A model generated the notes under the pieces. That model did not search any database. It was not told the origin of the DNA and saw only the letters and a list, made by a program, of their open reading frames with translations. DNA of 64,000 nt from Mesotoga sp. Brook.08.105.5.1 (GTDB lineage: Bacteria; Thermotogota; Thermotogae; Petrotogales; Kosmotogaceae): assembly GCF_002752635.1 (NCBI RefSeq), contig NZ_AYTW01000040.1, positions 1 to 64,000 of the forward strand, written 5' to 3'. The position numbers and the translations under genes are program-made. How positions within the stretch are numbered: the first letter of the stretch is position 1; every line of letters starts with the position of its first letter. This document shows positions 1-64,000 of the stretch, one piece after another.

Positions 1-246
1 GGACTGGGGCTTATCCGGGGAAAGGTGAAAGAAACAAGCGAAACCATGATCGCTTTTGCGATGATTGCAATGAACCTTGCCCGCTGGTTGAGGGGCTTAT
101 TTTTTTTCATTTTTCCGATGGCTATTCTGGGGAGAAATCGGAGGGATTCGGAGCAATTTCGAGGGTGTTCCTGGTCAAAATCCACATATTGTGAGCCAAC
201 TACTACTCTCTTGAACATGACGACCTCTTTAACAGGAACAAGGTAG
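1..246 (+). pseudogene. possible C-terminal remnant of a transposase (cut by window edge)
   Basis: The reading frame is open from base 1 to a stop at 244-246. Its first part reads LGLIRGKVKETSETM and continues to MNLARWLRG, a basic, helical ending with an N-L-x-R-x-x-R pattern. That resembles the C-terminal end of some DDE transposases (IS1182/IS4-like proteins). After about residue 45 the sequence no longer looks protein-like. There is no catalytic region inside the window, so the family cannot be fixed. It could equally be a chance open frame. Sequence to the left of the window would decide. Confidence 0.22.
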
Positions 247-534
247 CAGTTTTTCAGGAAGCCCTAACTAGATTTCGCTCCGAGCTTGAGGTGCGTCTCT
301 TATGAGAACACACATTGTTTTTGACTGCTTGGAAGAGAGAAGGAGCGGCTGGAATTTACAGAGTGGAGTTACTGTTATTGTTTTCGCGAACCTGAAAGAC
401 CTGGTTACACAAACCGTTGCTTCTGATGAGAATGTATTTTCTTCTGAAAACGAGTCCGTAGGGGATAAAATATCGCTTAAAGAAAGCGGGTCATTCGACC
501 CGCTTAAAATCCAGTCTATTAGCTTCTTAAAGGT
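247..534. other. non-coding stretch before the opp operon end
   Basis: No convincing gene is seen here. A short open frame at 302-538 on the + strand has no ribosome binding site of note, no recognisable motif, and runs through the oppC terminator and its stop codon. The only structured element is the terminator hairpin at 484-505. Confidence 0.5.
479..505 (-). terminator. rho-independent terminator after oppC
   Basis: A 9-bp perfect stem (arms 484-492 and 497-505, loop of 4) lies about 30 bases past the oppC stop. On the minus strand the stem is followed by TCTTT. No T-run follows on the plus strand, so it serves the leftward opp operon. Confidence 0.75.
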
Positions 535-2196
535 CTAGTACCCTAGAGATCTGGGATCGAGAGCATCTCTCAGCGCATCTCCGAGGAGGTTGAAGCCCAT
601 AACAACAATGAATATGAATATCCCCGGTATTAGTAACCAGGGAGCTTCTGTCATTGCCTTTATACTTTGTGCCTGCGACAACATCAATCCCCAGCTTGCC
701 GAAGGTTCAGTTATTCCCAGCCCAAGGAAACTTAAGCCTGCTTCTCCAAGAATATATCCGGGTATCGACAGAGTTGCTGCAACGATAATGTACGTTGCCG
801 TGTTCGGGATTATGTGCCGTAAAATAACTCGTGATGATGGATAACCCATAGCAACTGCTGCTTGAACGAACTCTGTCTCTTTCAGTCCCAGAACCATGCC
901 TCGGATTACCCTTGACATCCCGGGCCAACCAATAAAACTCAGAATTACAACTATCAAGAGATAAGTCATATGCGAAGGTATACTTGTAGGCAGAATCGCA
1001 CGCAGCGAGATCAAGAGATAGAAACTGGGTATCGACATCAGAACCTCGGTGACCCTCATGAGAATTTCATCGGTAATACCACCAAAGTATCCGGCGGCAC
1101 CTCCAATCGAAAGTCCAAGAGAGAAAGTGATAAGTATGGCAAGAAGTCCAATACTCATAGAGATTCTAGACCCAGCAAGAATCCTGGAGAATACGTCCCT
1201 TCCGTATCTGTCTGCCCCAAACAACAAGAGTTTCGATGGCTGGTCTGTTCCGAATAAGTGAATGTTAGTTGGAAATAACCATAAGAGCTTGTAATCCCAG
1301 GACTTGGCGAAGAACTTGATCGGGTACTTAACAGTTTCGTACTCTGTAACTTCGGGTTCGACGACTACTCCAAGAAGATTAGGTGAGATTTCGAGCTCGG
1401 CTAGAAACTCCTTTGCTAGCTCAACGTCTTCTCCATCAATGTCGATAACTTCATTGTAAATACTTATAGCCTCGAGAACAATGTCCTTGATTTCTGCTTC
1501 CTTTTGAGCAAACACTCTGTGAAGAGATCGCTCAGTTACGACTTTTACTGGCGGCCCAATCCTTTGAAGTTCTCTGAACCTGCTTGGGCTAAGGGAATCT
1601 ATGGTGGTTCTATTAGAAGTCTCACTGACCATCATCTTTTCGAAGAGCTCCAGTTCGCTCAGCTTGATGTTCTGGATAACCGAGTAGTCGGGTTGTCCCA
1701 GATTAGCCCTATTGCCTTCTGCGTCAAGAGCATATCTAACCGTTTTTATGGTAAGAAATATATCTATTACCCCGTCTTCACCCTTTGTGAAAGTGATTTC
1801 TGTGCCAGTTGACCTATCCAACGCAGTGATCGAACCTATAGAAACACCTTCAACAAATGTTGTTCTGTACGTTTCGGGGTCTCTTTCCATTACCCAGGCG
1901 TAAATGTAAGGAGCAGTAAGCTTACCGCTCTCGTCGGTCCAATGAACTCTTGAAGGTGGCGCAAAAGAAAGTCCCTGTGTCTGTTCATAAGGGTTGGTAG
2001 GGGACAAGAAGTCGGCCAGCAATGCTATGATGTACATGATTATCAGGATCCATAAAGAAATCATCCCCAACTTGTGCTTTCTCAAAGCTCTCCACACAAG
2101 CTGCCATCTACTCATGTACTTTACTTCAAAGAGATCTTCTTTACTGACTTCAGCACTTTTCAATGTATTGTTATCATTGGTTTTTTTCTTCTTCAT
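535..2196 (-). CDS. peptide ABC importer permease, OppC/DppC type, with large extracytoplasmic insert
   Basis: Second membrane permease of a family-5 peptide (or oligosaccharide) ABC importer. The ATG at 2196 has GAGGGGTG just upstream. One membrane segment lies at about residues 44-63. A block of roughly 250 mainly hydrophilic residues follows before the family core resumes near HLFGTDQ and DRYGRDVFSRI (about 325-338). The remaining membrane segments come after that, with the EAA loop that contacts the ATPase at about 443-463 (AVAMGYPSSRVILRHIIPN). At 553 residues it is far longer than the usual ~300. The insert should lie on the outer face, where it could touch the binding protein. It starts 10 bases after the oppB stop and is the last gene of the operon. 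The transported substrate cannot be read from sequence. Confidence 0.9.
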   Translation of the reverse strand: MKKKKTNDNNTLKSAEVSKEDLFEVKYMSRWQLVWRALRKHKLGMISLWILIIMYIIALLADFLSPTNPYEQTQGLSFAPPSRVHWTDESGKLTAPYIYAWVMERDPETYRTTFVEGVSIGSITALDRSTGTEITFTKGEDGVIDIFLTIKTVRYALDAEGNRANLGQPDYSVIQNIKLSELELFEKMMVSETSNRTTIDSLSPSRFRELQRIGPPVKVVTERSLHRVFAQKEAEIKDIVLEAISIYNEVIDIDGEDVELAKEFLAELEISPNLLGVVVEPEVTEYETVKYPIKFFAKSWDYKLLWLFPTNIHLFGTDQPSKLLLFGADRYGRDVFSRILAGSRISMSIGLLAILITFSLGLSIGGAAGYFGGITDEILMRVTEVLMSIPSFYLLISLRAILPTSIPSHMTYLLIVVILSFIGWPGMSRVIRGMVLGLKETEFVQAAVAMGYPSSRVILRHIIPNTATYIIVAATLSIPGYILGEAGLSFLGLGITEPSASWGLMLSQAQSIKAMTEAPWLLIPGIFIFIVVMGFNLLGDALRDALDPRSLGY

Positions 2197-2206
2197 TTTA
2201 CACCCC

Positions 2207-3178
2207 TCAGCTCAGTCTATAACGAATTCTGGGATCGACCCATGCAAGCAGAAGATCGGCCAGCAGATTGCCGACTACCAGAAGGACAGCGGAAAGGAGC
2301 AACGTGGCCATGACAAGGAACAAATCCTGAGCATTCAGGGCTTCAATGACTAGTCTTCCCATTCCTGGCCAGCCGAAAACCGTCTCTGTAAGAACTGCGC
2401 CGCCGAGCAAACCAGAAAGTGCATATCCAAACATTGTGACTATAGGATTGATAGCATTTCGAACTGCGTGCTTGTAGATAACGTTCTTCTCAGGCATTCC
2501 CTTTGCCCTAGCAAAAAGAACATAGTCTTGCCTCAGCTGGTCGAGCAACTGGCCTCTCATTTGCCTCATCAGACCGGCAAGTCCAGCAGTACCCAAGGTG
2601 ACCATTGGCCCGACCACGTGCCAGAGATAATCACCGATCTTGCCGATAATACTCAGTTCGTTGAAGTTTTGCGAGATCAATCCTCCTATTGGGAACCACC
2701 CTGTCTTCGCCGCCATAAAGAGCCATAGCAAAGCAAAGAAGAAGTTTGGAATAGAAATACCAATGAATGCAAGGAAGGCAAAAGTTTGATCACTGAGCGA
2801 GTATTGATGAAGGGCTGAATATATGCCAAGAGGAATGCCGATTCCCCAGGTAAAAATCAGTGTGGTGATGCTAAGCAGAAGAGTTGCTCCCAGTCTCCTG
2901 AAAACCAGTTCGAAGACAGGAATCCTGTAACTAAATGAATAACCGAAGTTCCCTGTAAGAACGTTGCCCAACCACTTGAAATACTGCACGAATACATTCT
3001 GATCAAGGCCAAATTGATTCTCAAGAACCTTTATCTGATCTCTCGAAATAGAAGGGTTTAACCTGTATGCATCCAAGAAATCACCGGGGGCAGCGGATAT
3101 AATCATGAAGGCCAGTATAGAGACTCCGAGCAGAACCGGAATTGCTAGAATCAGCCTTCTAACTATATATTTCAGCAC
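2207..3178 (-). CDS. peptide ABC importer permease, OppB/DppB type
   Basis: First permease subunit of the same importer, 323 residues, the normal size. A GTG start at 3178 follows GGAGGGAATAAG. The N-terminus has the family pattern MLKYIVRRLILAIPVLLGV with a membrane segment, then an outer domain, and five further membrane segments. The EAA loop that docks on the ATPases is near residues 222-245 (RAKGMPEKNVIYKHAVRNA). The C-terminus has the usual DPRIRY ending. It is separated from the binding-protein gene by a terminator, so it is probably made at a lower level than the binding protein. Assignment to OppB/DppB is firm; peptide specificity is inferred from the family only. Confidence 0.93.
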   Translation of the reverse strand: MLKYIVRRLILAIPVLLGVSILAFMIISAAPGDFLDAYRLNPSISRDQIKVLENQFGLDQNVFVQYFKWLGNVLTGNFGYSFSYRIPVFELVFRRLGATLLLSITTLIFTWGIGIPLGIYSALHQYSLSDQTFAFLAFIGISIPNFFFALLWLFMAAKTGWFPIGGLISQNFNELSIIGKIGDYLWHVVGPMVTLGTAGLAGLMRQMRGQLLDQLRQDYVLFARAKGMPEKNVIYKHAVRNAINPIVTMFGYALSGLLGGAVLTETVFGWPGMGRLVIEALNAQDLFLVMATLLLSAVLLVVGNLLADLLLAWVDPRIRYRLS

Positions 3179-3222
3179 CTTATTCCCTCCTCAAAACTCA
3201 CACTAAGTCTCTCGATGATACG

Positions 3223-3247
3223 AAAAGCGGGAGGGAAACCCTCCCGC
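3223..3247 (-). terminator. intercistronic terminator between binding protein and oppB
   Basis: A 9-bp GC-rich perfect stem (3227-3235 with 3239-3247, loop of 3) is followed on the minus strand by TTTT. It sits between the binding-protein stop and the oppB ribosome binding site. Partial termination here would give more binding protein than permease, as is common for ABC importers. Confidence 0.8.
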
Positions 3248-3263
3248 AACGAGAATCAAGATA

Positions 3264-4988
3264 TTACTCTTTCCACCAGCCTTCTAACTGGAATAGCAGG
3301 CCTGTTGCAGGTGTTAGTTTTTCTACCGGCATCTTAATATTGTTCTTGTAGACATAAAGGAAGTTCTGTGCAATTGTGAACACAAGTGGCTGATACTCAG
3401 CAAAGAGCATCTGGAATTCAGCAAATAGGTCATATCTGTCTTGTGGATCAACCGCTGACGTCTGGAGTCTGTAGATTTCATCGACTCTCTTCTCCCAGTC
3501 GGGGAGAATGTACATGTCCTCAGTTATGTGATCGTCAGGATTGTAGTCCGGAGGATAGTTCCAGAAGTGCAGTCCGCCGTCAAGCCTGTAAACGTTCCAG
3601 CCTGTTCCGGGGTCAACACTACCGGTGAGTCCAATGACGACAGCGTCGTAGGTCGCATCTGTCAGTCTTGAAACAACGGTATTGAAGTCAATAGGTCTGA
3701 AATTGACCTTAATTCCAAGTTTTGCAGCACCATCGACGATGATGTTGCTTATTGCCTCTCTGACTACGTTTCCAGCATTTGTAGTGAGCTCAAACTCAAT
3801 CGGGTTTCCATTTGCATCAACACAGGTTCCATCTGGAAGCCAGTCGAAGCCGCCTCTCCTGAGCTGAAGTCTGGCTCTTGTTATTGAGTACTTGTAATCG
3901 AATTTCTCGATTTCAGGGTAGTAGAAACCGCTTGATGGAGAGACCGGACCGTATAGAGGAGAGCCAAGCCCATTGTATAGAGATTCAATTATAGCGTCTC
4001 TATCCATCGCGTAGACGAAAGCTCTTCTGAACCCATCGTTTCTGAACCATTCTCGCTTAACGGGATCTGGGTTGTTGAAGTTGAAGGTAATAAACTGCGA
4101 GCCGAGAGCGGGACCACCGACACCGGTTATCCAGCCCTTATCTGCGGCCATTTCTGCTAGCCTCGGGAACTGCTCGGCAGTCGGTCCGTAGAGATCGATC
4201 TGTCCTGCTTCAAATCTGAGCAGAGAGGTATTCTGGTCGGCGAGAAGCTCGTAATTCAGCTTATCGAAGTATGGCAATCTTACACCGTTGCCATCGACTT
4301 TCCAGTAATATGGATTTCTCTCGAAAACGATTCTGACGCCTTCGATGTAATCGGTAATAACAAAGGGTCCCATTCCGACTAGCTTGTCAAAGTCAGCGAT
4401 CGTCCAGAATTCCGGATAGGTACCGTTGGCGACAACTTCCTCGAGCACATGCTTTGGCATGATGGGGCGGAAGCCGATCTGCCTAAGGGCCGTTACCTGG
4501 GGAACTGTCCAGGTGAAGGAGATCGTTGTGTCATCGACGATCTCGACCACTGGAAGCTGGTCGTTAGAATCCAGATAGGACCCGTTGCCGTTTGCCGTGT
4601 TTTCCGGGACAAAGGAAACATTTACGAATGTCCAGTAAACATCGTCAAGTGTGAATGGTGCTCCATCGGACCACTGAATGCCCTCCCTTATCTGCACGAA
4701 GAAAGTCAATCCGTCATCAGAGAACCACCAGTCTTTTGCAAGACCGGGAAGCGACGGCATACCACCCTCATCGGCTTCAATAAGAGTTGCCAGTATGAAT
4801 CCTAGAGGATCTGTTGAACTAGTTTCCTGTGCCCAGTCATAGTTAAATGTCTTTGGATCTCCCAAGCCCCAGTAATAGAAAGTACCTCCGGGCTTGCCGT
4901 TCCATGTCTCTTCTACGTGATACTCGGGAGCTGCGAAAAGGATTCCAACAGCAATGAGTACTACGAGAAGCACTAAGAGTTTCTTCAT
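3264..4988 (-). CDS. extracellular peptide-binding protein (SBP family 5)
   Basis: Solute-binding protein that captures the substrate outside the membrane and delivers it to OppBC. The 574-residue product starts at ATG 4988 behind AAGGAGGGG. Its signal peptide is MKKLLVLLVVLIAVGILFAA, with no lipobox cysteine, so it is likely secreted or anchored otherwise. Family-5 features include LAKDWWFSDDGLTFFVQIR with SDGAPFTLDDVYWTF, then VKREWFRNDGFRRAFVYAMDR in the second lobe. The start overlaps the oppF stop by 4 bases (ATGA). Family 5 includes binders of peptides, nickel and, in Thermotogae, oligosaccharides, so a sugar substrate is possible. The terminator behind it suggests excess synthesis over the permeases. 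Confidence 0.92.
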   Translation of the reverse strand: MKKLLVLLVVLIAVGILFAAPEYHVEETWNGKPGGTFYYWGLGDPKTFNYDWAQETSSTDPLGFILATLIEADEGGMPSLPGLAKDWWFSDDGLTFFVQIREGIQWSDGAPFTLDDVYWTFVNVSFVPENTANGNGSYLDSNDQLPVVEIVDDTTISFTWTVPQVTALRQIGFRPIMPKHVLEEVVANGTYPEFWTIADFDKLVGMGPFVITDYIEGVRIVFERNPYYWKVDGNGVRLPYFDKLNYELLADQNTSLLRFEAGQIDLYGPTAEQFPRLAEMAADKGWITGVGGPALGSQFITFNFNNPDPVKREWFRNDGFRRAFVYAMDRDAIIESLYNGLGSPLYGPVSPSSGFYYPEIEKFDYKYSITRARLQLRRGGFDWLPDGTCVDANGNPIEFELTTNAGNVVREAISNIIVDGAAKLGIKVNFRPIDFNTVVSRLTDATYDAVVIGLTGSVDPGTGWNVYRLDGGLHFWNYPPDYNPDDHITEDMYILPDWEKRVDEIYRLQTSAVDPQDRYDLFAEFQMLFAEYQPLVFTIAQNFLYVYKNNIKMPVEKLTPATGLLFQLEGWWKE

Positions 4989-6157
4989 TTACTTTCCCCT
5001 CCTTGTTCATGAGATGTGGAATAAAGATGGCACGCAACATAATGGTTTTCATCCGCCTTGAACATGGGCGGATATTCCTTGGTACAAATATCCATTCTGT
5101 ACTTGCATCTCGGATTGAAGAAACAGCCAGACGGTCTGTTTATTGGACTGGGAACCTGTCCGCCAACCAGGTCTTTCCGGTTACGTTTCTTCTTTGGATC
5201 GGGTATTGGAGCAGCCGCCAAGAGCGCCTTTGTGTAAGGATGCAATGGGCTGCTGAAGATCGACTCACTATTGCCCTGCTCTACGATCCTACCAAGATAC
5301 ATGACAGAGACTTCTTGAGAAATAAACCTTACCAGAGAAAGATTATGAGAGATAAATACATAACCTGCATTGAGCTGCTCCTGCAGTTTCTCAAAGAGAT
5401 TGACTATCTGAGCTTGAACCGAAACATCCAAGGCAGAAGTCGGCTCATCGAGAACGATGAGATCGGGGTTTACACTGATAGCCCTTGCAACGGCTATTCT
5501 CTGCCTCTGACCACCGCTGAACTGGTGCGGATATCTGTCCACGTGATATTGCTTAAGACCGACTTTTACAAGCAGTTCCTTCACCATTTCAACTGCTTCG
5601 TCAAGGTCTTTTGCAAGTTTGTGAAAAAGGAGTGGTTCAGTTAACATCTGCCCAACTGTCATCCTTGGATTCAGAGAAGACATTGGGTCCTGAAATACTA
5701 TCTGTGCCTTTTGCCTGAGAAGCTTCTTCTTGTGATCTGACTTATCAAATAGAATATCGATTGCCTTGGAAGAGTCCTTATTGACACTATTGTAGATCTC
5801 GTACATCTTCTTTTCGAAAGGCTCAAAACCAACTCCGTCACCATTATTAAATTTCTCCGTATCGAAATACTTCTCTTTCAGATACTGTTTTGCCCTTCGC
5901 TTCTTCATGAAGTAGAAAGTGGTGTCTTCTTCATCAATGAGCATCTCTCCATCAGTCACTTCATGAAGGCGGATAATCGACTTACCGATTGTAGTCTTGC
6001 CACAACCCGATTCTCCAACTATACCGATTGTCTTTCCTCTATCTACCGAGAAAGACACATCATCAACTGCCTTGACGAATCCTACAACTCTCTCGATGAG
6101 GAATCCTTGCTTGACTGGAAAGTATTTTTTCAGATTTCTAACTTCAAGAAGCTTCAT
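4985..6157 (-). CDS. peptide ABC importer ATPase, OppF/DppF type, with insert between Walker A and Q-loop
   Basis: Cytoplasmic ATPase powering the importer. Walker A is GESGCGKTT at residues 48-56, the Q-loop is VFQDPMSSLNPR from about 153, the signature is FSGGQRQR, and Walker B is LIVLDEPTSALD. The C-terminal oligopeptide-transporter region with NPRCKYRMDIC closes the protein. Walker A and Q-loop are about 96 residues apart instead of about 45. The extra stretch at roughly 80-140 is charged and lysine-rich (for example FMKKRRAKQYLKEKYFD). Length is 390 rather than ~320-330. The ATG at 6157 follows AGGAGG and overlaps the oppD stop (ATGA). The insert is seen directly; its role is unknown. 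Confidence 0.92.
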   Translation of the reverse strand: MKLLEVRNLKKYFPVKQGFLIERVVGFVKAVDDVSFSVDRGKTIGIVGESGCGKTTIGKSIIRLHEVTDGEMLIDEEDTTFYFMKKRRAKQYLKEKYFDTEKFNNGDGVGFEPFEKKMYEIYNSVNKDSSKAIDILFDKSDHKKKLLRQKAQIVFQDPMSSLNPRMTVGQMLTEPLLFHKLAKDLDEAVEMVKELLVKVGLKQYHVDRYPHQFSGGQRQRIAVARAISVNPDLIVLDEPTSALDVSVQAQIVNLFEKLQEQLNAGYVFISHNLSLVRFISQEVSVMYLGRIVEQGNSESIFSSPLHPYTKALLAAAPIPDPKKKRNRKDLVGGQVPSPINRPSGCFFNPRCKYRMDICTKEYPPMFKADENHYVACHLYSTSHEQGGESK

Positions 6158-7200
6158 TCTTGAGCCTCCTTGACCAGCAATACTTTGTTAGTAATTGGGT
6201 TCCAGCATCTGACGAAATGATTATCCTTCATTTGCTCAAGCTGTGGCATCTCTTTGTAGCATTTGTCTGTTGCTCTTGAGCACCTTGGAAGGAATGGGCA
6301 TAGCACGGGTGGATTCAACATAACTGGCGGCTGGCCAGGAATAGGAAGGAGTTTATCTTGTTTTATATCAAGTCTTGGAATGCACTCAAGAAGTGCAAAT
6401 GTGTATGGATTCATCGGACTGTCAAAGATTTCGAGAGAGTCCGCCATTTCCATTTGATAGCTTCCATACATAACGCTGATTCTCGTGGCAATTTCAGCGA
6501 TTACTGCGAGATCATGGGTAATGAAAATCATGCTGCTGTTGAACTGCTCCTGAAGATCCTTCATCAGTTCTAAAATCTGAGCTTGAACTGTCACGTCTAG
6601 AGCAGTTGAAGGCTCATCGGCAACCAGGATTTCAGGATCGCACGACAGCGCTATCGCTATTACTACTCTCTGGCGCTGTCCCCCGGAGAGTTGAAAGGGA
6701 TAATCATCGATTCGTTCGGAAGGCTTAGGAATTCCCACCTGTTCGAGAAGCTTTATCGATCGTTCTCTTGCTTCCTCTTCGGTAACTTTCTTGTGATGAA
6801 CAATGGTCTCTATCATCTGGTTACCAACTGTGTACATCGGGTCAAGGGAGGTCATAGGGTCTTGAAAGATCATCCCTATGTGTTTTCCTCTGACTCTGGA
6901 GAAACTATCTTTCGGAAGCTTTGCCAAGTCAATATAATCCTTTTCACCGCTCTTACTGAATTCGTCGGTTAAAAAGAGAATCTCGCCACCAGCAATAAAG
7001 CCTGGGTTATCAACCATTCCGGCTATTGTTTTGACTGTTACGCTCTTTCCAGAACCGGTCTCTCCAACTATTCCTAAGACATCATCTCTATAAAGATCAA
7101 AAGAGACATCTTGAACGGCCTTAACAACTCCTTCTGCCATACTGAAATGAGTAGATAGATTCCTTATCGAAAGGATTGGCCTTTCCTGCAACCAAATCAC
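6154..7200 (-). CDS. peptide ABC importer ATPase, OppD/DppD type
   Basis: Partner ATPase of the importer and first gene of the operon, 348 residues. Walker A is GETGSGKSVT, Q-loop IFQDPMTSLDP, signature LSGGQRQR, Walker B ILVADEPSTALD, and the switch histidine is in FITHDLAVI. The C-terminal oligopeptide region contains PFLPRCSRATDKC. The start is a choice: GTG 7200 has no good ribosome binding site, whereas TTG 7191 lies 6 bases behind GGGGTG and would give MQERPILSIRNLST. No clear promoter for this gene is seen in the 105-base gap to the divergent alaX-like gene. Having both ATPases before the binding protein and permeases is the reverse of the common Opp order. Confidence 0.92.
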   Translation of the reverse strand: MIWLQERPILSIRNLSTHFSMAEGVVKAVQDVSFDLYRDDVLGIVGETGSGKSVTVKTIAGMVDNPGFIAGGEILFLTDEFSKSGEKDYIDLAKLPKDSFSRVRGKHIGMIFQDPMTSLDPMYTVGNQMIETIVHHKKVTEEEARERSIKLLEQVGIPKPSERIDDYPFQLSGGQRQRVVIAIALSCDPEILVADEPSTALDVTVQAQILELMKDLQEQFNSSMIFITHDLAVIAEIATRISVMYGSYQMEMADSLEIFDSPMNPYTFALLECIPRLDIKQDKLLPIPGQPPVMLNPPVLCPFLPRCSRATDKCYKEMPQLEQMKDNHFVRCWNPITNKVLLVKEAQE

Positions 7201-7254
7201 CCCATATTCATTTTTCTCGAATTATCACCCACGGAGTTAAGTAAATGCTTACTG

Positions 7255-7260
7255 TATAAT
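7255..7260 (+). promoter_or_regulatory. -10 box TATAAT upstream of the AlaX-like gene
   Basis: A perfect TATAAT lies 46 bases before the ATG at 7306. No good -35 box is seen at 16-18 bases. The surrounding sequence is AT-rich and sits in the divergent gap. Confidence 0.4.
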
Positions 7261-7305
7261 TATTACATATATTTGCACATAATATCAAGTGGCCGGGGGC
7301 GATGT

Positions 7306-8427
7306 ATGTTAGAAGCAGTAAGGGAAATATGGTTTGGAGAAGGTACTACCTACGTCAAGATATGTTACGGTAATGTGTATGCTGACGGAGAAGCAGGACA
7401 ACTTGGAGATCGTGGAAAAGTGGACGGACTGGATATCTTGTCAGTAAATGAGTCGAATAATGAGATTCTTATCAAAGTAGATGGAATAATAGATAAGGAC
7501 AGAGGTGAATCGGTGGACATCAGGATCGATGAGACGAGGAGACGGGACATCTCGCAGCAGCACACTGCGCAGCACCTGTTATCGGCAGTGTTTCTTCGAG
7601 AATTGGATGCCGAAACCGTTGGGTTTCAGATGGGGGAAGAACACACGACAATCGACCTTTCGCTTGGTGTTCTCACAGATGATATGATTTCTCACGTTGA
7701 GAGAATCTGCAACGATTTGATCGGTGAGAATCTTCCAGTAAAAAGCTTCAGTGTCAAAAGATCTCAGCTTCAGAAGTTGGGATTGAGGAAAGAGATAGAT
7801 CAGAGAATCAGCGAAAGTGACAAGGACATCAGAGTGATTGAGATTGAAGGGATAGATGTAAGCGCCTGCTCGGGTCTTCATGTTGAGAGGACGGGGCAAA
7901 TTAGGCTCGTGAAAGTCCTGAAACGCGAGAAAGTCAAGGGTTCTCTCACCAGAGTCTTCTTCGCCGCGGGAAATAGAGCCCTAGATGACTATGTCGCAAA
8001 ACACAATCTCACAACCAAGTCGGCTTTATTTCTCACCTGCAAATACTCCGATCTGCCGAATCGGATCGAATCCTTAATAGGCGAGCTCAAAGCAAGCAAT
8101 TCGATAATAAGAAGCCTCTCTGAAAGACTAGGTCATTATATAGCGGAAGATATTGATAGATCGCGATCGAGGATTACTTTTCTTGAAGAAGAGGAGAGTG
8201 TTCTAGCTGCAATTACCAAATTCGTCACACTGGAAGAGTATCTTATTATTGGAAAGGCAAATGATAGATTCCTGCTTTTTGGTAAAGGCTTTGACTGTCA
8301 GGAGGTCCTTACAAGAGTCAAGGAAGAACTGGAAGTTAGAGGTGGTTCTGGTAAGGATAGAGGGCAGTTTCTTTTCGAAGGAGATTTTTCAGCGGTAAAG
8401 GAGCTTATTCTAAAGAACTTCTCATAA
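7306..8427 (+). CDS. AlaX-type alanyl-tRNA editing protein (AlaRS C-terminal paralogue)
   Basis: Probably hydrolyses mischarged Ser- or Gly-tRNA(Ala) in trans. It carries the two halves of the AlaRS/ThrRS editing metal site: HTAQH at residues 86-90 and CSGLH at 188-192, counted from ATG 7306. A long C-terminal part (about 225-373) resembles the helical/DHHA1 tail of AlaRS, so this is a long AlaX form. There is no aminoacylation core. An in-frame TTG at 7273 is possible, but ATG 7306 has a G-rich site ahead of it and gives the expected N-terminus (MLEAVREIWFGEGTTYV). It ends directly at the dnaB start, with no gap, so the two are cotranscribed. Confidence 0.85.
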   Translation: MLEAVREIWFGEGTTYVKICYGNVYADGEAGQLGDRGKVDGLDILSVNESNNEILIKVDGIIDKDRGESVDIRIDETRRRDISQQHTAQHLLSAVFLRELDAETVGFQMGEEHTTIDLSLGVLTDDMISHVERICNDLIGENLPVKSFSVKRSQLQKLGLRKEIDQRISESDKDIRVIEIEGIDVSACSGLHVERTGQIRLVKVLKREKVKGSLTRVFFAAGNRALDDYVAKHNLTTKSALFLTCKYSDLPNRIESLIGELKASNSIIRSLSERLGHYIAEDIDRSRSRITFLEEEESVLAAITKFVTLEEYLIIGKANDRFLLFGKGFDCQEVLTRVKEELEVRGGSGKDRGQFLFEGDFSAVKELILKNFS

Positions 8428-9786
8428 TTGGAAGAGTTGGTGAATGAATTGAAGACGAGAATTCCTCCGAATAGTATTGAATCTGAAGAGGCTGTTATAG
8501 GGAGCATCTTGATTGATCCAGATGTGGTCCCGGATGTGATGGAGCTTCTCACAAGTAGGGATTTCTACTCTCGAAAGAACCAGTTGATCTTCTCCGCAAT
8601 GGAGAAGTTGTTTGATGAGGGGAGTCCGGTGGATATTGTGTCAGTTACTGAAAGACTAAGAACCGGCGGAGTGCTCGAAGAAATGGGAGGCGAAATCGAG
8701 CTTGCCAAACTCGCGGATGTCGTTCCAACCTCTGCCAACTTCTTTTATTACGGCAAGACTGTAAAGGAGAAGGCTCTTCTGCGATCGCTGATAACTGCGG
8801 CCAGCTCGATAGTTGAAAACGCATATGAGGGAGAAGAAACAGACGAGATCCTTGACAGTGCAGAGAAAGCGATATTCCAGATTACAGAGGCGCAGATTTC
8901 GAAGACGTATCAGCATATTGGTAAGATAATGCATGAGCTATTCCAGAATCTTGAAAGGCTGAAAGAGAATGCGGTGACCGGTAGGATCACGGGTATCGCA
9001 TCTGGTTACAGGAAACTGGATGAAGTTACCACAGGATTTAGACCGTCGGATTTAGTTATTGTTGCTGCACGCCCATCGATGGGAAAGACTGCTTTTGCTC
9101 TTAGTCTGGCAACCAATATGTCTCTGAGATTTCAGTTGCCAGTAGCTGTCTTCTGTCTTGAGATGTCGAAGGAACAGCTTGCACAGCGACTTCTGTGTAA
9201 TGTCACTAATTTTGAACTATCTCGCCTCAGGGCAGGAGATATTGGCACTGAAGATTGGAAACGTTTGACAAATGGTGCCAGTACCCTGCAGACGGCTCCT
9301 ATAATTATAGACGATGAACCATCCCTTGATCCCAGAACGCTCAGAGCAAAGGCGAGGAGAATCAAGATGGAGCACAACGTTCAGGTCATATTTGTCGATT
9401 ACCTCCAACTGATGCATACGAAAGGCAGATCCGACAACCGTCAGCAGGAGATCTCGGAGATCTCGAGATCTATGAAACTCCTGGCAAGGGAATTGAACAT
9501 CACCGTCGTTGCACTTTCGCAGCTTTCCAGAGCGGTGGAGCAAAGAGAAGATAAGATGCCGCGTCTTAGTGATCTCCGTGAGTCTGGAGCTATTGAACAA
9601 GATGCTGACACAGTGATGTTCCTTTATCGTGATGATTATTACAAAGATAAGAGCGATGTAAGCAATTTTCCACAGGTTACCAAAGTGATAATCGGAAAGC
9701 AAAGAAATGGTCCGGTAGGTACCATAGAACTGATGTTCCATCCAAAAACGGCAACTTTTTACGACAAGGCGTTTGAAGAAGAATGA
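8428..9786 (+). CDS. dnaB: replicative DNA helicase DnaB
   Basis: Hexameric 5'-3' helicase that unwinds DNA at the replication fork. The N-terminal primase-interacting domain (IPPNSIESEEAVIGSIL) spans about 10-110. The RecA-like motor follows: Walker A near 214-221 (ARPSMGKT), Walker B VIFVDYLQLM, and the DnaB motif around LSQLSRAVEQR and SDLRESGAIEQDAD. The usual length is about 440-470, and this has up to 452 residues. The start is uncertain: TTG 8428 abuts the previous stop, while GTG 8440 or TTG 8449 could use GGAAGAG at 8430-8436. No intein is present. The stop overlaps the next ATG (ATGA). Confidence 0.97.
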   Translation: MEELVNELKTRIPPNSIESEEAVIGSILIDPDVVPDVMELLTSRDFYSRKNQLIFSAMEKLFDEGSPVDIVSVTERLRTGGVLEEMGGEIELAKLADVVPTSANFFYYGKTVKEKALLRSLITAASSIVENAYEGEETDEILDSAEKAIFQITEAQISKTYQHIGKIMHELFQNLERLKENAVTGRITGIASGYRKLDEVTTGFRPSDLVIVAARPSMGKTAFALSLATNMSLRFQLPVAVFCLEMSKEQLAQRLLCNVTNFELSRLRAGDIGTEDWKRLTNGASTLQTAPIIIDDEPSLDPRTLRAKARRIKMEHNVQVIFVDYLQLMHTKGRSDNRQQEISEISRSMKLLARELNITVVALSQLSRAVEQREDKMPRLSDLRESGAIEQDADTVMFLYRDDYYKDKSDVSNFPQVTKVIIGKQRNGPVGTIELMFHPKTATFYDKAFEEE

Positions 9787-10547
9787 TGATAGAAGCAGTT
9801 GATTTGACAAGGCGTTTCGGGGATCTAACAGCCGTTGATAATCTGAATCTGAGAGTATTGTCAGGAGAGATATACGGTTTTCTTGGACCAAACGGCGCGG
9901 GCAAGACAACTACTATAAAGATGCTGACCGGAGTAATTGCTCCTAGCTCGGGAAGTATACGAATTGCGGGGCTCGATATTGAAAGAGACCTCATGGAGAT
10001 CAAACAGATAATATCTGTTGTTCCGGATGAACCCAAGATGTACGAAAATCTAAAGGGAATAGAATTTGTGAAGTTCATAATCGACATATACAAGCTTCAA
10101 CCCGAAGAGACCATATCAAGGCTTAGAAACCTGGCAGACGCGTTCAAGATCGATTACCTTGGAAAGTACATAGGAGATTACTCTCATGGGATGAAGCAGA
10201 AACTCATGGTTGCCATTGCTCTCATGAGAGAATCATCTGTGATATTCCTCGATGAACCAACCGTTGGCCTTGATGCCTCAAGCGCAGGGAAGCTGAAAGC
10301 ATGGCTTAGAAACATTGCAAATAGGGGAGCAACTGTATTCATGACAACTCACGTGCTCGAAGTAGCGGAAAAGATGTGCGACAGAATTGGAATTATCGAT
10401 AGAGGTAGGATGATCGCAGAAGGCACGCTTTCTGATCTGAAAGAAAGCTTCGGCAGTGTGGAGTCAAGTCTTGAGGATCTCTTCCTGGACATTACCGGTG
10501 ATAACAGTGTGAAGGCCTTGATAGAGAGTCTGGAGGAGGAAGAGTGA
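9783..10547 (+). CDS. ABC transporter ATPase (ABC-2/NatA-like exporter class)
   Basis: Cytoplasmic ATPase of a probable exporter, 254 residues. Walker A is GPNGAGKTT at 35-43. The signature is degenerate (YSHGMKQK rather than LSGGQ, as is usual in this class), Walker B is VIFLDEPTVGLD, and the H-loop is FMTTHVLEVAEK. The short C-terminal extension after the core (SDLKESFGSVESSLEDLFLDI) is typical of ABC-2 partners. It overlaps dnaB by 4 bases and the next membrane gene by 4 bases (GTGA), so it is translationally coupled to both. Substrate is unknown; drug, lipid or sodium export are all possible for this family. Confidence 0.9.
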   Translation: MMIEAVDLTRRFGDLTAVDNLNLRVLSGEIYGFLGPNGAGKTTTIKMLTGVIAPSSGSIRIAGLDIERDLMEIKQIISVVPDEPKMYENLKGIEFVKFIIDIYKLQPEETISRLRNLADAFKIDYLGKYIGDYSHGMKQKLMVAIALMRESSVIFLDEPTVGLDASSAGKLKAWLRNIANRGATVFMTTHVLEVAEKMCDRIGIIDRGRMIAEGTLSDLKESFGSVESSLEDLFLDITGDNSVKALIESLEEEE

Positions 10548-11107
10548 GGGTTTTTCTGACATTTCTGCACGAGATTCTTGTTGGATCGATAGCAATCTCT
10601 CAGCTCTTCTTCTGGGAAGCCTCACTTTCAGCCGGATTGATGCCTTTATCGATTCTTATGGGAATAGTCGTCTACAGACAGGAGTTTGAAAAGAACATAC
10701 GTTCAAAAGATATGCTTACTGATAGTGCCAAGGGAGTTCTAAAGAAGCCATCTGTCCTGATACTCTTGATTTCGTTGTTGATCTGCTGGAACAGGAGTCT
10801 CTTTTCAATTCTTGGTTTTGTTTCATCTATGGCCTTAGTGATCTCACTCGCTTCGTTTTCCTTTCTTCCATTTAGAAAGCTGAGGAGAATAGAGGAGAAA
10901 TCTGTAGCAGTCTTCATTGCAGCTACCACGCTTATAATAGGTTGGGTATTTCCGTCAATTCTGAAATCTTCTCTGTTTACCAGCGGATATCTTCCTTCTT
11001 TCTGGCTTCTCCAAATTGCCTCTGGCGACCTTACTGCTTTCCTCCTTGTTGTTGTTTTGTCCCTATGGCTTATTAGAATCAGATATCGATTCGACAAGAA
11101 AGGCTGA
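10544..11107 (+). CDS. small integral membrane protein, likely permease partner of the ABC ATPase
   Basis: A 187-residue protein with about five or six hydrophobic segments (for instance SAGLMPLSILMGIVVY, VLILLISLLICW, FIAATTLIIGWVF, LTAFLLVVVLSLWLI). The GTG start at 10544 sits 4-5 bases behind GGAGGA and overlaps the ATPase stop. I do not recognise the family. Position and coupling suggest it is the membrane subunit of the ABC pair, but it is shorter than most ABC-2 permeases (250-400 residues). It may be a reduced or unusual permease. The frame is intact and the tail is basic (RYRFDKKG), as expected for a cytoplasmic end. Confidence 0.7.
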   Translation: MRVFLTFLHEILVGSIAISQLFFWEASLSAGLMPLSILMGIVVYRQEFEKNIRSKDMLTDSAKGVLKKPSVLILLISLLICWNRSLFSILGFVSSMALVISLASFSFLPFRKLRRIEEKSVAVFIAATTLIIGWVFPSILKSSLFTSGYLPSFWLLQIASGDLTAFLLVVVLSLWLIRIRYRFDKKG

Positions 11108-11196
11108 GATTACAAGCAAAACATGAGCTTAACTATAGTTGGCTTTATAAGTAGTAAAATCGTTATAAGAAACCATTGAAAGGAGCTGAATAATAA

Positions 11197-11622
11197 ATGC
11201 AGATTTCACTTGATCAATTCTTGGGTGCGATAATGTCCAGAGTAGATAATCTTGAGGCAACCATAGATGATCTGAGACTCAGAACAAACATCGCTATGCG
11301 TTTGGTAAAGTCGGCCGTTCCTCAGCTAACGAAAGATGATGTTGAGAGGGCAGTAAGTGAAGAGCTGGAGGTAACAAAAGAAGCAGGAATGATGGAAGAA
11401 AACGACGAAATAGAGGCGATTTCTGAGAAGCTTACAGAAAGTATCTATGGGTGGCTTGAAGGGGACGTATCTGAACTCAGAGAGAAAATGGATGCCTACA
11501 GAAAGAAGCTTCAGGAAGCTATGGAAGCTGAGAAGAGCAAAGTAATCGATGTTGCTCCTGCCGGTTTTGTTAACCAGCTTGGTCAGGAGATAGGTAACAA
11601 GAAGGGCAAGATAGTTTTCTAG
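11197..11622 (+). CDS. hypothetical coiled-coil protein
   Basis: A 141-residue soluble, acidic protein with no signal peptide or membrane segment. The ATG at 11197 has AAAGGAG at 11176-11182. Heptad-like stretches occur at about 10-35 (MSRVDNLEATIDDLRLR) and 75-115 (EGDVSELREKMDAYRKKL). The C-terminus is basic and glycine-containing (GQEIGNKKGKIVF). I do not recognise the family. It is preceded by a 90-base gap and followed by its own terminator, so it is probably a separate single-gene unit. A scaffolding or DNA-associated role would be a guess only. Confidence 0.75.
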   Translation: MQISLDQFLGAIMSRVDNLEATIDDLRLRTNIAMRLVKSAVPQLTKDDVERAVSEELEVTKEAGMMEENDEIEAISEKLTESIYGWLEGDVSELREKMDAYRKKLQEAMEAEKSKVIDVAPAGFVNQLGQEIGNKKGKIVF

Positions 11623-11650
11623 AACTATGGTTGCGGAGAACTAGTAATGC

Positions 11651-11676
11651 TGAGGCGCTTTTGCGCCTCAGTTTTC
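11651..11676 (+). terminator. rho-independent terminator after the coiled-coil gene
   Basis: An 8-bp perfect stem TGAGGCGC/GCGCCTCA (11651-11658 with 11663-11670) is followed by GTTTTC. It points rightward. Its right arm contains the stop codon of the convergent M42 peptidase gene. Confidence 0.8.
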
Positions 11677-12696
11677 AATATATCCCTTAAGAAGCTTCAA
11701 AGTATTTTCGAGCGCTCTGTAATGAGTCCTTTCGTATCCGTGAGAGGCTTCAACTCCGGGACCGACTAGTCCAAACCTGACATCGTATCCGGCTCTCAGA
11801 GATGCTTCCACATCAGATCCATAAAAGGGATAGATGTCTACTGAGTATTCGGCTTTCACTTTCTTTGCAGTTTCGATCAATCCCTTAACGATTGAGTGAT
11901 CGTAAGGTCCACCCGAATCCTTAGCACATATCGAAACCACAAATTCATCGGTCTTCAGAGTATCGCCTATCGCTCCCATATCAACAGAGATTATCTCTTC
12001 GCAATCATCTGGCATCGCAGCCGATGCGCCATGTCCTACTTCTTCATAGTTCGAGAAAAACAAGTAAGTTTTTCTTCCGCAGATCGCTTCGCCAGAAGAG
12101 ACTTTCTTTGCTAACTCTAGAAGGATTGCTGCGCTTGCTTTGTCATCAAGATGTCTTGACTTCACAAAACCACTATCGGTAACCATCACTCTAGGATCAA
12201 ATGAAACGAAATCCCCTGCTTCAATACCAAGGTTTTTAAGATCTTCTTCGCTTCTTACCAATTCGTCTACCCGGATTTCCATATTTGATATCTTGCGTTC
12301 AAGAGTCCTTGCGTTTTCAAAGACATGAACGGAAGGTGATATGGACTGGATTGTTCCCGTGAAGGATTTTCCGGTTTTCGTGTGAATTACGCAGTTCTCG
12401 TTTTCAATGCTATTCATTGTGAATCCGCCAACGTTGGTTATCTCTAACCGGCCATTCGGCTTCAGGGATTTAACCATAGCCCCAAGCGTGTCAACGTGTG
12501 CAGCCAACACCAGAGGTCTTCCTTTGCCGCCGAGCTCTGCCACCAGAGCTCCCTTTCTTGTTCTTCGCGGACTGAACCCCAATTCCTGCAGTTCAGACTC
12601 AAGATAGCCAATAACGGTGTTGGTGAATCCGGATGGACTTGGTATGTTGGCTAGATCGACTAGTTTCTTCACAATGTACATCTCGCTGTATTTCAA
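11668..12696 (-). CDS. M42 family metallo-aminopeptidase (glutamyl aminopeptidase/endoglucanase-like)
   Basis: Cytoplasmic dinuclear-metal aminopeptidase that trims peptides. It fits with the peptide importer in this window. Metal and catalytic signatures are visible: LAAHVDT, LDDKASAAI, NYEEVGHGAS, VDMGAIGD and the C-terminal YERTHYRALENT. About 342 residues is normal for M42. A longer frame opens at 12735, but it would overlap the upstream gene. TTG 12696 has GGAGGGAG seven bases ahead and gives MKYSEMYIVKKLVDLAN, so I prefer it; ATG 12681 is also possible. It lies 16 bases behind the SufB/D-like gene, so it may share its transcript. Its stop codon lies inside the hairpin of the opposing terminator. 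Confidence 0.9.
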   Translation of the reverse strand: MKYSEMYIVKKLVDLANIPSPSGFTNTVIGYLESELQELGFSPRRTRKGALVAELGGKGRPLVLAAHVDTLGAMVKSLKPNGRLEITNVGGFTMNSIENENCVIHTKTGKSFTGTIQSISPSVHVFENARTLERKISNMEIRVDELVRSEEDLKNLGIEAGDFVSFDPRVMVTDSGFVKSRHLDDKASAAILLELAKKVSSGEAICGRKTYLFFSNYEEVGHGASAAMPDDCEEIISVDMGAIGDTLKTDEFVVSICAKDSGGPYDHSIVKGLIETAKKVKAEYSVDIYPFYGSDVEASLRAGYDVRFGLVGPGVEASHGYERTHYRALENTLKLLKGYIEN

Positions 12697-12712
12697 GTAA
12701 CTCCCTCCACTT

Positions 12713-13669
12713 CTATCTGAGCAAACCTTTGACAATCATATCAGTGGCTTCTTCCTCGCTCAACCCTTTTGACATCAAGGTTTCCATCTGCTTGACATTT
12801 ACTCTGCCAATAGAGGCTTCGTGTGTCAGTTCGGCCTTCTCGTTTTTTACATACAACTCAGGCATAGTACCTACTTCTACAGAATCGCCCTTAATGATTT
12901 CGTTGCACTCAATATGGCCTCTCGAATATGGTGCGTTTCCATAGGCTTTGTTGATGATTTTCGCCTTACTTCTGTCTGTAGCAAAAACAGTAGTTTTTGC
13001 AATTCCGGATGAGCCTTCGCCATTCAGATGGAGCTCTTCATCAATTTCGAGATAATCGTCTTCACGCTCATATACTTTTGATTCGATATGCGCTGTAGAA
13101 TTCTTCTCAAGATTGACGTACATCTTTACAAAGAGCTTTCCTACTCTAGTCTTGGTAAGATAGAACATATTCTGGAATCTGCCACCTTTTCTAACGACTG
13201 TATTGTAGGTTGCCCTAACCGTTACTCCGCCGTCCTTGCTGTGCATGTGAGTGTCTTCGTAGAACATCTCAGCGTTTTCTCCAACATCGGTGTCGGCAAC
13301 CATCGAGTGCGTGAAATTCACTCCGCTCGGGAATACGCAGTGTGATATGAATTTCGCCCGGGCTCGACTTCCAAGACGGTTGTGAATAAGCACTTCCTGT
13401 GTTCCTTCAGGTTTCAGATAACCTGTGCATAGGTGAATAGGGTTTTCGATAACAACGTCATCTTCAATATCGAGCCAGATTTCCACTCCGTTATCCAATT
13501 CTTTTGCTCTAACATGAACACCTTCGACCGTATTCCTTCCGATCACTTTGTTCCCGCTCACTATAATAGAGACGATGTCTTTGCGCAGAAAATCAGAGAC
13601 GTTACCGCCTGATTTTTCGTACTCTTTTGCGATAGCAGTGAATTCCCTCTCATAACTTGATTCAATCAT
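12713..13669 (-). CDS. SufB/SufD-family Fe-S assembly scaffold
   Basis: Scaffold partner of SufC for building iron-sulfur clusters. Only one SufB/D paralogue is present here, about 318 residues, shorter than SufB (~470). The conserved C-terminal part is clear: RGHIECNEIIKGD, MPELYVKN, LTHEASIGRVN and a final GLSEEEATDMIVKG. Cysteines occur in LCTGY, SHCVF and ECNE, and some may bind the cluster. ATG 13669 gives MIESSYEREF; an upstream ATG at 13699 lies deep in sufC and lacks a ribosome site. The gene overlaps sufC by 8 bases. A lone SufC plus SufB/D pair, without SufS or SufU nearby, resembles the minimal SUF-like systems described in anaerobes and archaea. Confidence 0.88.
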   Translation of the reverse strand: MIESSYEREFTAIAKEYEKSGGNVSDFLRKDIVSIIVSGNKVIGRNTVEGVHVRAKELDNGVEIWLDIEDDVVIENPIHLCTGYLKPEGTQEVLIHNRLGSRARAKFISHCVFPSGVNFTHSMVADTDVGENAEMFYEDTHMHSKDGGVTVRATYNTVVRKGGRFQNMFYLTKTRVGKLFVKMYVNLEKNSTAHIESKVYEREDDYLEIDEELHLNGEGSSGIAKTTVFATDRSKAKIINKAYGNAPYSRGHIECNEIIKGDSVEVGTMPELYVKNEKAELTHEASIGRVNVKQMETLMSKGLSEEEATDMIVKGLLR

Positions 13670-14399
13670 TTGCAAGACCGCCTTCTCTAATCGGTTCATT
13701 TATGTGCTGACAAGTGTCACAGAGTTTCCTGTAGAAGCTGACAATCTCTTCTGGCTCGCCCGAGGCAATTATTCTTCCCCCACAGAGAAGATATGCTTCA
13801 TCTGCCATTCGCGCAATCTCTTCACGATGAGTGATGATTATTACTACCGAACCCTTATCCCGCAGTCTTTCAAGAACTCGTTCAATCATCTCCATGGACA
13901 TAATGTCAATGCCTGAGTCTGGTTCGTCAAGGATCGTTACTCTAGGATTTACCAGCATTATCGAGGCGAGTTCCACTCTCTTTCTTTCCCCTCCACTGAG
14001 TGACTCATCGACAAGTCTATCTAGATATTCCTTGTTGAGTCCCACAATTGACAGGGTCTCATCGAGTTCTTCTCTCGAGAGTCTTAGTTTTCCGCCGAGC
14101 GTCAGATACTCTTTCACAGTAAGTCCTTTGAACCTGGCCGGTTCCTGCCAACTCAGAGAAATTCCCTTCTTTGCCCTGTCAGATACTGATAGAGTGTCGA
14201 TTTCTTCGCCATCTAGAAGTATCTTTCCTTCGTAGTCGTTGTGAGATTCTAGCCCCATCAGCACATATGATAGAGTTGATTTTCCTACACCGTTGTTTCC
14301 AAGAATCGCGTAAACACGTCCTTTTTCAAAGGAAGCAGTGAGACTGTTCAGAATGTTTCGTTCATCTCGGATTAACTTGACCTCTTTAACTTCCAGCAT
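13662..14399 (-). CDS. sufC: Fe-S assembly ATPase SufC
   Basis: ABC-type ATPase that drives the SufB/D scaffold, 245 residues. Walker A is GNNGVGKST, the Q-loop lies in LSWQEPARFKG, the signature is LSGGERKRVE, and Walker B is VTILDEPDSGID. The DSGID ending of Walker B and the ERKR signature are typical of SufC rather than of transport ATPases. The ATG at 14399 follows GGAGGTATATA. It is the first gene of a three-gene leftward unit (sufC, sufB/D-like, M42 peptidase). A candidate promoter is seen at 14427-14455. Confidence 0.92.
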   Translation of the reverse strand: MLEVKEVKLIRDERNILNSLTASFEKGRVYAILGNNGVGKSTLSYVLMGLESHNDYEGKILLDGEEIDTLSVSDRAKKGISLSWQEPARFKGLTVKEYLTLGGKLRLSREELDETLSIVGLNKEYLDRLVDESLSGGERKRVELASIMLVNPRVTILDEPDSGIDIMSMEMIERVLERLRDKGSVVIIITHREEIARMADEAYLLCGGRIIASGEPEEIVSFYRKLCDTCQHINEPIREGGLAND

Positions 14400-14426
14400 T
14401 TATATACCTCCATCTTCTTCAACACT

Positions 14427-14455
14427 ATCATAAGTCCGATCAATAACGTCAGCAA
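14427..14455 (-). promoter_or_regulatory. candidate promoter for sufC
   Basis: On the minus strand TTGCTG (14455-14450) and TATGAT (14432-14427) are separated by 17 bases. The -10 box lies 27 bases before the sufC start codon. The -35 box is a weak match. Confidence 0.4.
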
Positions 14456-14500
14456 TACCCGAAGTATTACCTGTGTAACACCCAGGTGACGTTTAACGGG

Positions 14501-17251
14501 TTACCAAAGTGAATAAAGCTGAAGGAACTTCTCGATTTCGTTTAGGGCTGATTCGGCCTTCTCAAGTGCTATTCCTGAGAACTGTTCTTCTTCCATCTCT
14601 CTCATAATTAGTGATGAAGTTTCCTCGCTCCAGAAATATACTTCTTCGTAAAGATTGTCGAACCATTCTCTTGAAACGTAATCCTTTAGAGGAGTTAGCT
14701 GGCCAATGCTGCCTAATGGGACGACTCGATTCGTTGCTTTCATCGTATTCCAGGCAAAGACCTCTCTCTCTGCTATCTCTTGAACCTTATCCAGTCCATC
14801 GAGACCGTAGAGAAGAAGTACGTTTCTTGAATACTCGCCGTAGACGTTGTTGCTTCCCTTCAACCATCCACCAGGGTTGTATTCGATGGCGGTTTCGTAG
14901 AGTGTCTCGAGATGCCCTCTCTTAGATTTCGGAAGCTTTCTGATCGAATCTACTAGAGAGGTTAGAGAGCCGCTGTCTGCAACAAAACCTTCGAGTTTCT
15001 CCAGTTCTTCTGAGACTCTCTCGGCAGCAGCCATCGCGCGGAAAAGCAAGCTTGCCACATTTTTCACTACCTGAAGATCGGGAGATATCTTTGTGGACCT
15101 CAGAAGAGCATCTATCGCATCCAGAGTCACTTGATAGTCGATAAGCAGATTGATATCCAAGACCTCTAGCAGAGCAGAAACATCGGTAGCCGTAAGGTCT
15201 GCTCGCAACAAACCGGGTAACTCTCTAAGGTATGAGTGATCGATTTCCAACTCGCTGAGCATACCTCCCGGCGATGTGTCTTCGTTAAGCCAGGTCGAGA
15301 AGATATCTTCTCTGGCGAATATCTCTGTGAAGGCATCGGCTAATGCATTGCCCGACATATTGAGCTTTAGACGGAAATCTTCCTTTCTCTGAGCAGTCAA
15401 ATACATGTATCCTATGTAAGCCTCTGACAAATATTGGCCTCTGGAAATCTCTCTAGATGTCGACAGATTACGCATCGCGGAGTAGAAACTGTTTGACGAG
15501 TCCTGCCTCGCCCTTAGAAGCGCTGAAGAAGCAGATCGTAGCTTAGAATTCAGCGCGGATAACGTTGACGCAAAGGCATTTTCTCGTTCTTCAGAAGCCA
15601 TATGTTGAAGCAACTCTGAGGGTGCCTCAGGATAAGTCCTCTGCAATTCAATCAATCTATCGGGAATATAGTCATCATGTTGAAGATAGGAGTACCTTCC
15701 CTCATAGTCCTCAAGATTCTCGATTTCCCTCTTGATACTTCCGATCGAGTTTACTAACTCTGGAATCTGCGGGTTAATGCTTTCAATTCTTCTGTAGTCA
15801 ATGTAGCCTTTTGTGAAAAGGCCTTCCGCGAAAAACGTTCTACTCATCAGAACTGACGTACTCAGCGCGAATACAACCAGCAGTAGCGGAAGTACCTTTG
15901 ACATAGGAACAGTGACTCCCTTCGCTTCGGAAAACTCAGGGCTCATGATGAATCCAAAAAGGAAGACAGCTAGTAATGCGTTTGGCATCAGATGACCAGG
16001 AAAGGAAAGTACTGAATGAACGAATATTATCAGTAACCCGGCTTCGAGAAAGAGATACTTTGTGACCTTCTCGACAGAGGAGGATCTCTTCACCACCCCG
16101 ACAGTGTAGAAAAGCATTGCAACTATGAAGGTCATAATTAGGACGATTCCGATTATTCCTGTTTCACTCATCTGCTGAAGATACTCGTTGTGGGTTCGGA
16201 TGCTGTTCAGACCTGCAACATACATGTACTCTGGCTCTTCAGTCAGTACCTTTCCCATATTCTCCGTAGAAAGATACTTGTATGATCCGAAGCCTGTACC
16301 CAGAAAGGCTGAACTCTCCCACTGTTTGATAGCTGCTTTCCACTGAAGAATTCTGACGTCGACGGAAACGTAGTCGTCAGTGGTATACGTTAACCTCTCC
16401 GAGAAACTGAAACGGCCGCTTGTCAAAGGGTTGTCTCCAGAGTAGACGATCATAATGACTATCGTGGAGATAATAAGAAGAATGACAAATAGCCTGCTAA
16501 ATACAGAAATGAAGGATCTGAGTTTGAACCTCAGAATTGAGAAAATCAAGAAGACTACTAGAAAGACTATCGATATTATTACTGAATAATAGACTGCTCT
16601 TGTTTGGCCTATCACTATTACTATCAAGAAAAGTGAGTAGAGTGAAAGGTAGAAGTAGTGCCGAATCTTCTCGTGCTTCCAGATCTTCTTCTTGGAAACG
16701 GTTAGAAAAGCAGCTGGAAATAGCAGCATTGCCATTAGGTCGGTCGTGAAGTTCACGTTTCCTATAACGGATGAGAGATTTCCTCTTGTGAACGGATTGT
16801 TCTCAGTCCCCCAGAGCAAGCCATATCCCGTGTAGAATGAAAATACGGCATCAAAGGCTATGATAAGCCCCGCAAACAGGAAAAGTTGGAGAATAGTCAG
16901 TAGAGTTTCCTGTTTCTCTGCCGAGATGAGCAATGAAAAGAGGAGAAAGAGAAGCAGATTCATTGCAAAACCGAGTGAAGTAAGAAAGACGTTTGGCAGC
17001 GTGTTCAGAAGTTGGAAGGTAGTCAGACACGCATGGAATCCAAACAACAATGAAAGCAGCTGCGGAAGCGTTACTCTGACACTGCAGGGATTCCTCACAG
17101 CTTTCAATGAGAAAGAGACTATGAAGATCGCTATTGAGACCGATGCAAAATAGAACTTAGGTATGCCCATGTCCCAGGTGAAGCCCTTGATTGCGAAGAG
17201 CGAAGATCCGAAAACTAGAACAGCAAGAAACAAGAATCTTCCTTTGCGCAT
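14501..17251 (-). CDS. O-antigen ligase/polymerase-like membrane protein with large C-terminal domain
   Basis: A 916-residue protein. The first ~475 residues hold about a dozen hydrophobic segments. The Wzy_C/WaaL-type signature lies around 335-365: GTGFGSYKYLS followed by RTHNEYLQQMSETGIIG. Family members join or polymerise glycans at the outer face of the membrane. The second half (about 475-916) is soluble, helical and rich in Glu/Leu/Ser, with no repeats I can identify; it is much longer than in usual ligases. The ATG at 17251 has GGGGAGGGG. There is no glycosyltransferase cluster beside it; a CsaB-like gene lies about 4 kb away. The exact substrate is unknown. Confidence 0.75.
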   Translation of the reverse strand: MRKGRFLFLAVLVFGSSLFAIKGFTWDMGIPKFYFASVSIAIFIVSFSLKAVRNPCSVRVTLPQLLSLLFGFHACLTTFQLLNTLPNVFLTSLGFAMNLLLFLLFSLLISAEKQETLLTILQLFLFAGLIIAFDAVFSFYTGYGLLWGTENNPFTRGNLSSVIGNVNFTTDLMAMLLFPAAFLTVSKKKIWKHEKIRHYFYLSLYSLFLIVIVIGQTRAVYYSVIISIVFLVVFLIFSILRFKLRSFISVFSRLFVILLIISTIVIMIVYSGDNPLTSGRFSFSERLTYTTDDYVSVDVRILQWKAAIKQWESSAFLGTGFGSYKYLSTENMGKVLTEEPEYMYVAGLNSIRTHNEYLQQMSETGIIGIVLIMTFIVAMLFYTVGVVKRSSSVEKVTKYLFLEAGLLIIFVHSVLSFPGHLMPNALLAVFLFGFIMSPEFSEAKGVTVPMSKVLPLLLVVFALSTSVLMSRTFFAEGLFTKGYIDYRRIESINPQIPELVNSIGSIKREIENLEDYEGRYSYLQHDDYIPDRLIELQRTYPEAPSELLQHMASEERENAFASTLSALNSKLRSASSALLRARQDSSNSFYSAMRNLSTSREISRGQYLSEAYIGYMYLTAQRKEDFRLKLNMSGNALADAFTEIFAREDIFSTWLNEDTSPGGMLSELEIDHSYLRELPGLLRADLTATDVSALLEVLDINLLIDYQVTLDAIDALLRSTKISPDLQVVKNVASLLFRAMAAAERVSEELEKLEGFVADSGSLTSLVDSIRKLPKSKRGHLETLYETAIEYNPGGWLKGSNNVYGEYSRNVLLLYGLDGLDKVQEIAEREVFAWNTMKATNRVVPLGSIGQLTPLKDYVSREWFDNLYEEVYFWSEETSSLIMREMEEEQFSGIALEKAESALNEIEKFLQLYSLW

Positions 17252-17323
17252 TGTGTCCCCTCCCCACAGTCTGCTCTCAGAGTCCCAATTACTGTTTATG
17301 ACGAAGACTCATGAGAGAAATTG

Positions 17324-17713
17324 CTACTCCACTACCGTAACGATTACCTCACGGCTCCTAGGACCGTCAAATTCGCAGAAATAAACGCACTGCCATATTC
17401 CCAGCGCGAGTGAATTGTCTCTGAAAGGTATTGTAACTGAAGAACCAACCAAGGAAGCCTTAATATGTGCATCAGAATTCCCTTCGCGGTGTCTGAATCT
17501 ATCACTTTTTGGAATGCTTTTTCCCATCCATTCTAAGATGTCCTGAACAACATCTGGATCGGAATTCTCGTTGATTGTTACTCCTGCCGTGGTATGCGGA
17601 ACAAAGACATTAACAATACCGTGTGAGACCCTCGACTCTCTAACTGACTCAACTATGAAATCGGTGATGTCTATCAGCTGATTTCTAAGGCTTGTTTTTA
17701 CAGCATATCTCAT
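17324..17713 (-). CDS. YjbQ family protein (UPF0047)
   Basis: A small soluble protein of about 129 residues. The UPF0047 motif is clear: VFVPHTTAGVTINENSDPDV, then HREGNSDAHIKASLVGSS and the C-terminal LGIWQCVYFCEFDGPR. Members have been reported to have thiamine phosphate synthase side activity, but the physiological role is not settled. ATG 17713 and TTG 17722 are both possible; the TTG would overlap the minE stop. No strong ribosome site is visible for either. It is the last gene of the minD-minE unit. Confidence 0.88.
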   Translation of the reverse strand: MRYAVKTSLRNQLIDITDFIVESVRESRVSHGIVNVFVPHTTAGVTINENSDPDVVQDILEWMGKSIPKSDRFRHREGNSDAHIKASLVGSSVTIPFRDNSLALGIWQCVYFCEFDGPRSREVIVTVVE

Positions 17714-17718
17714 AAAAA

Positions 17719-17994
17719 TCAATGGAAGACCACGTTTGTAATAATTACCACGTATCCGTTGTGCTCTTCAAGCTGAACTTTGACGTTTTCTTCCTTAACC
17801 TTATACTTATCGGCAACGTAAGTCTTTATCTGGTGTACCATATCCTTACCGCTATTCTGGAGGATATCTTGAGGGATCACTTCTCTCACCGGTACTGAAT
17901 ACCTCCTGCCACCAGTTATGGAATCAAGTCTATCCTTTGCTTCTTTTCTGCTTCCTTCGGTTTTCTTCTTCTTCCTGAAAAGTCCAAAGAACAT
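17719..17994 (-). CDS. minE: cell division topological specificity factor MinE
   Basis: Stimulates the MinD ATPase and sets the site of division. The product is 91 residues when begun at ATG 17994, which has GAGGGAG nine bases ahead; the frame is open further upstream only because it overlaps minD. The N-terminus MFFGLFRKKKK is the expected short amphipathic membrane-targeting stretch followed by basic residues. The anti-MinCD segment and the C-terminal topological domain follow (DRLDSITGGRRYSVPVRE, DILQNSGKDMVHQIKTY). It lies 16 bases after minD. minC is not adjacent. Confidence 0.9.
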   Translation of the reverse strand: MFFGLFRKKKKTEGSRKEAKDRLDSITGGRRYSVPVREVIPQDILQNSGKDMVHQIKTYVADKYKVKEENVKVQLEEHNGYVVIITNVVFH

Positions 17995-18010
17995 ACACTT
18001 CAACTCCCTC

Positions 18011-18823
18011 TTAGTCTCTTCTGAAGATGCGCTTAAGGAATTCAAGGAATCCTTTCGATCCTTGCTCAAGGATATCCCGTTCAACGGGGATCGGTTCTCC
18101 CTTCATCCTCAAAGCAATGTTCTCGAAGACCTTTCCGATTCCTTCTCCATTTCCGTTCAGGATAACCGGTACACCCTTGTTTGTTGCTATGATTACCTCG
18201 TCACTATCTGGAATAATCCCGATCAGGTCGATTGCGAGGTTACTTTGAATATCCTCTCTTGTAAGCATATCACCACGTTTGACCATCTGAACTTTGAAAC
18301 GGTTTATCACGAGTCTGATATTCGCTTCCTGCATCCCGGAGTTCTCCAGAAGTCCGATGACCCGATCAGCGTCAGTAATGGCTGGAAGTTCGGGAGTAGT
18401 AACAATCAAAGCTTTTTCAGCTGCAGCTATGGCGTTCCTGAATCCTCTCTCTATTCCTGCAGGTGAGTCCACAATGACATAGTCAAACTTCGGATACAGC
18501 TCACTAATCATTTTCTTCATATCTTCGGGGGAAAGCATTTCTTTCGTTGCAATTTGTGAGGCCGCGAGTAGATAAAGTCCCTTGATTTGCTTATGCCTCA
18601 CTAGCGCTTCAGAAGCAGTTACCTTACCATTTGCAACATCTAGAATTGTATGCACAACTCTATTCTCAAGACCCAATGTGATGTCCAGATTCTTGAGACC
18701 TATGTCTGCGTCAATAAGGCAAACCTTCGCCCCTGAATTGGCAAGAGCACAACCAATATTGGCCGTGATTGTTGTCTTGCCGACTCCCCCTTTTCCGGAA
18801 GTCACAACGTATACTTTGGCCAT
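18011..18823 (-). CDS. minD: septum site-determining ATPase MinD
   Basis: Membrane-associated ParA/MinD-type ATPase, 270 residues, which with MinE positions the division septum. The deviant Walker A motif is KGGVGKTT at 11-18. Other signatures are CLIDADIGLKNLD, YVIVDSPAGIERGF and LVINRF. The C-terminal amphipathic membrane helix is GFLEFLKRIFRRD. The ATG start has a GGAGGT site ahead and an extended -10 promoter about 34 bases upstream. First gene of the minD-minE-yjbQ unit. Confidence 0.96.
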   Translation of the reverse strand: MAKVYVVTSGKGGVGKTTITANIGCALANSGAKVCLIDADIGLKNLDITLGLENRVVHTILDVANGKVTASEALVRHKQIKGLYLLAASQIATKEMLSPEDMKKMISELYPKFDYVIVDSPAGIERGFRNAIAAAEKALIVTTPELPAITDADRVIGLLENSGMQEANIRLVINRFKVQMVKRGDMLTREDIQSNLAIDLIGIIPDSDEVIIATNKGVPVILNGNGEGIGKVFENIALRMKGEPIPVERDILEQGSKGFLEFLKRIFRRD

Positions 18824-18856
18824 TTCTATCTACCTCCAGCCGTTAGACTTTTCTGA

Positions 18857-18865
18857 ATTATAGCA
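18857..18865 (-). promoter_or_regulatory. extended -10 promoter for minD
   Basis: The minus strand carries TGCTATAAT (TG-n-TATAAT), a perfect extended -10 element, about 34 bases before the minD start. The -35 region is poor, as is usual for this promoter class. Confidence 0.6.
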
Positions 18866-18900
18866 TTACATTAATACTTCAGCAGTAACTAGCCCGATTT

Positions 18901-20079
18901 TCAGTAATTTATCAATTCAAAGATGTGAAATAGACAGAACTTAAGATACTTGGTCTCGAATATCGAAGTAACCTCTGGATGATCCAATGATTGTCCACCC
19001 CTGAAAGCTACTAGACCCAATTTCTTACAATCGTGAAAAGCATCATTGATCGTTCTCATCCAATCTTCTTCCGAAACGATCTGTGTGCAAGAAGAAGAAG
19101 CAATCAATGCCCCGTCGTTTAAACTCTTGATTACTCTCAGGTTCAGTTCTTTGTAGCCCCTGAGAGCGTTCTTCTTGGAAGATGGAGATTTCGCCATTGC
19201 CGGAGGGTCTATTACTGCAAGACCAAAGCCTGAAAGACTGTTCTCTCTCAAGTAATCAAAAGCATTTGTCTTGATGAACTCACACTTATCAGAGAACCTG
19301 TTTATCTCTGCTACTTCCTTTGCGACGGAGAGCGCACGCTCAGATGAATCGACCAGTATCGCACTTCGTGCTCCTTTGTTTATGCAATGAAAGGAGAAAT
19401 TACCTGTGTAAGAAAAAACGTCGAGTACTCTTCGACCGGCGGCGTACTCTGATAAGCGCTTTGCGTTTTCTCTCTGATCGAGAAAAAAACCGGTCTTCTG
19501 CCCTTTTGTGTCTGCAAGAAAACTGATCCCGTTTAAGCTGAATGGCAGAAGCTCCGGCCCGTTGCCGTACAACCATCCTTCTTTAGCTTCCAGGCCCTCC
19601 TTTGCAAGGGAGGTTCCTTCGCTCTTTTCGAAAATCCCCTTTGGTTTCAAAACGAGGATCAAGGCTTCGATGATTTCCTTCTTCATTAGCTGGATGCCAA
19701 GAGTATTGAATTGAACTACGAGCCAATCGGAGAATCTATCAACTATCAATCCTGGTAGACCATCCGCCTCGCCGAATACGATTCTCAAGGCGTCACTATC
19801 TTCTAGAAGTAGAGACTTCACTTGTATTGCTCTTCGGATTTTTCCTGAAAAGAAGTCTGTATCGAGTTTGCAGTTCCTTCTTGTAATTAATCTTACTCTT
19901 ATCGTGGAACCGGAATTGTAGTAACCCTTTCCCAAGAATTGCCCAGAATACGTAAACACGTCCACTATGCAACCATCATCGAGCGGGTCGTGTTTTTCGA
20001 TTTCGTTGTCGTAGACCCACGGATGGCCAAAAGCTACCCTCCTCTTGATTTCTTTCTTGAGGAACACTCTGGGGCTCAA
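18901..20079 (-). CDS. class I SAM-dependent rRNA methyltransferase, RlmI-like (PUA domain)
   Basis: Likely 23S rRNA cytosine-5 methyltransferase of the RlmI/RlmK family, 392 residues. An N-terminal PUA-like RNA-binding domain (RRVAFGHPWVYDNEIE) leads into the methyltransferase fold. SAM motif I is RRVLDVFSYTGNFSF and the catalytic-site motif is LAVIDPPAMAKS; a cysteine sits in SSSCTQIVSE near the end. The TTG start at 20079 overlaps the upstream stop as TTGA, with GAGGA ahead of it. Last gene of the csaB-adh-rlmI-like unit. The exact target base cannot be told from sequence. Confidence 0.87.
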   Translation of the reverse strand: MSPRVFLKKEIKRRVAFGHPWVYDNEIEKHDPLDDGCIVDVFTYSGQFLGKGYYNSGSTIRVRLITRRNCKLDTDFFSGKIRRAIQVKSLLLEDSDALRIVFGEADGLPGLIVDRFSDWLVVQFNTLGIQLMKKEIIEALILVLKPKGIFEKSEGTSLAKEGLEAKEGWLYGNGPELLPFSLNGISFLADTKGQKTGFFLDQRENAKRLSEYAAGRRVLDVFSYTGNFSFHCINKGARSAILVDSSERALSVAKEVAEINRFSDKCEFIKTNAFDYLRENSLSGFGLAVIDPPAMAKSPSSKKNALRGYKELNLRVIKSLNDGALIASSSCTQIVSEEDWMRTINDAFHDCKKLGLVAFRGGQSLDHPEVTSIFETKYLKFCLFHIFELINY

Positions 20080-21176
20080 TCGCTTATTATCCTCTTGTAA
20101 AGATTAACGAAGAATTGCTTGTCGAAGTCACCCGGCGTCTTTTTCAGATGAGATGCTTTAGAGGTCTGATCGGACCATTTCTCTATCTCTTCTTCGGAGA
20201 GCTGTAATGAGACTCTTCCTACACCAAACTCCTGTAAGAAGGCGTTAAGCTCATCTAGATCAGTGAAAGGTTCTATTGCACCGCTTATTCTATTCGGGTC
20301 GGTTCTGGCTATTCTTTCGAGTATCCCAATCAACATGAGTGCATTTGCCATTCCATGCTTTATGCCTTTGAAGGATGAGAGAGGATAACCTGCGGCATGA
20401 ACTGCGGTCGTTCCCGTGTGGGCAATAACAATCCCGGCAAGTGTCGCGGCGAACTGTATCCGCTCTCGGGAAGAGACATCATTTTCATTCTTCAAGACTT
20501 CACGGAGTGATCGCTTTATAATCTTCGTTGCTTCCTTCGAAAGCATCTTCACCAGGGGGTTCTGTCCCTTGTTGACTGCTTCGCCTTCTATAGAATGAGA
20601 TAAGGCATCGAGTGCAGTTGAAATTGTCACATCCACGGGCATTGTTACGGTGTATCTCGCATCCAAGAAAGAGATTCTAGGAAATGTTGAAGGCATGCCA
20701 AAGCCCTTTTTCGAACCTTCCGGATCGGTTAAAATCGAGTACTGTGTAACTTCACTTCCGGTCCCAGACGTGGTGGGGACTGTGACAATTGGAAATGCGG
20801 GAAGATCCTTTCCTTTGAATAGATCTCTGCAGCTGCAGTTGCCATTCTTCCCAACTACCGAGATAGCCTTGGCAGCATCTAGCGGACTTCCACCACCGAT
20901 AGCTAACACGAAATCGCACGCGCTATTTGAGAGCATTTTTCCGCCCTTCTCAATTGTTGAGAAGGAGGGATTCTCTTCCACTTCATCAAATAATGTGCTT
21001 GGAATATCCAACGCGTCAAGCACTTCCTGCACATCGTCAAGTGCCCCGCTCTTTATTGCTGAAGACCTTCCAGTGACTATGAAAGCATTAGTTCCTATCT
21101 CTCTGAACAGCTCATTATTATGACTTATTGTTTTAGTCCCCGAGAAGACTCTAGTTGGCAGGAAATATTTCCACAT
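20076..21176 (-). CDS. iron-containing alcohol dehydrogenase
   Basis: NAD(P)-dependent dehydrogenase of the group III, iron-activated family, 366 residues. The nucleotide-binding region has AIGGGSPLDAAKAISV and PTTSGTGSEVTQYS. Metal ligands are expected in TALDALSHSIEG and in SSFKGIKHGMANALM. Family members reduce aldehydes to alcohols or the reverse; butanol and lactaldehyde-type substrates are all possible. It starts 4 bases after the csaB-like stop and overlaps the RlmI-like gene. Specificity is not predictable here. Confidence 0.92.
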   Translation of the reverse strand: MWKYFLPTRVFSGTKTISHNNELFREIGTNAFIVTGRSSAIKSGALDDVQEVLDALDIPSTLFDEVEENPSFSTIEKGGKMLSNSACDFVLAIGGGSPLDAAKAISVVGKNGNCSCRDLFKGKDLPAFPIVTVPTTSGTGSEVTQYSILTDPEGSKKGFGMPSTFPRISFLDARYTVTMPVDVTISTALDALSHSIEGEAVNKGQNPLVKMLSKEATKIIKRSLREVLKNENDVSSRERIQFAATLAGIVIAHTGTTAVHAAGYPLSSFKGIKHGMANALMLIGILERIARTDPNRISGAIEPFTDLDELNAFLQEFGVGRVSLQLSEEEIEKWSDQTSKASHLKKTPGDFDKQFFVNLYKRIISD

Positions 21177-21180
21177 TCAA

Positions 21181-22248
21181 TCACCTTCTATAGATCAACT
21201 TAATCAATACTTCTTTTGATTCGGTTGCCGTTTTCTCAAGTTGAGACCAGTATTCGTCTTTGAGATTAACAGGCTCTTTCAGAGAACTGTTGATGGCTAG
21301 ACTCAAGCTCTCGCAGCTTCCTTCAAATGAGAGTTCGCAATCCTTGTTAAGAGATCTCACAAATCTATCGAGTTTTGTGTTCTTCTTCCACACAAATGGA
21401 ACTCCTAATGAGATAGCGAGAATTGCTCCGTGAAGACGCTCAGTAATTATCAGTTCTGCATTGTTGAAGATTCTTATCATCCCTTCGAGGTCTTCGGGAG
21501 GCTTTCTAACTTTGAATCCATTTGATCTGGCCTTAGATTCGAGCTCACTTCTCTTTTCTTCGTCATGATGATTGTGAAAACCCACAGCGCATACTTCAGT
21601 CAGATTGTTCAGCCTCAGCGAATTGAGGACGTCATCAACACTCGTTCCATTTTTCAATACAATTACCGCAAGACCACTTTCGGTTGTTCGTTTTTCCGGA
21701 ATTATTCCCATTTTCTGCAAATAGTAGGGGCCGTAGTCAGTACCTGAGATAACTCTCTTCGAGAAAGAAGCGAAATATTTGTAGCTGACTAAGTCTCTCA
21801 TTACACCAAAGGTAAGAGGATTATTCAGCAGCTTATTTAGAGCTTTTCTGTTGATCTGTCTGTTCAACGGTCCAAAACCTTGAGAGAGAAGAAGCAGAGG
21901 TTTCCCCCTGTTAAGGGTATGCCTGGCAATCTCATAATAGTAAAGGAAGCTCCTCCAACTAGTCTGGTCCTGTAGGAGATTTCCCCCTCCGAAGATGGTG
22001 ACAATTGAGTGCCTAATTGAGTTTGTGATCTCACCAATACTAAAGCGACTAACCAATCTGATATCGAGTTTCGAAGGGAATCTATGAGTTATTTGCTCTA
22101 TTTGAGAAGATGCGGGCAAGTATATTGGCCCTTCAAACCCTATCTCATCAATTAGGGATAGTGATGAAAGCAATAGTAGATCGTCGCCAAGGTTATTATA
22201 TCCATAGTAACCCACCAGCGTCAGCCCGCCAAAAGAAAACTGTCTCAC
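21181..22248 (-). CDS. polysaccharide pyruvyl transferase, CsaB-like
   Basis: Transfers pyruvate from PEP onto a cell-wall glycan, which in several bacteria anchors S-layer proteins. The family is visible from VGYYGYNNLGDDLLLLSSL at the N-terminus, TIFGGGNLLQDQTSW, LLLSQGFGPLN, and the C-terminal ITERLHGAILAISLGVPFVW. I start it at GTG 22248 (MRQFSFGGLTLV), which lies 7 bases behind GGAGG; an in-frame TTG at 22272 has no site. About 355 residues is normal. In Thermotogae the outer sheath (toga) is attached to the envelope, so a role in envelope anchoring is plausible but inferred. Confidence 0.85.
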   Translation of the reverse strand: MRQFSFGGLTLVGYYGYNNLGDDLLLLSSLSLIDEIGFEGPIYLPASSQIEQITHRFPSKLDIRLVSRFSIGEITNSIRHSIVTIFGGGNLLQDQTSWRSFLYYYEIARHTLNRGKPLLLLSQGFGPLNRQINRKALNKLLNNPLTFGVMRDLVSYKYFASFSKRVISGTDYGPYYLQKMGIIPEKRTTESGLAVIVLKNGTSVDDVLNSLRLNNLTEVCAVGFHNHHDEEKRSELESKARSNGFKVRKPPEDLEGMIRIFNNAELIITERLHGAILAISLGVPFVWKKNTKLDRFVRSLNKDCELSFEGSCESLSLAINSSLKEPVNLKDEYWSQLEKTATESKEVLIKLIYRR

Positions 22249-22322
22249 CTCAAAACCTCCAGGAACATTCAACGATAATATTCTATCACATGTGAATCAT
22301 CGAACACGCTGTTCACAAAGCG

Positions 22323-23708
22323 TTGCAAGGGATGTACAATCTATTTATGCTAGGTGGACTTCTGAAAAGGAAAACCTCTTTCCCGTTTCTATACTATCTC
22401 CTTGCAACAATGCTTGGGGAGCTGTTGGTATTTGCACTTGCCTGGACGGCAGGTGCATGGATACCACTTATCTTTGTATCGACAGCCGTTATTCTTCTTT
22501 CTTCCAGATGGGTCAGCCCTTTCATATGGCTCATATTCTTTGTGGTCGGTTGCCTCGGTCAGTCTTTAACGTTGAAGACACTTGATCCTGGAAAGGTAGA
22601 ATATGTGGGATACATATCCAGAGGCGGAACGGGAAACGTTGAGGCAAGCATGGGAAGAGTGCTTGTTGAGGGAAAGTGGATGAATCTTCCCGTCGCTGTA
22701 AACATAAGGCTTTCCGACAGAAAAGCCGCAGCTTTTGCGGGCCAGATAATCTGGACAGCGGGAACTCTTATAAGGCAAGAATCATTTCCTCTTTTCAAGA
22801 TCGAATCAAATATTGAGGCCTGTGTCGAGAGGCTAGAGGTCTTCTCTTATCCTGGAAAGTATGTTACTGAGTTACTTTCGAGGTACAAACTAAATGACAC
22901 GATTGCTGCAGCCGTCTTCACCGGCGATAGAAGCCACATTGATTTTGAGACCAGGGAGAGGATTTCTGATCTTGGAGTTGCGCATTTGTTTGCGGTTTCT
23001 GGTTTGCACATCGGTCTTATGTATTTGCTGGTCCATTCCGCTATCTCTTTTCTCATGTTAGGTAGGAAAACGAAGCTGATACTTTCTATTGTCGTGCTCT
23101 TCTTCTATACCTTATCTACTGGTCCAGCGATATCTGCTACCAGAACATTTTTAATGTTACTGTGTTATTCACTACTGAAGATCATTGATTACCGACAGCA
23201 CCCGCTTAATATTCTGGGATTTTCCGGAATTATTATTGTTATGGCACAACCATCTATTGTTGCGTCAATTTCATTCCAGCTGAGTTTCTTTGCAACAGCT
23301 GCGCTTCTAATCTTCTTGCCTGCAATCGAGAATAAGAATCTGCTAAGTCAGACATTGCTTGTTGGAGCGATCGCTCAGACGGCTATCATCCCGCTTTCTC
23401 TAAGTACATTTGGCACGTTGTCTCTAGCAGGAGTACCGTTAACCGTAGTAATGGTTCCAGTCTTCGTTGTGCCTTCGTATCTTGGAATGATTTTCATCTT
23501 GATAGCAGATCTTGTTGGGCTGCAAATAGTAGGCAGTTTTATTGCTGGTAGCCTCAGAGCCATGTCCTCGCTACTTGGTGAAGTCACTAGTGTAATTGGG
23601 GGAGTCATCCCGACGATACGCTTTGAACCTCTTACTGCCTATCTATTATCGTTGCTGTCACTTTTCTTATTCTTCACTTTGCTCAGGCATTCTGGACACA
23701 AACCGTAG
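22323..23708 (+). CDS. ComEC/Rec2-type DNA uptake channel, without beta-lactamase domain
   Basis: Membrane protein of 461 residues resembling the competence channel ComEC. The diagnostic stretch is FTGDRSHIDFETRERISDLG followed by HLFAVSGLHIGLMY, and later AIAQTAIIPLSLSTFGTLSL. About ten membrane segments are present. ComEC proteins are often 700-800 residues with a C-terminal metallo-beta-lactamase domain; here the protein stops after the membrane core at LLRHSGHKP. The start could be TTG 22323, ATG 22332 or ATG 22347; none has a strong ribosome site. The last 70 bases overlap the convergent fur gene. Competence in this organism is an inference. Confidence 0.85.
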   Translation: MQGMYNLFMLGGLLKRKTSFPFLYYLLATMLGELLVFALAWTAGAWIPLIFVSTAVILLSSRWVSPFIWLIFFVVGCLGQSLTLKTLDPGKVEYVGYISRGGTGNVEASMGRVLVEGKWMNLPVAVNIRLSDRKAAAFAGQIIWTAGTLIRQESFPLFKIESNIEACVERLEVFSYPGKYVTELLSRYKLNDTIAAAVFTGDRSHIDFETRERISDLGVAHLFAVSGLHIGLMYLLVHSAISFLMLGRKTKLILSIVVLFFYTLSTGPAISATRTFLMLLCYSLLKIIDYRQHPLNILGFSGIIIVMAQPSIVASISFQLSFFATAALLIFLPAIENKNLLSQTLLVGAIAQTAIIPLSLSTFGTLSLAGVPLTVVMVPVFVVPSYLGMIFILIADLVGLQIVGSFIAGSLRAMSSLLGEVTSVIGGVIPTIRFEPLTAYLLSLLSLFLFFTLLRHSGHKP

Positions 23709-24106
23709 AATTTAAGCTGATGATCGTCTATACTATATCCTGTTCTTGACTTCACAAGCTCTTCAAGTTCTTCGAGATTGTCAAGGTGAAACTCGACAAC
23801 GGAACCGCAGTTGCTGCAAATTATGTGATGATGATGATGCTCTCCCCTTTTCACCGGTTCGTACCTTACAATTCCATCTTCGAAAATAATCTTCCTTAGA
23901 AGGCCTATCTCTACGAGCAACTCAATGGTTCTATAAACGGTTGCTTTGCTTATCCCGAATTTCTTGCTCTGAATCTTGTGGTAGACTTCGTCGGCGCTTA
24001 AGTGATCTGTCTCAGCTTCAAAGAAGAATCTTAGCACGTACTCTCTTTGAGCTGTCATTCTCTGGTTTCTTCTCTTAAGTTCGGCCCTTAGTTGGTCTTT
24101 CTTCAT
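23639..24106 (-). CDS. Fur-family metal-dependent transcriptional regulator
   Basis: A 155-residue repressor with an N-terminal winged helix (MTAQREYVLRFFFEAE, SKATVYRTIELLVEIGL) and a C-terminal metal-binding dimer domain. Metal ligands are visible as a run HHHHH followed by CSNCG, and later CPEC, so two CxxC pairs for structural zinc. It could be Fur, Zur or PerR; residues alone do not decide. The ATG at 24106 follows GGTGACTG. It lies 28 bases after nusA, an uncommon neighbour, and its 3' end overlaps the convergent comEC-like gene by 70 bases. Confidence 0.92.
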   Translation of the reverse strand: MKKDQLRAELKRRNQRMTAQREYVLRFFFEAETDHLSADEVYHKIQSKKFGISKATVYRTIELLVEIGLLRKIIFEDGIVRYEPVKRGEHHHHHIICSNCGSVVEFHLDNLEELEELVKSRTGYSIDDHQLKFYGLCPECLSKVKNKKSDSNDNR

Positions 24107-24134
24107 AATCAGTCACCGTCCGTTCCAGACTGAG

Positions 24135-25163
24135 TTACATTATGGGCTTTATGTCGATCTTCCAGCCTGTCAGTTTTGCGGCAAGTCTCGCGTTCTGTCC
24201 GCCTTTTCCAATTGCTAGAGATAATTGTGTTGGAGAAACGTAAACCACCGCCTCGTGGGTTTCTGCATTCACAATTTTCACTTCTAAAGCGGAGGCTGGT
24301 GCAATCGAATTGCCGACTAGTTCGGCCGGAACATTGCTCCATCTTAGGATATCGACCTTTTCGGGTTTTATCTCGCGAAGAACCTCGGCAATTCTTGCAC
24401 CGCTTTCCCCTATGCAGGCTCCTACGGGATCAACCTTGGTATTATCGCTGAAGACAGCTACCTTAGACCGGACCCCTTCCTCTCGAGCTATTGCTTTGAC
24501 TGTCACATCTCCGCTTTCGATCTCTGGAACCTGAAGTCTGAGCAGCTCGATGACGAATTCAGGTGTACGTCTCGTCACAAGCAAACGAGGACCTCTTGCA
24601 GATCTCGCAACATCCACAACAAAGACCTTCATCAGAGAGTTCAGCCTCGGCTGTTCTCCAGGAATTAGTTCCTTTGTGGGAATTCTAGTCTCTAACTTTC
24701 CTATTCGAAGGTCAACCCATTCGGAAGTGACTCTCAATATCTCAGAAGTGGTTGCTGTGCCTTTCATATCTACATACTTATCGAACAGGTTTTCTTTTTC
24801 CTTTTCACGGATCTTTTGAATTAGCACCTGCCGAGCTGTCTGTGCAGCGATTCTCTTGAACTTCTTGATATTCAACTTTCTCTCAATTGTGGTGCCTATC
24901 TCAGCGGCAGAATTTACCTTGAGAGCTTCTTCCAGAGTTACTTCCAAAGAAGGATTCTCTACTGTATCAACAACAACAAGTCTTTCGAAAACCTCAATGT
25001 CACCTGTAAGTCTGTCTATTCTCACATCGACATCGCTTTCCGAAGCGAAATTCTTCTTGTAGGCGCTTTGCAGCGCTTTCTCAAGTATATCAATGACCTC
25101 TTCTTTTTCGATACTCTTTTCGTCCTGCAGTTGGTCAAGGGCTTCCAAGAGATTGAGATTCAT
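24135..25163 (-). CDS. nusA: transcription termination/antitermination protein NusA
   Basis: RNA polymerase-associated factor that modulates pausing, termination and antitermination. The 342-residue protein shows the N-terminal polymerase-binding domain (IDILEKALQSAYKKNF, DVRIDRLTGDIEVFERLVVV), the S1 domain (GKLETRIPTKELIPGE), and two KH domains (DPVGACIGESGARIAEVLRE and LSLAIGKGGQNARLAAKLTG). It ends right after KH2 and lacks the C-terminal acidic repeats of E. coli NusA. The ATG at 25163 follows GAGGTG. It lies 21 bases after rimP. Confidence 0.97.
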   Translation of the reverse strand: MNLNLLEALDQLQDEKSIEKEEVIDILEKALQSAYKKNFASESDVDVRIDRLTGDIEVFERLVVVDTVENPSLEVTLEEALKVNSAAEIGTTIERKLNIKKFKRIAAQTARQVLIQKIREKEKENLFDKYVDMKGTATTSEILRVTSEWVDLRIGKLETRIPTKELIPGEQPRLNSLMKVFVVDVARSARGPRLLVTRRTPEFVIELLRLQVPEIESGDVTVKAIAREEGVRSKVAVFSDNTKVDPVGACIGESGARIAEVLREIKPEKVDILRWSNVPAELVGNSIAPASALEVKIVNAETHEAVVYVSPTQLSLAIGKGGQNARLAAKLTGWKIDIKPIM

Positions 25164-25184
25164 ATGAACACCTCACCATCCAAA

Positions 25185-25643
25185 TCATAGTTTTAGGTTA
25201 GCACGCTTAACATTTGAAAAGTGGAATGCTATCTCTTTACCGTTCTCAGAGCTCTCGACAGTAACAACTTCACCTTGGCACGAGACAATCTTTCCAATCA
25301 CAACTGAAATCCCTTCAACGGGTTCCTTGAGTATAATCTTTGCCTTCTCTCCAGTGAATCTGAAATAATCATCAAGATCTCTTAATGCACGTTCAAGTCC
25401 CGGGGATTCGACTACCAGATCATAAGAGAAGGGAACGAGGTCCGCTGAATCAAGTGCTCTATCAAACTCGGCCGAAAACGATTCACAGTCGCTTATTGAG
25501 ATATATCTGTCCAGCTTATCGATCGTGACTTTCACCAGTCTCTTCTTTCCTCTTCTTGAGAGACCTAGGTCATAGATCGAATACCCCAGGTTGTTTGCGA
25601 CTTCATTTGCCAGCGCGAGCAACTCTTTCTTCAGGTCCTCCAC
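25185..25643 (-). CDS. rimP: ribosome maturation factor RimP
   Basis: Assembly factor for the 30S subunit, about 152 residues. Family features are ELLALANEVANNLGYSIYDL, the glycine-poor strand KRLVKVTIDK, and the hallmark YDLVVESPGLERALRDLDDY. I place the start at GTG 25643 because GGTGGTG precedes it by six bases; ATG 25658 lies directly against the U-tract of a terminator and has no ribosome site. The usual rimP-nusA pairing is kept. Expression is probably controlled by the leader hairpins described separately. Confidence 0.9.
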   Translation of the reverse strand: MEDLKKELLALANEVANNLGYSIYDLGLSRRGKKRLVKVTIDKLDRYISISDCESFSAEFDRALDSADLVPFSYDLVVESPGLERALRDLDDYFRFTGEKAKIILKEPVEGISVVIGKIVSCQGEVVTVESSENGKEIAFHFSNVKRANLKL

Positions 25644-25658
25644 AAACAACACCACCAT

Positions 25659-25700
25659 AATAAAAAATAGAGGGCAACATAAGCCCTCTCCCTTTGGGAG
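25659..25700 (-). promoter_or_regulatory. putative transcription attenuator in the rimP leader
   Basis: Reading the minus strand from about 25710, the leader can form hairpin 1 (CTCCC-AAA-GGGAG, 25700-25688) and hairpin 2 (AGAGGGC-7 nt-GCCCTCT, 25689-25669). Hairpin 2 is followed by ATTTTTTATT, so it has the form of a terminator. The two share bases 25688-25689 and cannot both form fully. The promoter lies upstream of both, so transcripts for rimP-nusA-fur must pass this terminator. Confidence 0.65.
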
Positions 25701-25716
25701 CATTTCAACTAAAGCA

Positions 25717-25745
25717 ATTATAACTCTTTTGTCAGCAGCAGTCAA
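25717..25745 (-). promoter_or_regulatory. consensus sigma-70-type promoter for rimP-nusA-fur
   Basis: On the minus strand TTGACT (25745-25740) and a perfect TATAAT (25722-25717) are separated by exactly 17 bases. The predicted start is near 25710, giving a leader of about 65 bases to GTG 25643. Confidence 0.8.
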
Positions 25746-25754
25746 TACGAAGAT

Positions 25755-26891
25755 CTAATCTGCTAGTGATATGTCCTCTCTCCTTACCACAATTCCGCCA
25801 AGAAGGACTATTACAACTGCCAGTGAGAGATTCAGAATGGAAGGAGCAATCACCTTGGAGAGACTGAAATCTAGCATCGAGATGCCTTGAAGCGCTACGA
25901 GAAGAGATGTTACGGGAAGGTTTTTACTGAAGATCTCAAGCCATTCGGGGAACATTGAATGAGGTATCAGGATTCCACTGAGAATTAACACGGTCGTAAC
26001 AATAGAAACAGATGTAAGCTGCGCACTCCTAGCAGAATTGAAAATCGTGCCGATCAGAATCCCTATGGATGTGAAAAGGAGAATAAATACCTCAATTACC
26101 GCTATATAGAGAAAGAGATTAGAGGCTATCTGGAGCCCAAAAAGGCTTCCAGCAGTTATGAATATCAGAACCTGTATTGTGGAAAAAACCGTGAAACTCA
26201 AAACCTTGGCTCCTGTATACTCTAATGCTCCAACGTTCGAAAGCCGTAGAAGGTCAATCACTCCACTTCTGCGATCCTCGAAGATTCCCGTTGCGGCTCC
26301 GACTGTTGAAACAAACATTATCGTCGTAACCAGGACTATTGGAAAGAGAAGGGAAGAGAAACTGAGTCTTGACTCAGTTATCCCTTCAACGGAGAGAGAG
26401 GGTGCCACATAATTCGGGTCGATATCCACTGTTTTCATAAATTCTGGATCTGCAACAACGGGGAGAGCTTTGAATTCTCTCAATACGTTGCTCATCACTT
26501 GATAGATTGCAACCGCAGTCTGCATCGAACCGGGATTGGGAATGAAGATTAGCTCCGACGGTTCCTGAAAAAGGAGATTGTTTGCAAATCCCCTTGGAAT
26601 AACAAAGACACCATCTAGATCATCGATTACGGAGTCGATTTCACTCCTGCTTGAAAGCTGGACGATATTTTCGCCTTTAAGCATTGATGTAGCGTACTGT
26701 ACGAAAAAAAGCCCTACAAATGTCCTGTCTTCATTTACAATACCTATCCTCAAGTTTGAGTAACCTCCCGTATCGGAAGTTATGGAAGAGATTGATGCAA
26801 GAACTACCGGCAGCAATACCAGCATCAGAAGAAAAGCTCTTGACTTGAAAATGAGAAGAAGATCATTTTGGACAAGCTTCAGAAACCTCAA
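25755..26891 (-). CDS. ABC-2 type transporter permease
   Basis: Membrane subunit of an exporter, about 378 residues. It has one N-terminal membrane segment (SRAFLLMLVLLPVVLAS), an extracytoplasmic domain of about 150 residues, and a block of five or six C-terminal membrane segments, the layout of the NatB/YhgE-like ABC-2 family. TTG 26891 is chosen because AGGAG lies six bases ahead and it yields MRFLKLVQNDLLLIF; a longer frame to 26942 has no site. No ATPase gene is adjacent; the nearest ABC-2-type ATPase is at 9783. It lies just upstream of the rimP promoter and has no terminator of its own. Confidence 0.82.
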   Translation of the reverse strand: MRFLKLVQNDLLLIFKSRAFLLMLVLLPVVLASISSITSDTGGYSNLRIGIVNEDRTFVGLFFVQYATSMLKGENIVQLSSRSEIDSVIDDLDGVFVIPRGFANNLLFQEPSELIFIPNPGSMQTAVAIYQVMSNVLREFKALPVVADPEFMKTVDIDPNYVAPSLSVEGITESRLSFSSLLFPIVLVTTIMFVSTVGAATGIFEDRRSGVIDLLRLSNVGALEYTGAKVLSFTVFSTIQVLIFITAGSLFGLQIASNLFLYIAVIEVFILLFTSIGILIGTIFNSARSAQLTSVSIVTTVLILSGILIPHSMFPEWLEIFSKNLPVTSLLVALQGISMLDFSLSKVIAPSILNLSLAVVIVLLGGIVVRREDISLAD

Positions 26892-27132
26892 GCAACGCTC
26901 CTCTCTTTCTAGGTCTCGGCACCAAATCACGTTTGACAACAATTATTATACTATATACCAATTAGAATCATTAGCTCAAGACCTTCTTTTGCCAATTACT
27001 ACACTCATAGTTTAAAAGCCACAACGAGGATGGCAGTCACACCTACACAACTATCTAGTGGTAGAATCACACCAAGAACAGTTCAGGCTGTTCAGTCGTC
27101 TAAAATCAGAGTACGATCCTGGAGGTGAATAA

Positions 27133-28467
27133 ATGAAGAAGTTGACGGTGCTTGTTTTACTTGTTGTCGGAGCACTATCACTAGCTAGTGTTGATTCCAT
27201 GGCAGAGAGACTGCCAGTGTCGTCACAGAGCGTCCTGGTAGTAGAGCACTTAAATGATAATTACAAAGTTTCGAAGCAAACAGTTCTATTTGATATGGTG
27301 CTCAATCAGCTGGCCATAGAACAGCTGATTGCTCAGTACGTTGAGATGCTGGCATATAATAATGGTCTTGATCCGAAGGATATTTTTAGGGCTTTCGATG
27401 GAGATTTCGGGTTGGCCGCATGGGTGGATTCAGAGGGCTTAGATCGAGTGATAGCAATCCTTGGCCCGATATCAAACCCCAGAACTGTGAAGACGGCAAT
27501 TGAGAAATTGCTTCCACAGTTGCTGCCTTCTGATATCAAACTGAGTGTTGCTGTGGATCAAGAGTACCTTTACATTGGCGACATCGAGGCATATTCGATG
27601 GTTGGAAAGGGATACAACCTCTCTCTGGTTAAGTCTGATCTCTCGCCGGGTTTCGGCTATTTCTACGTGGATATGGGAGGCACTATTCAGAAGGGCTCTG
27701 TTTGGAATGAGGAGGGGATATTGATTGCAGAGGTATTGTCTATTCCTCTTTTTGAAGAAAGCAGAGAGAGGTTTCATGTTGCTCTAGAAGGAGCCTCTGT
27801 TGACGATCTTGAAGTTACTCGTCACCTCCCACTTGTTTCTGGATTTGCAAGGATTAACGATCTTTCCTTTCTATCGGAACTTGAATTTGACGGTCTCGGC
27901 TTTGTTCCTCTAGAGTTGGAAGCTCTCAGAATAGGTAATGTGAGCTTCGTAGATTTCTCAAAAGATATGACAGGCGAGATTATGATCGATGCAAATATCT
28001 CGGTTGACGATATCTTCTCAAGCCTTATGGGAACGCAGGGGGCTGCTTCCGATGACTCTGAATCAGTTGGATATTCTTATGTAGTTAGGACAGGGTACAA
28101 AGGATCAATAGATGATGCTAGATCTATGATTGAAAAGACTGATCCCGATCTGCAAGTATTGGTTTCAGGCGACGTTCTCATTGTTGAGGGCCAGTACATT
28201 TGGGTTCAGGATGGTTGGTTGTACGTTTCTTCGAAGAATCAAATCAGAACCAACGAAGAGCTTCAAAATGGAGTGGTAGTCTCGGAACTGAAAACATACA
28301 ACAAACTCCTCGGGTTCGTAGGTTCTGATGGGTTTGCGCGTCTCTTTATTGATTCAGGCTACATATTGACCGGGCTTATGGGATTGGAGATTGAGAGCGG
28401 AGTGCTTATAAATAGCGAGTTCATCGAAGATATGGGTGTAATCAGAAGCCTTGTGGTAATCAAGTAA
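27133..28467 (+). CDS. hypothetical exported protein
   Basis: A 444-residue protein with a clear signal peptide (MKKLTVLVLLVVGALSLAS), no lipobox and no later membrane segment. The ATG follows GGAGGTGAATAA. The mature part is mixed alpha/beta with a repeated layout: phrases such as FRAFDGDFGLAAWVD and LYIGDIEAYSMV recur in looser form (LIVEGQYIWVQDGWLYVSS). This recalls exported proteins of the DUF3352 kind, but the match is weak. It stands alone behind a 190-base gap. Function unknown. Confidence 0.8.
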   Translation: MKKLTVLVLLVVGALSLASVDSMAERLPVSSQSVLVVEHLNDNYKVSKQTVLFDMVLNQLAIEQLIAQYVEMLAYNNGLDPKDIFRAFDGDFGLAAWVDSEGLDRVIAILGPISNPRTVKTAIEKLLPQLLPSDIKLSVAVDQEYLYIGDIEAYSMVGKGYNLSLVKSDLSPGFGYFYVDMGGTIQKGSVWNEEGILIAEVLSIPLFEESRERFHVALEGASVDDLEVTRHLPLVSGFARINDLSFLSELEFDGLGFVPLELEALRIGNVSFVDFSKDMTGEIMIDANISVDDIFSSLMGTQGAASDDSESVGYSYVVRTGYKGSIDDARSMIEKTDPDLQVLVSGDVLIVEGQYIWVQDGWLYVSSKNQIRTNEELQNGVVVSELKTYNKLLGFVGSDGFARLFIDSGYILTGLMGLEIESGVLINSEFIEDMGVIRSLVVIK

Positions 28468-28503
28468 AAAAAGAGCCCCTGCACTTAGCGGAGTGGCGGG
28501 GGC
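28466..28503 (-). terminator. strong leftward terminator with no directly preceding minus-strand gene
   Basis: A GC-rich hairpin (arms 28475-28484 and 28493-28503, one bulged G) is followed on the minus strand by TCTTTTTTT. On the plus strand no T-run follows. The nearest minus-strand gene is birA, ending at 28791, so leftward transcripts from birA would cross the S4-domain gene in antisense before stopping here. Confidence 0.7.
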
Positions 28504-28576
28504 AAGAACATCTCGTTGACATAATTATACCTTTTTGAAGATAGATAGTCAAGTGTATACTTATAGGAGATTTGAT

Positions 28577-28801
28577 TTGCGCCTGGATAAATTTCTTAAG
28601 GTTAATGGAATAATAAAGCGAAGAGTAATTGCAAAAGAAGCGATTGATAAGGGTTATGTTGAAAGGAACAATGTTCCGGCGAAACCATCTTCCGAACTAA
28701 AACCCGGAGATGTCGTTTCAGTAAGCTTTTCGAATAGGACTCTTGTAGTGAGAGTCACAGAAGAATTTCTTTCAGAAGTGATTAGGGAAACTAGAGAATA
28801 A
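28577..28801 (+). CDS. small S4-domain RNA-binding protein (RqcP/YabO-like)
   Basis: A 75-residue protein that is almost entirely an S4 domain: MRLDKFLKVNGIIKRRVIAK, then KGYVERNNVPAKPSSELKPGD. Members such as RqcP bind the ribosome during rescue of stalled nascent chains; HSP15-like proteins are the alternative. TTG 28577 has AGGAG upstream and gives the expected N-terminus; an in-frame ATG at 28535 lacks a site. TTGACA at 28516-28521 could be its -35 box, but the -10 is poor. Its end overlaps the convergent birA by 11 bases. Confidence 0.82.
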   Translation: MRLDKFLKVNGIIKRRVIAKEAIDKGYVERNNVPAKPSSELKPGDVVSVSFSNRTLVVRVTEEFLSEVIRETRE

Positions 28802-29519
28802 GCTCGCCGGACTTGATATCAAGGATCTCCCCGTCTTCTCGTTCGATCTGTAACGATGATGGGTTGATCCTCTTTATTATACCTGTCACTTTCTCCTCTT
28901 TGTGTAGGGATACAGTTATTTCGTCTCCCTCGGAAAAAGCAAGGTGTTTCTTCCAAAGTCTCGTCAAGTATTTGTTCTTCCCTCTGATGATATATCGCTT
29001 CCTCAGAAGTTCAATCCTTTTGTTGAGCTTGCCAAGAAGCAATTCGAGGGATATGTAGGTTCCTTTCACCGAGTTAAGAGATGTGGCAATCTTGTTCAAT
29101 TCAGCGGGGATCTCGTTGTTTACGTTTATGCCTATGCCAACCACGATACCATTGAGCGAGTTCCCGGTGAAGACAGCTTCAGTTAATACGCCAGCAACTT
29201 TCTTGTTGCTAATGAGGATATCGTTGGGCCATTTTATTCTGACAGACTTAAAGCCCAGCTGCAATAGAGTCTCGACTATAGCAACAGAGACGGTCTTTGT
29301 GTATTCATTTGGCTCTTTGATTAGCGTTGGCTTGAATACAACGGAGAACCACAATCCACCTTTACCTGAATACCAGGCTCTTCCATGTCTACCATAACCC
29401 TCTGTTTGAGAAAGTGACCATATGACCGAGCCAGAAGGCAGCCTGTCTAGGTTATCAATAGCGAATCGATTTGTCGAATCGATTTCAGAGAAAGAAACTA
29501 CATTCTCTCCTACCATCAT
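28791..29519 (-). CDS. birA: biotin-protein ligase BirA, without DNA-binding domain
   Basis: Attaches biotin to carrier proteins such as the acyl-CoA carboxylase subunit. The catalytic domain is clear: FSEIDSTNRFA, the biotinyl-AMP motif EGYGRHGRAWYSGKGGLW, and IKWPNDILISNKKVAGVL. A short SH3-like C-terminal domain follows (GIIKRINPSSLQIEREDG). At 242 residues it lacks the N-terminal helix-turn-helix of repressor-type BirA. It lies 48 bases behind panB and is probably cotranscribed with it. Confidence 0.93.
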   Translation of the reverse strand: MMVGENVVSFSEIDSTNRFAIDNLDRLPSGSVIWSLSQTEGYGRHGRAWYSGKGGLWFSVVFKPTLIKEPNEYTKTVSVAIVETLLQLGFKSVRIKWPNDILISNKKVAGVLTEAVFTGNSLNGIVVGIGINVNNEIPAELNKIATSLNSVKGTYISLELLLGKLNKRIELLRKRYIIRGKNKYLTRLWKKHLAFSEGDEITVSLHKEEKVTGIIKRINPSSLQIEREDGEILDIKSGELIL

Positions 29520-29567
29520 GTCAACACTTCATCTTTTCGGGATTATCAAGCCTGGAACCGCCGCTCT

Positions 29568-30368
29568 TCAAACCTCTTCAACACCCTCAAATGCGTTTTC
29601 CTCATCGGGGAACATTCCCGACTTCACTTCTTCGTCAAACCTTGAAAGAGCAGCAATGATATCTGTTTTCAGGTTAGCGTATCTCTTTATGTACTTAGGT
29701 TTCGACTCGTCGTTTATGCCGAGAAGATCATGCAATCTAAGAAACTGTCCATTGCAGTAACGCCCTGAACCCAAGCCGAATGTTGGTACTGACGTGTCCT
29801 CAGTCAGCCTCTTGGCAACGTCTTCAACAACCATTTCCAGAAGAATCGCAAAGACGCCTGCTTCTTCGAGATCATTCACAGATTCAATAAGCCTCTTGAT
29901 GCTTCTTTCATCTCTTCCCTGTATGTGGTACTCCCCATCCAAGCTGGCGTGTTCAGGAGTTATTCCAATATGTCCCATAACAGGTAATCCTCTATCAACT
30001 AGATACTTGATCAGGTCTGCAGTTTCGTAACCTCCCTCAATCTTTACAGCGTTGGCGCCGTGCCTTAGAAAGGCAATAACATTTTCAACTGCCTTCTCTC
30101 TTGAACATTGATAGGATCCAAAAGGCATATCGGCAACAATAAACCCCTGCTTTGAGCCCCTGCGGGCAGATTTAAGAGACCAGATCATTTCGTCCATTGT
30201 TACCGATAATGTATCTCTTTTGCCCATAACCATAGTTCCGAGGGAGTCTCCTACAAGGATTAAATCAACACCGGCCTGTTCTGCGAATTTGGCTTCAAAG
30301 TAACTGTATGCGGAAACCATGGATAGCTTTCTTTGATCCTTTGATTCAATGATTTCTCTTACATTCAT
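29568..30368 (-). CDS. panB: 3-methyl-2-oxobutanoate hydroxymethyltransferase PanB
   Basis: First step of pantothenate synthesis: transfers a hydroxymethyl group from methylene-THF to 2-oxoisovalerate. Signatures are MVSAYSYFEAKFAEQAGVD, ILVGDSLGTMVMG, NAVKIEGG and LPVMGHIGITPEHA. ATG 30368 has GAGG six bases ahead; an earlier in-frame start at 30389 has no site. The length, 266 residues, is normal. panC and panD are not in the window. A plausible promoter lies at 30464-30493. Confidence 0.95.
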   Translation of the reverse strand: MNVREIIESKDQRKLSMVSAYSYFEAKFAEQAGVDLILVGDSLGTMVMGKRDTLSVTMDEMIWSLKSARRGSKQGFIVADMPFGSYQCSREKAVENVIAFLRHGANAVKIEGGYETADLIKYLVDRGLPVMGHIGITPEHASLDGEYHIQGRDERSIKRLIESVNDLEEAGVFAILLEMVVEDVAKRLTEDTSVPTFGLGSGRYCNGQFLRLHDLLGINDESKPKYIKRYANLKTDIIAALSRFDEEVKSGMFPDEENAFEGVEEV

Positions 30369-30463
30369 AATCAACCTCACGTCCTTCAAAAATCGAATTT
30401 GCCTGTCTCAGGTTCTAATACTCAATATCTCGCTATTTCTGAAAAATTGACCCTAACAATGAG

Positions 30464-30493
30464 ATTATACATTTTTGCCTACCTCCAGAGCAA
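30464..30493 (-). promoter_or_regulatory. candidate promoter for panB-birA
   Basis: Minus strand TTGCTC (30493-30488) and a perfect TATAAT (30469-30464) with an 18-base spacer. This leaves a leader of about 90 bases before the panB ATG, in which I see no recognisable riboswitch. Confidence 0.45.
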
Positions 30494-30563
30494 AGCAATC
30501 TGAGACGACGTGACCACTGTCGGCGAATCAACATCTAGAATCTCGAGTAGAATAATTAAGATA

Positions 30564-30569
30564 TATAAT
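30564..30569 (+). promoter_or_regulatory. -10 box TATAAT upstream of the FtsW/RodA gene
   Basis: A perfect TATAAT lies 24 bases before ATG 30594. No convincing -35 hexamer is seen at the normal distance. Confidence 0.4.
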
Positions 30570-30593
30570 TGTTTCGGGCGAGAGGAGAGCATA

Positions 30594-31679
30594 ATGAGGA
30601 GAAGAGCAGAGTTTTTACTTCCAATATTCATGATTTCTATAATGGTGTTTGGCCTCATCGTGTTGTTTAGCGCAACTTTTGGTGAGAGAGAGGAGTATCT
30701 GTTCGGAAGGCAATTGGTTTGGGTGCTGCTTTCTTGTGCTGTCTTCGTTTTCACGGCGTATGTGATTAAGAGAAACTTTTGGAAGAGTATGTCTATTGTC
30801 TTGATTTTTGCTTCCGTGGTCACTTTGGTCGCAGTTCTCTATTTGGGTTCTGGAGAAGGTTCAAGAAGATGGATAGATCTGGGCATCGCCAGTTTTCAGC
30901 CATCCGAGCTGGCCAAATTCTCTTTGATACTTTTCTTGGGGTTCATCTATTCTAGGGAAGCGAAAAACAAATACGGCCTTTTCTCTCTTGGTGTTCTCTC
31001 TGCCGCCATCTTTGCAGGTCTGATTTATCTGGAACCCGATCTCGGTTCGACGATCATAATTGTAGTAATCTGGTACTTTGTTACTCTCATCAGCAAGAGA
31101 TTTGATAAACTGATGATTGCGATGACTGCTTTGATTGCTTTCTTTGTTCCAGTTGTCTTTATGTTCGGGCTCAAGCCATATCAAAGGGATAGGCTCCTCA
31201 GCTTCTTGAATCCAGAAGAATATGCGTCAGGTGCCGCCTATAATACTATTCAGGCAATCAGAGCAATTGGTTCTGGAGGTCTTGAAGGTACCGGAATGCT
31301 TCAGGGTACTATGAACAGACTTGGATACGTTCCAGCAGATCACACAGATTTCATTTTCTCGGTTCTGGGGGAGGAATGGGGTTTCATAGGCTCCGTTTCG
31401 CTTATAGTGTTGTATTCTTTGCTCTTATGGAGAATCTGGTCGATTACCAGAAAAACCACAAGTGAGTTTGGTAGAATAGTTCTTAGCGGGATATTCGCTG
31501 TTTTTGCCTTTCACGTGGTAGAGAATATCGGAATGAATCTGGGGCTTCTGCCAGTCACGGGCATCCCTTTGCCATTTGTAAGTTACGGTGGATCGTCATC
31601 GATGATATTCGCGCTACAGTTGGGTATTGTCCAAAGTTACACAGGTAAAGAGGTCGAGTACGATAGAGAACATGAATAG
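30594..31679 (+). CDS. FtsW/RodA/SpoVE family peptidoglycan glycosyltransferase
   Basis: A SEDS-family protein of 361 residues with about ten membrane segments, which polymerises peptidoglycan for division (FtsW) or elongation (RodA). Signatures include GSRRWIDLGIASFQPSEL, YLEPDLGSTIII, YVPADHTDFIFSVLGEEWG and the C-terminal PVTGIPLPFVSYGGSS. ATG 30594 follows GAGGAGAG. FtsW and RodA cannot be separated with certainty here; no murein or division cluster surrounds it. It is followed at 22 bases by ftcD. Confidence 0.93.
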   Translation: MRRRAEFLLPIFMISIMVFGLIVLFSATFGEREEYLFGRQLVWVLLSCAVFVFTAYVIKRNFWKSMSIVLIFASVVTLVAVLYLGSGEGSRRWIDLGIASFQPSELAKFSLILFLGFIYSREAKNKYGLFSLGVLSAAIFAGLIYLEPDLGSTIIIVVIWYFVTLISKRFDKLMIAMTALIAFFVPVVFMFGLKPYQRDRLLSFLNPEEYASGAAYNTIQAIRAIGSGGLEGTGMLQGTMNRLGYVPADHTDFIFSVLGEEWGFIGSVSLIVLYSLLLWRIWSITRKTTSEFGRIVLSGIFAVFAFHVVENIGMNLGLLPVTGIPLPFVSYGGSSSMIFALQLGIVQSYTGKEVEYDREHE

Positions 31680-31701
31680 CAGTTTGTTTGAGGAGGTACA
31701 G

Positions 31702-32616
31702 ATGAGACTCATTGAATCAGTGCCAAATTTCAGTGAAGGAAGAAGGCTGGATGTGGTAGAACAGATTGTCGAAGAGTCCAGTAAGGTAAAGAATGTATGG
31801 GTTTTAGATTATTCAAGTGATGCTGATCACAATCGTTCTGTCGTTACGATTGCCGGTGAACCCGAAGCAGTTGAAACTGCTCTGTTCAATATGACTCTTA
31901 AAGCAAAAGAACTGATCGATCTAAGAAACCATTCTGGTGAACATCCGAGGATGGGAGCAACTGATGTTATTCCTCTCGTTCCAGTTATGAACACGACAAA
32001 GGAGGAATGCGTGGAACTCTCCAAGAAACTGGGAAAGAGAATTGGTGACGAGCTACAGATTCCAGTCTACCTGTATGAAGACTCCGCGACTTGTTCGGAG
32101 CGTGTAAGTCTCTCAAACATAAGAAAAGGAGAGTTCGAAAACTTTGCTTCGAAGATGGCTGACGAACAGTGGAAACCTGATTTTGGTCCTTCAGAGATTC
32201 ATCCTTCTGCAGGTGTTGTGGCGGTGGGTTGTAGAGAGTATCTTATCGCTTTCAACGTAAATTTGGGAACTGACAAAATCGAGATCGCAAATAAGATCGC
32301 GAAGTCAATCAGACATATAAGCGGAGGATTTCGGTATGTGAAGGCGCTTGGCTTCAGACTAGAGGACAGGAATATGGTTCAGATCTCGATGAACATGACC
32401 AATTACAAAAAGACTCCTCTATTCAGGGTATTCGAAGTGATAAGGTCGGAAGCTGAAAGGTACGGAGTTCCGATTGTAGGATCTGAAATAGTAGGACTTA
32501 CTCCACTTCAGGCACTTGTTGATGTTGCTGATCATTATCTTAGGCTCGAGAGATTTTCCAGCTCCTCAATTCTTGAGAAGAAGGTGCTGGATTTCATTGC
32601 AGACAAGGATAGTTAG
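31702..32616 (+). CDS. ftcD: glutamate formimidoyltransferase
   Basis: Transfers the formimino group from formiminoglutamate, the product of histidine breakdown, to tetrahydrofolate. The 305-residue protein matches the two-subdomain transferase only: MRLIESVPNFSEGRRLDVV, DYSSDADHNRSVVTIAG, HSGEHPRMGATDVIPLVP, and GLTPLQALVDVADHYL at the end. The cyclodeaminase domain of the bifunctional enzyme is absent. ATG 31702 follows GAGGAGGT. It precedes hutI by two bases, so both act in one pathway. Confidence 0.93.
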   Translation: MRLIESVPNFSEGRRLDVVEQIVEESSKVKNVWVLDYSSDADHNRSVVTIAGEPEAVETALFNMTLKAKELIDLRNHSGEHPRMGATDVIPLVPVMNTTKEECVELSKKLGKRIGDELQIPVYLYEDSATCSERVSLSNIRKGEFENFASKMADEQWKPDFGPSEIHPSAGVVAVGCREYLIAFNVNLGTDKIEIANKIAKSIRHISGGFRYVKALGFRLEDRNMVQISMNMTNYKKTPLFRVFEVIRSEAERYGVPIVGSEIVGLTPLQALVDVADHYLRLERFSSSSILEKKVLDFIADKDS

Positions 32617-32618
32617 AG

Positions 32619-33830
32619 ATGTTGGTTGATTTGGCAATTGTCGACGTCTTGCAGACTGCTTCACCTCCAGAATTGGGGCCATTAAGGGGCAAGAAAATGT
32701 CCTCTCTTGAAATCAAACGCGGTGTGAACATTGCAATTGAGGGAGGCAAGATTACTTATGTCGGTAGCGAATTTGTGAAGGCGAACGAGTATGTTGATGG
32801 CAGCCAGCTGGTGGTTATTCCCGGATTTGTCGATTGTCATACCCACATCCCGTTTGTCGGCAGTAGAAGTGATGAGTTCATAATGCGGCTTTCTGGGAAG
32901 AGTTATATGGACATAATGAATGCAGGAGGGGGTATCAGGTCAACCGTAAGAGAAGTAAGAAGCGCTCCTGCTTCCAGAATTGTGGCCGAGTCAATGGGAT
33001 ACCTTGACGCGATGCTTTCTCTTGGAGTTACTACTATTGAGGGCAAAAGCGGTTACGGTCTCGACAGGGATAACGAACTCAAGCAGCTGAAGGTTCTTAA
33101 GACATTGAATTCCATTCACCCAATGGACATTATTCCCACTTTTCTGGGTGCCCATGCATTGACAGAGGAGTATCGATCTGCAGAGGAATTTCTGGATTCG
33201 ATGGCAGACATGTTCTCTGAACTTGGAGAATACACCGATACGGTTGACATTTTCTGCGAGAAGGGTGTGTTCAACGAAATGCAGTCGAGAAAGTATTTGA
33301 GTAAGGCGAAAAAAATGGGATTCAAGACGAAACTCCATGCGGATGAACTTTCATCATCAGGAGGCGGAAGGTTAGCGGTTGAGCTTGGAGCCACCTCCGC
33401 CGATCACTTGATCTCCGCAGACAATGAGACATTAGAACTCCTGGCGAAGAGCGATACAGTTTGCACTCTTCTGCCTGGAACATCTTTCTTCCTTAATGAG
33501 GATTTTGCACGAGGTCGCGAATTGATAGATAGGGGAGCTATAGTTGCATTAGCCTCAGACTTCAATCCCGGTTCCTGCAACATCTATAACCCTTTCTTAA
33601 TAATATTCTTGGCGGTTTCGCGTTGTGGTCTTTCCGTAGAAGAAGCGATAAATGCTTACACTGTGAATAGCGCATACGCTTTGCGTCTTGAGAGTAGAAA
33701 GGGTAGAGTAGAGCAAGGATACGATGCCGATTTGCTGCTTCTGAAGGTGAAGGATTACAGTGAAATCGTCTACAATTTCTCTAGAGATCTCGTAAAGGGA
33801 GTAATCAAGAGTGGAAAGAAAGTAAGATGA
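32619..33830 (+). CDS. hutI: imidazolonepropionase HutI
   Basis: Opens the ring of imidazolonepropionate to give formiminoglutamate, the substrate of the preceding gene. An amidohydrolase-fold enzyme of 403 residues. Metal-site and family motifs: PGFVDCHTHIPFVGSRSDEF, GGGIRSTVREVR, EGKSGYGLD, KLHADELSSSGGG, ASDFNPGSC. Histidase (hutH) and urocanase (hutU) are not in the window and must lie elsewhere if the pathway is complete. Its stop overlaps the rlmH start (ATGA). Confidence 0.95.
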   Translation: MLVDLAIVDVLQTASPPELGPLRGKKMSSLEIKRGVNIAIEGGKITYVGSEFVKANEYVDGSQLVVIPGFVDCHTHIPFVGSRSDEFIMRLSGKSYMDIMNAGGGIRSTVREVRSAPASRIVAESMGYLDAMLSLGVTTIEGKSGYGLDRDNELKQLKVLKTLNSIHPMDIIPTFLGAHALTEEYRSAEEFLDSMADMFSELGEYTDTVDIFCEKGVFNEMQSRKYLSKAKKMGFKTKLHADELSSSGGGRLAVELGATSADHLISADNETLELLAKSDTVCTLLPGTSFFLNEDFARGRELIDRGAIVALASDFNPGSCNIYNPFLIIFLAVSRCGLSVEEAINAYTVNSAYALRLESRKGRVEQGYDADLLLLKVKDYSEIVYNFSRDLVKGVIKSGKKVR

Positions 33831-34294
33831 ATATCAGGATTTTTGCAACGGGGAAGCCAAAGTCGGGTTTTGTTGTTGAGGGTATCGACCAGTATAGAAA
33901 ATGGCTCAGCAGCTTTGGTAAAGTTGGTATTGAGTATCTCCCTCTAGGAGGCAACACCTCCAGGAACAAGGAGATAGTCAAAGAGAGAGAAGGCAAGAGG
34001 TATTTGAAAATAGCCAACTCGAGCGACAAGATACTCCTTCTTGACGAACTAGGAGAACATCGCTCATCGGAAGAGTTTGCACGAATGCTTGAAAAATGGC
34101 AAAATATAGGAGTAAGCGGCCTGACTTTCTTCATTGGGGGACCCTTGGGTTTTAGTGAAGAGGTTCTATCGAAGGGCTGGCAACAGCTGTCCTTGTCAAG
34201 AATGACATTTACGCATGAAATGGCCGTTCTAATTCTTTTGGAGCAGCTTTTCAGGGCACATACTATTCTTGACAACAGACCGTATCATTATTGA
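33827..34294 (+). CDS. rlmH: 23S rRNA (pseudouridine1915-N3)-methyltransferase RlmH
   Basis: SPOUT-class methyltransferase acting on helix 69 of 23S rRNA in the 70S ribosome. At 155 residues it has the normal length. Signature: KILLLDELGEHRSSEEFA, FFIGGPLGFSEEV, LSLSRMTFTHEMAVLILLEQ, and the conserved ending ILDNRPYHY. It overlaps hutI by four bases, so it is translated from the same message although unrelated in function. Confidence 0.96.
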   Translation: MNIRIFATGKPKSGFVVEGIDQYRKWLSSFGKVGIEYLPLGGNTSRNKEIVKEREGKRYLKIANSSDKILLLDELGEHRSSEEFARMLEKWQNIGVSGLTFFIGGPLGFSEEVLSKGWQQLSLSRMTFTHEMAVLILLEQLFRAHTILDNRPYHY

Positions 34295-34314
34295 TTTGGA
34301 GGTGCAAATAAGAA

Positions 34315-35682
34315 GTGGAAGACCCTACTAGTAGCGGGGACCCTGTTTCGCTTATACTGAATCTGGCACTGCTTGGCTTCCTTCTCTATCTTTCGGGCAT
34401 CTTCTCTGGAACTGAAACGGCTCTCATGTCGATGAGCAAATTGAAGCTACGCGATCTTATGGATGACAAAGAAAAGCGGTTCAGCAAGTCTGTTAGGTAT
34501 TTCGTAGAGAACCCTAATTCGGTTCTTACGGCTATACTTGTCATGAACAATGTTGTCAACATACTATCTTCATCACTCGCAACCTTGCTTGCACTGCAGC
34601 TCCTTCCGAGCAACTCCGCAGGCATTGCCGCAGCGCTTGTTACGGGAGTTATGACATTCTTAATACTTGTGTTTGGAGAGATCACTCCGAAGATCTTTGC
34701 AAGGGAAAACTCTGAAAGACTCTTTAGAAAAATGATAACGGTAATTTCCGTAATCACGATGATTCTGAAACCTCTTTTGTGGCTTCTGTTACGCATCTCG
34801 AATTTCTTTATAGTCTTCATTGGAGGTAAGAAAGCCGATTTTGCTCCCTTCATAACCGAAGACGAGATTAGGTCGGCCGTCGATGCCGGCCATGAAGAAG
34901 GGGTTCTTCAGTCGGAAGAGAGAATGATTATGAAGAGGACGCTCGAATTGAAGGACATCTCGGTGAAGGAGATTATGACTCCAAGGGTGGAAATCGTTGC
35001 ACTTGAAGAGGAAAAGCCGCTAATTGACCTAATGGAATTAGTAGAATCGGAAGGCTATTCTCGCTATCCTATTTACAGAGAAAACATTGATAGAATTGTC
35101 GGAGTTTGCTACGCGAAAGATCTGCTAAATTTCTTACTCGAAAGGAAGGATAACGATGTCCTGCATAGCATTAGTGTCGAGGAAATTATGAGAGCACCGT
35201 ATTTCGTGCCCGAGACGAAGAAAGTCGATGATCTGTTAAGAGAATTCAGAGAGAAGAAGAATCATCTCGCGGTAGTTATCGATGAGTATGGCGGGACAGC
35301 AGGGATAATAACAATGGAAGATGTAATTGAAGAGCTTACCGGTGAGATCCTGGATGAGTATGACGAAGAGTCCGAAGAGATTATGATAGAGAGGCTAGGA
35401 GAAGGCGAGTTCATTGTTGACGGAATGACACCAATAAATGATATCGAGAGAGAACTTGAGCACCATTTTCCAGATACTGAGTTTGAGACAATAGGAGGCT
35501 ATCTTCTGGAAGTACTTGAAAGGTTTCCGGAAGTCGGAGAGAAGATAATTGTTAATGGCTTTACTTTTGAGATCCTCGCTGCTGGAAAGAATAAAGTTGA
35601 GAAGATCAGGCTCATTGTTGACAGGAGGAAGGTTGATGAAAGACAAATCAGAGGAGATAATGCTAATTCAGAAAGCTATTGA
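34315..35682 (+). CDS. CNNM/CorC-family membrane protein (DUF21, CBS pair, CorC domain)
   Basis: A 455-residue protein likely involved in Mg2+ or Co2+ export. The N-terminal DUF21 membrane domain has about four segments (LILNLALLGFLLYLSGIFSG, FSGTETALMSMSKLKL). Two CBS domains follow (KEIMTPRVEIVALE, YSRYPIYRENIDRIVGVCYA, and the second with HLAVVIDEYGGTAGIITMED). A C-terminal CorC/HlyC domain closes it (FIVDGMTPINDIERELE, TIGGYLLEVLERFPEVGE). GTG 34315 is preceded by GGAGGTG. Its 3' end overlaps cdd by 47 bases. Confidence 0.92.
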   Translation: MEDPTSSGDPVSLILNLALLGFLLYLSGIFSGTETALMSMSKLKLRDLMDDKEKRFSKSVRYFVENPNSVLTAILVMNNVVNILSSSLATLLALQLLPSNSAGIAAALVTGVMTFLILVFGEITPKIFARENSERLFRKMITVISVITMILKPLLWLLLRISNFFIVFIGGKKADFAPFITEDEIRSAVDAGHEEGVLQSEERMIMKRTLELKDISVKEIMTPRVEIVALEEEKPLIDLMELVESEGYSRYPIYRENIDRIVGVCYAKDLLNFLLERKDNDVLHSISVEEIMRAPYFVPETKKVDDLLREFREKKNHLAVVIDEYGGTAGIITMEDVIEELTGEILDEYDEESEEIMIERLGEGEFIVDGMTPINDIERELEHHFPDTEFETIGGYLLEVLERFPEVGEKIIVNGFTFEILAAGKNKVEKIRLIVDRRKVDERQIRGDNANSESY

Positions 35683-36028
35683 GGCAAAGGATAGATCCTA
35701 TTCGCCATATTCAGGGTTTCCTGTTGGTGCGGCCTTGCTTACTGAGGAAGGCGAAGTGTTCGTTGGAACCAATGTAGAAAACAGTTCTTATGGACTTTCC
35801 ATCTGTGCCGAAAGATCTGCGATTGTCTCGGCTGTCTCACAAGGATACAGGAAGTTCAGGAGTATTGCAATAGTTAGTAACAGAAAGGAACCGACTTCTC
35901 CGTGCGGGGCCTGCAGACAGTTCATGGCAGAATTTGGCAATTTCGAAGTGATTCTAGTGGGCGATGGAATAACCAAGAGAACTACTTCCTATGAGCTCCT
36001 GCCACTGCATTTTGAGATGGAGAAGTAA
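35636..36028 (+). CDS. cdd: cytidine deaminase
   Basis: Deaminates cytidine and deoxycytidine to uridine forms in pyrimidine salvage. The 131-residue protein shows SPYSGFPVGAALLTEEGE, NVENSSYGLSICAERSAIVS with the catalytic C-A-E, and SPCGACRQFMAEF with the zinc cysteines. ATG 35636 follows AGGAGGAAGG; ATG 35660 behind GGAG is an alternative. It starts inside the preceding gene. Together with the nucleoside importer and phosphorylase in this window it supports nucleoside use. Confidence 0.94.
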   Translation: MKDKSEEIMLIQKAIEAKDRSYSPYSGFPVGAALLTEEGEVFVGTNVENSSYGLSICAERSAIVSAVSQGYRKFRSIAIVSNRKEPTSPCGACRQFMAEFGNFEVILVGDGITKRTTSYELLPLHFEMEK

Positions 36029-36029
36029 G

Positions 36030-36566
36030 ATGGAGCATTCGATAAGAAAGGAGAAAATCTTTTCGGGCAGAATTCTTGATCTTGAAAGACACACCGTCTC
36101 AATCCAAGACGGTACTACGGCATTTAGAGAGGTTGTTCGTCATCCCGGTGCCGTTGCTGTCGTTCCATTCGTAGATGATAAATTGCTGCTCGTGAAGCAA
36201 TACCGTTTCCCCGTTCAGAAGTTCATGCTCGAGATACCTGCCGGAAAGCTTGATGCCGGTGAGAACCCAGAAGACTGCGCCAGAAGAGAACTGCTGGAAG
36301 AGACGGGATATGTTACAAGATACTTACGCAAACTGACTACGATTGAGACTTCGCCGGGATTTTCCGATGAGATAATTCATATCTACCTTGCAGAGGTGGA
36401 AAGGGTTCAGGATCCCTGTCCCGATGAAGGAGAGTTTGTGGTGCCGATTCTGATCGACTCAAGAGAGGCGATCAGAATGATTGTTGACGGACAAATAACT
36501 GATAGCAAGAGTATTTCGGGGATTTTACTTGCTTTTGCTGGAAGGGAAAGTGATGATGATGATTAG
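36030..36566 (+). CDS. NUDIX hydrolase, ADP-ribose pyrophosphatase-like
   Basis: Hydrolyses a nucleoside diphosphate linked to another group; the sequence resembles ADP-ribose pyrophosphatases. The NUDIX box is GKLDAGENPEDCARRELLEE followed by TGY, around residues 71-93. VVRHPGAVAVVPFVDDKLLL and QYRFPVQKFMLEIPAGKL are typical of this subgroup. ATG 36030 has GGAG seven bases ahead and lies one base after the cdd stop. About 178 residues. Overlaps gltX by 14 bases. Confidence 0.92.
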   Translation: MEHSIRKEKIFSGRILDLERHTVSIQDGTTAFREVVRHPGAVAVVPFVDDKLLLVKQYRFPVQKFMLEIPAGKLDAGENPEDCARRELLEETGYVTRYLRKLTTIETSPGFSDEIIHIYLAEVERVQDPCPDEGEFVVPILIDSREAIRMIVDGQITDSKSISGILLAFAGRESDDDD

Positions 36567-38007
36567 AGTAAGGTTTGCGCCCAGCCCTACTGGATACCTT
36601 CATGTTGGTGGTGCCAGAACTGCGTTGTTCAATTACCTGTTTGCGAAGCATTACGGCGGCAAGCTCGTCCTTCGTATTGAAGATACCGACGTTTCAAGAT
36701 CCACAAAGGAATTTGAGGAGCAACTCATGGAGTCACTTTTGTGGTTGGGGATCACCTGGGATGAAGGACCCGATGTGGGTGGGTCCTTTGGGCCCTATAG
36801 ACAAAGTGAAAGAGGAGAAGTTTACAGCGAGATGGTATTCGATCTCCTTAAAAGGGGGCTAGCCTACAATGTCTATGCTTATCCTGAAGACATTGAAGCG
36901 CTTCACGATGAAATGCTTTCAAAAGGAAAGGCACCTCATTATTCTCAAGAGATGCTGGAGGTCTTCAACTCGCCAGAAAGGGTTTCGGAGTTCGAAGCCA
37001 AAGGACTTAATCCGGTTGTCTTCTTTAACATGCCACGCAAGGAGTACAGGCTTCCCGATAAAATCAAAGGCGAGGTTGTTTTCAAAGAGGGAGCAATTGG
37101 AGACTTTGTGATAATGCGGTCCAACGGTCAACCAATATATAATTTTGCGGTAGTTGCTGATGACATTTCTATGGAGATTTCTCACGTTTTACGAGGAGAT
37201 GATCATCTATCTAATACCCTAAGGCAACTTGCTCTTTATGAAGCTTTTGGAGCACCAATACCATCTTTTGCACACTTGTCGATGATTCTTGGGCCAGATG
37301 GAAAGAAGTTGAGCAAAAGACATGGAGATACATCTGTAGAGCAATTCAGAGAGAAAGGCTTTTTGCCAGAATCTTTCTTCAATTTTCTTACTTTACTAGG
37401 GTGGTCACATCCTGATGGTAAGGAGATCTTACGACACGAGGAGATAATCGAAAGCTTTTCGATTGAGAGAGTGAATACGAGCGCTGCAATCTTCGATGAG
37501 ACCAAGGCAAGATGGATGAACGGGGTCTACATTCGTGAATGCGATGTGGATAGGATAACCGATCTGACGATTCCGTTTATTGTGAGAGCAGGTCTAATGT
37601 CTTCAGAAGAAGTCATCGCCAATAGGAAGTGGTTGAGAAGGGCAATTGACTCCGTTCGAAAGGGAGTGGAAACCCTATTGGAAGTGCCGGAGAAAATGCA
37701 TCTTTATTTCGAAGAGCCGGAAATCTCTACCTTCAACCCCTCTAGTGATATCGATAGGGGAATCTATAGGGCTCTTGAGGCCTTCAAAGACAGAATAGAG
37801 TATCTTGATGCATGGAACAACGATGAAATAGTCGGGACGATCAGAGCAGTTCTCAACGAATTCAAACCCGATAGAAAGGGGTTCTACATGTCCTTGAGGC
37901 ATATTCTAACAGCGGCCGATGAAGGGCCAGAACTTGTTGATGTTATCTTTCTTCTCGGTAGAAACAAGACTTTGAACAGACTTCAACAGGCTCTGAGATT
38001 TGTGTAA
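36553..38007 (+). CDS. gltX: glutamyl-tRNA synthetase
   Basis: Charges tRNA with glutamate. A class I synthetase of about 484 residues. The HIGH-type motif is in RFAPSPTGYLHVGGART and the KMSKS motif is in GPDGKKLSKRHGD. The zinc-binding region is absent in this bacterial form. Start: three consecutive ATGs at 36553, 36556 and 36559 follow GGGAAAG. Thermotogae commonly carry two GluRS genes, one for mischarging tRNA(Gln); which one this is cannot be told from this window. It ends a long rightward unit at a strong terminator. Confidence 0.96.
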   Translation: MMMIRVRFAPSPTGYLHVGGARTALFNYLFAKHYGGKLVLRIEDTDVSRSTKEFEEQLMESLLWLGITWDEGPDVGGSFGPYRQSERGEVYSEMVFDLLKRGLAYNVYAYPEDIEALHDEMLSKGKAPHYSQEMLEVFNSPERVSEFEAKGLNPVVFFNMPRKEYRLPDKIKGEVVFKEGAIGDFVIMRSNGQPIYNFAVVADDISMEISHVLRGDDHLSNTLRQLALYEAFGAPIPSFAHLSMILGPDGKKLSKRHGDTSVEQFREKGFLPESFFNFLTLLGWSHPDGKEILRHEEIIESFSIERVNTSAAIFDETKARWMNGVYIRECDVDRITDLTIPFIVRAGLMSSEEVIANRKWLRRAIDSVRKGVETLLEVPEKMHLYFEEPEISTFNPSSDIDRGIYRALEAFKDRIEYLDAWNNDEIVGTIRAVLNEFKPDRKGFYMSLRHILTAADEGPELVDVIFLLGRNKTLNRLQQALRFV

Positions 38008-38039
38008 AACAAGAGGTCCCGAAAGGCCTCTTGTTTTTG
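38008..38039. terminator. bidirectional terminator between gltX and the nucleoside importer operon
   Basis: Nine-bp stem AACAAGAGG/CCTCTTGTT (38008-38016 with 38027-38035) topped by a CC-GAAA-GG tetraloop. T-rich tracts follow on both strands. It separates two convergent operons. Confidence 0.85.
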
Positions 38040-38042
38040 TAA

Positions 38043-39002
38043 TCAGGATTCTTTTTCGTAAGGTATTCCCGAAGCAGCAGGTGATCGCGTCTTGCCAATA
38101 AAACCGCCCACCACTATCAGCGTGACAACAAATGGAATCATATTGAATAATGGTTTCACACCTGCCGATACCGACACAATTGAACTACTCTGTAACTGCA
38201 GGTTCATCGCTTCCGCCGCTCCAAACAGTATTGCAGCCCACATGGCCCCAACCGGATTCCAGTTTCCGAGGATCATAGCGGCAAGAGCAATAAATCCCCT
38301 TCCATGAATCATATTCTCAACGAATCTTCCCAGTTCACCGACCGAAAGAAAGGCCCCGGCAAGACTTGCGAAAACTCCACTCATTAGAACTCCGAAATAT
38401 CTGATCTTGTAGACGCTTATTCCTAGAGTATCAGCAGCTTCAGGATTTTCTCCGACCGCTCTCATTTGAAGACCAAGAGGTGTTCTGTACAGTAAGAACC
38501 AGCTGGCAACAACCGCAATTACTGCGATATACGTAAAAGGACTCATAGAGCCAAAAATCTCGCCTATGAAAGGGATACCCTTCAACCAACCTGCGTCAAG
38601 GTATGGAACTCTTCCAATGAAATCGGTCTGGCCTTCGTTTCCAAAGATCGGAATCATCAGGAATGAAGTTGTTCCCTGAGCGATTATCACAAGAGCGGTA
38701 GCACTAACTATCTGATTAGCCGACCACCTAATACTTGCCCATGCGTGGAACCAGGTGAACCCCGTTCCTATGATGACGGCCATTAGTACACCGATCCAGG
38801 CGTTACCAGAAAGTAGGGTGAAGACGATCGAGGTAAAAGCTCCCATGAGCATAATACCTTCAAGAGCGATGTTCGTAACGCCGGTGACTTCGCTGTAAGT
38901 GCCTCCAAGAGCGGCGAATATTAAAGGAGTCGCAGAGAGCAAAGTGAGTTTATAGAATAGGGGGTTGACAAGTATTGCGAAGATCGCTTCGATCCAGCTC
39001 AT
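38043..39002 (-). CDS. nucleoside ABC importer permease (NupQ/YufQ-like)
   Basis: Second membrane subunit of a BMP-dependent importer, 319 residues with about nine membrane segments. The family core is visible in TPLIFAALGGTYSEVTGVTNIALEGIM split by the expected Gly-rich turns, and GLQMRAVGENPEAADTLGIS, which contacts the ATPase. ATG 39002 follows AAAGGAGTG and overlaps the preceding stop by ATGA. It is the last gene of the udk-importer operon. Homologues import nucleosides; the substrate here is inferred from that and from neighbouring udk. Confidence 0.9.
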   Translation of the reverse strand: MSWIEAIFAILVNPLFYKLTLLSATPLIFAALGGTYSEVTGVTNIALEGIMLMGAFTSIVFTLLSGNAWIGVLMAVIIGTGFTWFHAWASIRWSANQIVSATALVIIAQGTTSFLMIPIFGNEGQTDFIGRVPYLDAGWLKGIPFIGEIFGSMSPFTYIAVIAVVASWFLLYRTPLGLQMRAVGENPEAADTLGISVYKIRYFGVLMSGVFASLAGAFLSVGELGRFVENMIHGRGFIALAAMILGNWNPVGAMWAAILFGAAEAMNLQLQSSSIVSVSAGVKPLFNMIPFVVTLIVVGGFIGKTRSPAASGIPYEKES

Positions 39003-40054
39003 ATAGCAGTCACTCCTTTCTTTCGCTTCCACAGAATAAGAGTGGAGACAATTCTCTCAGCAGCCACAAGGAAGATTACTATCCCCTGAATGATCGATAC
39101 GATGTCATTAGGGATTTGGGCTCTAATCTGCATCGCGTTGGAGCCTGTTCTTAAGGCTGCTATCAAAAGAGCCGCAAAAATTATTCCGATTGGGTGGTTT
39201 CTCCCAATTAACGCAATGGTGATACCGTCAAATCCTCTTCCTCCTGTGAGTTCGCCGACGAATCTATGAGGAGGTACTCCAATGAGGTCGACGATTCCTG
39301 CCATACCAGCAAGAGCACCACTAATTGCCATTGTGAGAATTATGCTCTTTCTAATACTAATACCGCCATACTCAGCCGCATGCTGGTTGAATCCTACGGC
39401 CTTTAACTTGTAACCGATGGTGGTCTTCTCTATCAGGATGTACATTATGATCGCTACAGCAATGGCAATGAAAATCCCAACGCTTAGTTCAGTAGCCTGA
39501 ACTTTTAGTATTACCGGAAGCTTCGATGCTTCTGCAACTTCCGGACTCTTCGGAGTACCGGAGCCGACCGCCAAGGGTCCGGTCACCATATAGGAAGCAA
39601 GGTTAGCTGCAATCCAGTTGAGCATGATCGTTGAAATAACTTCATGCGCTCCAGTGAAAGCTTTCAGAAAACCAGCTATTGATGCCCAGAAGGCACCTGC
39701 GAGCATTCCGACTATAATTGAAAGAGGGATGGCAATAACCGAAGGAATTCCCCCGATATTCATGGCTACTATTGCACCTATTAGGGCACCCATCGTCATC
39801 TGGCCTTCAGCGCCTATGTTGAAGACTCCTGCTCTGAATCCGAACCCGACTGCGAGACCGGTTAGAATCAGGGGTGTCATCTTCATAATAGTATCTGCAA
39901 GTGCTTCCTGACTACCAAACGCGCCGTCAATCATTATGGAATATGCAGTAATTGGGTTCTTACCGATCATGATAATAATCACGGAAGCTATCAGGAGAGC
40001 TATCAAAACGGAGACGATCGGTACTAGTAATGCGTAGATCTTGCTGGTATTCAT
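38999..40054 (-). CDS. nucleoside ABC importer permease (NupP/YufP-like)
   Basis: First membrane subunit of the BMP-dependent importer, 351 residues. Typical stretches are MTPLILTGLAVGFGFRAGVF, NIGAEGQMTMGALIGA, and GYKLKAVGFNQHAAEYGGI, the ATPase-contact loop. About ten hydrophobic segments are present. ATG 40054 overlaps the ATPase stop (ATGA), and its own stop overlaps the next permease in the same way, so the three transporter genes are tightly coupled. Confidence 0.91.
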   Translation of the reverse strand: MNTSKIYALLVPIVSVLIALLIASVIIIMIGKNPITAYSIMIDGAFGSQEALADTIMKMTPLILTGLAVGFGFRAGVFNIGAEGQMTMGALIGAIVAMNIGGIPSVIAIPLSIIVGMLAGAFWASIAGFLKAFTGAHEVISTIMLNWIAANLASYMVTGPLAVGSGTPKSPEVAEASKLPVILKVQATELSVGIFIAIAVAIIMYILIEKTTIGYKLKAVGFNQHAAEYGGISIRKSIILTMAISGALAGMAGIVDLIGVPPHRFVGELTGGRGFDGITIALIGRNHPIGIIFAALLIAALRTGSNAMQIRAQIPNDIVSIIQGIVIFLVAAERIVSTLILWKRKKGVTAI

Positions 40055-41643
40055 CCTTCATCACTCCGTTCCCTAACGACTTCGGCCTTTTTATGCCCTG
40101 CCATCATAAGTCCTATTTCCTCTCTGTCGACTTCATCTGGAGTAACTTCTCCCATAATCTCTCCTTCATAGAAGACAAGTATCCTGTCAGAGAGAGAAAA
40201 AATCTCATCGAGTTCCATTGAGATCAGAAGCATGGCAATGCCCTTGCCGCGCATCGAAATCAAAGTCTTATGAATAAACTCGATTGCTCCGATATCCAGA
40301 CCTCTGGTGGGCTGAGAGACTACCACAACTTTCGGTTCTATCGGAACAACGCTCAGTTCTCGGCCCACGACTACCTTCTGTTGATTCCCGCCCGAGAGGT
40401 TGCCAGCGAGCATGTTTATGTTCTTTGGTCTCACATCGAAAGCATCTACTACGCCTCTTGAGAATTCCTTTACGTTTCTAAGGTTTATGAACCCCTCTTG
40501 AGAAAAGGGCTCTTCGTCTTGTTTACCAAGGATGAGGTTGTAATAGACTGGATACTGGGCTATCATTCCCCTTCTCAGTCTATTCTCAGGGATGTGTGTC
40601 AAACCAGCTTCTCTTATTTCAAGCGCCGTTTGATTAGTAAGATCAACGCCACTCAAGTATATGTTTCCTTTCTCAACTTTCCTAAGACCGGTGATCGCCT
40701 CGATAAGCTCTGTCTGACCGTTACCTGCTACGCCGGCGATTCCCACAATTTCCCCCTGACGAACCGAGAACGAGACACCATTGACCGTATCTAAGTTTCG
40801 ATTATCCTTAACATGGAGATCTTTGACTTCTAGAACGGTTTCGCCGGCGCGTTTCTCTTCCTTTTCGACTCTTAGGAGAACTTCTCTTCCGACCATCATG
40901 TTTGCAAGTTGTCTGGGATTTGTGTCTTTGGTGTTCACCTTACCGGTTACTTTCCCGAGTCTCATAACTGTCACCCTATCGGTAATAGCCATGACTTCAT
41001 TTAGCTTATGAGTGATGAAAATAATCGTCTTTCCATTATCTCTTAACACTCTAAGTATTTTGAAAAGCTCTTCGGTCTCCTGAGGGGTTAGAACGGCTGT
41101 CGGTTCATCGAAAACGAGAATCTCGGCACCCCTGAATAGGATCTTCAGAATCTCAACTCTTTGCTGCATACCAACTGGAATGTCTTCAATAAAAGCATCC
41201 ACATCAACGGCTAGTCCGTACTTTTTAGACAAGTCCGTAACGATCTTACGCGACTTGTTAGTGTCCATGAACATTTTGAAGGGACCGTACTTCGGTTCTG
41301 AACCTAGAACTACGTTTTCAGCGACAGTCAGGTTATCCACCAACATGAAATGTTGGTGGACCATCCCGATTCCTATGTCAATAGCATCCTTTGGCCCGTT
41401 GATAACTGTTTTCTTACCATTTATGAAGATCTCTCCTTCGTCAGGAGTATAAAGCCCATACAACTGATTCATGAGAGTAGACTTTCCTGCTCCGTTCTCG
41501 CCCACAAGCGCATGTATTTCGCCTTTCCTAACAAAGAAATCCACATGATCATTAGCAACAACGGAAGGGAAGGTCTTCACAATTCCTTTCATAGCTACTG
41601 CGATACCTGAGAGATCGAGGCTTTCAACGTAGCTTTCTTCCAC
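40051..41643 (-). CDS. nucleoside ABC importer ATPase with two ABC domains (NupO/YufO-like)
   Basis: Double ATPase of about 530 residues, as in sugar and nucleoside importers of the RbsA/NupO group. Domain 1 has Walker A GENGAGKSTLM and Walker B ILVFDEPTAVL. Domain 2 has the degenerate Walker A GVAGNGQTEL and the signature LSGGNQQKVVVGREL. Start: GTG 41643 lies seven bases behind GGAGGTGAG; the in-frame ATG 41664 overlaps that site and is less likely. A strong terminator lies between it and the binding-protein gene. Confidence 0.92.
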   Translation of the reverse strand: MEESYVESLDLSGIAVAMKGIVKTFPSVVANDHVDFFVRKGEIHALVGENGAGKSTLMNQLYGLYTPDEGEIFINGKKTVINGPKDAIDIGIGMVHQHFMLVDNLTVAENVVLGSEPKYGPFKMFMDTNKSRKIVTDLSKKYGLAVDVDAFIEDIPVGMQQRVEILKILFRGAEILVFDEPTAVLTPQETEELFKILRVLRDNGKTIIFITHKLNEVMAITDRVTVMRLGKVTGKVNTKDTNPRQLANMMVGREVLLRVEKEEKRAGETVLEVKDLHVKDNRNLDTVNGVSFSVRQGEIVGIAGVAGNGQTELIEAITGLRKVEKGNIYLSGVDLTNQTALEIREAGLTHIPENRLRRGMIAQYPVYYNLILGKQDEEPFSQEGFINLRNVKEFSRGVVDAFDVRPKNINMLAGNLSGGNQQKVVVGRELSVVPIEPKVVVVSQPTRGLDIGAIEFIHKTLISMRGKGIAMLLISMELDEIFSLSDRILVFYEGEIMGEVTPDEVDREEIGLMMAGHKKAEVVRERSDEG

Positions 41644-41670
41644 ACGCTCACCTCCATCGTTCATGATACG

Positions 41671-41702
41671 AAAGATCGGGAGAGGTCGCTCTCCCGATCT
41701 TT
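41671..41702 (-). terminator. intercistronic terminator between BMP protein and ATPase genes
   Basis: A 14-bp perfect stem (41671-41684 with 41689-41702) with a 4-base loop, whose 3' arm ends in TTT on the minus strand. It resembles the element after the peptide-binding protein and should reduce transporter expression relative to the binding protein. Confidence 0.75.
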
Positions 41703-41732
41703 GATATCACACGATTGTGTGAATTAATTCCA

Positions 41733-42755
41733 TTACGGAAGGGTTATATCTGGAACAACGAACGCATCGAGCTTCTCTTGAGTATCAGGAACAATAAGCG
41801 TTCCGGCTTTTAGAAGACCCTTAAGGAACTCAACTTCGCCGAGAATAACCGGTCCAACAACATCCTTAGTGTAGGTCATCGGACTAATTCCAACACCTTC
41901 ATCCTTTATTCCGAGTGTCTTTGCTCCGGGTTCGAAAGTTCCGAGAGCGATACTCATAACGGCTTGATAGGAAGCCATGTCAACTCTCTTGACAGAACTT
42001 GTTAGGACTCTTCCAGGAGCCATGTAATCCTGATCAACATCGACACCAACTGCAAAGAAACCTTCTCCCTTTTCTGCCGCAGCTTCAATGACACCATTTC
42101 CACACGCGCCAGCTGCATGGAAGACAATGTCGGCGCCTTCTGCGAACTGAGCGATGGCAAGGTCCTTACCCTTCTTAGGATCGTTGAAATCCATAGTGTA
42201 TCCCTGAAGCATGCTTATCGTTTTTCCGTGTATCTCTTCGTAGACTCTTATTCCGGCCTCATAGCCGTAGCGGAATCTTTCAACTGGAGGAATTGGAAGA
42301 CCTCCAACGAAGCCTACCATGTTGGTCTCTGTCATGGCCGCTACCACATAACCTACCAGGAAAGCTCCTTCTTGTTCTTTGAAGAGATACGTTGCTACAT
42401 TATTCGGCATGTTCTCAACAGGGTCAATGTCTATGCCTACGAAGTAAGTATCCGGGAACTGAGGAGCAACCTTATACAGCGCATCGGCCATCATGAAGCC
42501 AACTGCGAAGATAATATCTGCTTCCTTTGCTGCGTTTGACAGATTAGGGATATAGTCGGACTGTTCCTTTGATTGTACGACTTCTCTGTCAATTCCCAGG
42601 AAGTCAGAGGCCTTGACAATTCCTTCCCAAGTTCCATCATTAAATGACTTGTCTCCGAGCCCCCCAACGTCAGTAATCATGATTACCTTCATTGCCATTA
42701 CTGGGAGAGCAAACATGAGAATAAGTGAGAACACCAACAATAGTCTTAGTTTCAT
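41733..42755 (-). CDS. BMP/PnrA-family nucleoside-binding protein
   Basis: Periplasmic-type receptor of the BMP family, 340 residues, with signal peptide MKLRLLLVFSLILMFALPVMA and no lipobox cysteine. The family motif is ITDVGGLGDKSFNDGTWEG, followed by VGFVGGLPIPPVERFRYGYE and IVFHAAGACGNGVIEAA. Members bind purine nucleosides (PnrA/TmpC) or related ligands. The ATG overlaps the upstream stop (ATGA). udk upstream and the YufOPQ-like genes downstream fit nucleoside uptake. Confidence 0.92.
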   Translation of the reverse strand: MKLRLLLVFSLILMFALPVMAMKVIMITDVGGLGDKSFNDGTWEGIVKASDFLGIDREVVQSKEQSDYIPNLSNAAKEADIIFAVGFMMADALYKVAPQFPDTYFVGIDIDPVENMPNNVATYLFKEQEGAFLVGYVVAAMTETNMVGFVGGLPIPPVERFRYGYEAGIRVYEEIHGKTISMLQGYTMDFNDPKKGKDLAIAQFAEGADIVFHAAGACGNGVIEAAAEKGEGFFAVGVDVDQDYMAPGRVLTSSVKRVDMASYQAVMSIALGTFEPGAKTLGIKDEGVGISPMTYTKDVVGPVILGEVEFLKGLLKAGTLIVPDTQEKLDAFVVPDITLP

Positions 42756-45076
42756 TCAACAACACTCCCTTTCTTATGAGATAGTAAGATCCATAGAACT
42801 GATAACACAATTATACCCGCAAAAACTACCAAAAACAAAATGTTTATCGAAGGTTCAATAGGCACACTCAGCATCGGAGAACCACCTTGGACAAAGAGAT
42901 TTAGATCGCTCAGGCCCGGGAGCTGTATTAACAGGAATACTACAATTACTGCAAGGTGGATATAAGAGATAACAGGTTTCTTTACAACAAATAGCGTAAT
43001 CGTCAGCAAAAAAAGAGCAACTACTAGCGCCGCAAACTCTGGAACTCTGTAGACTTTGACCGGGATTGGCGAGGGTTTGCTTTCTAGCAGCGGATCGATT
43101 CTTTGATGGTAATCGTCCAAAGCGATGGAAAGCTCAGGTCTTGATCCTAGAGTATCTTCAAGTGAAGTGGTGAAATCCTTTCTCATTGTTTGTCCAGCGT
43201 ATTTGACAATTGTCTCTGAAGTGTCCAGCAATTTCGAAACGGCATTGGCGTAACCTTTACTATTTCTGTTGCTGTCTCTTATGAAGCTATTGATATCTTT
43301 TGTGAGGTCCTGCAACTCGGATGCATATACGGCCTGGTTCTCAATAGACAAATACTCACTAAAGGCCGGGGCCGTTACCCTCAATCTTCCGTTGGCGTCT
43401 ATACTGTAGGTCAATCCTGCCTCGGATGAAAAAGAGTTCAGTTTGTTGGTGATGATTATCCTCAGGACTCTTTTCAGAGTGTTCAACTCGCTCGAAACAA
43501 GTGAGTTCAACTCTCTTGTCTGCAGGCTGATCATCGACTCAGGAGCAAGAAACACATCGCTCTTCAGAGTCGAATAGTAAACTGAATCGTAGAATCCATC
43601 GAAACTGTCCATTGAAAGCTCTGTTTGCTCGTTAAAAAGATTAAGGAATGGCAGAATGGCTATGAGAACAAGCATTAGCAGTTTCAAGAGCTGAACTCTG
43701 TTTCTCTTTCTCCTATTCATTAGCGAAGAAACGGTCAGAATGAACGCGAATGCAAAGGCGGGCAATGCCACTATTGAATGCAGAGAAAGATCGAAGATGC
43801 CAACAGCAATGTTACCAATGAAGAATATGTACAAGGTTTCAAGAATGATGATAGTACCTAACAGATACTTCTTGACAGAGTTGAAGAGAGTGAATCCCAG
43901 AACAACCAGCAATGCGTAGGCAACAATTCTCAACCACCAGAGATCGATTTTCTTTTCAACGCTTGAAACGAGGTTGGCTGAGAGCTCGTTCCTTATCCGA
44001 CCCATTATGTTTGTTTGAATGGGTATGATCTTTCTCACTTCACTGGTGATGTCATTCTCGATTAGGCCGACCGGAGTGAATTGCTTAATCGAAAGCAGCT
44101 GGGCGCCCATCTGAATCTTTTCAAAGACTTGAGCCTTTATTTCTGGATTCTCATCAAGGACGTCCATTAGTTCTCGATACTCAGAGTCATCTGGTTCAGT
44201 GCCAAGCTCAAACCCTGCCAATTCTTTCGGTTTCACCGGGATCGACTCCGGGAAAAAGGGAGCATAATCAATCAGAGCCATAGATCTTAGAAGCCATAGC
44301 CGAAAGAGTTCTCTCCCAGATGCCATCATCTCAGGACCGGAAATCTGAGCTAGATCCATAGCAGTCTGAATTGCCAATCTGTTTACTTCTTCATCAACAA
44401 GTGTGTCCACTCGGTACTCTTTCGAACTCAAGGTCGAGATCGTAGAGTTAAGGGCTTCAAGTATCCTGGTATCTGAAAGACTCAGAATTTCTTGTTCCGA
44501 CTCTGCAGGAGCGTCTACTGCAAGGTTGAAGGAAGAAAAAGAGTTTGTTATAGTCAGTTCCTCGGGAAACGCTTCAGGTTTGCTCTTCACGAGGCCAAGA
44601 GCGAATGCTATCCACTCCTTATAGACAGTCTCTGCCATGCTCCTGACTCTTGTCGTGTAGGAGTTGAAGACCTCAAGATATGCCGGCATCTCATTTAACG
44701 TATAGGTCTCAAAGGGTTTTCCTGAGATGTCTGTTAGAACCCATGCAAGAAAGGCGCTATAGGCTATCCTGTCGTCGTTATCGCGAAAGTCGTCAATGTC
44801 TGTGAAAGCTCCGAGATGCCTGGTCAGCAACCCGGCGATAGTCGTTGAACTCTCTTTCTTTTCAATGCTCCCAACCATCTGGAGTTTGTACATCCTGTAG
44901 ATTGACAGATAATCAAGGTCCTGATTGAGCCTGACAACTTTGGGCAGCTGCGGCTCTTGGCTTACATAATCACTAATGTAATTCTCGAAATCCTCAATGA
45001 TCACTTTCTGGCTAAAGGAAAAGGAAAGAATTGCGATTACCAGAAACACAATGACCGAGAGTATTCTATTTGGCAC
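42752..45076 (-). CDS. uncharacterised 774-residue membrane protein in the nucleoside importer operon
   Basis: I do not recognise the family. A signal-like hydrophobic N-terminus (about 5-22) is followed by about 360 soluble, acidic, helical residues. A cluster of membrane segments follows at about 383-400, 405-427, 433-452 and 464-482, then a second helical soluble region (about 483-675) with coiled-coil character, and three closing segments near 680-700, 704-722 and 748-768. ATG 45076 has a GGAGG site. It lies 18 bases after udk and overlaps the BMP gene by ATGA, so it is an integral part of this operon. A role beside the importer is inference only. Confidence 0.85.
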   Translation of the reverse strand: MPNRILSVIVFLVIAILSFSFSQKVIIEDFENYISDYVSQEPQLPKVVRLNQDLDYLSIYRMYKLQMVGSIEKKESSTTIAGLLTRHLGAFTDIDDFRDNDDRIAYSAFLAWVLTDISGKPFETYTLNEMPAYLEVFNSYTTRVRSMAETVYKEWIAFALGLVKSKPEAFPEELTITNSFSSFNLAVDAPAESEQEILSLSDTRILEALNSTISTLSSKEYRVDTLVDEEVNRLAIQTAMDLAQISGPEMMASGRELFRLWLLRSMALIDYAPFFPESIPVKPKELAGFELGTEPDDSEYRELMDVLDENPEIKAQVFEKIQMGAQLLSIKQFTPVGLIENDITSEVRKIIPIQTNIMGRIRNELSANLVSSVEKKIDLWWLRIVAYALLVVLGFTLFNSVKKYLLGTIIILETLYIFFIGNIAVGIFDLSLHSIVALPAFAFAFILTVSSLMNRRKRNRVQLLKLLMLVLIAILPFLNLFNEQTELSMDSFDGFYDSVYYSTLKSDVFLAPESMISLQTRELNSLVSSELNTLKRVLRIIITNKLNSFSSEAGLTYSIDANGRLRVTAPAFSEYLSIENQAVYASELQDLTKDINSFIRDSNRNSKGYANAVSKLLDTSETIVKYAGQTMRKDFTTSLEDTLGSRPELSIALDDYHQRIDPLLESKPSPIPVKVYRVPEFAALVVALFLLTITLFVVKKPVISYIHLAVIVVFLLIQLPGLSDLNLFVQGGSPMLSVPIEPSINILFLVVFAGIIVLSVLWILLSHKKGSVVE

Positions 45077-45094
45077 TCTACACCTCCAGCCCGA

Positions 45095-45700
45095 TCACTT
45101 GTTCAACATGTTCTCAATGGCGTTGATTATGACATTAAGACCGGTAGTGTTCGCGGCCCCGTCAGGTAAAACTATATCACAAAAGTACTTCTGGGGTTCA
45201 ATGAAACTTTCAAAAGACGGAGCGACAAACTTTCTATACTGTTCTATTATGCTGTCTACGGATCTACCTCGCTCTTTAGTATCACGTTCTATCCTTCTAA
45301 TAAGCCTTTCATCTGCCGGCGCATCTATGTATATTGAGAAGTCGAAGAGATCCCTCATTTCCCTCTTGAACATTACCAGGAGCCCTTCGACGATAATCAG
45401 CGGTTTAGGCCTAAACTCTCTACAGATTCCTTCTTCTCGCCTGTACGTGACCATGCTATAGACTGGAACCATAATGCTTTTGTTCTGCTTAACGGATTTG
45501 AGGTGCTGTTCAAAGAGTTCAAAGTCAAAGGCTTTCGGAGAATCGAAATTGAACTCTCTCGGATCAGTTCCGGGATCCAGGTTTTTGTAGTAGTCATCCA
45601 TCGAGAGAACAGCCGCTCTTTCGTTGAAGTGATTGAAGATTACGTTGGTTACGGACGTCTTTCCGGCCCCGCTTCCTCCGATTATTGAAACAAGAACCAT
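45095..45700 (-). CDS. udk: uridine kinase
   Basis: Phosphorylates uridine (and cytidine) to the monophosphate, trapping imported nucleosides. A P-loop kinase of 201 residues: SIIGGSGAGKTSVTNVIF, MDDYYKNLDPGTDPREFNFD, LIIVEGLLVMF, and DAPADERLIRRIERDTKERG. The typical NFDHP motif is replaced by NFDSPKAFDF, a small variation. Its ATG overlaps the rex stop by one base (TAATG). With the BMP importer just downstream the functional link is strong. Confidence 0.93.
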   Translation of the reverse strand: MVLVSIIGGSGAGKTSVTNVIFNHFNERAAVLSMDDYYKNLDPGTDPREFNFDSPKAFDFELFEQHLKSVKQNKSIMVPVYSMVTYRREEGICREFRPKPLIIVEGLLVMFKREMRDLFDFSIYIDAPADERLIRRIERDTKERGRSVDSIIEQYRKFVAPSFESFIEPQKYFCDIVLPDGAANTTGLNVIINAIENMLNK

Positions 45701-46353
45701 TAAGCTCTTCTCCCTTTTCTGGAAGAACCGAATGTCATATTGAAAGCAAGTGATCTGAATGAGACAGAAATGTCAATTTCCTCATTGCTTATGCCAGGAG
45801 GCAGAGTAAGGCGGATTGGAGCGAAGTTGACAATCCCCTTGACACCCGCATCTGCCAATAAATCAGCGATGATTTGGGCCGCGTTCGCGGGAACAGTGAT
45901 TACACCAATCTCTATTTGCCTTTTCTTCACAATTTCCTCTAACACTTCTGTTGATTCTATTACAAGATCGTTCGGCATTGGAATACCGATTTTGTTTGGA
46001 TTGTTGTCGAAGAGCGCTTTTGCAATGAAACCGGAGTTCTCAAGTCCGGGGTAGTTGGCCAACGCCATACCGAGGTTTCCCATCCCCACTATACAGGTCT
46101 TCCACTTCTTCCTTATTCCAAGGATTTCGCTAATACTATCAAGAAGAAGCTTTGTACTATAACCGACACCCCTCTTTCCGAACTCTCCAAAATATGAAAG
46201 ATCCTTTCTCACTTGACTGGCTTTAATCCCGAGCCTTTCTGCCAGATCATTTGAGGATACGCTTGCCACTCCTGAGATAACCATGTTTTCCAGGCACCTG
46301 TGGTATACGGCGAGTCTCTTTATAGTAGGTTTTGGGATTTTTGTGTTATCCAT
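45700..46353 (-). CDS. rex: redox-sensing transcriptional repressor Rex
   Basis: Senses the NADH/NAD+ ratio and represses fermentation and respiration genes. The 217-residue protein has an N-terminal winged helix ([20 protein letters not shown]) and a Rossmann domain ([49 protein letters not shown]). ATG 46353 follows GGGAGGTTG. It is the first gene of the operon rex-udk-membrane protein-BMP-importer, so nucleoside uptake may be expressed together with the redox sensor. A palindrome overlaps its own -10 box. Confidence 0.95.
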
Positions 46354-46380
46354 TGCTGATCAACCTCCCGGCAGGCGTAT

Positions 46381-46400
46381 TTGTGAAAATTATATCACGA
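46381..46400 (-). promoter_or_regulatory. rex promoter with overlapping imperfect palindrome
   Basis: The 20-base element TTGTGA-8 nt-TCACGA contains, on the minus strand, the extended -10 TGATATAAT (46397-46389). The half-sites resemble Rex operators (TTGTGAA...TTCACAA), but the gap is 8 instead of 6. Position over the -10 box fits autorepression; the identity of the binder is inferred. Confidence 0.45.
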
Positions 46401-46453
46401 TTATTTACATACATCTTTTGATGGCGCCACTCAAAAAATGTGCCATAGCAACG

Positions 46454-46462
46454 TGCTATAAT
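46454..46462 (+). promoter_or_regulatory. extended -10 promoter of the rightward 46.5-64 kb block
   Basis: TGCTATAAT, a perfect extended -10 element, lies about 40 bases before ATG 46503. No good -35 box. It is divergent from the rex promoter and is the only clear promoter seen before the long rightward gene block. Confidence 0.55.
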
Positions 46463-46502
46463 TATCCGTAGAATATCCATAATTTCGACTGGAGCGCTTT
46501 TT

Positions 46503-46838
46503 ATGGGAAAGAGAGCAAGACTTAATAGCCAGGTAGCATCGGTAGTACTGCTGATAATTTCTCTCTTCCTATTTGTAGAATCGCTTTACATTTTTAGATA
46601 CATAAGAGAATCGCAGTCTACCGAATTTGAAGTCGGTTTTTTCGACCTCTCGTCTCGTCTCAGAATTCTTCTCGGTGATGAGGGGTATGTTCTTGAACCT
46701 GGTGAGCATTTGGTACTAAAGATAAGACGAAATGATAAATTGGTTGTTGAGCAAGATCTGCCCGGAAGGTATACGGTTAGGGGCGGAGGCGAGATGGTGA
46801 ATGTGAGTATTCCACTGGCGGAAGTGAGTGTAAAGTGA
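46503..46838 (+). CDS. hypothetical single-span membrane protein
   Basis: A 111-residue protein with one N-terminal membrane segment (about 11-32, ASVVLLIISLFLFVESLYIF) after a basic start, so the rest faces outside. The outer part is beta-rich (FEVGFFDLSSRLRILLGDEG, HLVLKIRRNDKLVVEQDLPG). ATG 46503 follows GGAGCGC. Coupled to the DUF4416 gene by overlapping codons. Family not recognised. Confidence 0.75.
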   Translation: MGKRARLNSQVASVVLLIISLFLFVESLYIFRYIRESQSTEFEVGFFDLSSRLRILLGDEGYVLEPGEHLVLKIRRNDKLVVEQDLPGRYTVRGGGEMVNVSIPLAEVSVK

Positions 46839-47374
46839 TGGGAAGCTATAGAGAAACGGAAATGGTCAATCTCGTTGTCTTCGCTTTCGGTTCATACATA
46901 GATTACAGGCTTCAGGAAATTCAACCTGTTCTTGAGAAGGAGTTTGGACCGGCAGACTATATATCGAAATCGCTGGATTTCGATAAATACACATCTTATT
47001 ACAACGATGAGATGGGATTTGGTCTTAAAGGCAAGCTGCTTTCTTTTAAGAGGCTCGTACACCCTCAACAACTTTCCCTCATAAAGAGAATTACAAACGA
47101 TATTGAAGAGAAATTCGGACTGGAAGGGAAGAGAAAAGTAAATCTAGATCCGGGCTATGTTCATCACGCTCAGTTTGTTCTCGCATCAACTAAGCATTGG
47201 GCGAATCGTATCTATATTGGAGACGGCATCTCTGCTGAGATAACTCTCATTTTCGTCAATGGTGCTTTTACACCACTTCCATACACTTATCCGAACTATC
47301 GGGATCGGGAGTATATTGAAGAACTCATGCGAATCAGGGAGCTGTACCTCTTCAAAAGAAAGGAAAGACTATGA
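46835..47374 (+). CDS. DUF4416 family protein
   Basis: A soluble protein of about 179 residues matching DUF4416, a conserved family of unknown function. Recognisable stretches are FGPADYISKSLDFDKYTSYY, KRKVNLDPGYVHHAQFVLAS, and the ending FTPLPYTYPNYRDREYIEE. The start is GTG 46835 (overlapping the previous stop) or ATG 46838. It overlaps rimO by ATGA, so it may act with it, but no direct evidence is visible. Confidence 0.88.
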   Translation: MMGSYRETEMVNLVVFAFGSYIDYRLQEIQPVLEKEFGPADYISKSLDFDKYTSYYNDEMGFGLKGKLLSFKRLVHPQQLSLIKRITNDIEEKFGLEGKRKVNLDPGYVHHAQFVLASTKHWANRIYIGDGISAEITLIFVNGAFTPLPYTYPNYRDREYIEELMRIRELYLFKRKERL

Positions 47375-48672
47375 AGTTTGGAGTTCTCTCTCTGGGATGC
47401 TCAAAGAATATTGCCGATATGGATAATTTCATGGGCATTATGAGAAGCAGGGGCCATGAGATAGTAAAAGATGCTTCGCGTGCGGATTTACTAGTTATAG
47501 ACACCTGCGGGTTTATCGACGATGCAAAGAAGGAGAGCCTGGAAGAGATCTTCAGGGCCCTTTCCTACAAAGAGCACAATCCGAATCTAAGAGTACTTGC
47601 AGTCGGGTGCCTTGTTCAAAGATATTTCGAAGAATTGAAATCTGAGATCCGCGAAGTTGATGGGTTAGTTGGAGTCACAAGCCCGGCAACGCTCGCTGAT
47701 CTTATCGAGAGAAATGAGGTATTCTTCATTGGTGAACCTGATGGAGTCTACGAGTACTCCACCAGAGTCGCTGAAAAATATAGTGCTTACGTGAAGATTG
47801 GAGACGGCTGCAACAGAAATTGTGCTTTCTGTTCAATTCCCAACTTCAAAGGTTTTGCGGCAAGTCGTACTTCAGAAAGCATAGTTAAAGAGACTCTTTC
47901 TTTGGTGCGACAAGGTGTGAAAGAGATCGTTCTAGTATCTCAGGACTGTACGCAATATGGTTTAGATCTGGATGAGGGAGTCACTCTTGCCGGACTTCTC
48001 GGTAAATTGAATGATCTTGAAGGAGATTTCTGGATACGGGTTCTTTATCTTCACCCCGATCATGTGGAAGATGAACTGATAGATTCGATTCTCTCGCTTT
48101 CAAAGGTAGTAGATTATTTCGATATACCTGTTCAGAGTGGTTCCGATGAGATCCTGAAGAGAATGGGCAGGTCAAAGAACTCTAGACAGTTACGCGATTT
48201 GCTCCTTGGAATCAGAGAAAAAGCACCTCATGCTGTGTTGAGAACGACAATAATGGTCGGATTCCCAGGTGAGAGTGAAGCTACATTCAACGAGACTGTC
48301 GATTTTGCAAGAAGTGTTAGGTTCGATAGACTCGGAGGTTTTGTCTACTCAAGAGAGGAAGGAACGCCAGCATTCGATAAGAAGCTTACTGTAAGCAAGA
48401 ATGCAGCAAAGGAGATGCTTGAGCTTCTGCTTGACGAACAGGATCGGATTTCAGCGGAGCGCCTTTCAGACTTTAAAGGAAAGGTAGTTACTGTGTTGCT
48501 TGAGGAGAGCGGTGAAAGTTACACGCTGGGAAGAGCATATAACAGCGCTCCTGATGTTGATGGAGTGGTTGTTTTGAAGGGCCATAAGCAGGAAGGAGTT
48601 TTCTTGAAAGCCAGAATCACAGATACTTACGAGCATGACATGGAAGGTGTTGTTCTTGATGAACTTGCCTAA
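47371..48672 (+). CDS. rimO: ribosomal protein S12 methylthiotransferase RimO
   Basis: Radical SAM enzyme that adds a methylthio group to an aspartate of ribosomal protein S12. It has 433 residues and three domains. The N-terminal UPF0004 domain has its three cysteines in LGCSKNIADMD, IDTCGFIDDAKKES and AVGCLVQRY. The radical SAM core has CNRNCAFCSIP. A C-terminal TRAM domain starts near KGKVVTVLLEESGE. LGCSKN rather than LGCQVN favours RimO over MiaB. ATG overlaps the DUF4416 stop. Confidence 0.95.
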   Translation: MKFGVLSLGCSKNIADMDNFMGIMRSRGHEIVKDASRADLLVIDTCGFIDDAKKESLEEIFRALSYKEHNPNLRVLAVGCLVQRYFEELKSEIREVDGLVGVTSPATLADLIERNEVFFIGEPDGVYEYSTRVAEKYSAYVKIGDGCNRNCAFCSIPNFKGFAASRTSESIVKETLSLVRQGVKEIVLVSQDCTQYGLDLDEGVTLAGLLGKLNDLEGDFWIRVLYLHPDHVEDELIDSILSLSKVVDYFDIPVQSGSDEILKRMGRSKNSRQLRDLLLGIREKAPHAVLRTTIMVGFPGESEATFNETVDFARSVRFDRLGGFVYSREEGTPAFDKKLTVSKNAAKEMLELLLDEQDRISAERLSDFKGKVVTVLLEESGESYTLGRAYNSAPDVDGVVVLKGHKQEGVFLKARITDTYEHDMEGVVLDELA

Positions 48673-49198
48673 CATTCTTACCCTGTCGAGAATGGTGCTC
48701 GCTTTACCTACCCTTCTATTGCTAATGAGTGGGAATGTCGTTGGTTACTACTTTTCATTCCTTGTCTTCGGAATTGCTTCACTTACAGATTTCTTTGACG
48801 GGAGAATAGCAAGAAAGCGTGGTCTCGTTACGGATCTGGGGAGGTTTCTAGATCAGATCTCTGACAAGATCCTTGTTACATCAGTCTTCCTGGGCTTCAT
48901 GGCGATTTCGAGAGTCAGTCTCTGGTTCCTTTTCATACTGATCTTTAGAGACACGCTTGTCTCAGGGATAAGAATGGTTGCCTCGAGCAGGGGAAAAGTG
49001 ATCGCGGCTGATGCTCTCGGAAAGGTTAAGACGTTCTCTCAAATGATTCTCTTGGTAATTCTCTACATGAATTTGCTATGGGATTTCCCCTCTCAAGCAT
49101 TGGTGCTGTGGCTTGAGGTCTTCGTCGCAGGTGTCACGGCAGCGAGTGGAGCCAACTACCTGTTTAAGAATCTAGACATTTTCAAAGGGGGGGATTGA
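48659..49198 (+). CDS. pgsA: CDP-diacylglycerol-glycerol-3-phosphate 3-phosphatidyltransferase
   Basis: Membrane enzyme making phosphatidylglycerol phosphate. About 180 residues with four to six hydrophobic segments. The CDP-alcohol phosphotransferase motif is complete: DGRIARKRG then G-x3-D-x3-D in LGRFLDQISD. N-terminus MNLPNILTLSRMVLALPT is typical. ATG 48659 has GGAAGGTG ahead and lies inside the rimO end by 14 bases. Confidence 0.95.
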   Translation: MNLPNILTLSRMVLALPTLLLLMSGNVVGYYFSFLVFGIASLTDFFDGRIARKRGLVTDLGRFLDQISDKILVTSVFLGFMAISRVSLWFLFILIFRDTLVSGIRMVASSRGKVIAADALGKVKTFSQMILLVILYMNLLWDFPSQALVLWLEVFVAGVTAASGANYLFKNLDIFKGGD

Positions 49199-49199
49199 C

Positions 49200-49772
49200 T
49201 TGCGCTCTTTTATCGCAGTTGATACAGGCGACAGGGTTTCCGCTATGATAGACAGTATCTCGGAAAGGCTTAGAAGGATGGGGTTCAAGGCATCATGGGT
49301 GCCGGGAGTAAACTCTCACGTTACTCTTGCATTTCTTGACAACATAGAGCCGGAAAGACTCTCTTTACTGGCATCGATGTTGTCGCGTAGACTGAGAGGG
49401 TTTCCTTCATTCACTCTGGAAACTGGAGGCATAGGTTACTTCAAACATAAGGACTTGCCAAAGGTTATTTGGGTAGGAATTGAAAGAAATCAGAGTCTCA
49501 TTAATCTACAGAGAGAGACGCGAGTAGTTCTTGAAGCAATGAATCTGCCTGTTGAAGATAATTTTAGACCGCATTTGACTGTAGGCAGGATGAAATTCAG
49601 TCCGCCAATGTGGCGGAAATTCTTGAGTACACTTGATAGTGAACGAGTGATATTTCCTGTCGGAGAAGCCACAATATTCGAATCGATTCTCTCCAGGGAA
49701 GGAGCTAGGTACAGAAAGGTCTTCACATGCAGCTTTGAAGGAGGACTGATTGAACATGCTGTCGAAGGATAA
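49200..49772 (+). CDS. thpR: RNA 2',3'-cyclic phosphodiesterase (ThpR/LigT-like)
   Basis: A 2H-phosphoesterase of 190 residues. Both catalytic HxTx motifs are present: HVTLAFL and HLTVGRM. The N-terminus [19 protein letters not shown] is family-typical. TTG 49200 has an AGGGGGGG stretch at a good distance. Members open 2',3'-cyclic phosphates of RNA; the physiological substrate is not known. It overlaps recA and lies between pgsA and recA, an order often kept in Thermotogae. Confidence 0.9.
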
Positions 49773-50805
49773 GAAAAACGCACTTGATAGAGCAATAAAA
49801 GATATCGAGAAACAGTTTGGCAAGGGTTCGGTAATGCTTATGGGAGATAAAGAAGATCAGAAGAGTATAGAAGTGATCTCAACCGGCTCACTTGCTGTCG
49901 ACATTGCCCTTACAGTGGGGGGTTATCCAAGGGGCAGAGTAGTTGAGGTTTACGGTGCTGAATCGAGCGGAAAGACGACAATTGCCTTGCATGCTATTGC
50001 AGAAGTTCAGAGGCGGGGTGGGATAGCTGCCTTCATCGATGCAGAGCACGCTCTCGATATCCATTATGCGCAGAATCTTGGGGTGGATGTTGACAATCTC
50101 TTGATATCTCAGCCTGATTACGGAGAACAGGCTCTGGACATTGTTGATGGCCTAATCAGGTCTAGTGCGGTCGATCTAATTGTAGTGGACTCTGTTGCAG
50201 CTTTAGTGCCTCGCACCGAGATTGAGGGGGCGATGGGCGAACTGCAGGTTGGTCTTCAGGCTCGGCTTATGTCACAGGCACTAAGGAAGATTTCTGGGAA
50301 CGTAAGTAGATCGAAGTGCATCGTGATTTTCATTAACCAAACAAGAATGAAAATCGGGGTAGTCTACGGTAATCCTGAAACAACAACCGGGGGTGTCGCA
50401 CTGAAATTCTATGCTTCGGTAAGACTTGAGGTTAGGAGGGGCAGTGCTATAAGAGAAGGGAACACAGTTCTTGGAAACGAGACAACCATTAAAGTTGTGA
50501 AGAACAAAGTTGCCCCGCCATTTCGAGAAGCCAAGGTTGACATAATTTACGGGCAAGGGATCGAGCATGCAAACGAGCTATTCAATCTTGCGGTTTCTGA
50601 GAACATGATAGATAGAAAGGGAGCATGGTACGCTTACATGACCCCTGATAATAGTGAAGTAAGCCTTGGGCAGGGCAAGGCTAATGGAGTAGAATTCTTG
50701 AAGGAAAACCCTGAGCTGATGCTCGAGATTGAAAACAGGCTAAGGACGAAGTTTGGTTTGCCGCTCCTGGAAGTCAAGAAAGAGGAGAAGGAAGACGACA
50801 AGTGA
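49750..50805 (+). CDS. recA: recombinase RecA
   Basis: DNA strand-exchange protein for recombination and repair. Family features: [18 protein letters not shown], Walker [23 protein letters not shown], Walker [11 protein letters not shown] and the L2 region with [20 protein letters not shown]. About 350 residues, no intein. The start is TTG 49750 (five bases after GGAGG) or ATG 49756. It overlaps thpR and is followed at once by recX. Confidence 0.98.
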
Positions 50806-51242
50806 TGGGTTCAGATCCAATGAAAGATGCTTTGAGATATTTGAAATACAGGTTGAGGTCAAGAAGGGAAATCGAAGTACAGCTCTTCAAGAAGGGGTAT
50901 TCTGAGAAGGAGATCAAAGAGGTCATTGAAAAGCTGGAAGAGCAGGGCTTAGTTAACGACGGCATTTTCGCCAGACTCTATGTAAGCGACGGACTGAATG
51001 TGCATTACAAAGGCCCGTTCAGGCTTCGACAGGAGCTACTTGGGTTAGGAATCTCAGAAGAGGTAATTGACGATACAATTAAATTAGAACTGGACAGTTG
51101 CGACTTGAAAGAGATTGGAAAAAGAGCTGCAGGCAACACAGAATTGACTGATCCTGATAAGATAAGAAGAAAACTCTACAGAAGAGGGTTTTCCTCTTCG
51201 ATAATCGATGAGATTATTGAGGAGATCAAAGAGAAATCATGA
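50802..51242 (+). CDS. recX: regulatory protein RecX
   Basis: Small helical protein that binds RecA filaments and tunes their activity. About 146 residues with the three-helix repeats of the family: [40 protein letters not shown], and the C-terminal [23 protein letters not shown] 50802 overlaps the recA stop; ATG 50805 is an alternative. Coupled expression with recA is usual. Confidence 0.92.
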
Positions 51243-51297
51243 AGGGAGGGAGCTGGTTTCCTCGAAGGCTAGGTGAAAGGACCAGCGATGAGAAACT

Positions 51298-52833
51298 ATG
51301 ATGCTACTGATTGGTATAATAGCCGGCCTGGCAGCGGGTATTGCGCTGGCTTATTTTATACTCACCCCTTTGGCTGTGAAGAAGGCAAAGGATGAGCTTG
51401 AGCTTCAACTGAAATCCGCAAAACAGGATTCAGAGTCGATAATCAAGAGGGCTCAGGAAGAGGCGGATCATCTTAAGAAGAAGGCACTCTTAGAAGGCCG
51501 TGAAGAACTCCACAGGCTTCGTGAGGAGCAAGAGAAGGATTTCAAGAGAGATCGAGAAGAACTGAAGCAATGGGAAGAAAGGATTTCCAGAAGAGAAGAT
51601 AACATCGATAAAAAGGAAGAAGCTATTGAGAGGACTCGACAACAGTTGGATATCGAAAGGGCTCGTGTTGAAGAGATGAAAGAAGAAGCAGAGAAGAAAC
51701 TGTTCAGCCTTGCCGACCTTTCGATGGAGGATGCCAGAGAGATAGTCCTGAGGAGAGCTGAAGAAATCTACGAACATGATCTTGCTCAGAAGCTTAAGGA
51801 GATGAAAGATCACTACGACGAAGAAGGCAATCGATACGCGAAATGGGTAATCGTCAACTCAGTCCAGCGCTATGCGGCAGATTATACGGGCGATATAACT
51901 GTAAGCGCGGTAAGCCTTCCTTCCGATGAGATGAAGGGAAGGATCATAGGCAGAGAGGGAAGGAATATCAGAGCATTTGAGAAGTTGACCGGTTCGGATC
52001 TCGTGATCGATGATACACCTGAAGTTGTTGTGGTATCCTGTTTCAATCCTCTTAGGAGGGCGATCGCAAAGATGACACTGGATAGGCTCGTTGAAGATGG
52101 AAGAATTCATCCTGCCAGGATTGAGGAAATGTACGAAAAGTCAAAAAAAGAGATCTACAGTGAAATAAAAGAAGCGGGTCAGGAAGCTTTGATGAAAGTA
52201 GGTATTCCCTCGATGCACCCAGAGCTTGTCAAACTACTAGGAAGGCTTAAGTTCAGGACGAGTTACGGTCAGAACGTATTGCAGCACTCTGTTGAAGTTG
52301 CACATCTTGCAGCTCTAATGGCTTCCGAATTGGGTTTGAACATTGACAAAGCGAAAAGGGGGGCGATCCTTCACGATATTGGAAAGGCAATTGATCACGA
52401 AGTTGAGGGATCTCATGCGATTATTGGGGGAGAGATTGCCAAGAGGTACGGGGAAAAGGTTCAGGTTGTCAATATGATACAGTATCACCATGGTGAGACG
52501 GAGGCTTTGACCCCTGAAGCGGTTCTTGTGGCCGCTGCAGATGCTGTATCTGCTTCAAGGCCAGGAGCTAGAAGAGAGTCGCTTGATATGTATATTAAAC
52601 GACTTGAAAACCTGGAGAACATTGCGACCGGATTCAAGCATATAGAAAAGGCCTACGCAATTCAGGCAGGGAGAGAGATTCGGGTAATTGTAGAGCCAGA
52701 AAAGGTTGATGATCTGCTGGCCGAGAAAATGGCCGTAGATATTGCCAAGAAAATTGAAGAGGAACTCGAATATCCCGGTGTTATTAAGGTGACTGTTATA
52801 AGGGAACGAAGAAGCGTCTCTTATGCGTCATGA
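51298..52833 (+). CDS. rny: ribonuclease Y
   Basis: Membrane-anchored endoribonuclease that starts mRNA decay. The 511-residue protein shows, in order, an N-terminal membrane segment (about 2-22), a long charged coiled coil (about 30-145), a KH domain (GRIIGREGRNIRAFEKLTG) and an HD domain (VLQHSVEVAHLAALMASEL, GAILHDIGKAIDHE). ATG 51298 has only a weak ribosome site (GAG five bases ahead); ATG 51301 is equally possible. It lies 55 bases after recX. Confidence 0.96.
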   Translation: MMLLIGIIAGLAAGIALAYFILTPLAVKKAKDELELQLKSAKQDSESIIKRAQEEADHLKKKALLEGREELHRLREEQEKDFKRDREELKQWEERISRREDNIDKKEEAIERTRQQLDIERARVEEMKEEAEKKLFSLADLSMEDAREIVLRRAEEIYEHDLAQKLKEMKDHYDEEGNRYAKWVIVNSVQRYAADYTGDITVSAVSLPSDEMKGRIIGREGRNIRAFEKLTGSDLVIDDTPEVVVVSCFNPLRRAIAKMTLDRLVEDGRIHPARIEEMYEKSKKEIYSEIKEAGQEALMKVGIPSMHPELVKLLGRLKFRTSYGQNVLQHSVEVAHLAALMASELGLNIDKAKRGAILHDIGKAIDHEVEGSHAIIGGEIAKRYGEKVQVVNMIQYHHGETEALTPEAVLVAAADAVSASRPGARRESLDMYIKRLENLENIATGFKHIEKAYAIQAGREIRVIVEPEKVDDLLAEKMAVDIAKKIEEELEYPGVIKVTVIRERRSVSYAS

Positions 52834-52877
52834 CAGATTGACATAGGAAAAGCGGTGATATAGAATTGGAACCAGGT

Positions 52878-52953
52878 GCCAACGTAGCTCAACCGGTAGA
52901 GCGGCTCATTCGTAATGAGCAGGTTGGGGGTTCAAGTCCCTTCGTTGGCTCCA
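52878..52953 (+). tRNA. tRNA-Thr (anticodon CGT)
   Basis: A complete 76-nt cloverleaf with encoded CCA. Acceptor GCCAACG/CGTTGGC, D-arm GCTC/GAGC, anticodon stem GCTCA/TGAGC with loop TTCGTAA (anticodon CGT at 34-36, reads ACG), five-base variable loop AGGTT, T-loop TTCAAGT. The T-stem has two G-T pairs. Discriminator base T. It sits between rny and tilS and is followed by a terminator. Confidence 0.95.
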
Positions 52954-52954
52954 G

Positions 52955-52982
52955 ATGCGCCCCTTACGGGCGCATTATTATT
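52955..52982 (+). terminator. terminator after tRNA-Thr
   Basis: Eight-bp perfect stem ATGCGCCC/GGGCGCAT (52955-52962 with 52968-52975) followed by TATTATT. It lies one base after the tRNA CCA and before the tilS ribosome site, so tilS needs readthrough or a promoter of its own. Confidence 0.75.
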
Positions 52983-52995
52983 GGTGGTGGTGCAA

Positions 52996-54387
52996 ATGAG
53001 TGATTTCGAGAAGGAAGTCCTCGAATTCATCAAGAAATGGGACCTAATAGAAAGTGGTCAGAAAATTCTTGTAGCAGTTTCTGGAGGGAAGGACTCAATG
53101 TGTCTTCTCAATGTTCTGATAAATCTTAAATCGGAGCTGGGAATAGACCTCTTTGCCGCAAATCTCGACCATGGTCTTCGAAGGAAGGGACCCGTCGAGG
53201 AAGCAGGTATGATTGGCGATTTCTGTCGGGCGCGGTCGGTACCCTTCTTTCACGAAAGACGAGATGTTAATGAGCTTTTGAAAAAGAGGCGCGGTTTGTC
53301 GATAGAGTCTGCGGCGAGGGAAGTAAGATATTGTTTTCTGAGAGAAGTTAAGATGTCTATCGGTGCAGATTTAATCGCCGTAGGGCATAATCGAGACGAT
53401 CTTGTAGAAAATATCCTGCTAAGAATCGTGAAGGGAACTGGCATGAAAGGTGTGATTGGACTGCGCCCGTTAGGTGGCGATTTGATAAGACCTCTGCTAT
53501 TCAGCGATATGCAACGTATTATAGATTATGTTACAATTAACAGGGTTACATTTATGGAGGATGAAACCAACTCTGAGGATGATTTTGAGCGCAATTACGT
53601 TCGTCTGAGAATCATTCCGGAGCTTAGAAAGATAAACTCAGCACTTAATGAGGCCGTGTGGCGGTTCTTTGAAAACATCAATGATGGATATGCACTGATC
53701 CATGAAAGGGTTGAAGAGGTTCTGGAGCAGATCGAATTCGCAGACGGTGTTTTTTTTGTGGAGGCCTTGAAGCTTAAAGAAGTTGAAAGGGCCGTTTTGT
53801 TGGAGATGGTGAGAGAGATCGTTTCTATTCTTAGTTCTGACAAGTATCCACCCTCCAGAGAGCGAGTTGTTGCCTTTTTCGATCTCCTGATTTCTAGTAG
53901 AGGAGGGTGGACTGTTGAGTTTAGAGAAGATATCAAGGCCTCGAAGATCGGCAGATATGTCTTCTTCTACGGGGGAGAACTTAGATTCAAGCGGATCGAA
54001 AGGCAAAGTATAGACTCTCTCCCTTTCAGCCGTGAACTAGAAGGATGGAAGATTTCCCTGGAATGCAACGAAGAGGTTCCGGAAGCGATGATCGAAAGAT
54101 TGGACGGTGCCTTTAATAGCATATGTTCGGGTGATAAGCTCTCCTTCCCTTTGAGCTTGCGGCCGATGGATGAAAGAGACAAGATCATCCCGTTTGGAAT
54201 GTCAAGAAATAAGAAAGTTATCGATGTAGTTACAGAGAAAGGTTTGAAGGGCTTCTCAAGCAGAATTATGGTTCTTGAAAACGCTTTTGGAGATATCCTC
54301 TGGATTCCAGGTGTTGTCACGAGCGAGCTTTGCAGAGTTTGCCCCTCCAGTCTCGACAGCGTAGTTTTTTGCCTTGAAAGGAGGTAG
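52996..54387 (+). CDS. tilS: tRNA(Ile)-lysidine synthetase TilS
   Basis: Modifies the wobble cytidine of the minor tRNA(Ile) to lysidine so that it reads AUA. The PP-loop is VAVSGGKDSMCLL at about residues 28-40. Further motifs are ANLDHGLRRKGPVEEA, GHNRDDLVENILLRIVKGTG and ENSEDDFERNYVRLRIIPE-like TNSEDDFERNYVRL. C-terminal domains bring it to 464 residues. ATG 52996 follows GGTGGTGGTG; the frame is open upstream only through the tRNA gene. It overlaps nothing and is followed at 4 bases by ftsH, a neighbour pairing common in bacteria. Confidence 0.94.
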   Translation: MSDFEKEVLEFIKKWDLIESGQKILVAVSGGKDSMCLLNVLINLKSELGIDLFAANLDHGLRRKGPVEEAGMIGDFCRARSVPFFHERRDVNELLKKRRGLSIESAAREVRYCFLREVKMSIGADLIAVGHNRDDLVENILLRIVKGTGMKGVIGLRPLGGDLIRPLLFSDMQRIIDYVTINRVTFMEDETNSEDDFERNYVRLRIIPELRKINSALNEAVWRFFENINDGYALIHERVEEVLEQIEFADGVFFVEALKLKEVERAVLLEMVREIVSILSSDKYPPSRERVVAFFDLLISSRGGWTVEFREDIKASKIGRYVFFYGGELRFKRIERQSIDSLPFSRELEGWKISLECNEEVPEAMIERLDGAFNSICSGDKLSFPLSLRPMDERDKIIPFGMSRNKKVIDVVTEKGLKGFSSRIMVLENAFGDILWIPGVVTSELCRVCPSSLDSVVFCLERR

Positions 54388-54391
54388 TTCT

Positions 54392-56293
54392 GTGGATCAA
54401 AAGCCCAGGATTGGAATGATTCTCTTCTATGTTGTTTTGGGCATATTCCTGCTAATTGCACTCAGGGGCCTATATCCAACTGAGACAAGTGTTGTAGTTC
54501 CCTACACTAAGTTCCTGGATGACTTTAATAATATTATTGATATAGTTGTTTACGATAATGGAAAAGTCGTGTACATAACAGGAGATAACCCCAGAAGATC
54601 ACTTGAGACGTATGTCCCCTCTCAGACTCTTATGACTCAAACTTTTCAGAATCACATAGACCGATTGGCGGAGAGAGGAGTAAACATCACATTCGAAAGA
54701 GGAAGCGATTCTCTCTTCTGGGTGAATCTTCTTGGAACTATGATTCCTCTCGCAATAATCGTGTTCATCTGGTTCTTCTTGATGAGATCTATGTCTGGCC
54801 GCAATTCACAGGCCTTCACATTCACTAAGAGTCCGGCAAAGAAATATGTCAACACTGACAAACACGTGACTTTCAAGGATGTTGCGGGAGTTGAGGAGGC
54901 CCAGCAGGAGCTAGCCGACATTGTCAGTTATTTGAAGGATCCCTCGGTGTTCACAGAAACAGGGGCAAGAATGCCCAAAGGTATATTATTGGTGGGTCCT
55001 CCGGGAACGGGGAAGACGCTCCTTGCAAGAGCTGTGGCGGGAGAAGCTGGGGTTCCCTTCTTCTTCATAAGCGGATCGGACTTCGTCGAACTCTTCGTTG
55101 GAGTTGGAGCGGCAAGAGTTAGGGATCTTTTCACTCAGGCTAAGTCTTCAGCGCCTGCGATTCTGTTCATTGATGAAATTGACGCCGTGGGTAGACACAG
55201 AGGAGCAGGACTCGGGGGCGGCCATGACGAGAGAGAGCAGACGTTGAACCAGATTCTTGTCGAAATGGACGGATTTGATGCCAGGACCGGAGTTGTAGTT
55301 ATTGCGGCCACGAACAGACCAGATATTCTGGACAAAGCTTTGCTGCGCCCAGGTAGATTTGACAAGAAAATCTCAGTTGATCCGCCAGATCTGAAAGGAA
55401 GAACAGAGATCCTGAAGATACACATGCGAGGTAAACCTATAGACCCTGAAGTTGATGTCCAGCTGCTTGCCAGGAGAACTCCAGGGTTTGTTGGAGCTGA
55501 CTTGGAGAATCTGATCAATGAAGCGGCAATTCTCTCTGCTAGAAAGAAGAAAAAGATGATTGGAATGGTTGAACTTGAGGAAGCTATTGATAGAGTTCTT
55601 GCGGGACCGGCTAAGAGATCTCGGAGAATAAACGATCGTGAGAAGAAGATACTTGCCTATCACGAACTAGGACATGCCGTAGTAGGTTTGATTCTTCCAA
55701 AAGCCTTCCCTGTGCACAAGGTTACAATAATTCCTCGCGGCACTTCGATTCTCGGCTTCACGGAAAGCCTGCCACTAGAGGACAGGTATCTAATAACTAA
55801 GTCTGAGCTGTTAGACAATATGGCTCAGGCCCTAGGAGGAAGAGCGGCGGAAGATCTGGTATTTGGCGAGATTACCACTGGTGCTGCAAGCGATTTGGAA
55901 AGAGCAAGTGCGATGGCCCGGAGTATGGTCACTCAGTTTGGAATGAGTGAGAGATTGGGACCAATCGCTTGGGGCAAAGAGGAAGAGGAAGTATTTCTCG
56001 GAAGAGAGCTCACAAGGATGAAGAACTATTCTGAAGAAATTGCCAGTGAGATAGATTCAGAGGTTAAGACAATAGTTCTGACGTGTTATGAAAGGGCGAA
56101 GAGAGTTCTTTCGGATTACAGGAAGAAACTGGATGAAGCGGCCGACTATCTTCTTCAGAAGGAGACGATTTCCGGCAAAGAACTGGCCGAAATCCTGGGA
56201 CTTGAAACCGGCAACTATTATAGAGATGATATTGAGACTGTAGAGATTGCTCCTGGGGCGACAGCAAGCGATCCCGAGATCACAAAGGAGTAG
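54392..56293 (+). CDS. ftsH: ATP-dependent zinc metalloprotease FtsH
   Basis: Membrane-bound AAA+ protease that removes damaged or short-lived membrane and cytoplasmic proteins. GTG 54392 follows GGAGG and yields 633 residues. Two membrane segments (about 8-28 and 110-128) flank an outer domain. The AAA module has [24 protein letters not shown] and [19 protein letters not shown]. The zinc site is HELGH at 424-428. All catalytic residues are present. Confidence 0.97.
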
Positions 56294-56306
56294 AGGTGAA
56301 AGCGAA

Positions 56307-56714
56307 ATGTTGAATTTCGAGCGGCTGAAGTCGCTACAGGGTAAGACTTTCACGCTAGCAGTTACTCCATCGGATGTTTCGCTTAGGTGGTCGGAACGGT
56401 ATGACTTTGAACTATTGAACCTGCTGTCGACTAGTGGTTTGATGAAGATTATCCATAACTGCGGCCATTCACTGATCTCCGATTTTGAGTCAGAATCGTT
56501 GATTTCAGTGGTTTCCGAGACCTTTGTCAGGCATCATTCTCCGATATTGATGGAAAGAGAGATGGTTGTCAACATAAAGATCGAATCTGTCTCCGACAAT
56601 GCTGAAGTCTGCTTTTCGGGGTCAGTTACTCAGCTTGGTTCTGAAGCTGGTTCTTTTGAGTTTTCGCGTAAATTCATATCTGCTGATTTTCTCAGGAGAG
56701 CCTTTAGTGCGTAA
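56307..56714 (+). CDS. hot-dog-fold thioesterase-like protein
   Basis: A 135-residue soluble protein. The pattern TSGLMKIIHNCGHSLI, then ESLISVVSETFVRHHSPIL and a central VVNIKIESVSDNAEVCFSG agrees with small hot-dog thioesterases of the fluoroacetyl-CoA thioesterase type (S/T-x-x-L-M, V-x-H-x-x-P). The usual Thr/Glu/His catalytic set is not clearly complete: Glu is replaced in the HNCGH stretch. ATG 56307 lies eight bases behind AGGTGA. It is coupled to the following radical SAM gene by overlap. From memory, Thermotoga has a similar protein beside ftsH. Confidence 0.65.
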   Translation: MLNFERLKSLQGKTFTLAVTPSDVSLRWSERYDFELLNLLSTSGLMKIIHNCGHSLISDFESESLISVVSETFVRHHSPILMEREMVVNIKIESVSDNAEVCFSGSVTQLGSEAGSFEFSRKFISADFLRRAFSA

Positions 56715-58182
56715 ACCGAGAGACAAAAGAAGCTGGAGTGAGTATGAGCAAGTCTCTAGTTTGAAATTCAGAGAGCGGTTTGTTAGTGAAGTAAGTGGAT
56801 TTGGCGATGTTAGGGTAGCGCTTATTTACCCAAATTCGTACGAAGTAGGAAGTGCAAGTCTGTCTACGCACGTTTTGCTGAGAAAGCTTAACGAATTAGG
56901 CAGCGTGAGGGCAGAGAGGTTCTTTTACAATAAGGACTTTTTGAAGTATTATTCTTTTGATTCACTCACGCCCCTAGACGAGTTCAAGATTTGGGCTTTT
57001 TCTGTTCACTTTGAGCTTGATTTAATGAACGTCTTTGACATTCTTAATAAGTTCTCTGTTCCACTTAGAAAAGAGGAGAGAAATGAGTTTCACCCGGTGA
57101 TCATTGCTGGTGGAGCCATGACTTACTTCAATGATAACCTCCTCACAGAAGTTGCCGATGTGGTTCACAGGGGAGACTTAAGTGAGGAGTTCCTTGATGG
57201 TCTATCCGCTGTTGACCACTGGATGCACAGAAAGGAGATAATTGCTTCTCTAGAGACGGAACATGTGACTCCTTTCTTTTCTGATGTTCTTGGTGAGAGT
57301 GTATTTATCAGTCCCGATTCAGTATTTGGAGACCGGTACCTAATTGAGGTAGGCAGAGGATGCTTTAGAAAGTGCAGGTTTTGTGTGGCTGGTCACAGAT
57401 ACGGAAGACCAAGATTCAGAAAGTCTGATGAGGTATTTGACCTGATGGATTCTGTAGCTGACTTCACGAATAGATTTGGACTTGTGGCAGCAACCGTTAC
57501 TGACTATCCGGGCATCGATGAAGTAGCCGAACACTGTATTGAGAAAGGGTACGAATTATCAGTTTCTTCTCTTAGGCTCGATTCCGTTTCGGATACTCTA
57601 ATGAAGTCACTCAGATTGTCCAATCAGAGTATTTTCACTATTGCCCCAGAAGGTGGAAGCCAGAGAATGAGAGATGCCTTTGCTAAAGGAATAAGCAGAG
57701 GAGATATCCTCAGCGCTTTGGAGCTAGGCAGAAAGCACGGTTTCCGTAGAGTGAAGATGTACTACATCTATGGAGCCGTCTTTGAAAGGCGTGAGGATAG
57801 ACAAGAGATAGCCGAGATGGCGTTACAGGCTTCAAGCATGGGTTATACAAGTGTGGTTCTTAGTTTGAACCCTTTGATTCCGAAACCGGGTACTCCATTT
57901 GAAGAGATGCCGATGGAGTCTCTAAGCGGACTGAGAAAGTACGAGAAGGAGATCAGATCGGAGTTGTTGGTTGAGGGCGTAAAGCTTGACTTCGAGAGTT
58001 TGAAGGAATCTCAAGTTCAGTTTGCTCTTGCGAATATCGATAAGAGTCATTCCCGGGAGCTATTGGCACACGTGGAGCGTGGAGTTGATCCAACACCTAT
58101 TCTGAAAAAATATGCAGAGGAAGTGAATTCGAAACGGAAGGAGTGGAAGAAGCATGGCAAAGAAGAGTATTCTGGTTGTTGA
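56707..58182 (+). CDS. radical SAM protein with N-terminal B12-binding-like domain
   Basis: A 491-residue enzyme of unknown substrate. The cluster motif is CFRKCRFC in EVGRGCFRKCRFCVAGHRYG. Before it lies a domain with RVALIYPNSYEVGSASLSTH and HPVIIAGGAMTYFND, typical of B12-binding-type radical SAM proteins, although the cobalamin DxHxxG motif is not seen. GTG 56707 follows AGGAGAG and overlaps the hot-dog stop; an earlier frame start lies inside that gene. Its 3' end overlaps the response regulator by 29 bases. Reaction unknown. Confidence 0.88.
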   Translation: MRKPRDKRSWSEYEQVSSLKFRERFVSEVSGFGDVRVALIYPNSYEVGSASLSTHVLLRKLNELGSVRAERFFYNKDFLKYYSFDSLTPLDEFKIWAFSVHFELDLMNVFDILNKFSVPLRKEERNEFHPVIIAGGAMTYFNDNLLTEVADVVHRGDLSEEFLDGLSAVDHWMHRKEIIASLETEHVTPFFSDVLGESVFISPDSVFGDRYLIEVGRGCFRKCRFCVAGHRYGRPRFRKSDEVFDLMDSVADFTNRFGLVAATVTDYPGIDEVAEHCIEKGYELSVSSLRLDSVSDTLMKSLRLSNQSIFTIAPEGGSQRMRDAFAKGISRGDILSALELGRKHGFRRVKMYYIYGAVFERREDRQEIAEMALQASSMGYTSVVLSLNPLIPKPGTPFEEMPMESLSGLRKYEKEIRSELLVEGVKLDFESLKESQVQFALANIDKSHSRELLAHVERGVDPTPILKKYAEEVNSKRKEWKKHGKEEYSGC

Positions 58183-58873
58183 CGATGAGCCTTCGATCGT
58201 GGAACTCCTTACTTTTAACTTGAAAAAGGAGGGCTATGACGTCCTGAAAGCATATGATGCTGAAGAAGCGCTTAAGATCGCCGAGGACAATGAAACTGAT
58301 ATGTTCATCGTTGATATTATGCTTCCAGGAATGGATGGGTTCGAACTGGTCAGAAACCTGAGAGCAACCGAAAAGTTCAGACAGACACCTGTTATATTCT
58401 TGAGTGCTAAGAGCGAAGAATTCGACAAGGTATTGGGACTCGAGCTCGGAGCAGACGACTATATTACCAAGCCTTTCAGCGTGCGAGAAGTTCTGGCTAG
58501 AATAAGAGCGGTTTTCAGAAGGATTCAACAGAGCGCACAGGCAAAAGAAGAAAGGCCAAAGAAGATACTTGCGAAAGACCTAGAGATCGATACCGAGAAA
58601 TACGAAGTAAGGGTAAAAAACCGAATGGTCAGCCTTACTCCTCTGGAATTTGAACTTCTAAGATTCCTGGCAGAAAATGAGGGCAAAGTCTTCAGTAGAG
58701 ACGTTCTCTTGGACAAGCTGTGGGGATATGATTACTACGGTGACACAAGAACAGTTGATGTCCATATTAGACGGCTAAGAACTAAGATCGAAGAAGATGC
58801 CTCTAATCCAAAGTACATAATCACCGTTAGGGGTAAAGGTTACAAGTTCAGAGATCCTGGAAAGGAAGATTGA
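58154..58873 (+). CDS. OmpR/PhoB-family response regulator (DrrA-like)
   Basis: A 239-residue DNA-binding regulator. The receiver domain has VVDDEPS with acidic D10/D11, phosphoacceptor D54 in FIVDIMLPGMDG, the switch residue in FLSAKSEEFD, and K in ADDYITKPF. A C-terminal winged helix follows (LTPLEFELLRFLAENEGKVF, DTRTVDVHIRRLRTKIEED). Length and order with the next gene match the Thermotoga DrrA/HpkA pair. ATG 58154 follows GGAAGGAGTG. Confidence 0.94.
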   Translation: MAKKSILVVDDEPSIVELLTFNLKKEGYDVLKAYDAEEALKIAEDNETDMFIVDIMLPGMDGFELVRNLRATEKFRQTPVIFLSAKSEEFDKVLGLELGADDYITKPFSVREVLARIRAVFRRIQQSAQAKEERPKKILAKDLEIDTEKYEVRVKNRMVSLTPLEFELLRFLAENEGKVFSRDVLLDKLWGYDYYGDTRTVDVHIRRLRTKIEEDASNPKYIITVRGKGYKFRDPGKED

Positions 58874-58877
58874 TCCG

Positions 58878-60128
58878 TTGTTCTATGCTGTCCTCGCTAC
58901 TGTTGCGGTGATAGCTTTTCTCTTCTTGATTCTGTTCAGACATGAAAGACAGAAAAACAAGAGATTAGAAGCCGCCAAAAGGCGCTTTGCGGACCTTGTA
59001 GAAGTTCCGAGAAGCGCCGAGTTTATTTTCATCTATAAGAAGGTTCAGCAGCTTGTTTCGAGCATTAAAGAGGAAGTAACTTCTTTAAATGCAAGAATCG
59101 AAGATCTTGTGACGATTTTTGATAATCTGAGTGATGCCTTCTTGATAGTATCAGAGGATGGAAGGATTGATTACGCTAATAAAGCCGCGCAAGAGCTTTC
59201 GAGCAAGAAGCTAATTGGAAGGAAGATAAGTGAAGCGATAGACAATTATTACATTGGCGATTTGTTTGAAGATTCGGTAAGAACTAGAGAGAATCAGGAA
59301 TCTGAGATAACGATCTACTACCCGAAGAGAACGATAAGAGAGTGTAAGATTATGAGAGTCTCCCTGAAGAACGATGTGAGATATCTCATCCTTCTTAGGG
59401 ATATTACCAAGGAGAAGGAAGTTGAGGCGATGAGAAGGGATTTCGTTGCCAATGTCTCTCATGAGCTTAGAACCCCGCTAACATCTATTCATGGATATGC
59501 TGAAACGCTTGCAGAAGATGATCTTGAGGACAAAGATACAGTTTACAGATTTCTTTCAATAATCGAAAACGAATCGGCAAGAATGACAAGATTGATAAAC
59601 GATTTGCTTGACCTTGAGAAACTCGAATCGGGCGAAGCCTCCTTCAGCAAGGAGGACGTAGAGCTCGGAGAAGTCGTCAAATATGTTATTCGAATTGTCG
59701 ATCCTCTTGCAGGTGAGAAGGGTGTTATAGTAAATGTTGACGTAGAAGAAGGGATTTTTGTAGAAGGAGATTTTGATAGACTTGTTCAACTTCTTCTGAA
59801 CCTGATCGATAATGCCGTTAAGTACACCTCCGCTAAGGAGCACGGGCCTAGAGAGATATGGCTAAGATCTTATGCTCAAAATAACCATGCAATGATTGAA
59901 GTTGAAGACACTGGTGTTGGAATACCTGAAGACTCTCTGAAGCACATATTTGAAAGGTTTTACAGGGTTGATAAGGCTCGATCAAGAAAGATGGGTGGTA
60001 CAGGTCTTGGGTTGGCTATTACACGCTTTATAGTCGAAAAACACGGCGGAGTTATTTCCCTTGAGAGCGAGTATGGTACAGGAACGATTCTGAAAGTTAA
60101 GTTACCACTGAAGAAGGTGTTTAAATGA
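58878..60128 (+). CDS. sensor histidine kinase (HpkA-like)
   Basis: Partner kinase of the response regulator, 416 residues. One N-terminal membrane segment (about 2-20), no extracytoplasmic sensor domain, a linker coiled coil, and a PAS domain (about 75-180, FDNLSDAFLIVSEDGRIDYA). The kinase core has the phospho-acceptor H195 in NVSHELRTPLTSIHGYAE, N-box LLLNLIDNAVKY, G1 DTGVGIP and G2 GGTGLGLAITRF. TTG 58878 follows GGAAG. Signal unknown; in related pairs phosphate has been proposed. Confidence 0.92.
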   Translation: MFYAVLATVAVIAFLFLILFRHERQKNKRLEAAKRRFADLVEVPRSAEFIFIYKKVQQLVSSIKEEVTSLNARIEDLVTIFDNLSDAFLIVSEDGRIDYANKAAQELSSKKLIGRKISEAIDNYYIGDLFEDSVRTRENQESEITIYYPKRTIRECKIMRVSLKNDVRYLILLRDITKEKEVEAMRRDFVANVSHELRTPLTSIHGYAETLAEDDLEDKDTVYRFLSIIENESARMTRLINDLLDLEKLESGEASFSKEDVELGEVVKYVIRIVDPLAGEKGVIVNVDVEEGIFVEGDFDRLVQLLLNLIDNAVKYTSAKEHGPREIWLRSYAQNNHAMIEVEDTGVGIPEDSLKHIFERFYRVDKARSRKMGGTGLGLAITRFIVEKHGGVISLESEYGTGTILKVKLPLKKVFK

Positions 60129-61426
60129 GAACTTACGACATAATCATCAAGAAGAGAAACGGCTATTCCAACACTAGAGATGAACTACGATCGCTGATAC
60201 GGGGTTTTGTAGATGGCTATGTTCCAGACTATCAGATGGCGGCGTGGTTAATGGCCGTGTATTTCAATCATCTTGATGCAGAAGAAAGACTTTGTCTGAC
60301 AGAGATCATGACTGACTCAGGAGAAAAGATCGATCTTTCGTCCATTAGTGGCATAAAAGTCGACAAACACTCTACCGGAGGAGTGGGCGACAAAGTGACT
60401 CTGGTAGTTGGACCGATCGTTGCGGCAGCAGGACTGGTTTTCGCAAAGCTGTCGGGAAGAGGTTTGGGTCACACAGGAGGAACGATCGACAAACTGGAAT
60501 CGATTCCGGGCTTCAAGACTTCACTTGATATTGATGAATTCAAGCAGCAATCAGAACGAATAGGAATTGCTCTTGCAGGTCAAACCGCACAGGTAGCCAT
60601 CGCTGACAAGAAGCTCTACGCTTTGCGAGACGTTACGGCCACAGTTGATGAGATTTCACTAATCGCCTCAAGCATAATGAGCAAGAAACTAGCTATCGAT
60701 TCCGATGGAATTCTTCTTGACGTCAAGATCGGTTCGGGCGCCTTCATGAAAGACCTTGAAGAGGCTAAAGAACTTGCGTTGGCGATGATAGACATTGGAA
60801 AAAGAAAGGGAAGAACCACGAAGGCTGTAATAAGCGATATGAACCAGCCACTGGGAATCGCTGTAGGAAACTCGCTTGAGGTAGTGGAAGCAATAGAAAC
60901 TCTTAAAGGGAAAGGTCCAAATGATTTCAGCTCGCTTTGCAGAGTGATTGCAAGCCAGATGTTGGTAGTTGGCGGTGTTGCAGACGAAGATGATGCACAA
61001 GTAATCGTTGATCGCATGATCGACTCTGGTGAAGCCATCGAAAAGTTCAACGAATTCGTCGATGCTCAAGGAGGACCAAAGGATTTCTCGGAGAACTATG
61101 AGAGTTGTTTTGACAGGGCCGCCATCATCGAAGAGGTGAGATCTCAGGTGAGCGGATATGTGAAATCGGTTGATGCCGAATCAATTGGATTGATCTGCAT
61201 GAGGCTTGGCGCAGGGAGAGAACGAAAGGAAGATAGAATAGACCCGGCTGTGGGTATGAGAGTTCTTAAGAAGATTGGAGACAGAGTTGAGAAGGGGGAA
61301 ACGATCGCCATAGTCTATGCTAATCAAAGGGATAGGTTTGAGAGGGAAACTGTAGCAATTCGCGATTGTTTTTGTGTTTCGGAGGAGAGAGTGCAGGCTC
61401 CTCCGATAGTCTACGAGGTACTGTAG
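60125..61426 (+). CDS. pyrimidine-nucleoside phosphorylase
   Basis: Splits uridine, thymidine and related nucleosides with phosphate to free base and (deoxy)ribose 1-phosphate. At 433 residues it has the normal length. The signature is KVDKHSTGGVGDKVTLVVGP, then KLSGRGLGHTGGTIDKLESI and the K/R-S-x-x-D-type region SDMNQPLGIAVGNSLEV. It overlaps the kinase stop by four bases. It fits with the nucleoside importer, udk and cdd of this window, although those lie in other operons. Thymidine-specific DeoA versus broad PyNP is not resolved. Confidence 0.93.
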   Translation: MRTYDIIIKKRNGYSNTRDELRSLIRGFVDGYVPDYQMAAWLMAVYFNHLDAEERLCLTEIMTDSGEKIDLSSISGIKVDKHSTGGVGDKVTLVVGPIVAAAGLVFAKLSGRGLGHTGGTIDKLESIPGFKTSLDIDEFKQQSERIGIALAGQTAQVAIADKKLYALRDVTATVDEISLIASSIMSKKLAIDSDGILLDVKIGSGAFMKDLEEAKELALAMIDIGKRKGRTTKAVISDMNQPLGIAVGNSLEVVEAIETLKGKGPNDFSSLCRVIASQMLVVGGVADEDDAQVIVDRMIDSGEAIEKFNEFVDAQGGPKDFSENYESCFDRAAIIEEVRSQVSGYVKSVDAESIGLICMRLGAGRERKEDRIDPAVGMRVLKKIGDRVEKGETIAIVYANQRDRFERETVAIRDCFCVSEERVQAPPIVYEVL

Positions 61427-61438
61427 GGAGTGCATTCA

Positions 61439-63112
61439 ATGAGACGTATCCTGTTCATTTGTTTCCTGCTAGTTTCATTGGTAACTTCAGCAAAGAATCT
61501 GATCTACCTTGACGATAGAGGACAGACAAGGGTCTTCACCGATGCGGTAGTTGTTGAGCGTTCAATGGATTTTGTAAAACTGGACATAATTGGTGAGTTG
61601 ATAAGGGGGATAGTTGTTTCTCAGTCTCTTCGCCAAGAAGAGACGATAATGATTCTTCCGTCAGGGATTATCGTCTCACTTTCACATGAGACAAAAAGAG
61701 CAACCGTGGAGTTTGGAAGCGAATTTGAGAACTCACTGATTATCAGAGATAGCAAGGTTCTAGTCAACGCAGAGTTGCTTGCAGCTATTACAGACAAATC
61801 TTTCTTCAGCGAAGCAGAGGCGCTGATCCTCTATTCTCAGCCGGTAACTGTGAAGGGTATTCAAAACACACAGGAAGCGATCTATGTGACCCTTGATAGA
61901 GATGTTCTCCCGGACTTTTTCACAATTTGGTGGACCGGAAGCGGATCACTTGCCCTCACTCTGAAGCCCGCGAAAGTAGATCCATTTCTTTCATACGAAG
62001 GGATATCTGTGACGACCGGGAGGGGATTTGTGAAAATCTCTGCTGAGAAACCGTGGTCGGACGTTGAGTATGAGATCAAAGGAATGACGCTGATTATAAG
62101 AGGTAAAAGTGGTATGGGAAGAACAATACAACAGGAGGCCAGCTTAGATTTCGACCTAAACGTATTCGAGTCTTACTCGGGCGGCCAGAAGTTCACAATG
62201 TCTTATCTCGAAATGGACGGCTCGAAGTTCTCTTTTGGAGTTGAACTCGCTAACAATGAAATTGCAGGTCTTGAGAAGGCAACGGATACTCTGAAAAGAA
62301 GCGGTGCAGAGATAATGATTAATGGCGGATACTTTGATCAGAATCATAATCTACCAATAGGTCTCCTTGTTCGGGATGGCAAAGTGCTAGGCCTTCCAAC
62401 TCTCGGAAGACCGGCGATTTACTTCACTGAAGGTGGTGAAGTATATGTTTCAAGAATGGATGTATTCTACACGGCCAAGTTTGGAGACCGTTTTCTTCAA
62501 ATCACGGGAGTTAACTCTCCGTATAGAGGAGAAGCCGTCTTGTACACAGATGAGTATCGAAACAGTATCCCTGATTTTGATGACTTCACCTATCTTGTAA
62601 TAAGGGATGGCATGGTTACCAAAAAGGGTTTCGTATCCCGTGTGGAGAAGGGTTCAGATGTGTTGGTTCTTTCGCCATCTTCCGTACAGAAGATAGGGAA
62701 TAAGGCTTCAGTTGGAGAATTTGTTTCATTTGAGTTGTTGAATTCATATGGAAAGAAGGTAACAGGAGCTGTTGAAGGAGGTCCGATGATAATACATGGA
62801 GGCGAGCCTGTAACCAGTTACGAGCGAAACTACTATTCAGCATCTCTGCTGGATGTTAGAGCTCCAAGAACGCTTGTTGGAGTTAAAGAAACCGGAGAAG
62901 TTGTTTTCATCGTAATTGATGGCTACCAGCAGACTAGCTATGGCTTAACCTTCAAAGAGATGATAGAATTCTTCAAAGACAAGGGATTTGAATCCCTCAT
63001 GTGTCTTGATGGAGGGAAGTCATCGATACTATCTGTCAATGGTAAAATAATCAATTCGCCGTCCTCGGGAGTGCCTTCTCTTCCAGTAATTATAACTGGA
63101 TCGCGAAAGTAG
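61439..63112 (+). CDS. exported phosphodiester glycosidase (NAGPA domain) family protein
   Basis: A 557-residue secreted protein. Signal peptide MRRILFICFLLVSLVTSA. An N-terminal half of about 250 residues is beta-rich and unrecognised, somewhat like the copper-amine-oxidase-like/AMIN regions of exported envelope proteins. The C-terminal half is the NAGPA domain: MINGGYFDQNHNLPIGLLVR, EGGPMIIHGGEP, RAPRTLVGVKETGEVVFIVI and LMCLDGGKSSIL. Such domains cleave sugar-phosphodiester bonds, and related proteins act on envelope polysaccharides. ATG 61439 follows TAGGGAG. Confidence 0.88.
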   Translation: MRRILFICFLLVSLVTSAKNLIYLDDRGQTRVFTDAVVVERSMDFVKLDIIGELIRGIVVSQSLRQEETIMILPSGIIVSLSHETKRATVEFGSEFENSLIIRDSKVLVNAELLAAITDKSFFSEAEALILYSQPVTVKGIQNTQEAIYVTLDRDVLPDFFTIWWTGSGSLALTLKPAKVDPFLSYEGISVTTGRGFVKISAEKPWSDVEYEIKGMTLIIRGKSGMGRTIQQEASLDFDLNVFESYSGGQKFTMSYLEMDGSKFSFGVELANNEIAGLEKATDTLKRSGAEIMINGGYFDQNHNLPIGLLVRDGKVLGLPTLGRPAIYFTEGGEVYVSRMDVFYTAKFGDRFLQITGVNSPYRGEAVLYTDEYRNSIPDFDDFTYLVIRDGMVTKKGFVSRVEKGSDVLVLSPSSVQKIGNKASVGEFVSFELLNSYGKKVTGAVEGGPMIIHGGEPVTSYERNYYSASLLDVRAPRTLVGVKETGEVVFIVIDGYQQTSYGLTFKEMIEFFKDKGFESLMCLDGGKSSILSVNGKIINSPSSGVPSLPVIITGSRK

Positions 63113-63140
63113 ACTGAAATAGATTTGGAGGTGGTCAGAT

Positions 63141-64000
63141 ATGGACAAGATTCCTGTCGATGCCAAGAGAGATATTACACTAATTGGGCACCACGGGTCT
63201 GGAAAAACTCAAATTGTTGATGCGATGCTTTATAACGCTAAGTTGATTGATCGTATAGGCATCCTTGCAACCGATTCTGAAGAAGTTGAAAGAGAGAAGA
63301 AAGCAAGTTTCTCAATGGGGGTAACAAGTGTTCGCCACAACGATAGCAGGATATACGTCATCGATACTCCCGGTATGTCGGACTTCTATGCTGAGACTGC
63401 AAACGGAATCTTAGTGTCAGAGAACATCGTGGTGGTAATAAATTCTACTGCCGGGATTGAGATACAAACCGAAAGGTTTGGTTCGGTCGCCAAAGAGCAT
63501 GGAAAAGGGATAATTGCATTCTTCAACATGCTGGACAAAGAGAGGTCCGGTTTCGCAGATACACTCGCCGATCTAGGAGACACCTTTGAGAGAACACCGG
63601 TTCTTGTGCAGCTTCCAATAGGCAGTGAAGCTGGTTTCAGAGGTCTGATTGATCTAGTGAAAATGAAGGCGTTCATTTTCGAAGATGGTGGCGTATTCAA
63701 AGAAGAAGATATCCCGGCAGATCTCAAATCAGCTGCCGAAGAGGCTAGAACAAAAATGATCGAGGACATCGTTCAGAACGATGAGGAGCTGATGATGAAG
63801 TATCTAGAGGGAGAACCCCTCTCGACAGATGAGCTTACCTCGGCTTTCAAAAAGGCCTATCTTGGAAATGAAGTGATTCCGGTTCTTCTTGGTTCGGCGG
63901 CAAAGAATATCGGAATTTCGCAGCTACTCGATTTTGTGATCGAAGTTGGAAAGAAGCCATCAGAGACATCGCCGAAGGCAGCCACACTTCTTTCCGGAGA
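63141..64000 (+). CDS. EF-G-like translation GTPase, 3' end cut by window edge
   Basis: The frame opens at ATG 63141 behind GGAGGTGG and stays open to the window end (287 residues seen of an expected ~680). G1 is GHHGSGKT, G3 is DTPGM, and the G5 region is LGSAAKN. The switch-I region, normally containing RGITI, reads EREKKASFSMG. G4 is FNMLDKE, so the usual NKxD lysine is methionine. These changes place it in the EF-G-like paralogue group (as in Thermotoga) rather than the main elongation factor. Function of this group is not established. Confidence 0.87.
   Translation, partial: MDKIPVDAKRDITLIGHHGSGKTQIVDAMLYNAKLIDRIGILATDSEEVEREKKASFSMGVTSVRHNDSRIYVIDTPGMSDFYAETANGILVSENIVVVINSTAGIEIQTERFGSVAKEHGKGIIAFFNMLDKERSGFADTLADLGDTFERTPVLVQLPIGSEAGFRGLIDLVKMKAFIFEDGGVFKEEDIPADLKSAAEEARTKMIEDIVQNDEELMMKYLEGEPLSTDELTSAFKKAYLGNEVIPVLLGSAAKNIGISQLLDFVIEVGKKPSETSPKAATLLSG

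Follow-up and report, generated by a model that had tools for sequence, protein, structure and literature searches.

The locus lies in a 64,000-nucleotide stretch of Mesotoga sp. Brook.08.105.5.1 (the window, at its full length) and comprises a minus-strand operon with the gene order rimP-nusA-fur, preceded by a promoter-like sequence and a short leader with two potential hairpins (Table 1). The GTG start of rimP and its Shine-Dalgarno sequence are backed by relatives, several of which carry ATG at the same position; the named RimP protein relatives come from Mesotoga and a Kosmotogaceae bacterium. Upstream, on the same strand, is an ABC-2 permease gene whose stop codon at 25755 lies 66 nt before hairpin 2. 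In related genomes, nusA is found 3′ of rimP wherever the tested locus extends far enough, and fur follows nusA in the tested loci of family f2 and of the Mesotoga family itself (Kosmotogaceae, f1), barring loci that end inside rimP. As the operon runs nusA-fur rather than nusA-infB in these two families, expression of the Fur-family regulator would share any attenuation in the leader. In Kosmotoga olearia, a member of the same family, nusA (Kole_1529) was reported to be highly expressed only at 30 °C (PMC5674127), which points to regulation of the operon in this family.

Table 1. Features of the rimP-nusA-fur operon and its leader, in window coordinates.
Feature	Position	Strand	Basis
-35 hexamer TTGACT	25740..25745	minus	sequence; invariant in 10/10 Mesotoga genomes
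-10 hexamer TATAAT, 17-nt spacer	25717..25722	minus	sequence; invariant in 10/10 Mesotoga genomes
Predicted transcription start (A), 7 nt past the -10 box	25710	minus	inferred from Thermotoga maritima spacing (PMC3636130)
Hairpin 1, CTCCC AAA GGGAG, accessory specific to the Mesotoga family	25688..25700	minus	sequence, folding, family covariation
Hairpin 1 arms, CTCCC and GGGAG	25700-25696 and 25692-25688	minus	
Hairpin 2, AGAGGGC TTATGTT GCCCTCT, putative rimP-leader terminator stem, core GAGGGC/GCCCTC	25669..25689	minus	
Hairpin 2 arms, AGAGGGC and GCCCTCT	25689-25683 and 25675-25669	minus	
U-tract AUUUUUUAUU with distal interruption	25659..25668	minus	identical in 10/10 Mesotoga genomes
Expected 3′ end of short leader RNA	~25662-25660	minus	
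Shine-Dalgarno GGTGGTG of rimP	25650..25656	minus	sequence; relatives
rimP, GTG start	25185..25643	minus	Pfam RimP_N and RimP C-terminal domain
nusA	24135..25163	minus	Pfam NusA_N, KH_5
fur-family regulator gene, third in operon	23639..24106	minus	Pfam FUR

A preliminary description of this DNA had proposed a minus-strand promoter, TTGACT-17-TATAAT, followed by two hairpins, CTCCC/GGGAG and AGAGGGC/GCCCTCT, that overlap by two bases and lead into a U-rich tract. All of these agree base for base with the sequence, the promoter spanning 25745–25717 and the hairpins sharing AG at 25689–25688. Its placement of the terminator-like hairpin just 5′ of the rimP ribosome binding site also held, with the U-tract ending at 25659 and the Shine-Dalgarno sequence beginning at 25656. 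The promoter scores 11/12 and is one of two such matches within 14 kb, in which the overall number of promoter-like sites is close to the shuffled expectation. The predicted start site follows from the 7-bp spacing between -10 box and start site reported for Thermotoga maritima. Hairpin 2 ranks top among the predicted terminators and has the most G-C stem pairs (5); its U-tract reads A, UUUUUU, A, UU. From the end of the stem to the rimP GTG is 25 nt, and from the U-tract to the rimP start about 15 nt. The other 11/12 match, a second TTGACT-17-TATAAT at 28524–28552 of the window, also on the minus strand, aims leftwards at the 3′ end of a plus-strand gene (27133–28467). No minus-strand gene is evident near it, and it could be an antisense promoter or a chance occurrence.

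When the leader was folded stepwise, hairpin 1 appeared before hairpin 2, reaching −7.0 kcal/mol in an RNA of 24 nt; hairpin 2 (−10.6 to −12.2 kcal/mol) then formed beside it. The two hairpins can coexist: only one or two basal bases are shared, and alternative splits of the two common bases differ by 0.5 kcal/mol (−15.2 to −15.7). The stepwise folds of the leader yielded no convincing mutually exclusive antiterminator. A scan of the region against Rfam, riboswitches included, gave no match at gathering score; weak matches to the L20 leader and SAM-III fell far under the cut-off and were rejected. NusA- and NusG-dependent terminators are marked by distal interruptions of the U-tract. Such an interruption, UUUUUUAUU, is present here, yet the stem of hairpin 2 is strong.

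The promoter, both hairpins and the U-tract occur before rimP in all ten Mesotoga genomes compared. Sequence differences among them fall in the -35/-10 spacer, in the region of the start and in the loop of hairpin 2; the two promoter hexamers, the stems of both hairpins and the U-tract do not vary. A combined pattern of promoter, hairpin 1 and GAGGGC gave a single match in each of nine genomes and two in the tenth, a fragmented assembly; reversing the pattern as a control gave no matches in any. Taken by itself, the fold of the leader is only mildly more stable than those of shuffled sequences (z −1.8), and it is conservation that marks the element as more than chance. Within the genome studied here the core is not confined to rimP: GAGGGC hairpins are found at nine places, and several of them have U-rich tails. 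One such terminator, after an unrelated gene, served as a control: it reads GAGGGCC in close relatives and AAGGGCC in a diverged Mesotoga lineage, in which the rimP hairpin is unchanged. This comparison, with a single control, is suggestive only, a weak pointer to constraint on the rimP hairpin.

Sixteen distinct leader sequences from the Mesotoga family revealed different kinds of constraint on the two hairpins. In hairpin 1, 100% of cells are paired, and three of the five pairs have changed on both sides: the stem is CTCCC/GGGAG in four genera and CCTCT paired with AGAGG or GGAGG in genus g3. These compensatory changes trace to one lineage and thus represent one or few events. Hairpin 2, by contrast, has six invariant pairs and one pair that varies on one side; its sequence is fixed within the family. 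The compensatory changes sought in both hairpins by the preliminary description were therefore found in hairpin 1 alone. Hairpin 1 is confined to the Mesotoga family. The pattern suggests that hairpin 2 is a terminator read by sequence, with hairpin 1 a lineage-specific structural add-on. The modest novelty here is this pairing of a family-limited hairpin that covaries with one that is fixed in sequence.

To examine conservation more widely, we compared the region 5′ of rimP across the class, in 90 genomes. The GAGGGC/GCCCTC core is present at 50 of 52 rimP loci from six families (f1, f2, f4, f5, f6 and f8), the two exceptions being slightly altered hairpins. In the Thermotoga-type families f3, f10 and f11, a CCGGGAC/GTCCCGG hairpin takes this position at all 38 loci, each time in the order tRNA-Ser(GGA), hairpin, T-run, rimP (L042, L049, L051-L055, L057-L064, L066, L068, L069, L071-L083, L085, L087-L089, L091, L092, L094). 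There, the attenuator would also serve as the terminator of the tRNA gene. The layout parallels metY-rimP of E. coli and that of a Thermodesulfobacterium (L034), where a tRNA-Gly(CCC) precedes rimP. We found no description of this tRNA-Ser arrangement, or of the family-specific hairpin 1, in the open-access literature. Across families, the GGG/CCC centre is constant and the flanking pairs differ, and conservation of this hairpin type, with the hairpin 2 core, before rimP identifies the Mesotoga element as a rimP-leader attenuator. In family f5 (L024, L029, L039, L045, L046, L084, L086, L093), the hairpin starts 5–8 nt past the -10 box, at approximately +1. The RNA would thus begin with the terminator hairpin itself, which fits the 31-nt RNA reported in Streptococcus agalactiae.

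The proximity of the permease stop codon to hairpin 2, on the same strand, raises the question of whether the hairpin is simply the intrinsic terminator of that gene, the promoter match being fortuitous and rimP being transcribed from elsewhere. We regard this as extremely improbable. The hairpin stays with rimP where no permease is adjacent (L004, L011, L013-L019, L022-L030) and nusA follows rimP, so the element belongs to rimP-nusA and not to the upstream gene. Moreover, the promoter between permease and hairpin is invariant in Mesotoga while its flanks vary, and a promoter of at least 9/12 lies 5–64 nt 5′ of the hairpin in all scored tRNA-less loci but one, which scores 8/12. The closeness of the U-tract to the rimP start argues in the same direction. 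The hairpins could instead act mainly on the mature mRNA, as a 5′-end stabiliser or a binding site for RimP or NusA, with termination secondary. The f5 hairpins near +1 would suit such a role, but in every case the hairpin leads into a U-rich tract, and termination at +31 in S. agalactiae (PMC4448216) indicates that a hairpin at the extreme 5′ end can still terminate; we therefore consider this reading very unlikely.

Control could also be exerted on translation, if the 5′ arm of hairpin 1 paired with the Shine-Dalgarno region of the readthrough mRNA or if a leader peptide were translated. The arm is indeed paired with this region in the minimum-energy fold of a longer leader, and the match is strong in L016 (−11.1 kcal/mol, attained by 0.5% of shuffles). 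In most members of the family, however, the match does not surpass that of shuffled sequences, and it is missing in L020 and L021; we rejected this pairing as strong in one species only. Candidate leader ORFs do not keep the same start, frame or end from one species to the next, and L013 and L014 have none; a leader peptide was rejected for this lack of conservation, and a translational switch overall appears highly improbable. A further alternative is a partial terminator of fixed ratio, independent of NusA and setting a low constitutive level of rimP-nusA-fur. With its folding energy, GC-rich stem and six consecutive U, hairpin 2 could terminate fairly efficiently without NusA, and neither a sensor domain nor an antiterminator was found in the leader. 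Against this, hairpin 2 is frozen in sequence across families beyond what pairing demands, which fits recognition by a factor, and NusA-stimulated leader termination is reported in Bacillus subtilis (PMC12288461). We judge a fixed-ratio terminator unlikely.

Conservation of hairpin 2 in all Mesotoga relatives, and of its core through six families whatever the upstream gene, supports the attenuator proposed in the preliminary description. The attenuator is real and of an already described, widespread kind, documented here in Mesotoga and other Thermotogota. We consider it highly probable that it operates as a rimP-leader transcription attenuator, with a start near 25710, partial termination and negative feedback by NusA on its own operon. 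By homology, we infer for Mesotoga the use of the promoter, termination and dependence on NusA, and from the sequence a putative role for hairpin 1. RNA polymerase would start at the near-consensus housekeeping promoter, and the GAGGGC/GCCCTC hairpin would form in the RNA exit channel over the interrupted U-tract. A fraction of polymerases would terminate at about +49 to +51, releasing a leader RNA of about 50 nt, and the remainder would read through into rimP-nusA-fur; early termination of part of the transcription at this hairpin is probable. Abundant NusA, which at suboptimal terminators promotes pausing and the formation of the hairpin, would raise the terminated fraction and so limit its own operon, with no need for an alternative antiterminator fold. 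Such a feedback loop is the likely mechanism in Mesotoga; the hypothesis had already been published for rimP-leader and was reached independently in the preliminary description. The preliminary description held further that rimP, nusA and fur must depend on readthrough. This is likely, but for nusA and fur it is not compelled, as promoters inside rimP or nusA are possible.

In the Mesotoga family, hairpin 1 would fold first, abut hairpin 2 and share its last one or two bases, and so probably tune how readily hairpin 2 closes at its base. We can extend this tentatively to a more specific model, itself rather doubtful. In it, NusA or some other factor would recognise hairpin 2, which is almost unchanged across Thermotogota families, by its sequence within the RNA exit channel. 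Hairpin 1 would be an evolved tuner: competing for the basal pairs of hairpin 2, it would determine through branch migration how efficiently transcription terminates, giving attenuator control without an antiterminator. A frozen terminator stem beside a covarying hairpin lends itself to a clean test of sequence-specific reading of GGGC/GCCC by NusA or some other factor.

Naville and Gautheret, who described the rimP-leader in 2010, ranked it the most ubiquitous of transcription attenuators; it has a terminator stem of the form GGGc(...)gCCC and lacks an antiterminator, and they gave NusA as its likely effector (PMC2965389). The Mesotoga leader shows every sequence feature of this element: a terminator hairpin lies in the 5′ region of rimP in a rimP-nusA operon, its GGGc(...)gCCC stem is conserved and has a G-rich 5′ arm, a U-stretch follows with the gene start within 4–130 nt (here AUUUUUUAUU, 25 nt), and no antiterminator is visible. 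The Thermotogota version differs in its longer fixed core, GAGGGC/GCCCTC, to which the Mesotoga family adds the abutting, covarying hairpin 1; in this family and f2, fur rather than infB follows nusA. The Rfam model RF01770 (rimP; threshold 47 bits) has no match in the Mesotoga genome. Among 14 control genomes it matches E. coli only, and so apparently covers only a gammaproteobacterial form. In the metY-rimP-nusA-infB leader of E. coli MG1655, GGGC-TTTAG-GCCC-TTTTTTT lies directly 5′ of rimP, behind a CCCCG/CGGGG hairpin comparable in position to CTCCC/GGGAG here. Unlike hairpin 1, this upstream hairpin is itself a terminator, and it is preceded by a tRNA gene. In B. subtilis, the nusA leader is autoregulated by NusA-stimulated intrinsic termination (reviewed in PMC12288461); as in Mesotoga, the nusA operon has a terminator in its leader and no antiterminator is needed, though that leader is 180 nt long (PMC2965389), against about 50 nt predicted here. 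The rimP-nusA-infB operon of S. agalactiae (gbs0413-0418) likewise has a promoter, a terminator hairpin and readthrough into rimP-nusA. Its short attenuated leader RNA is 31 nt long, leaving hardly any room for a hairpin 1, and its authors propose NusA feedback (PMC4448216). Our comparison extends rimP-leader to the Thermotogota, a deep-branching phylum, and supports the view that early termination limiting NusA is old and widespread.
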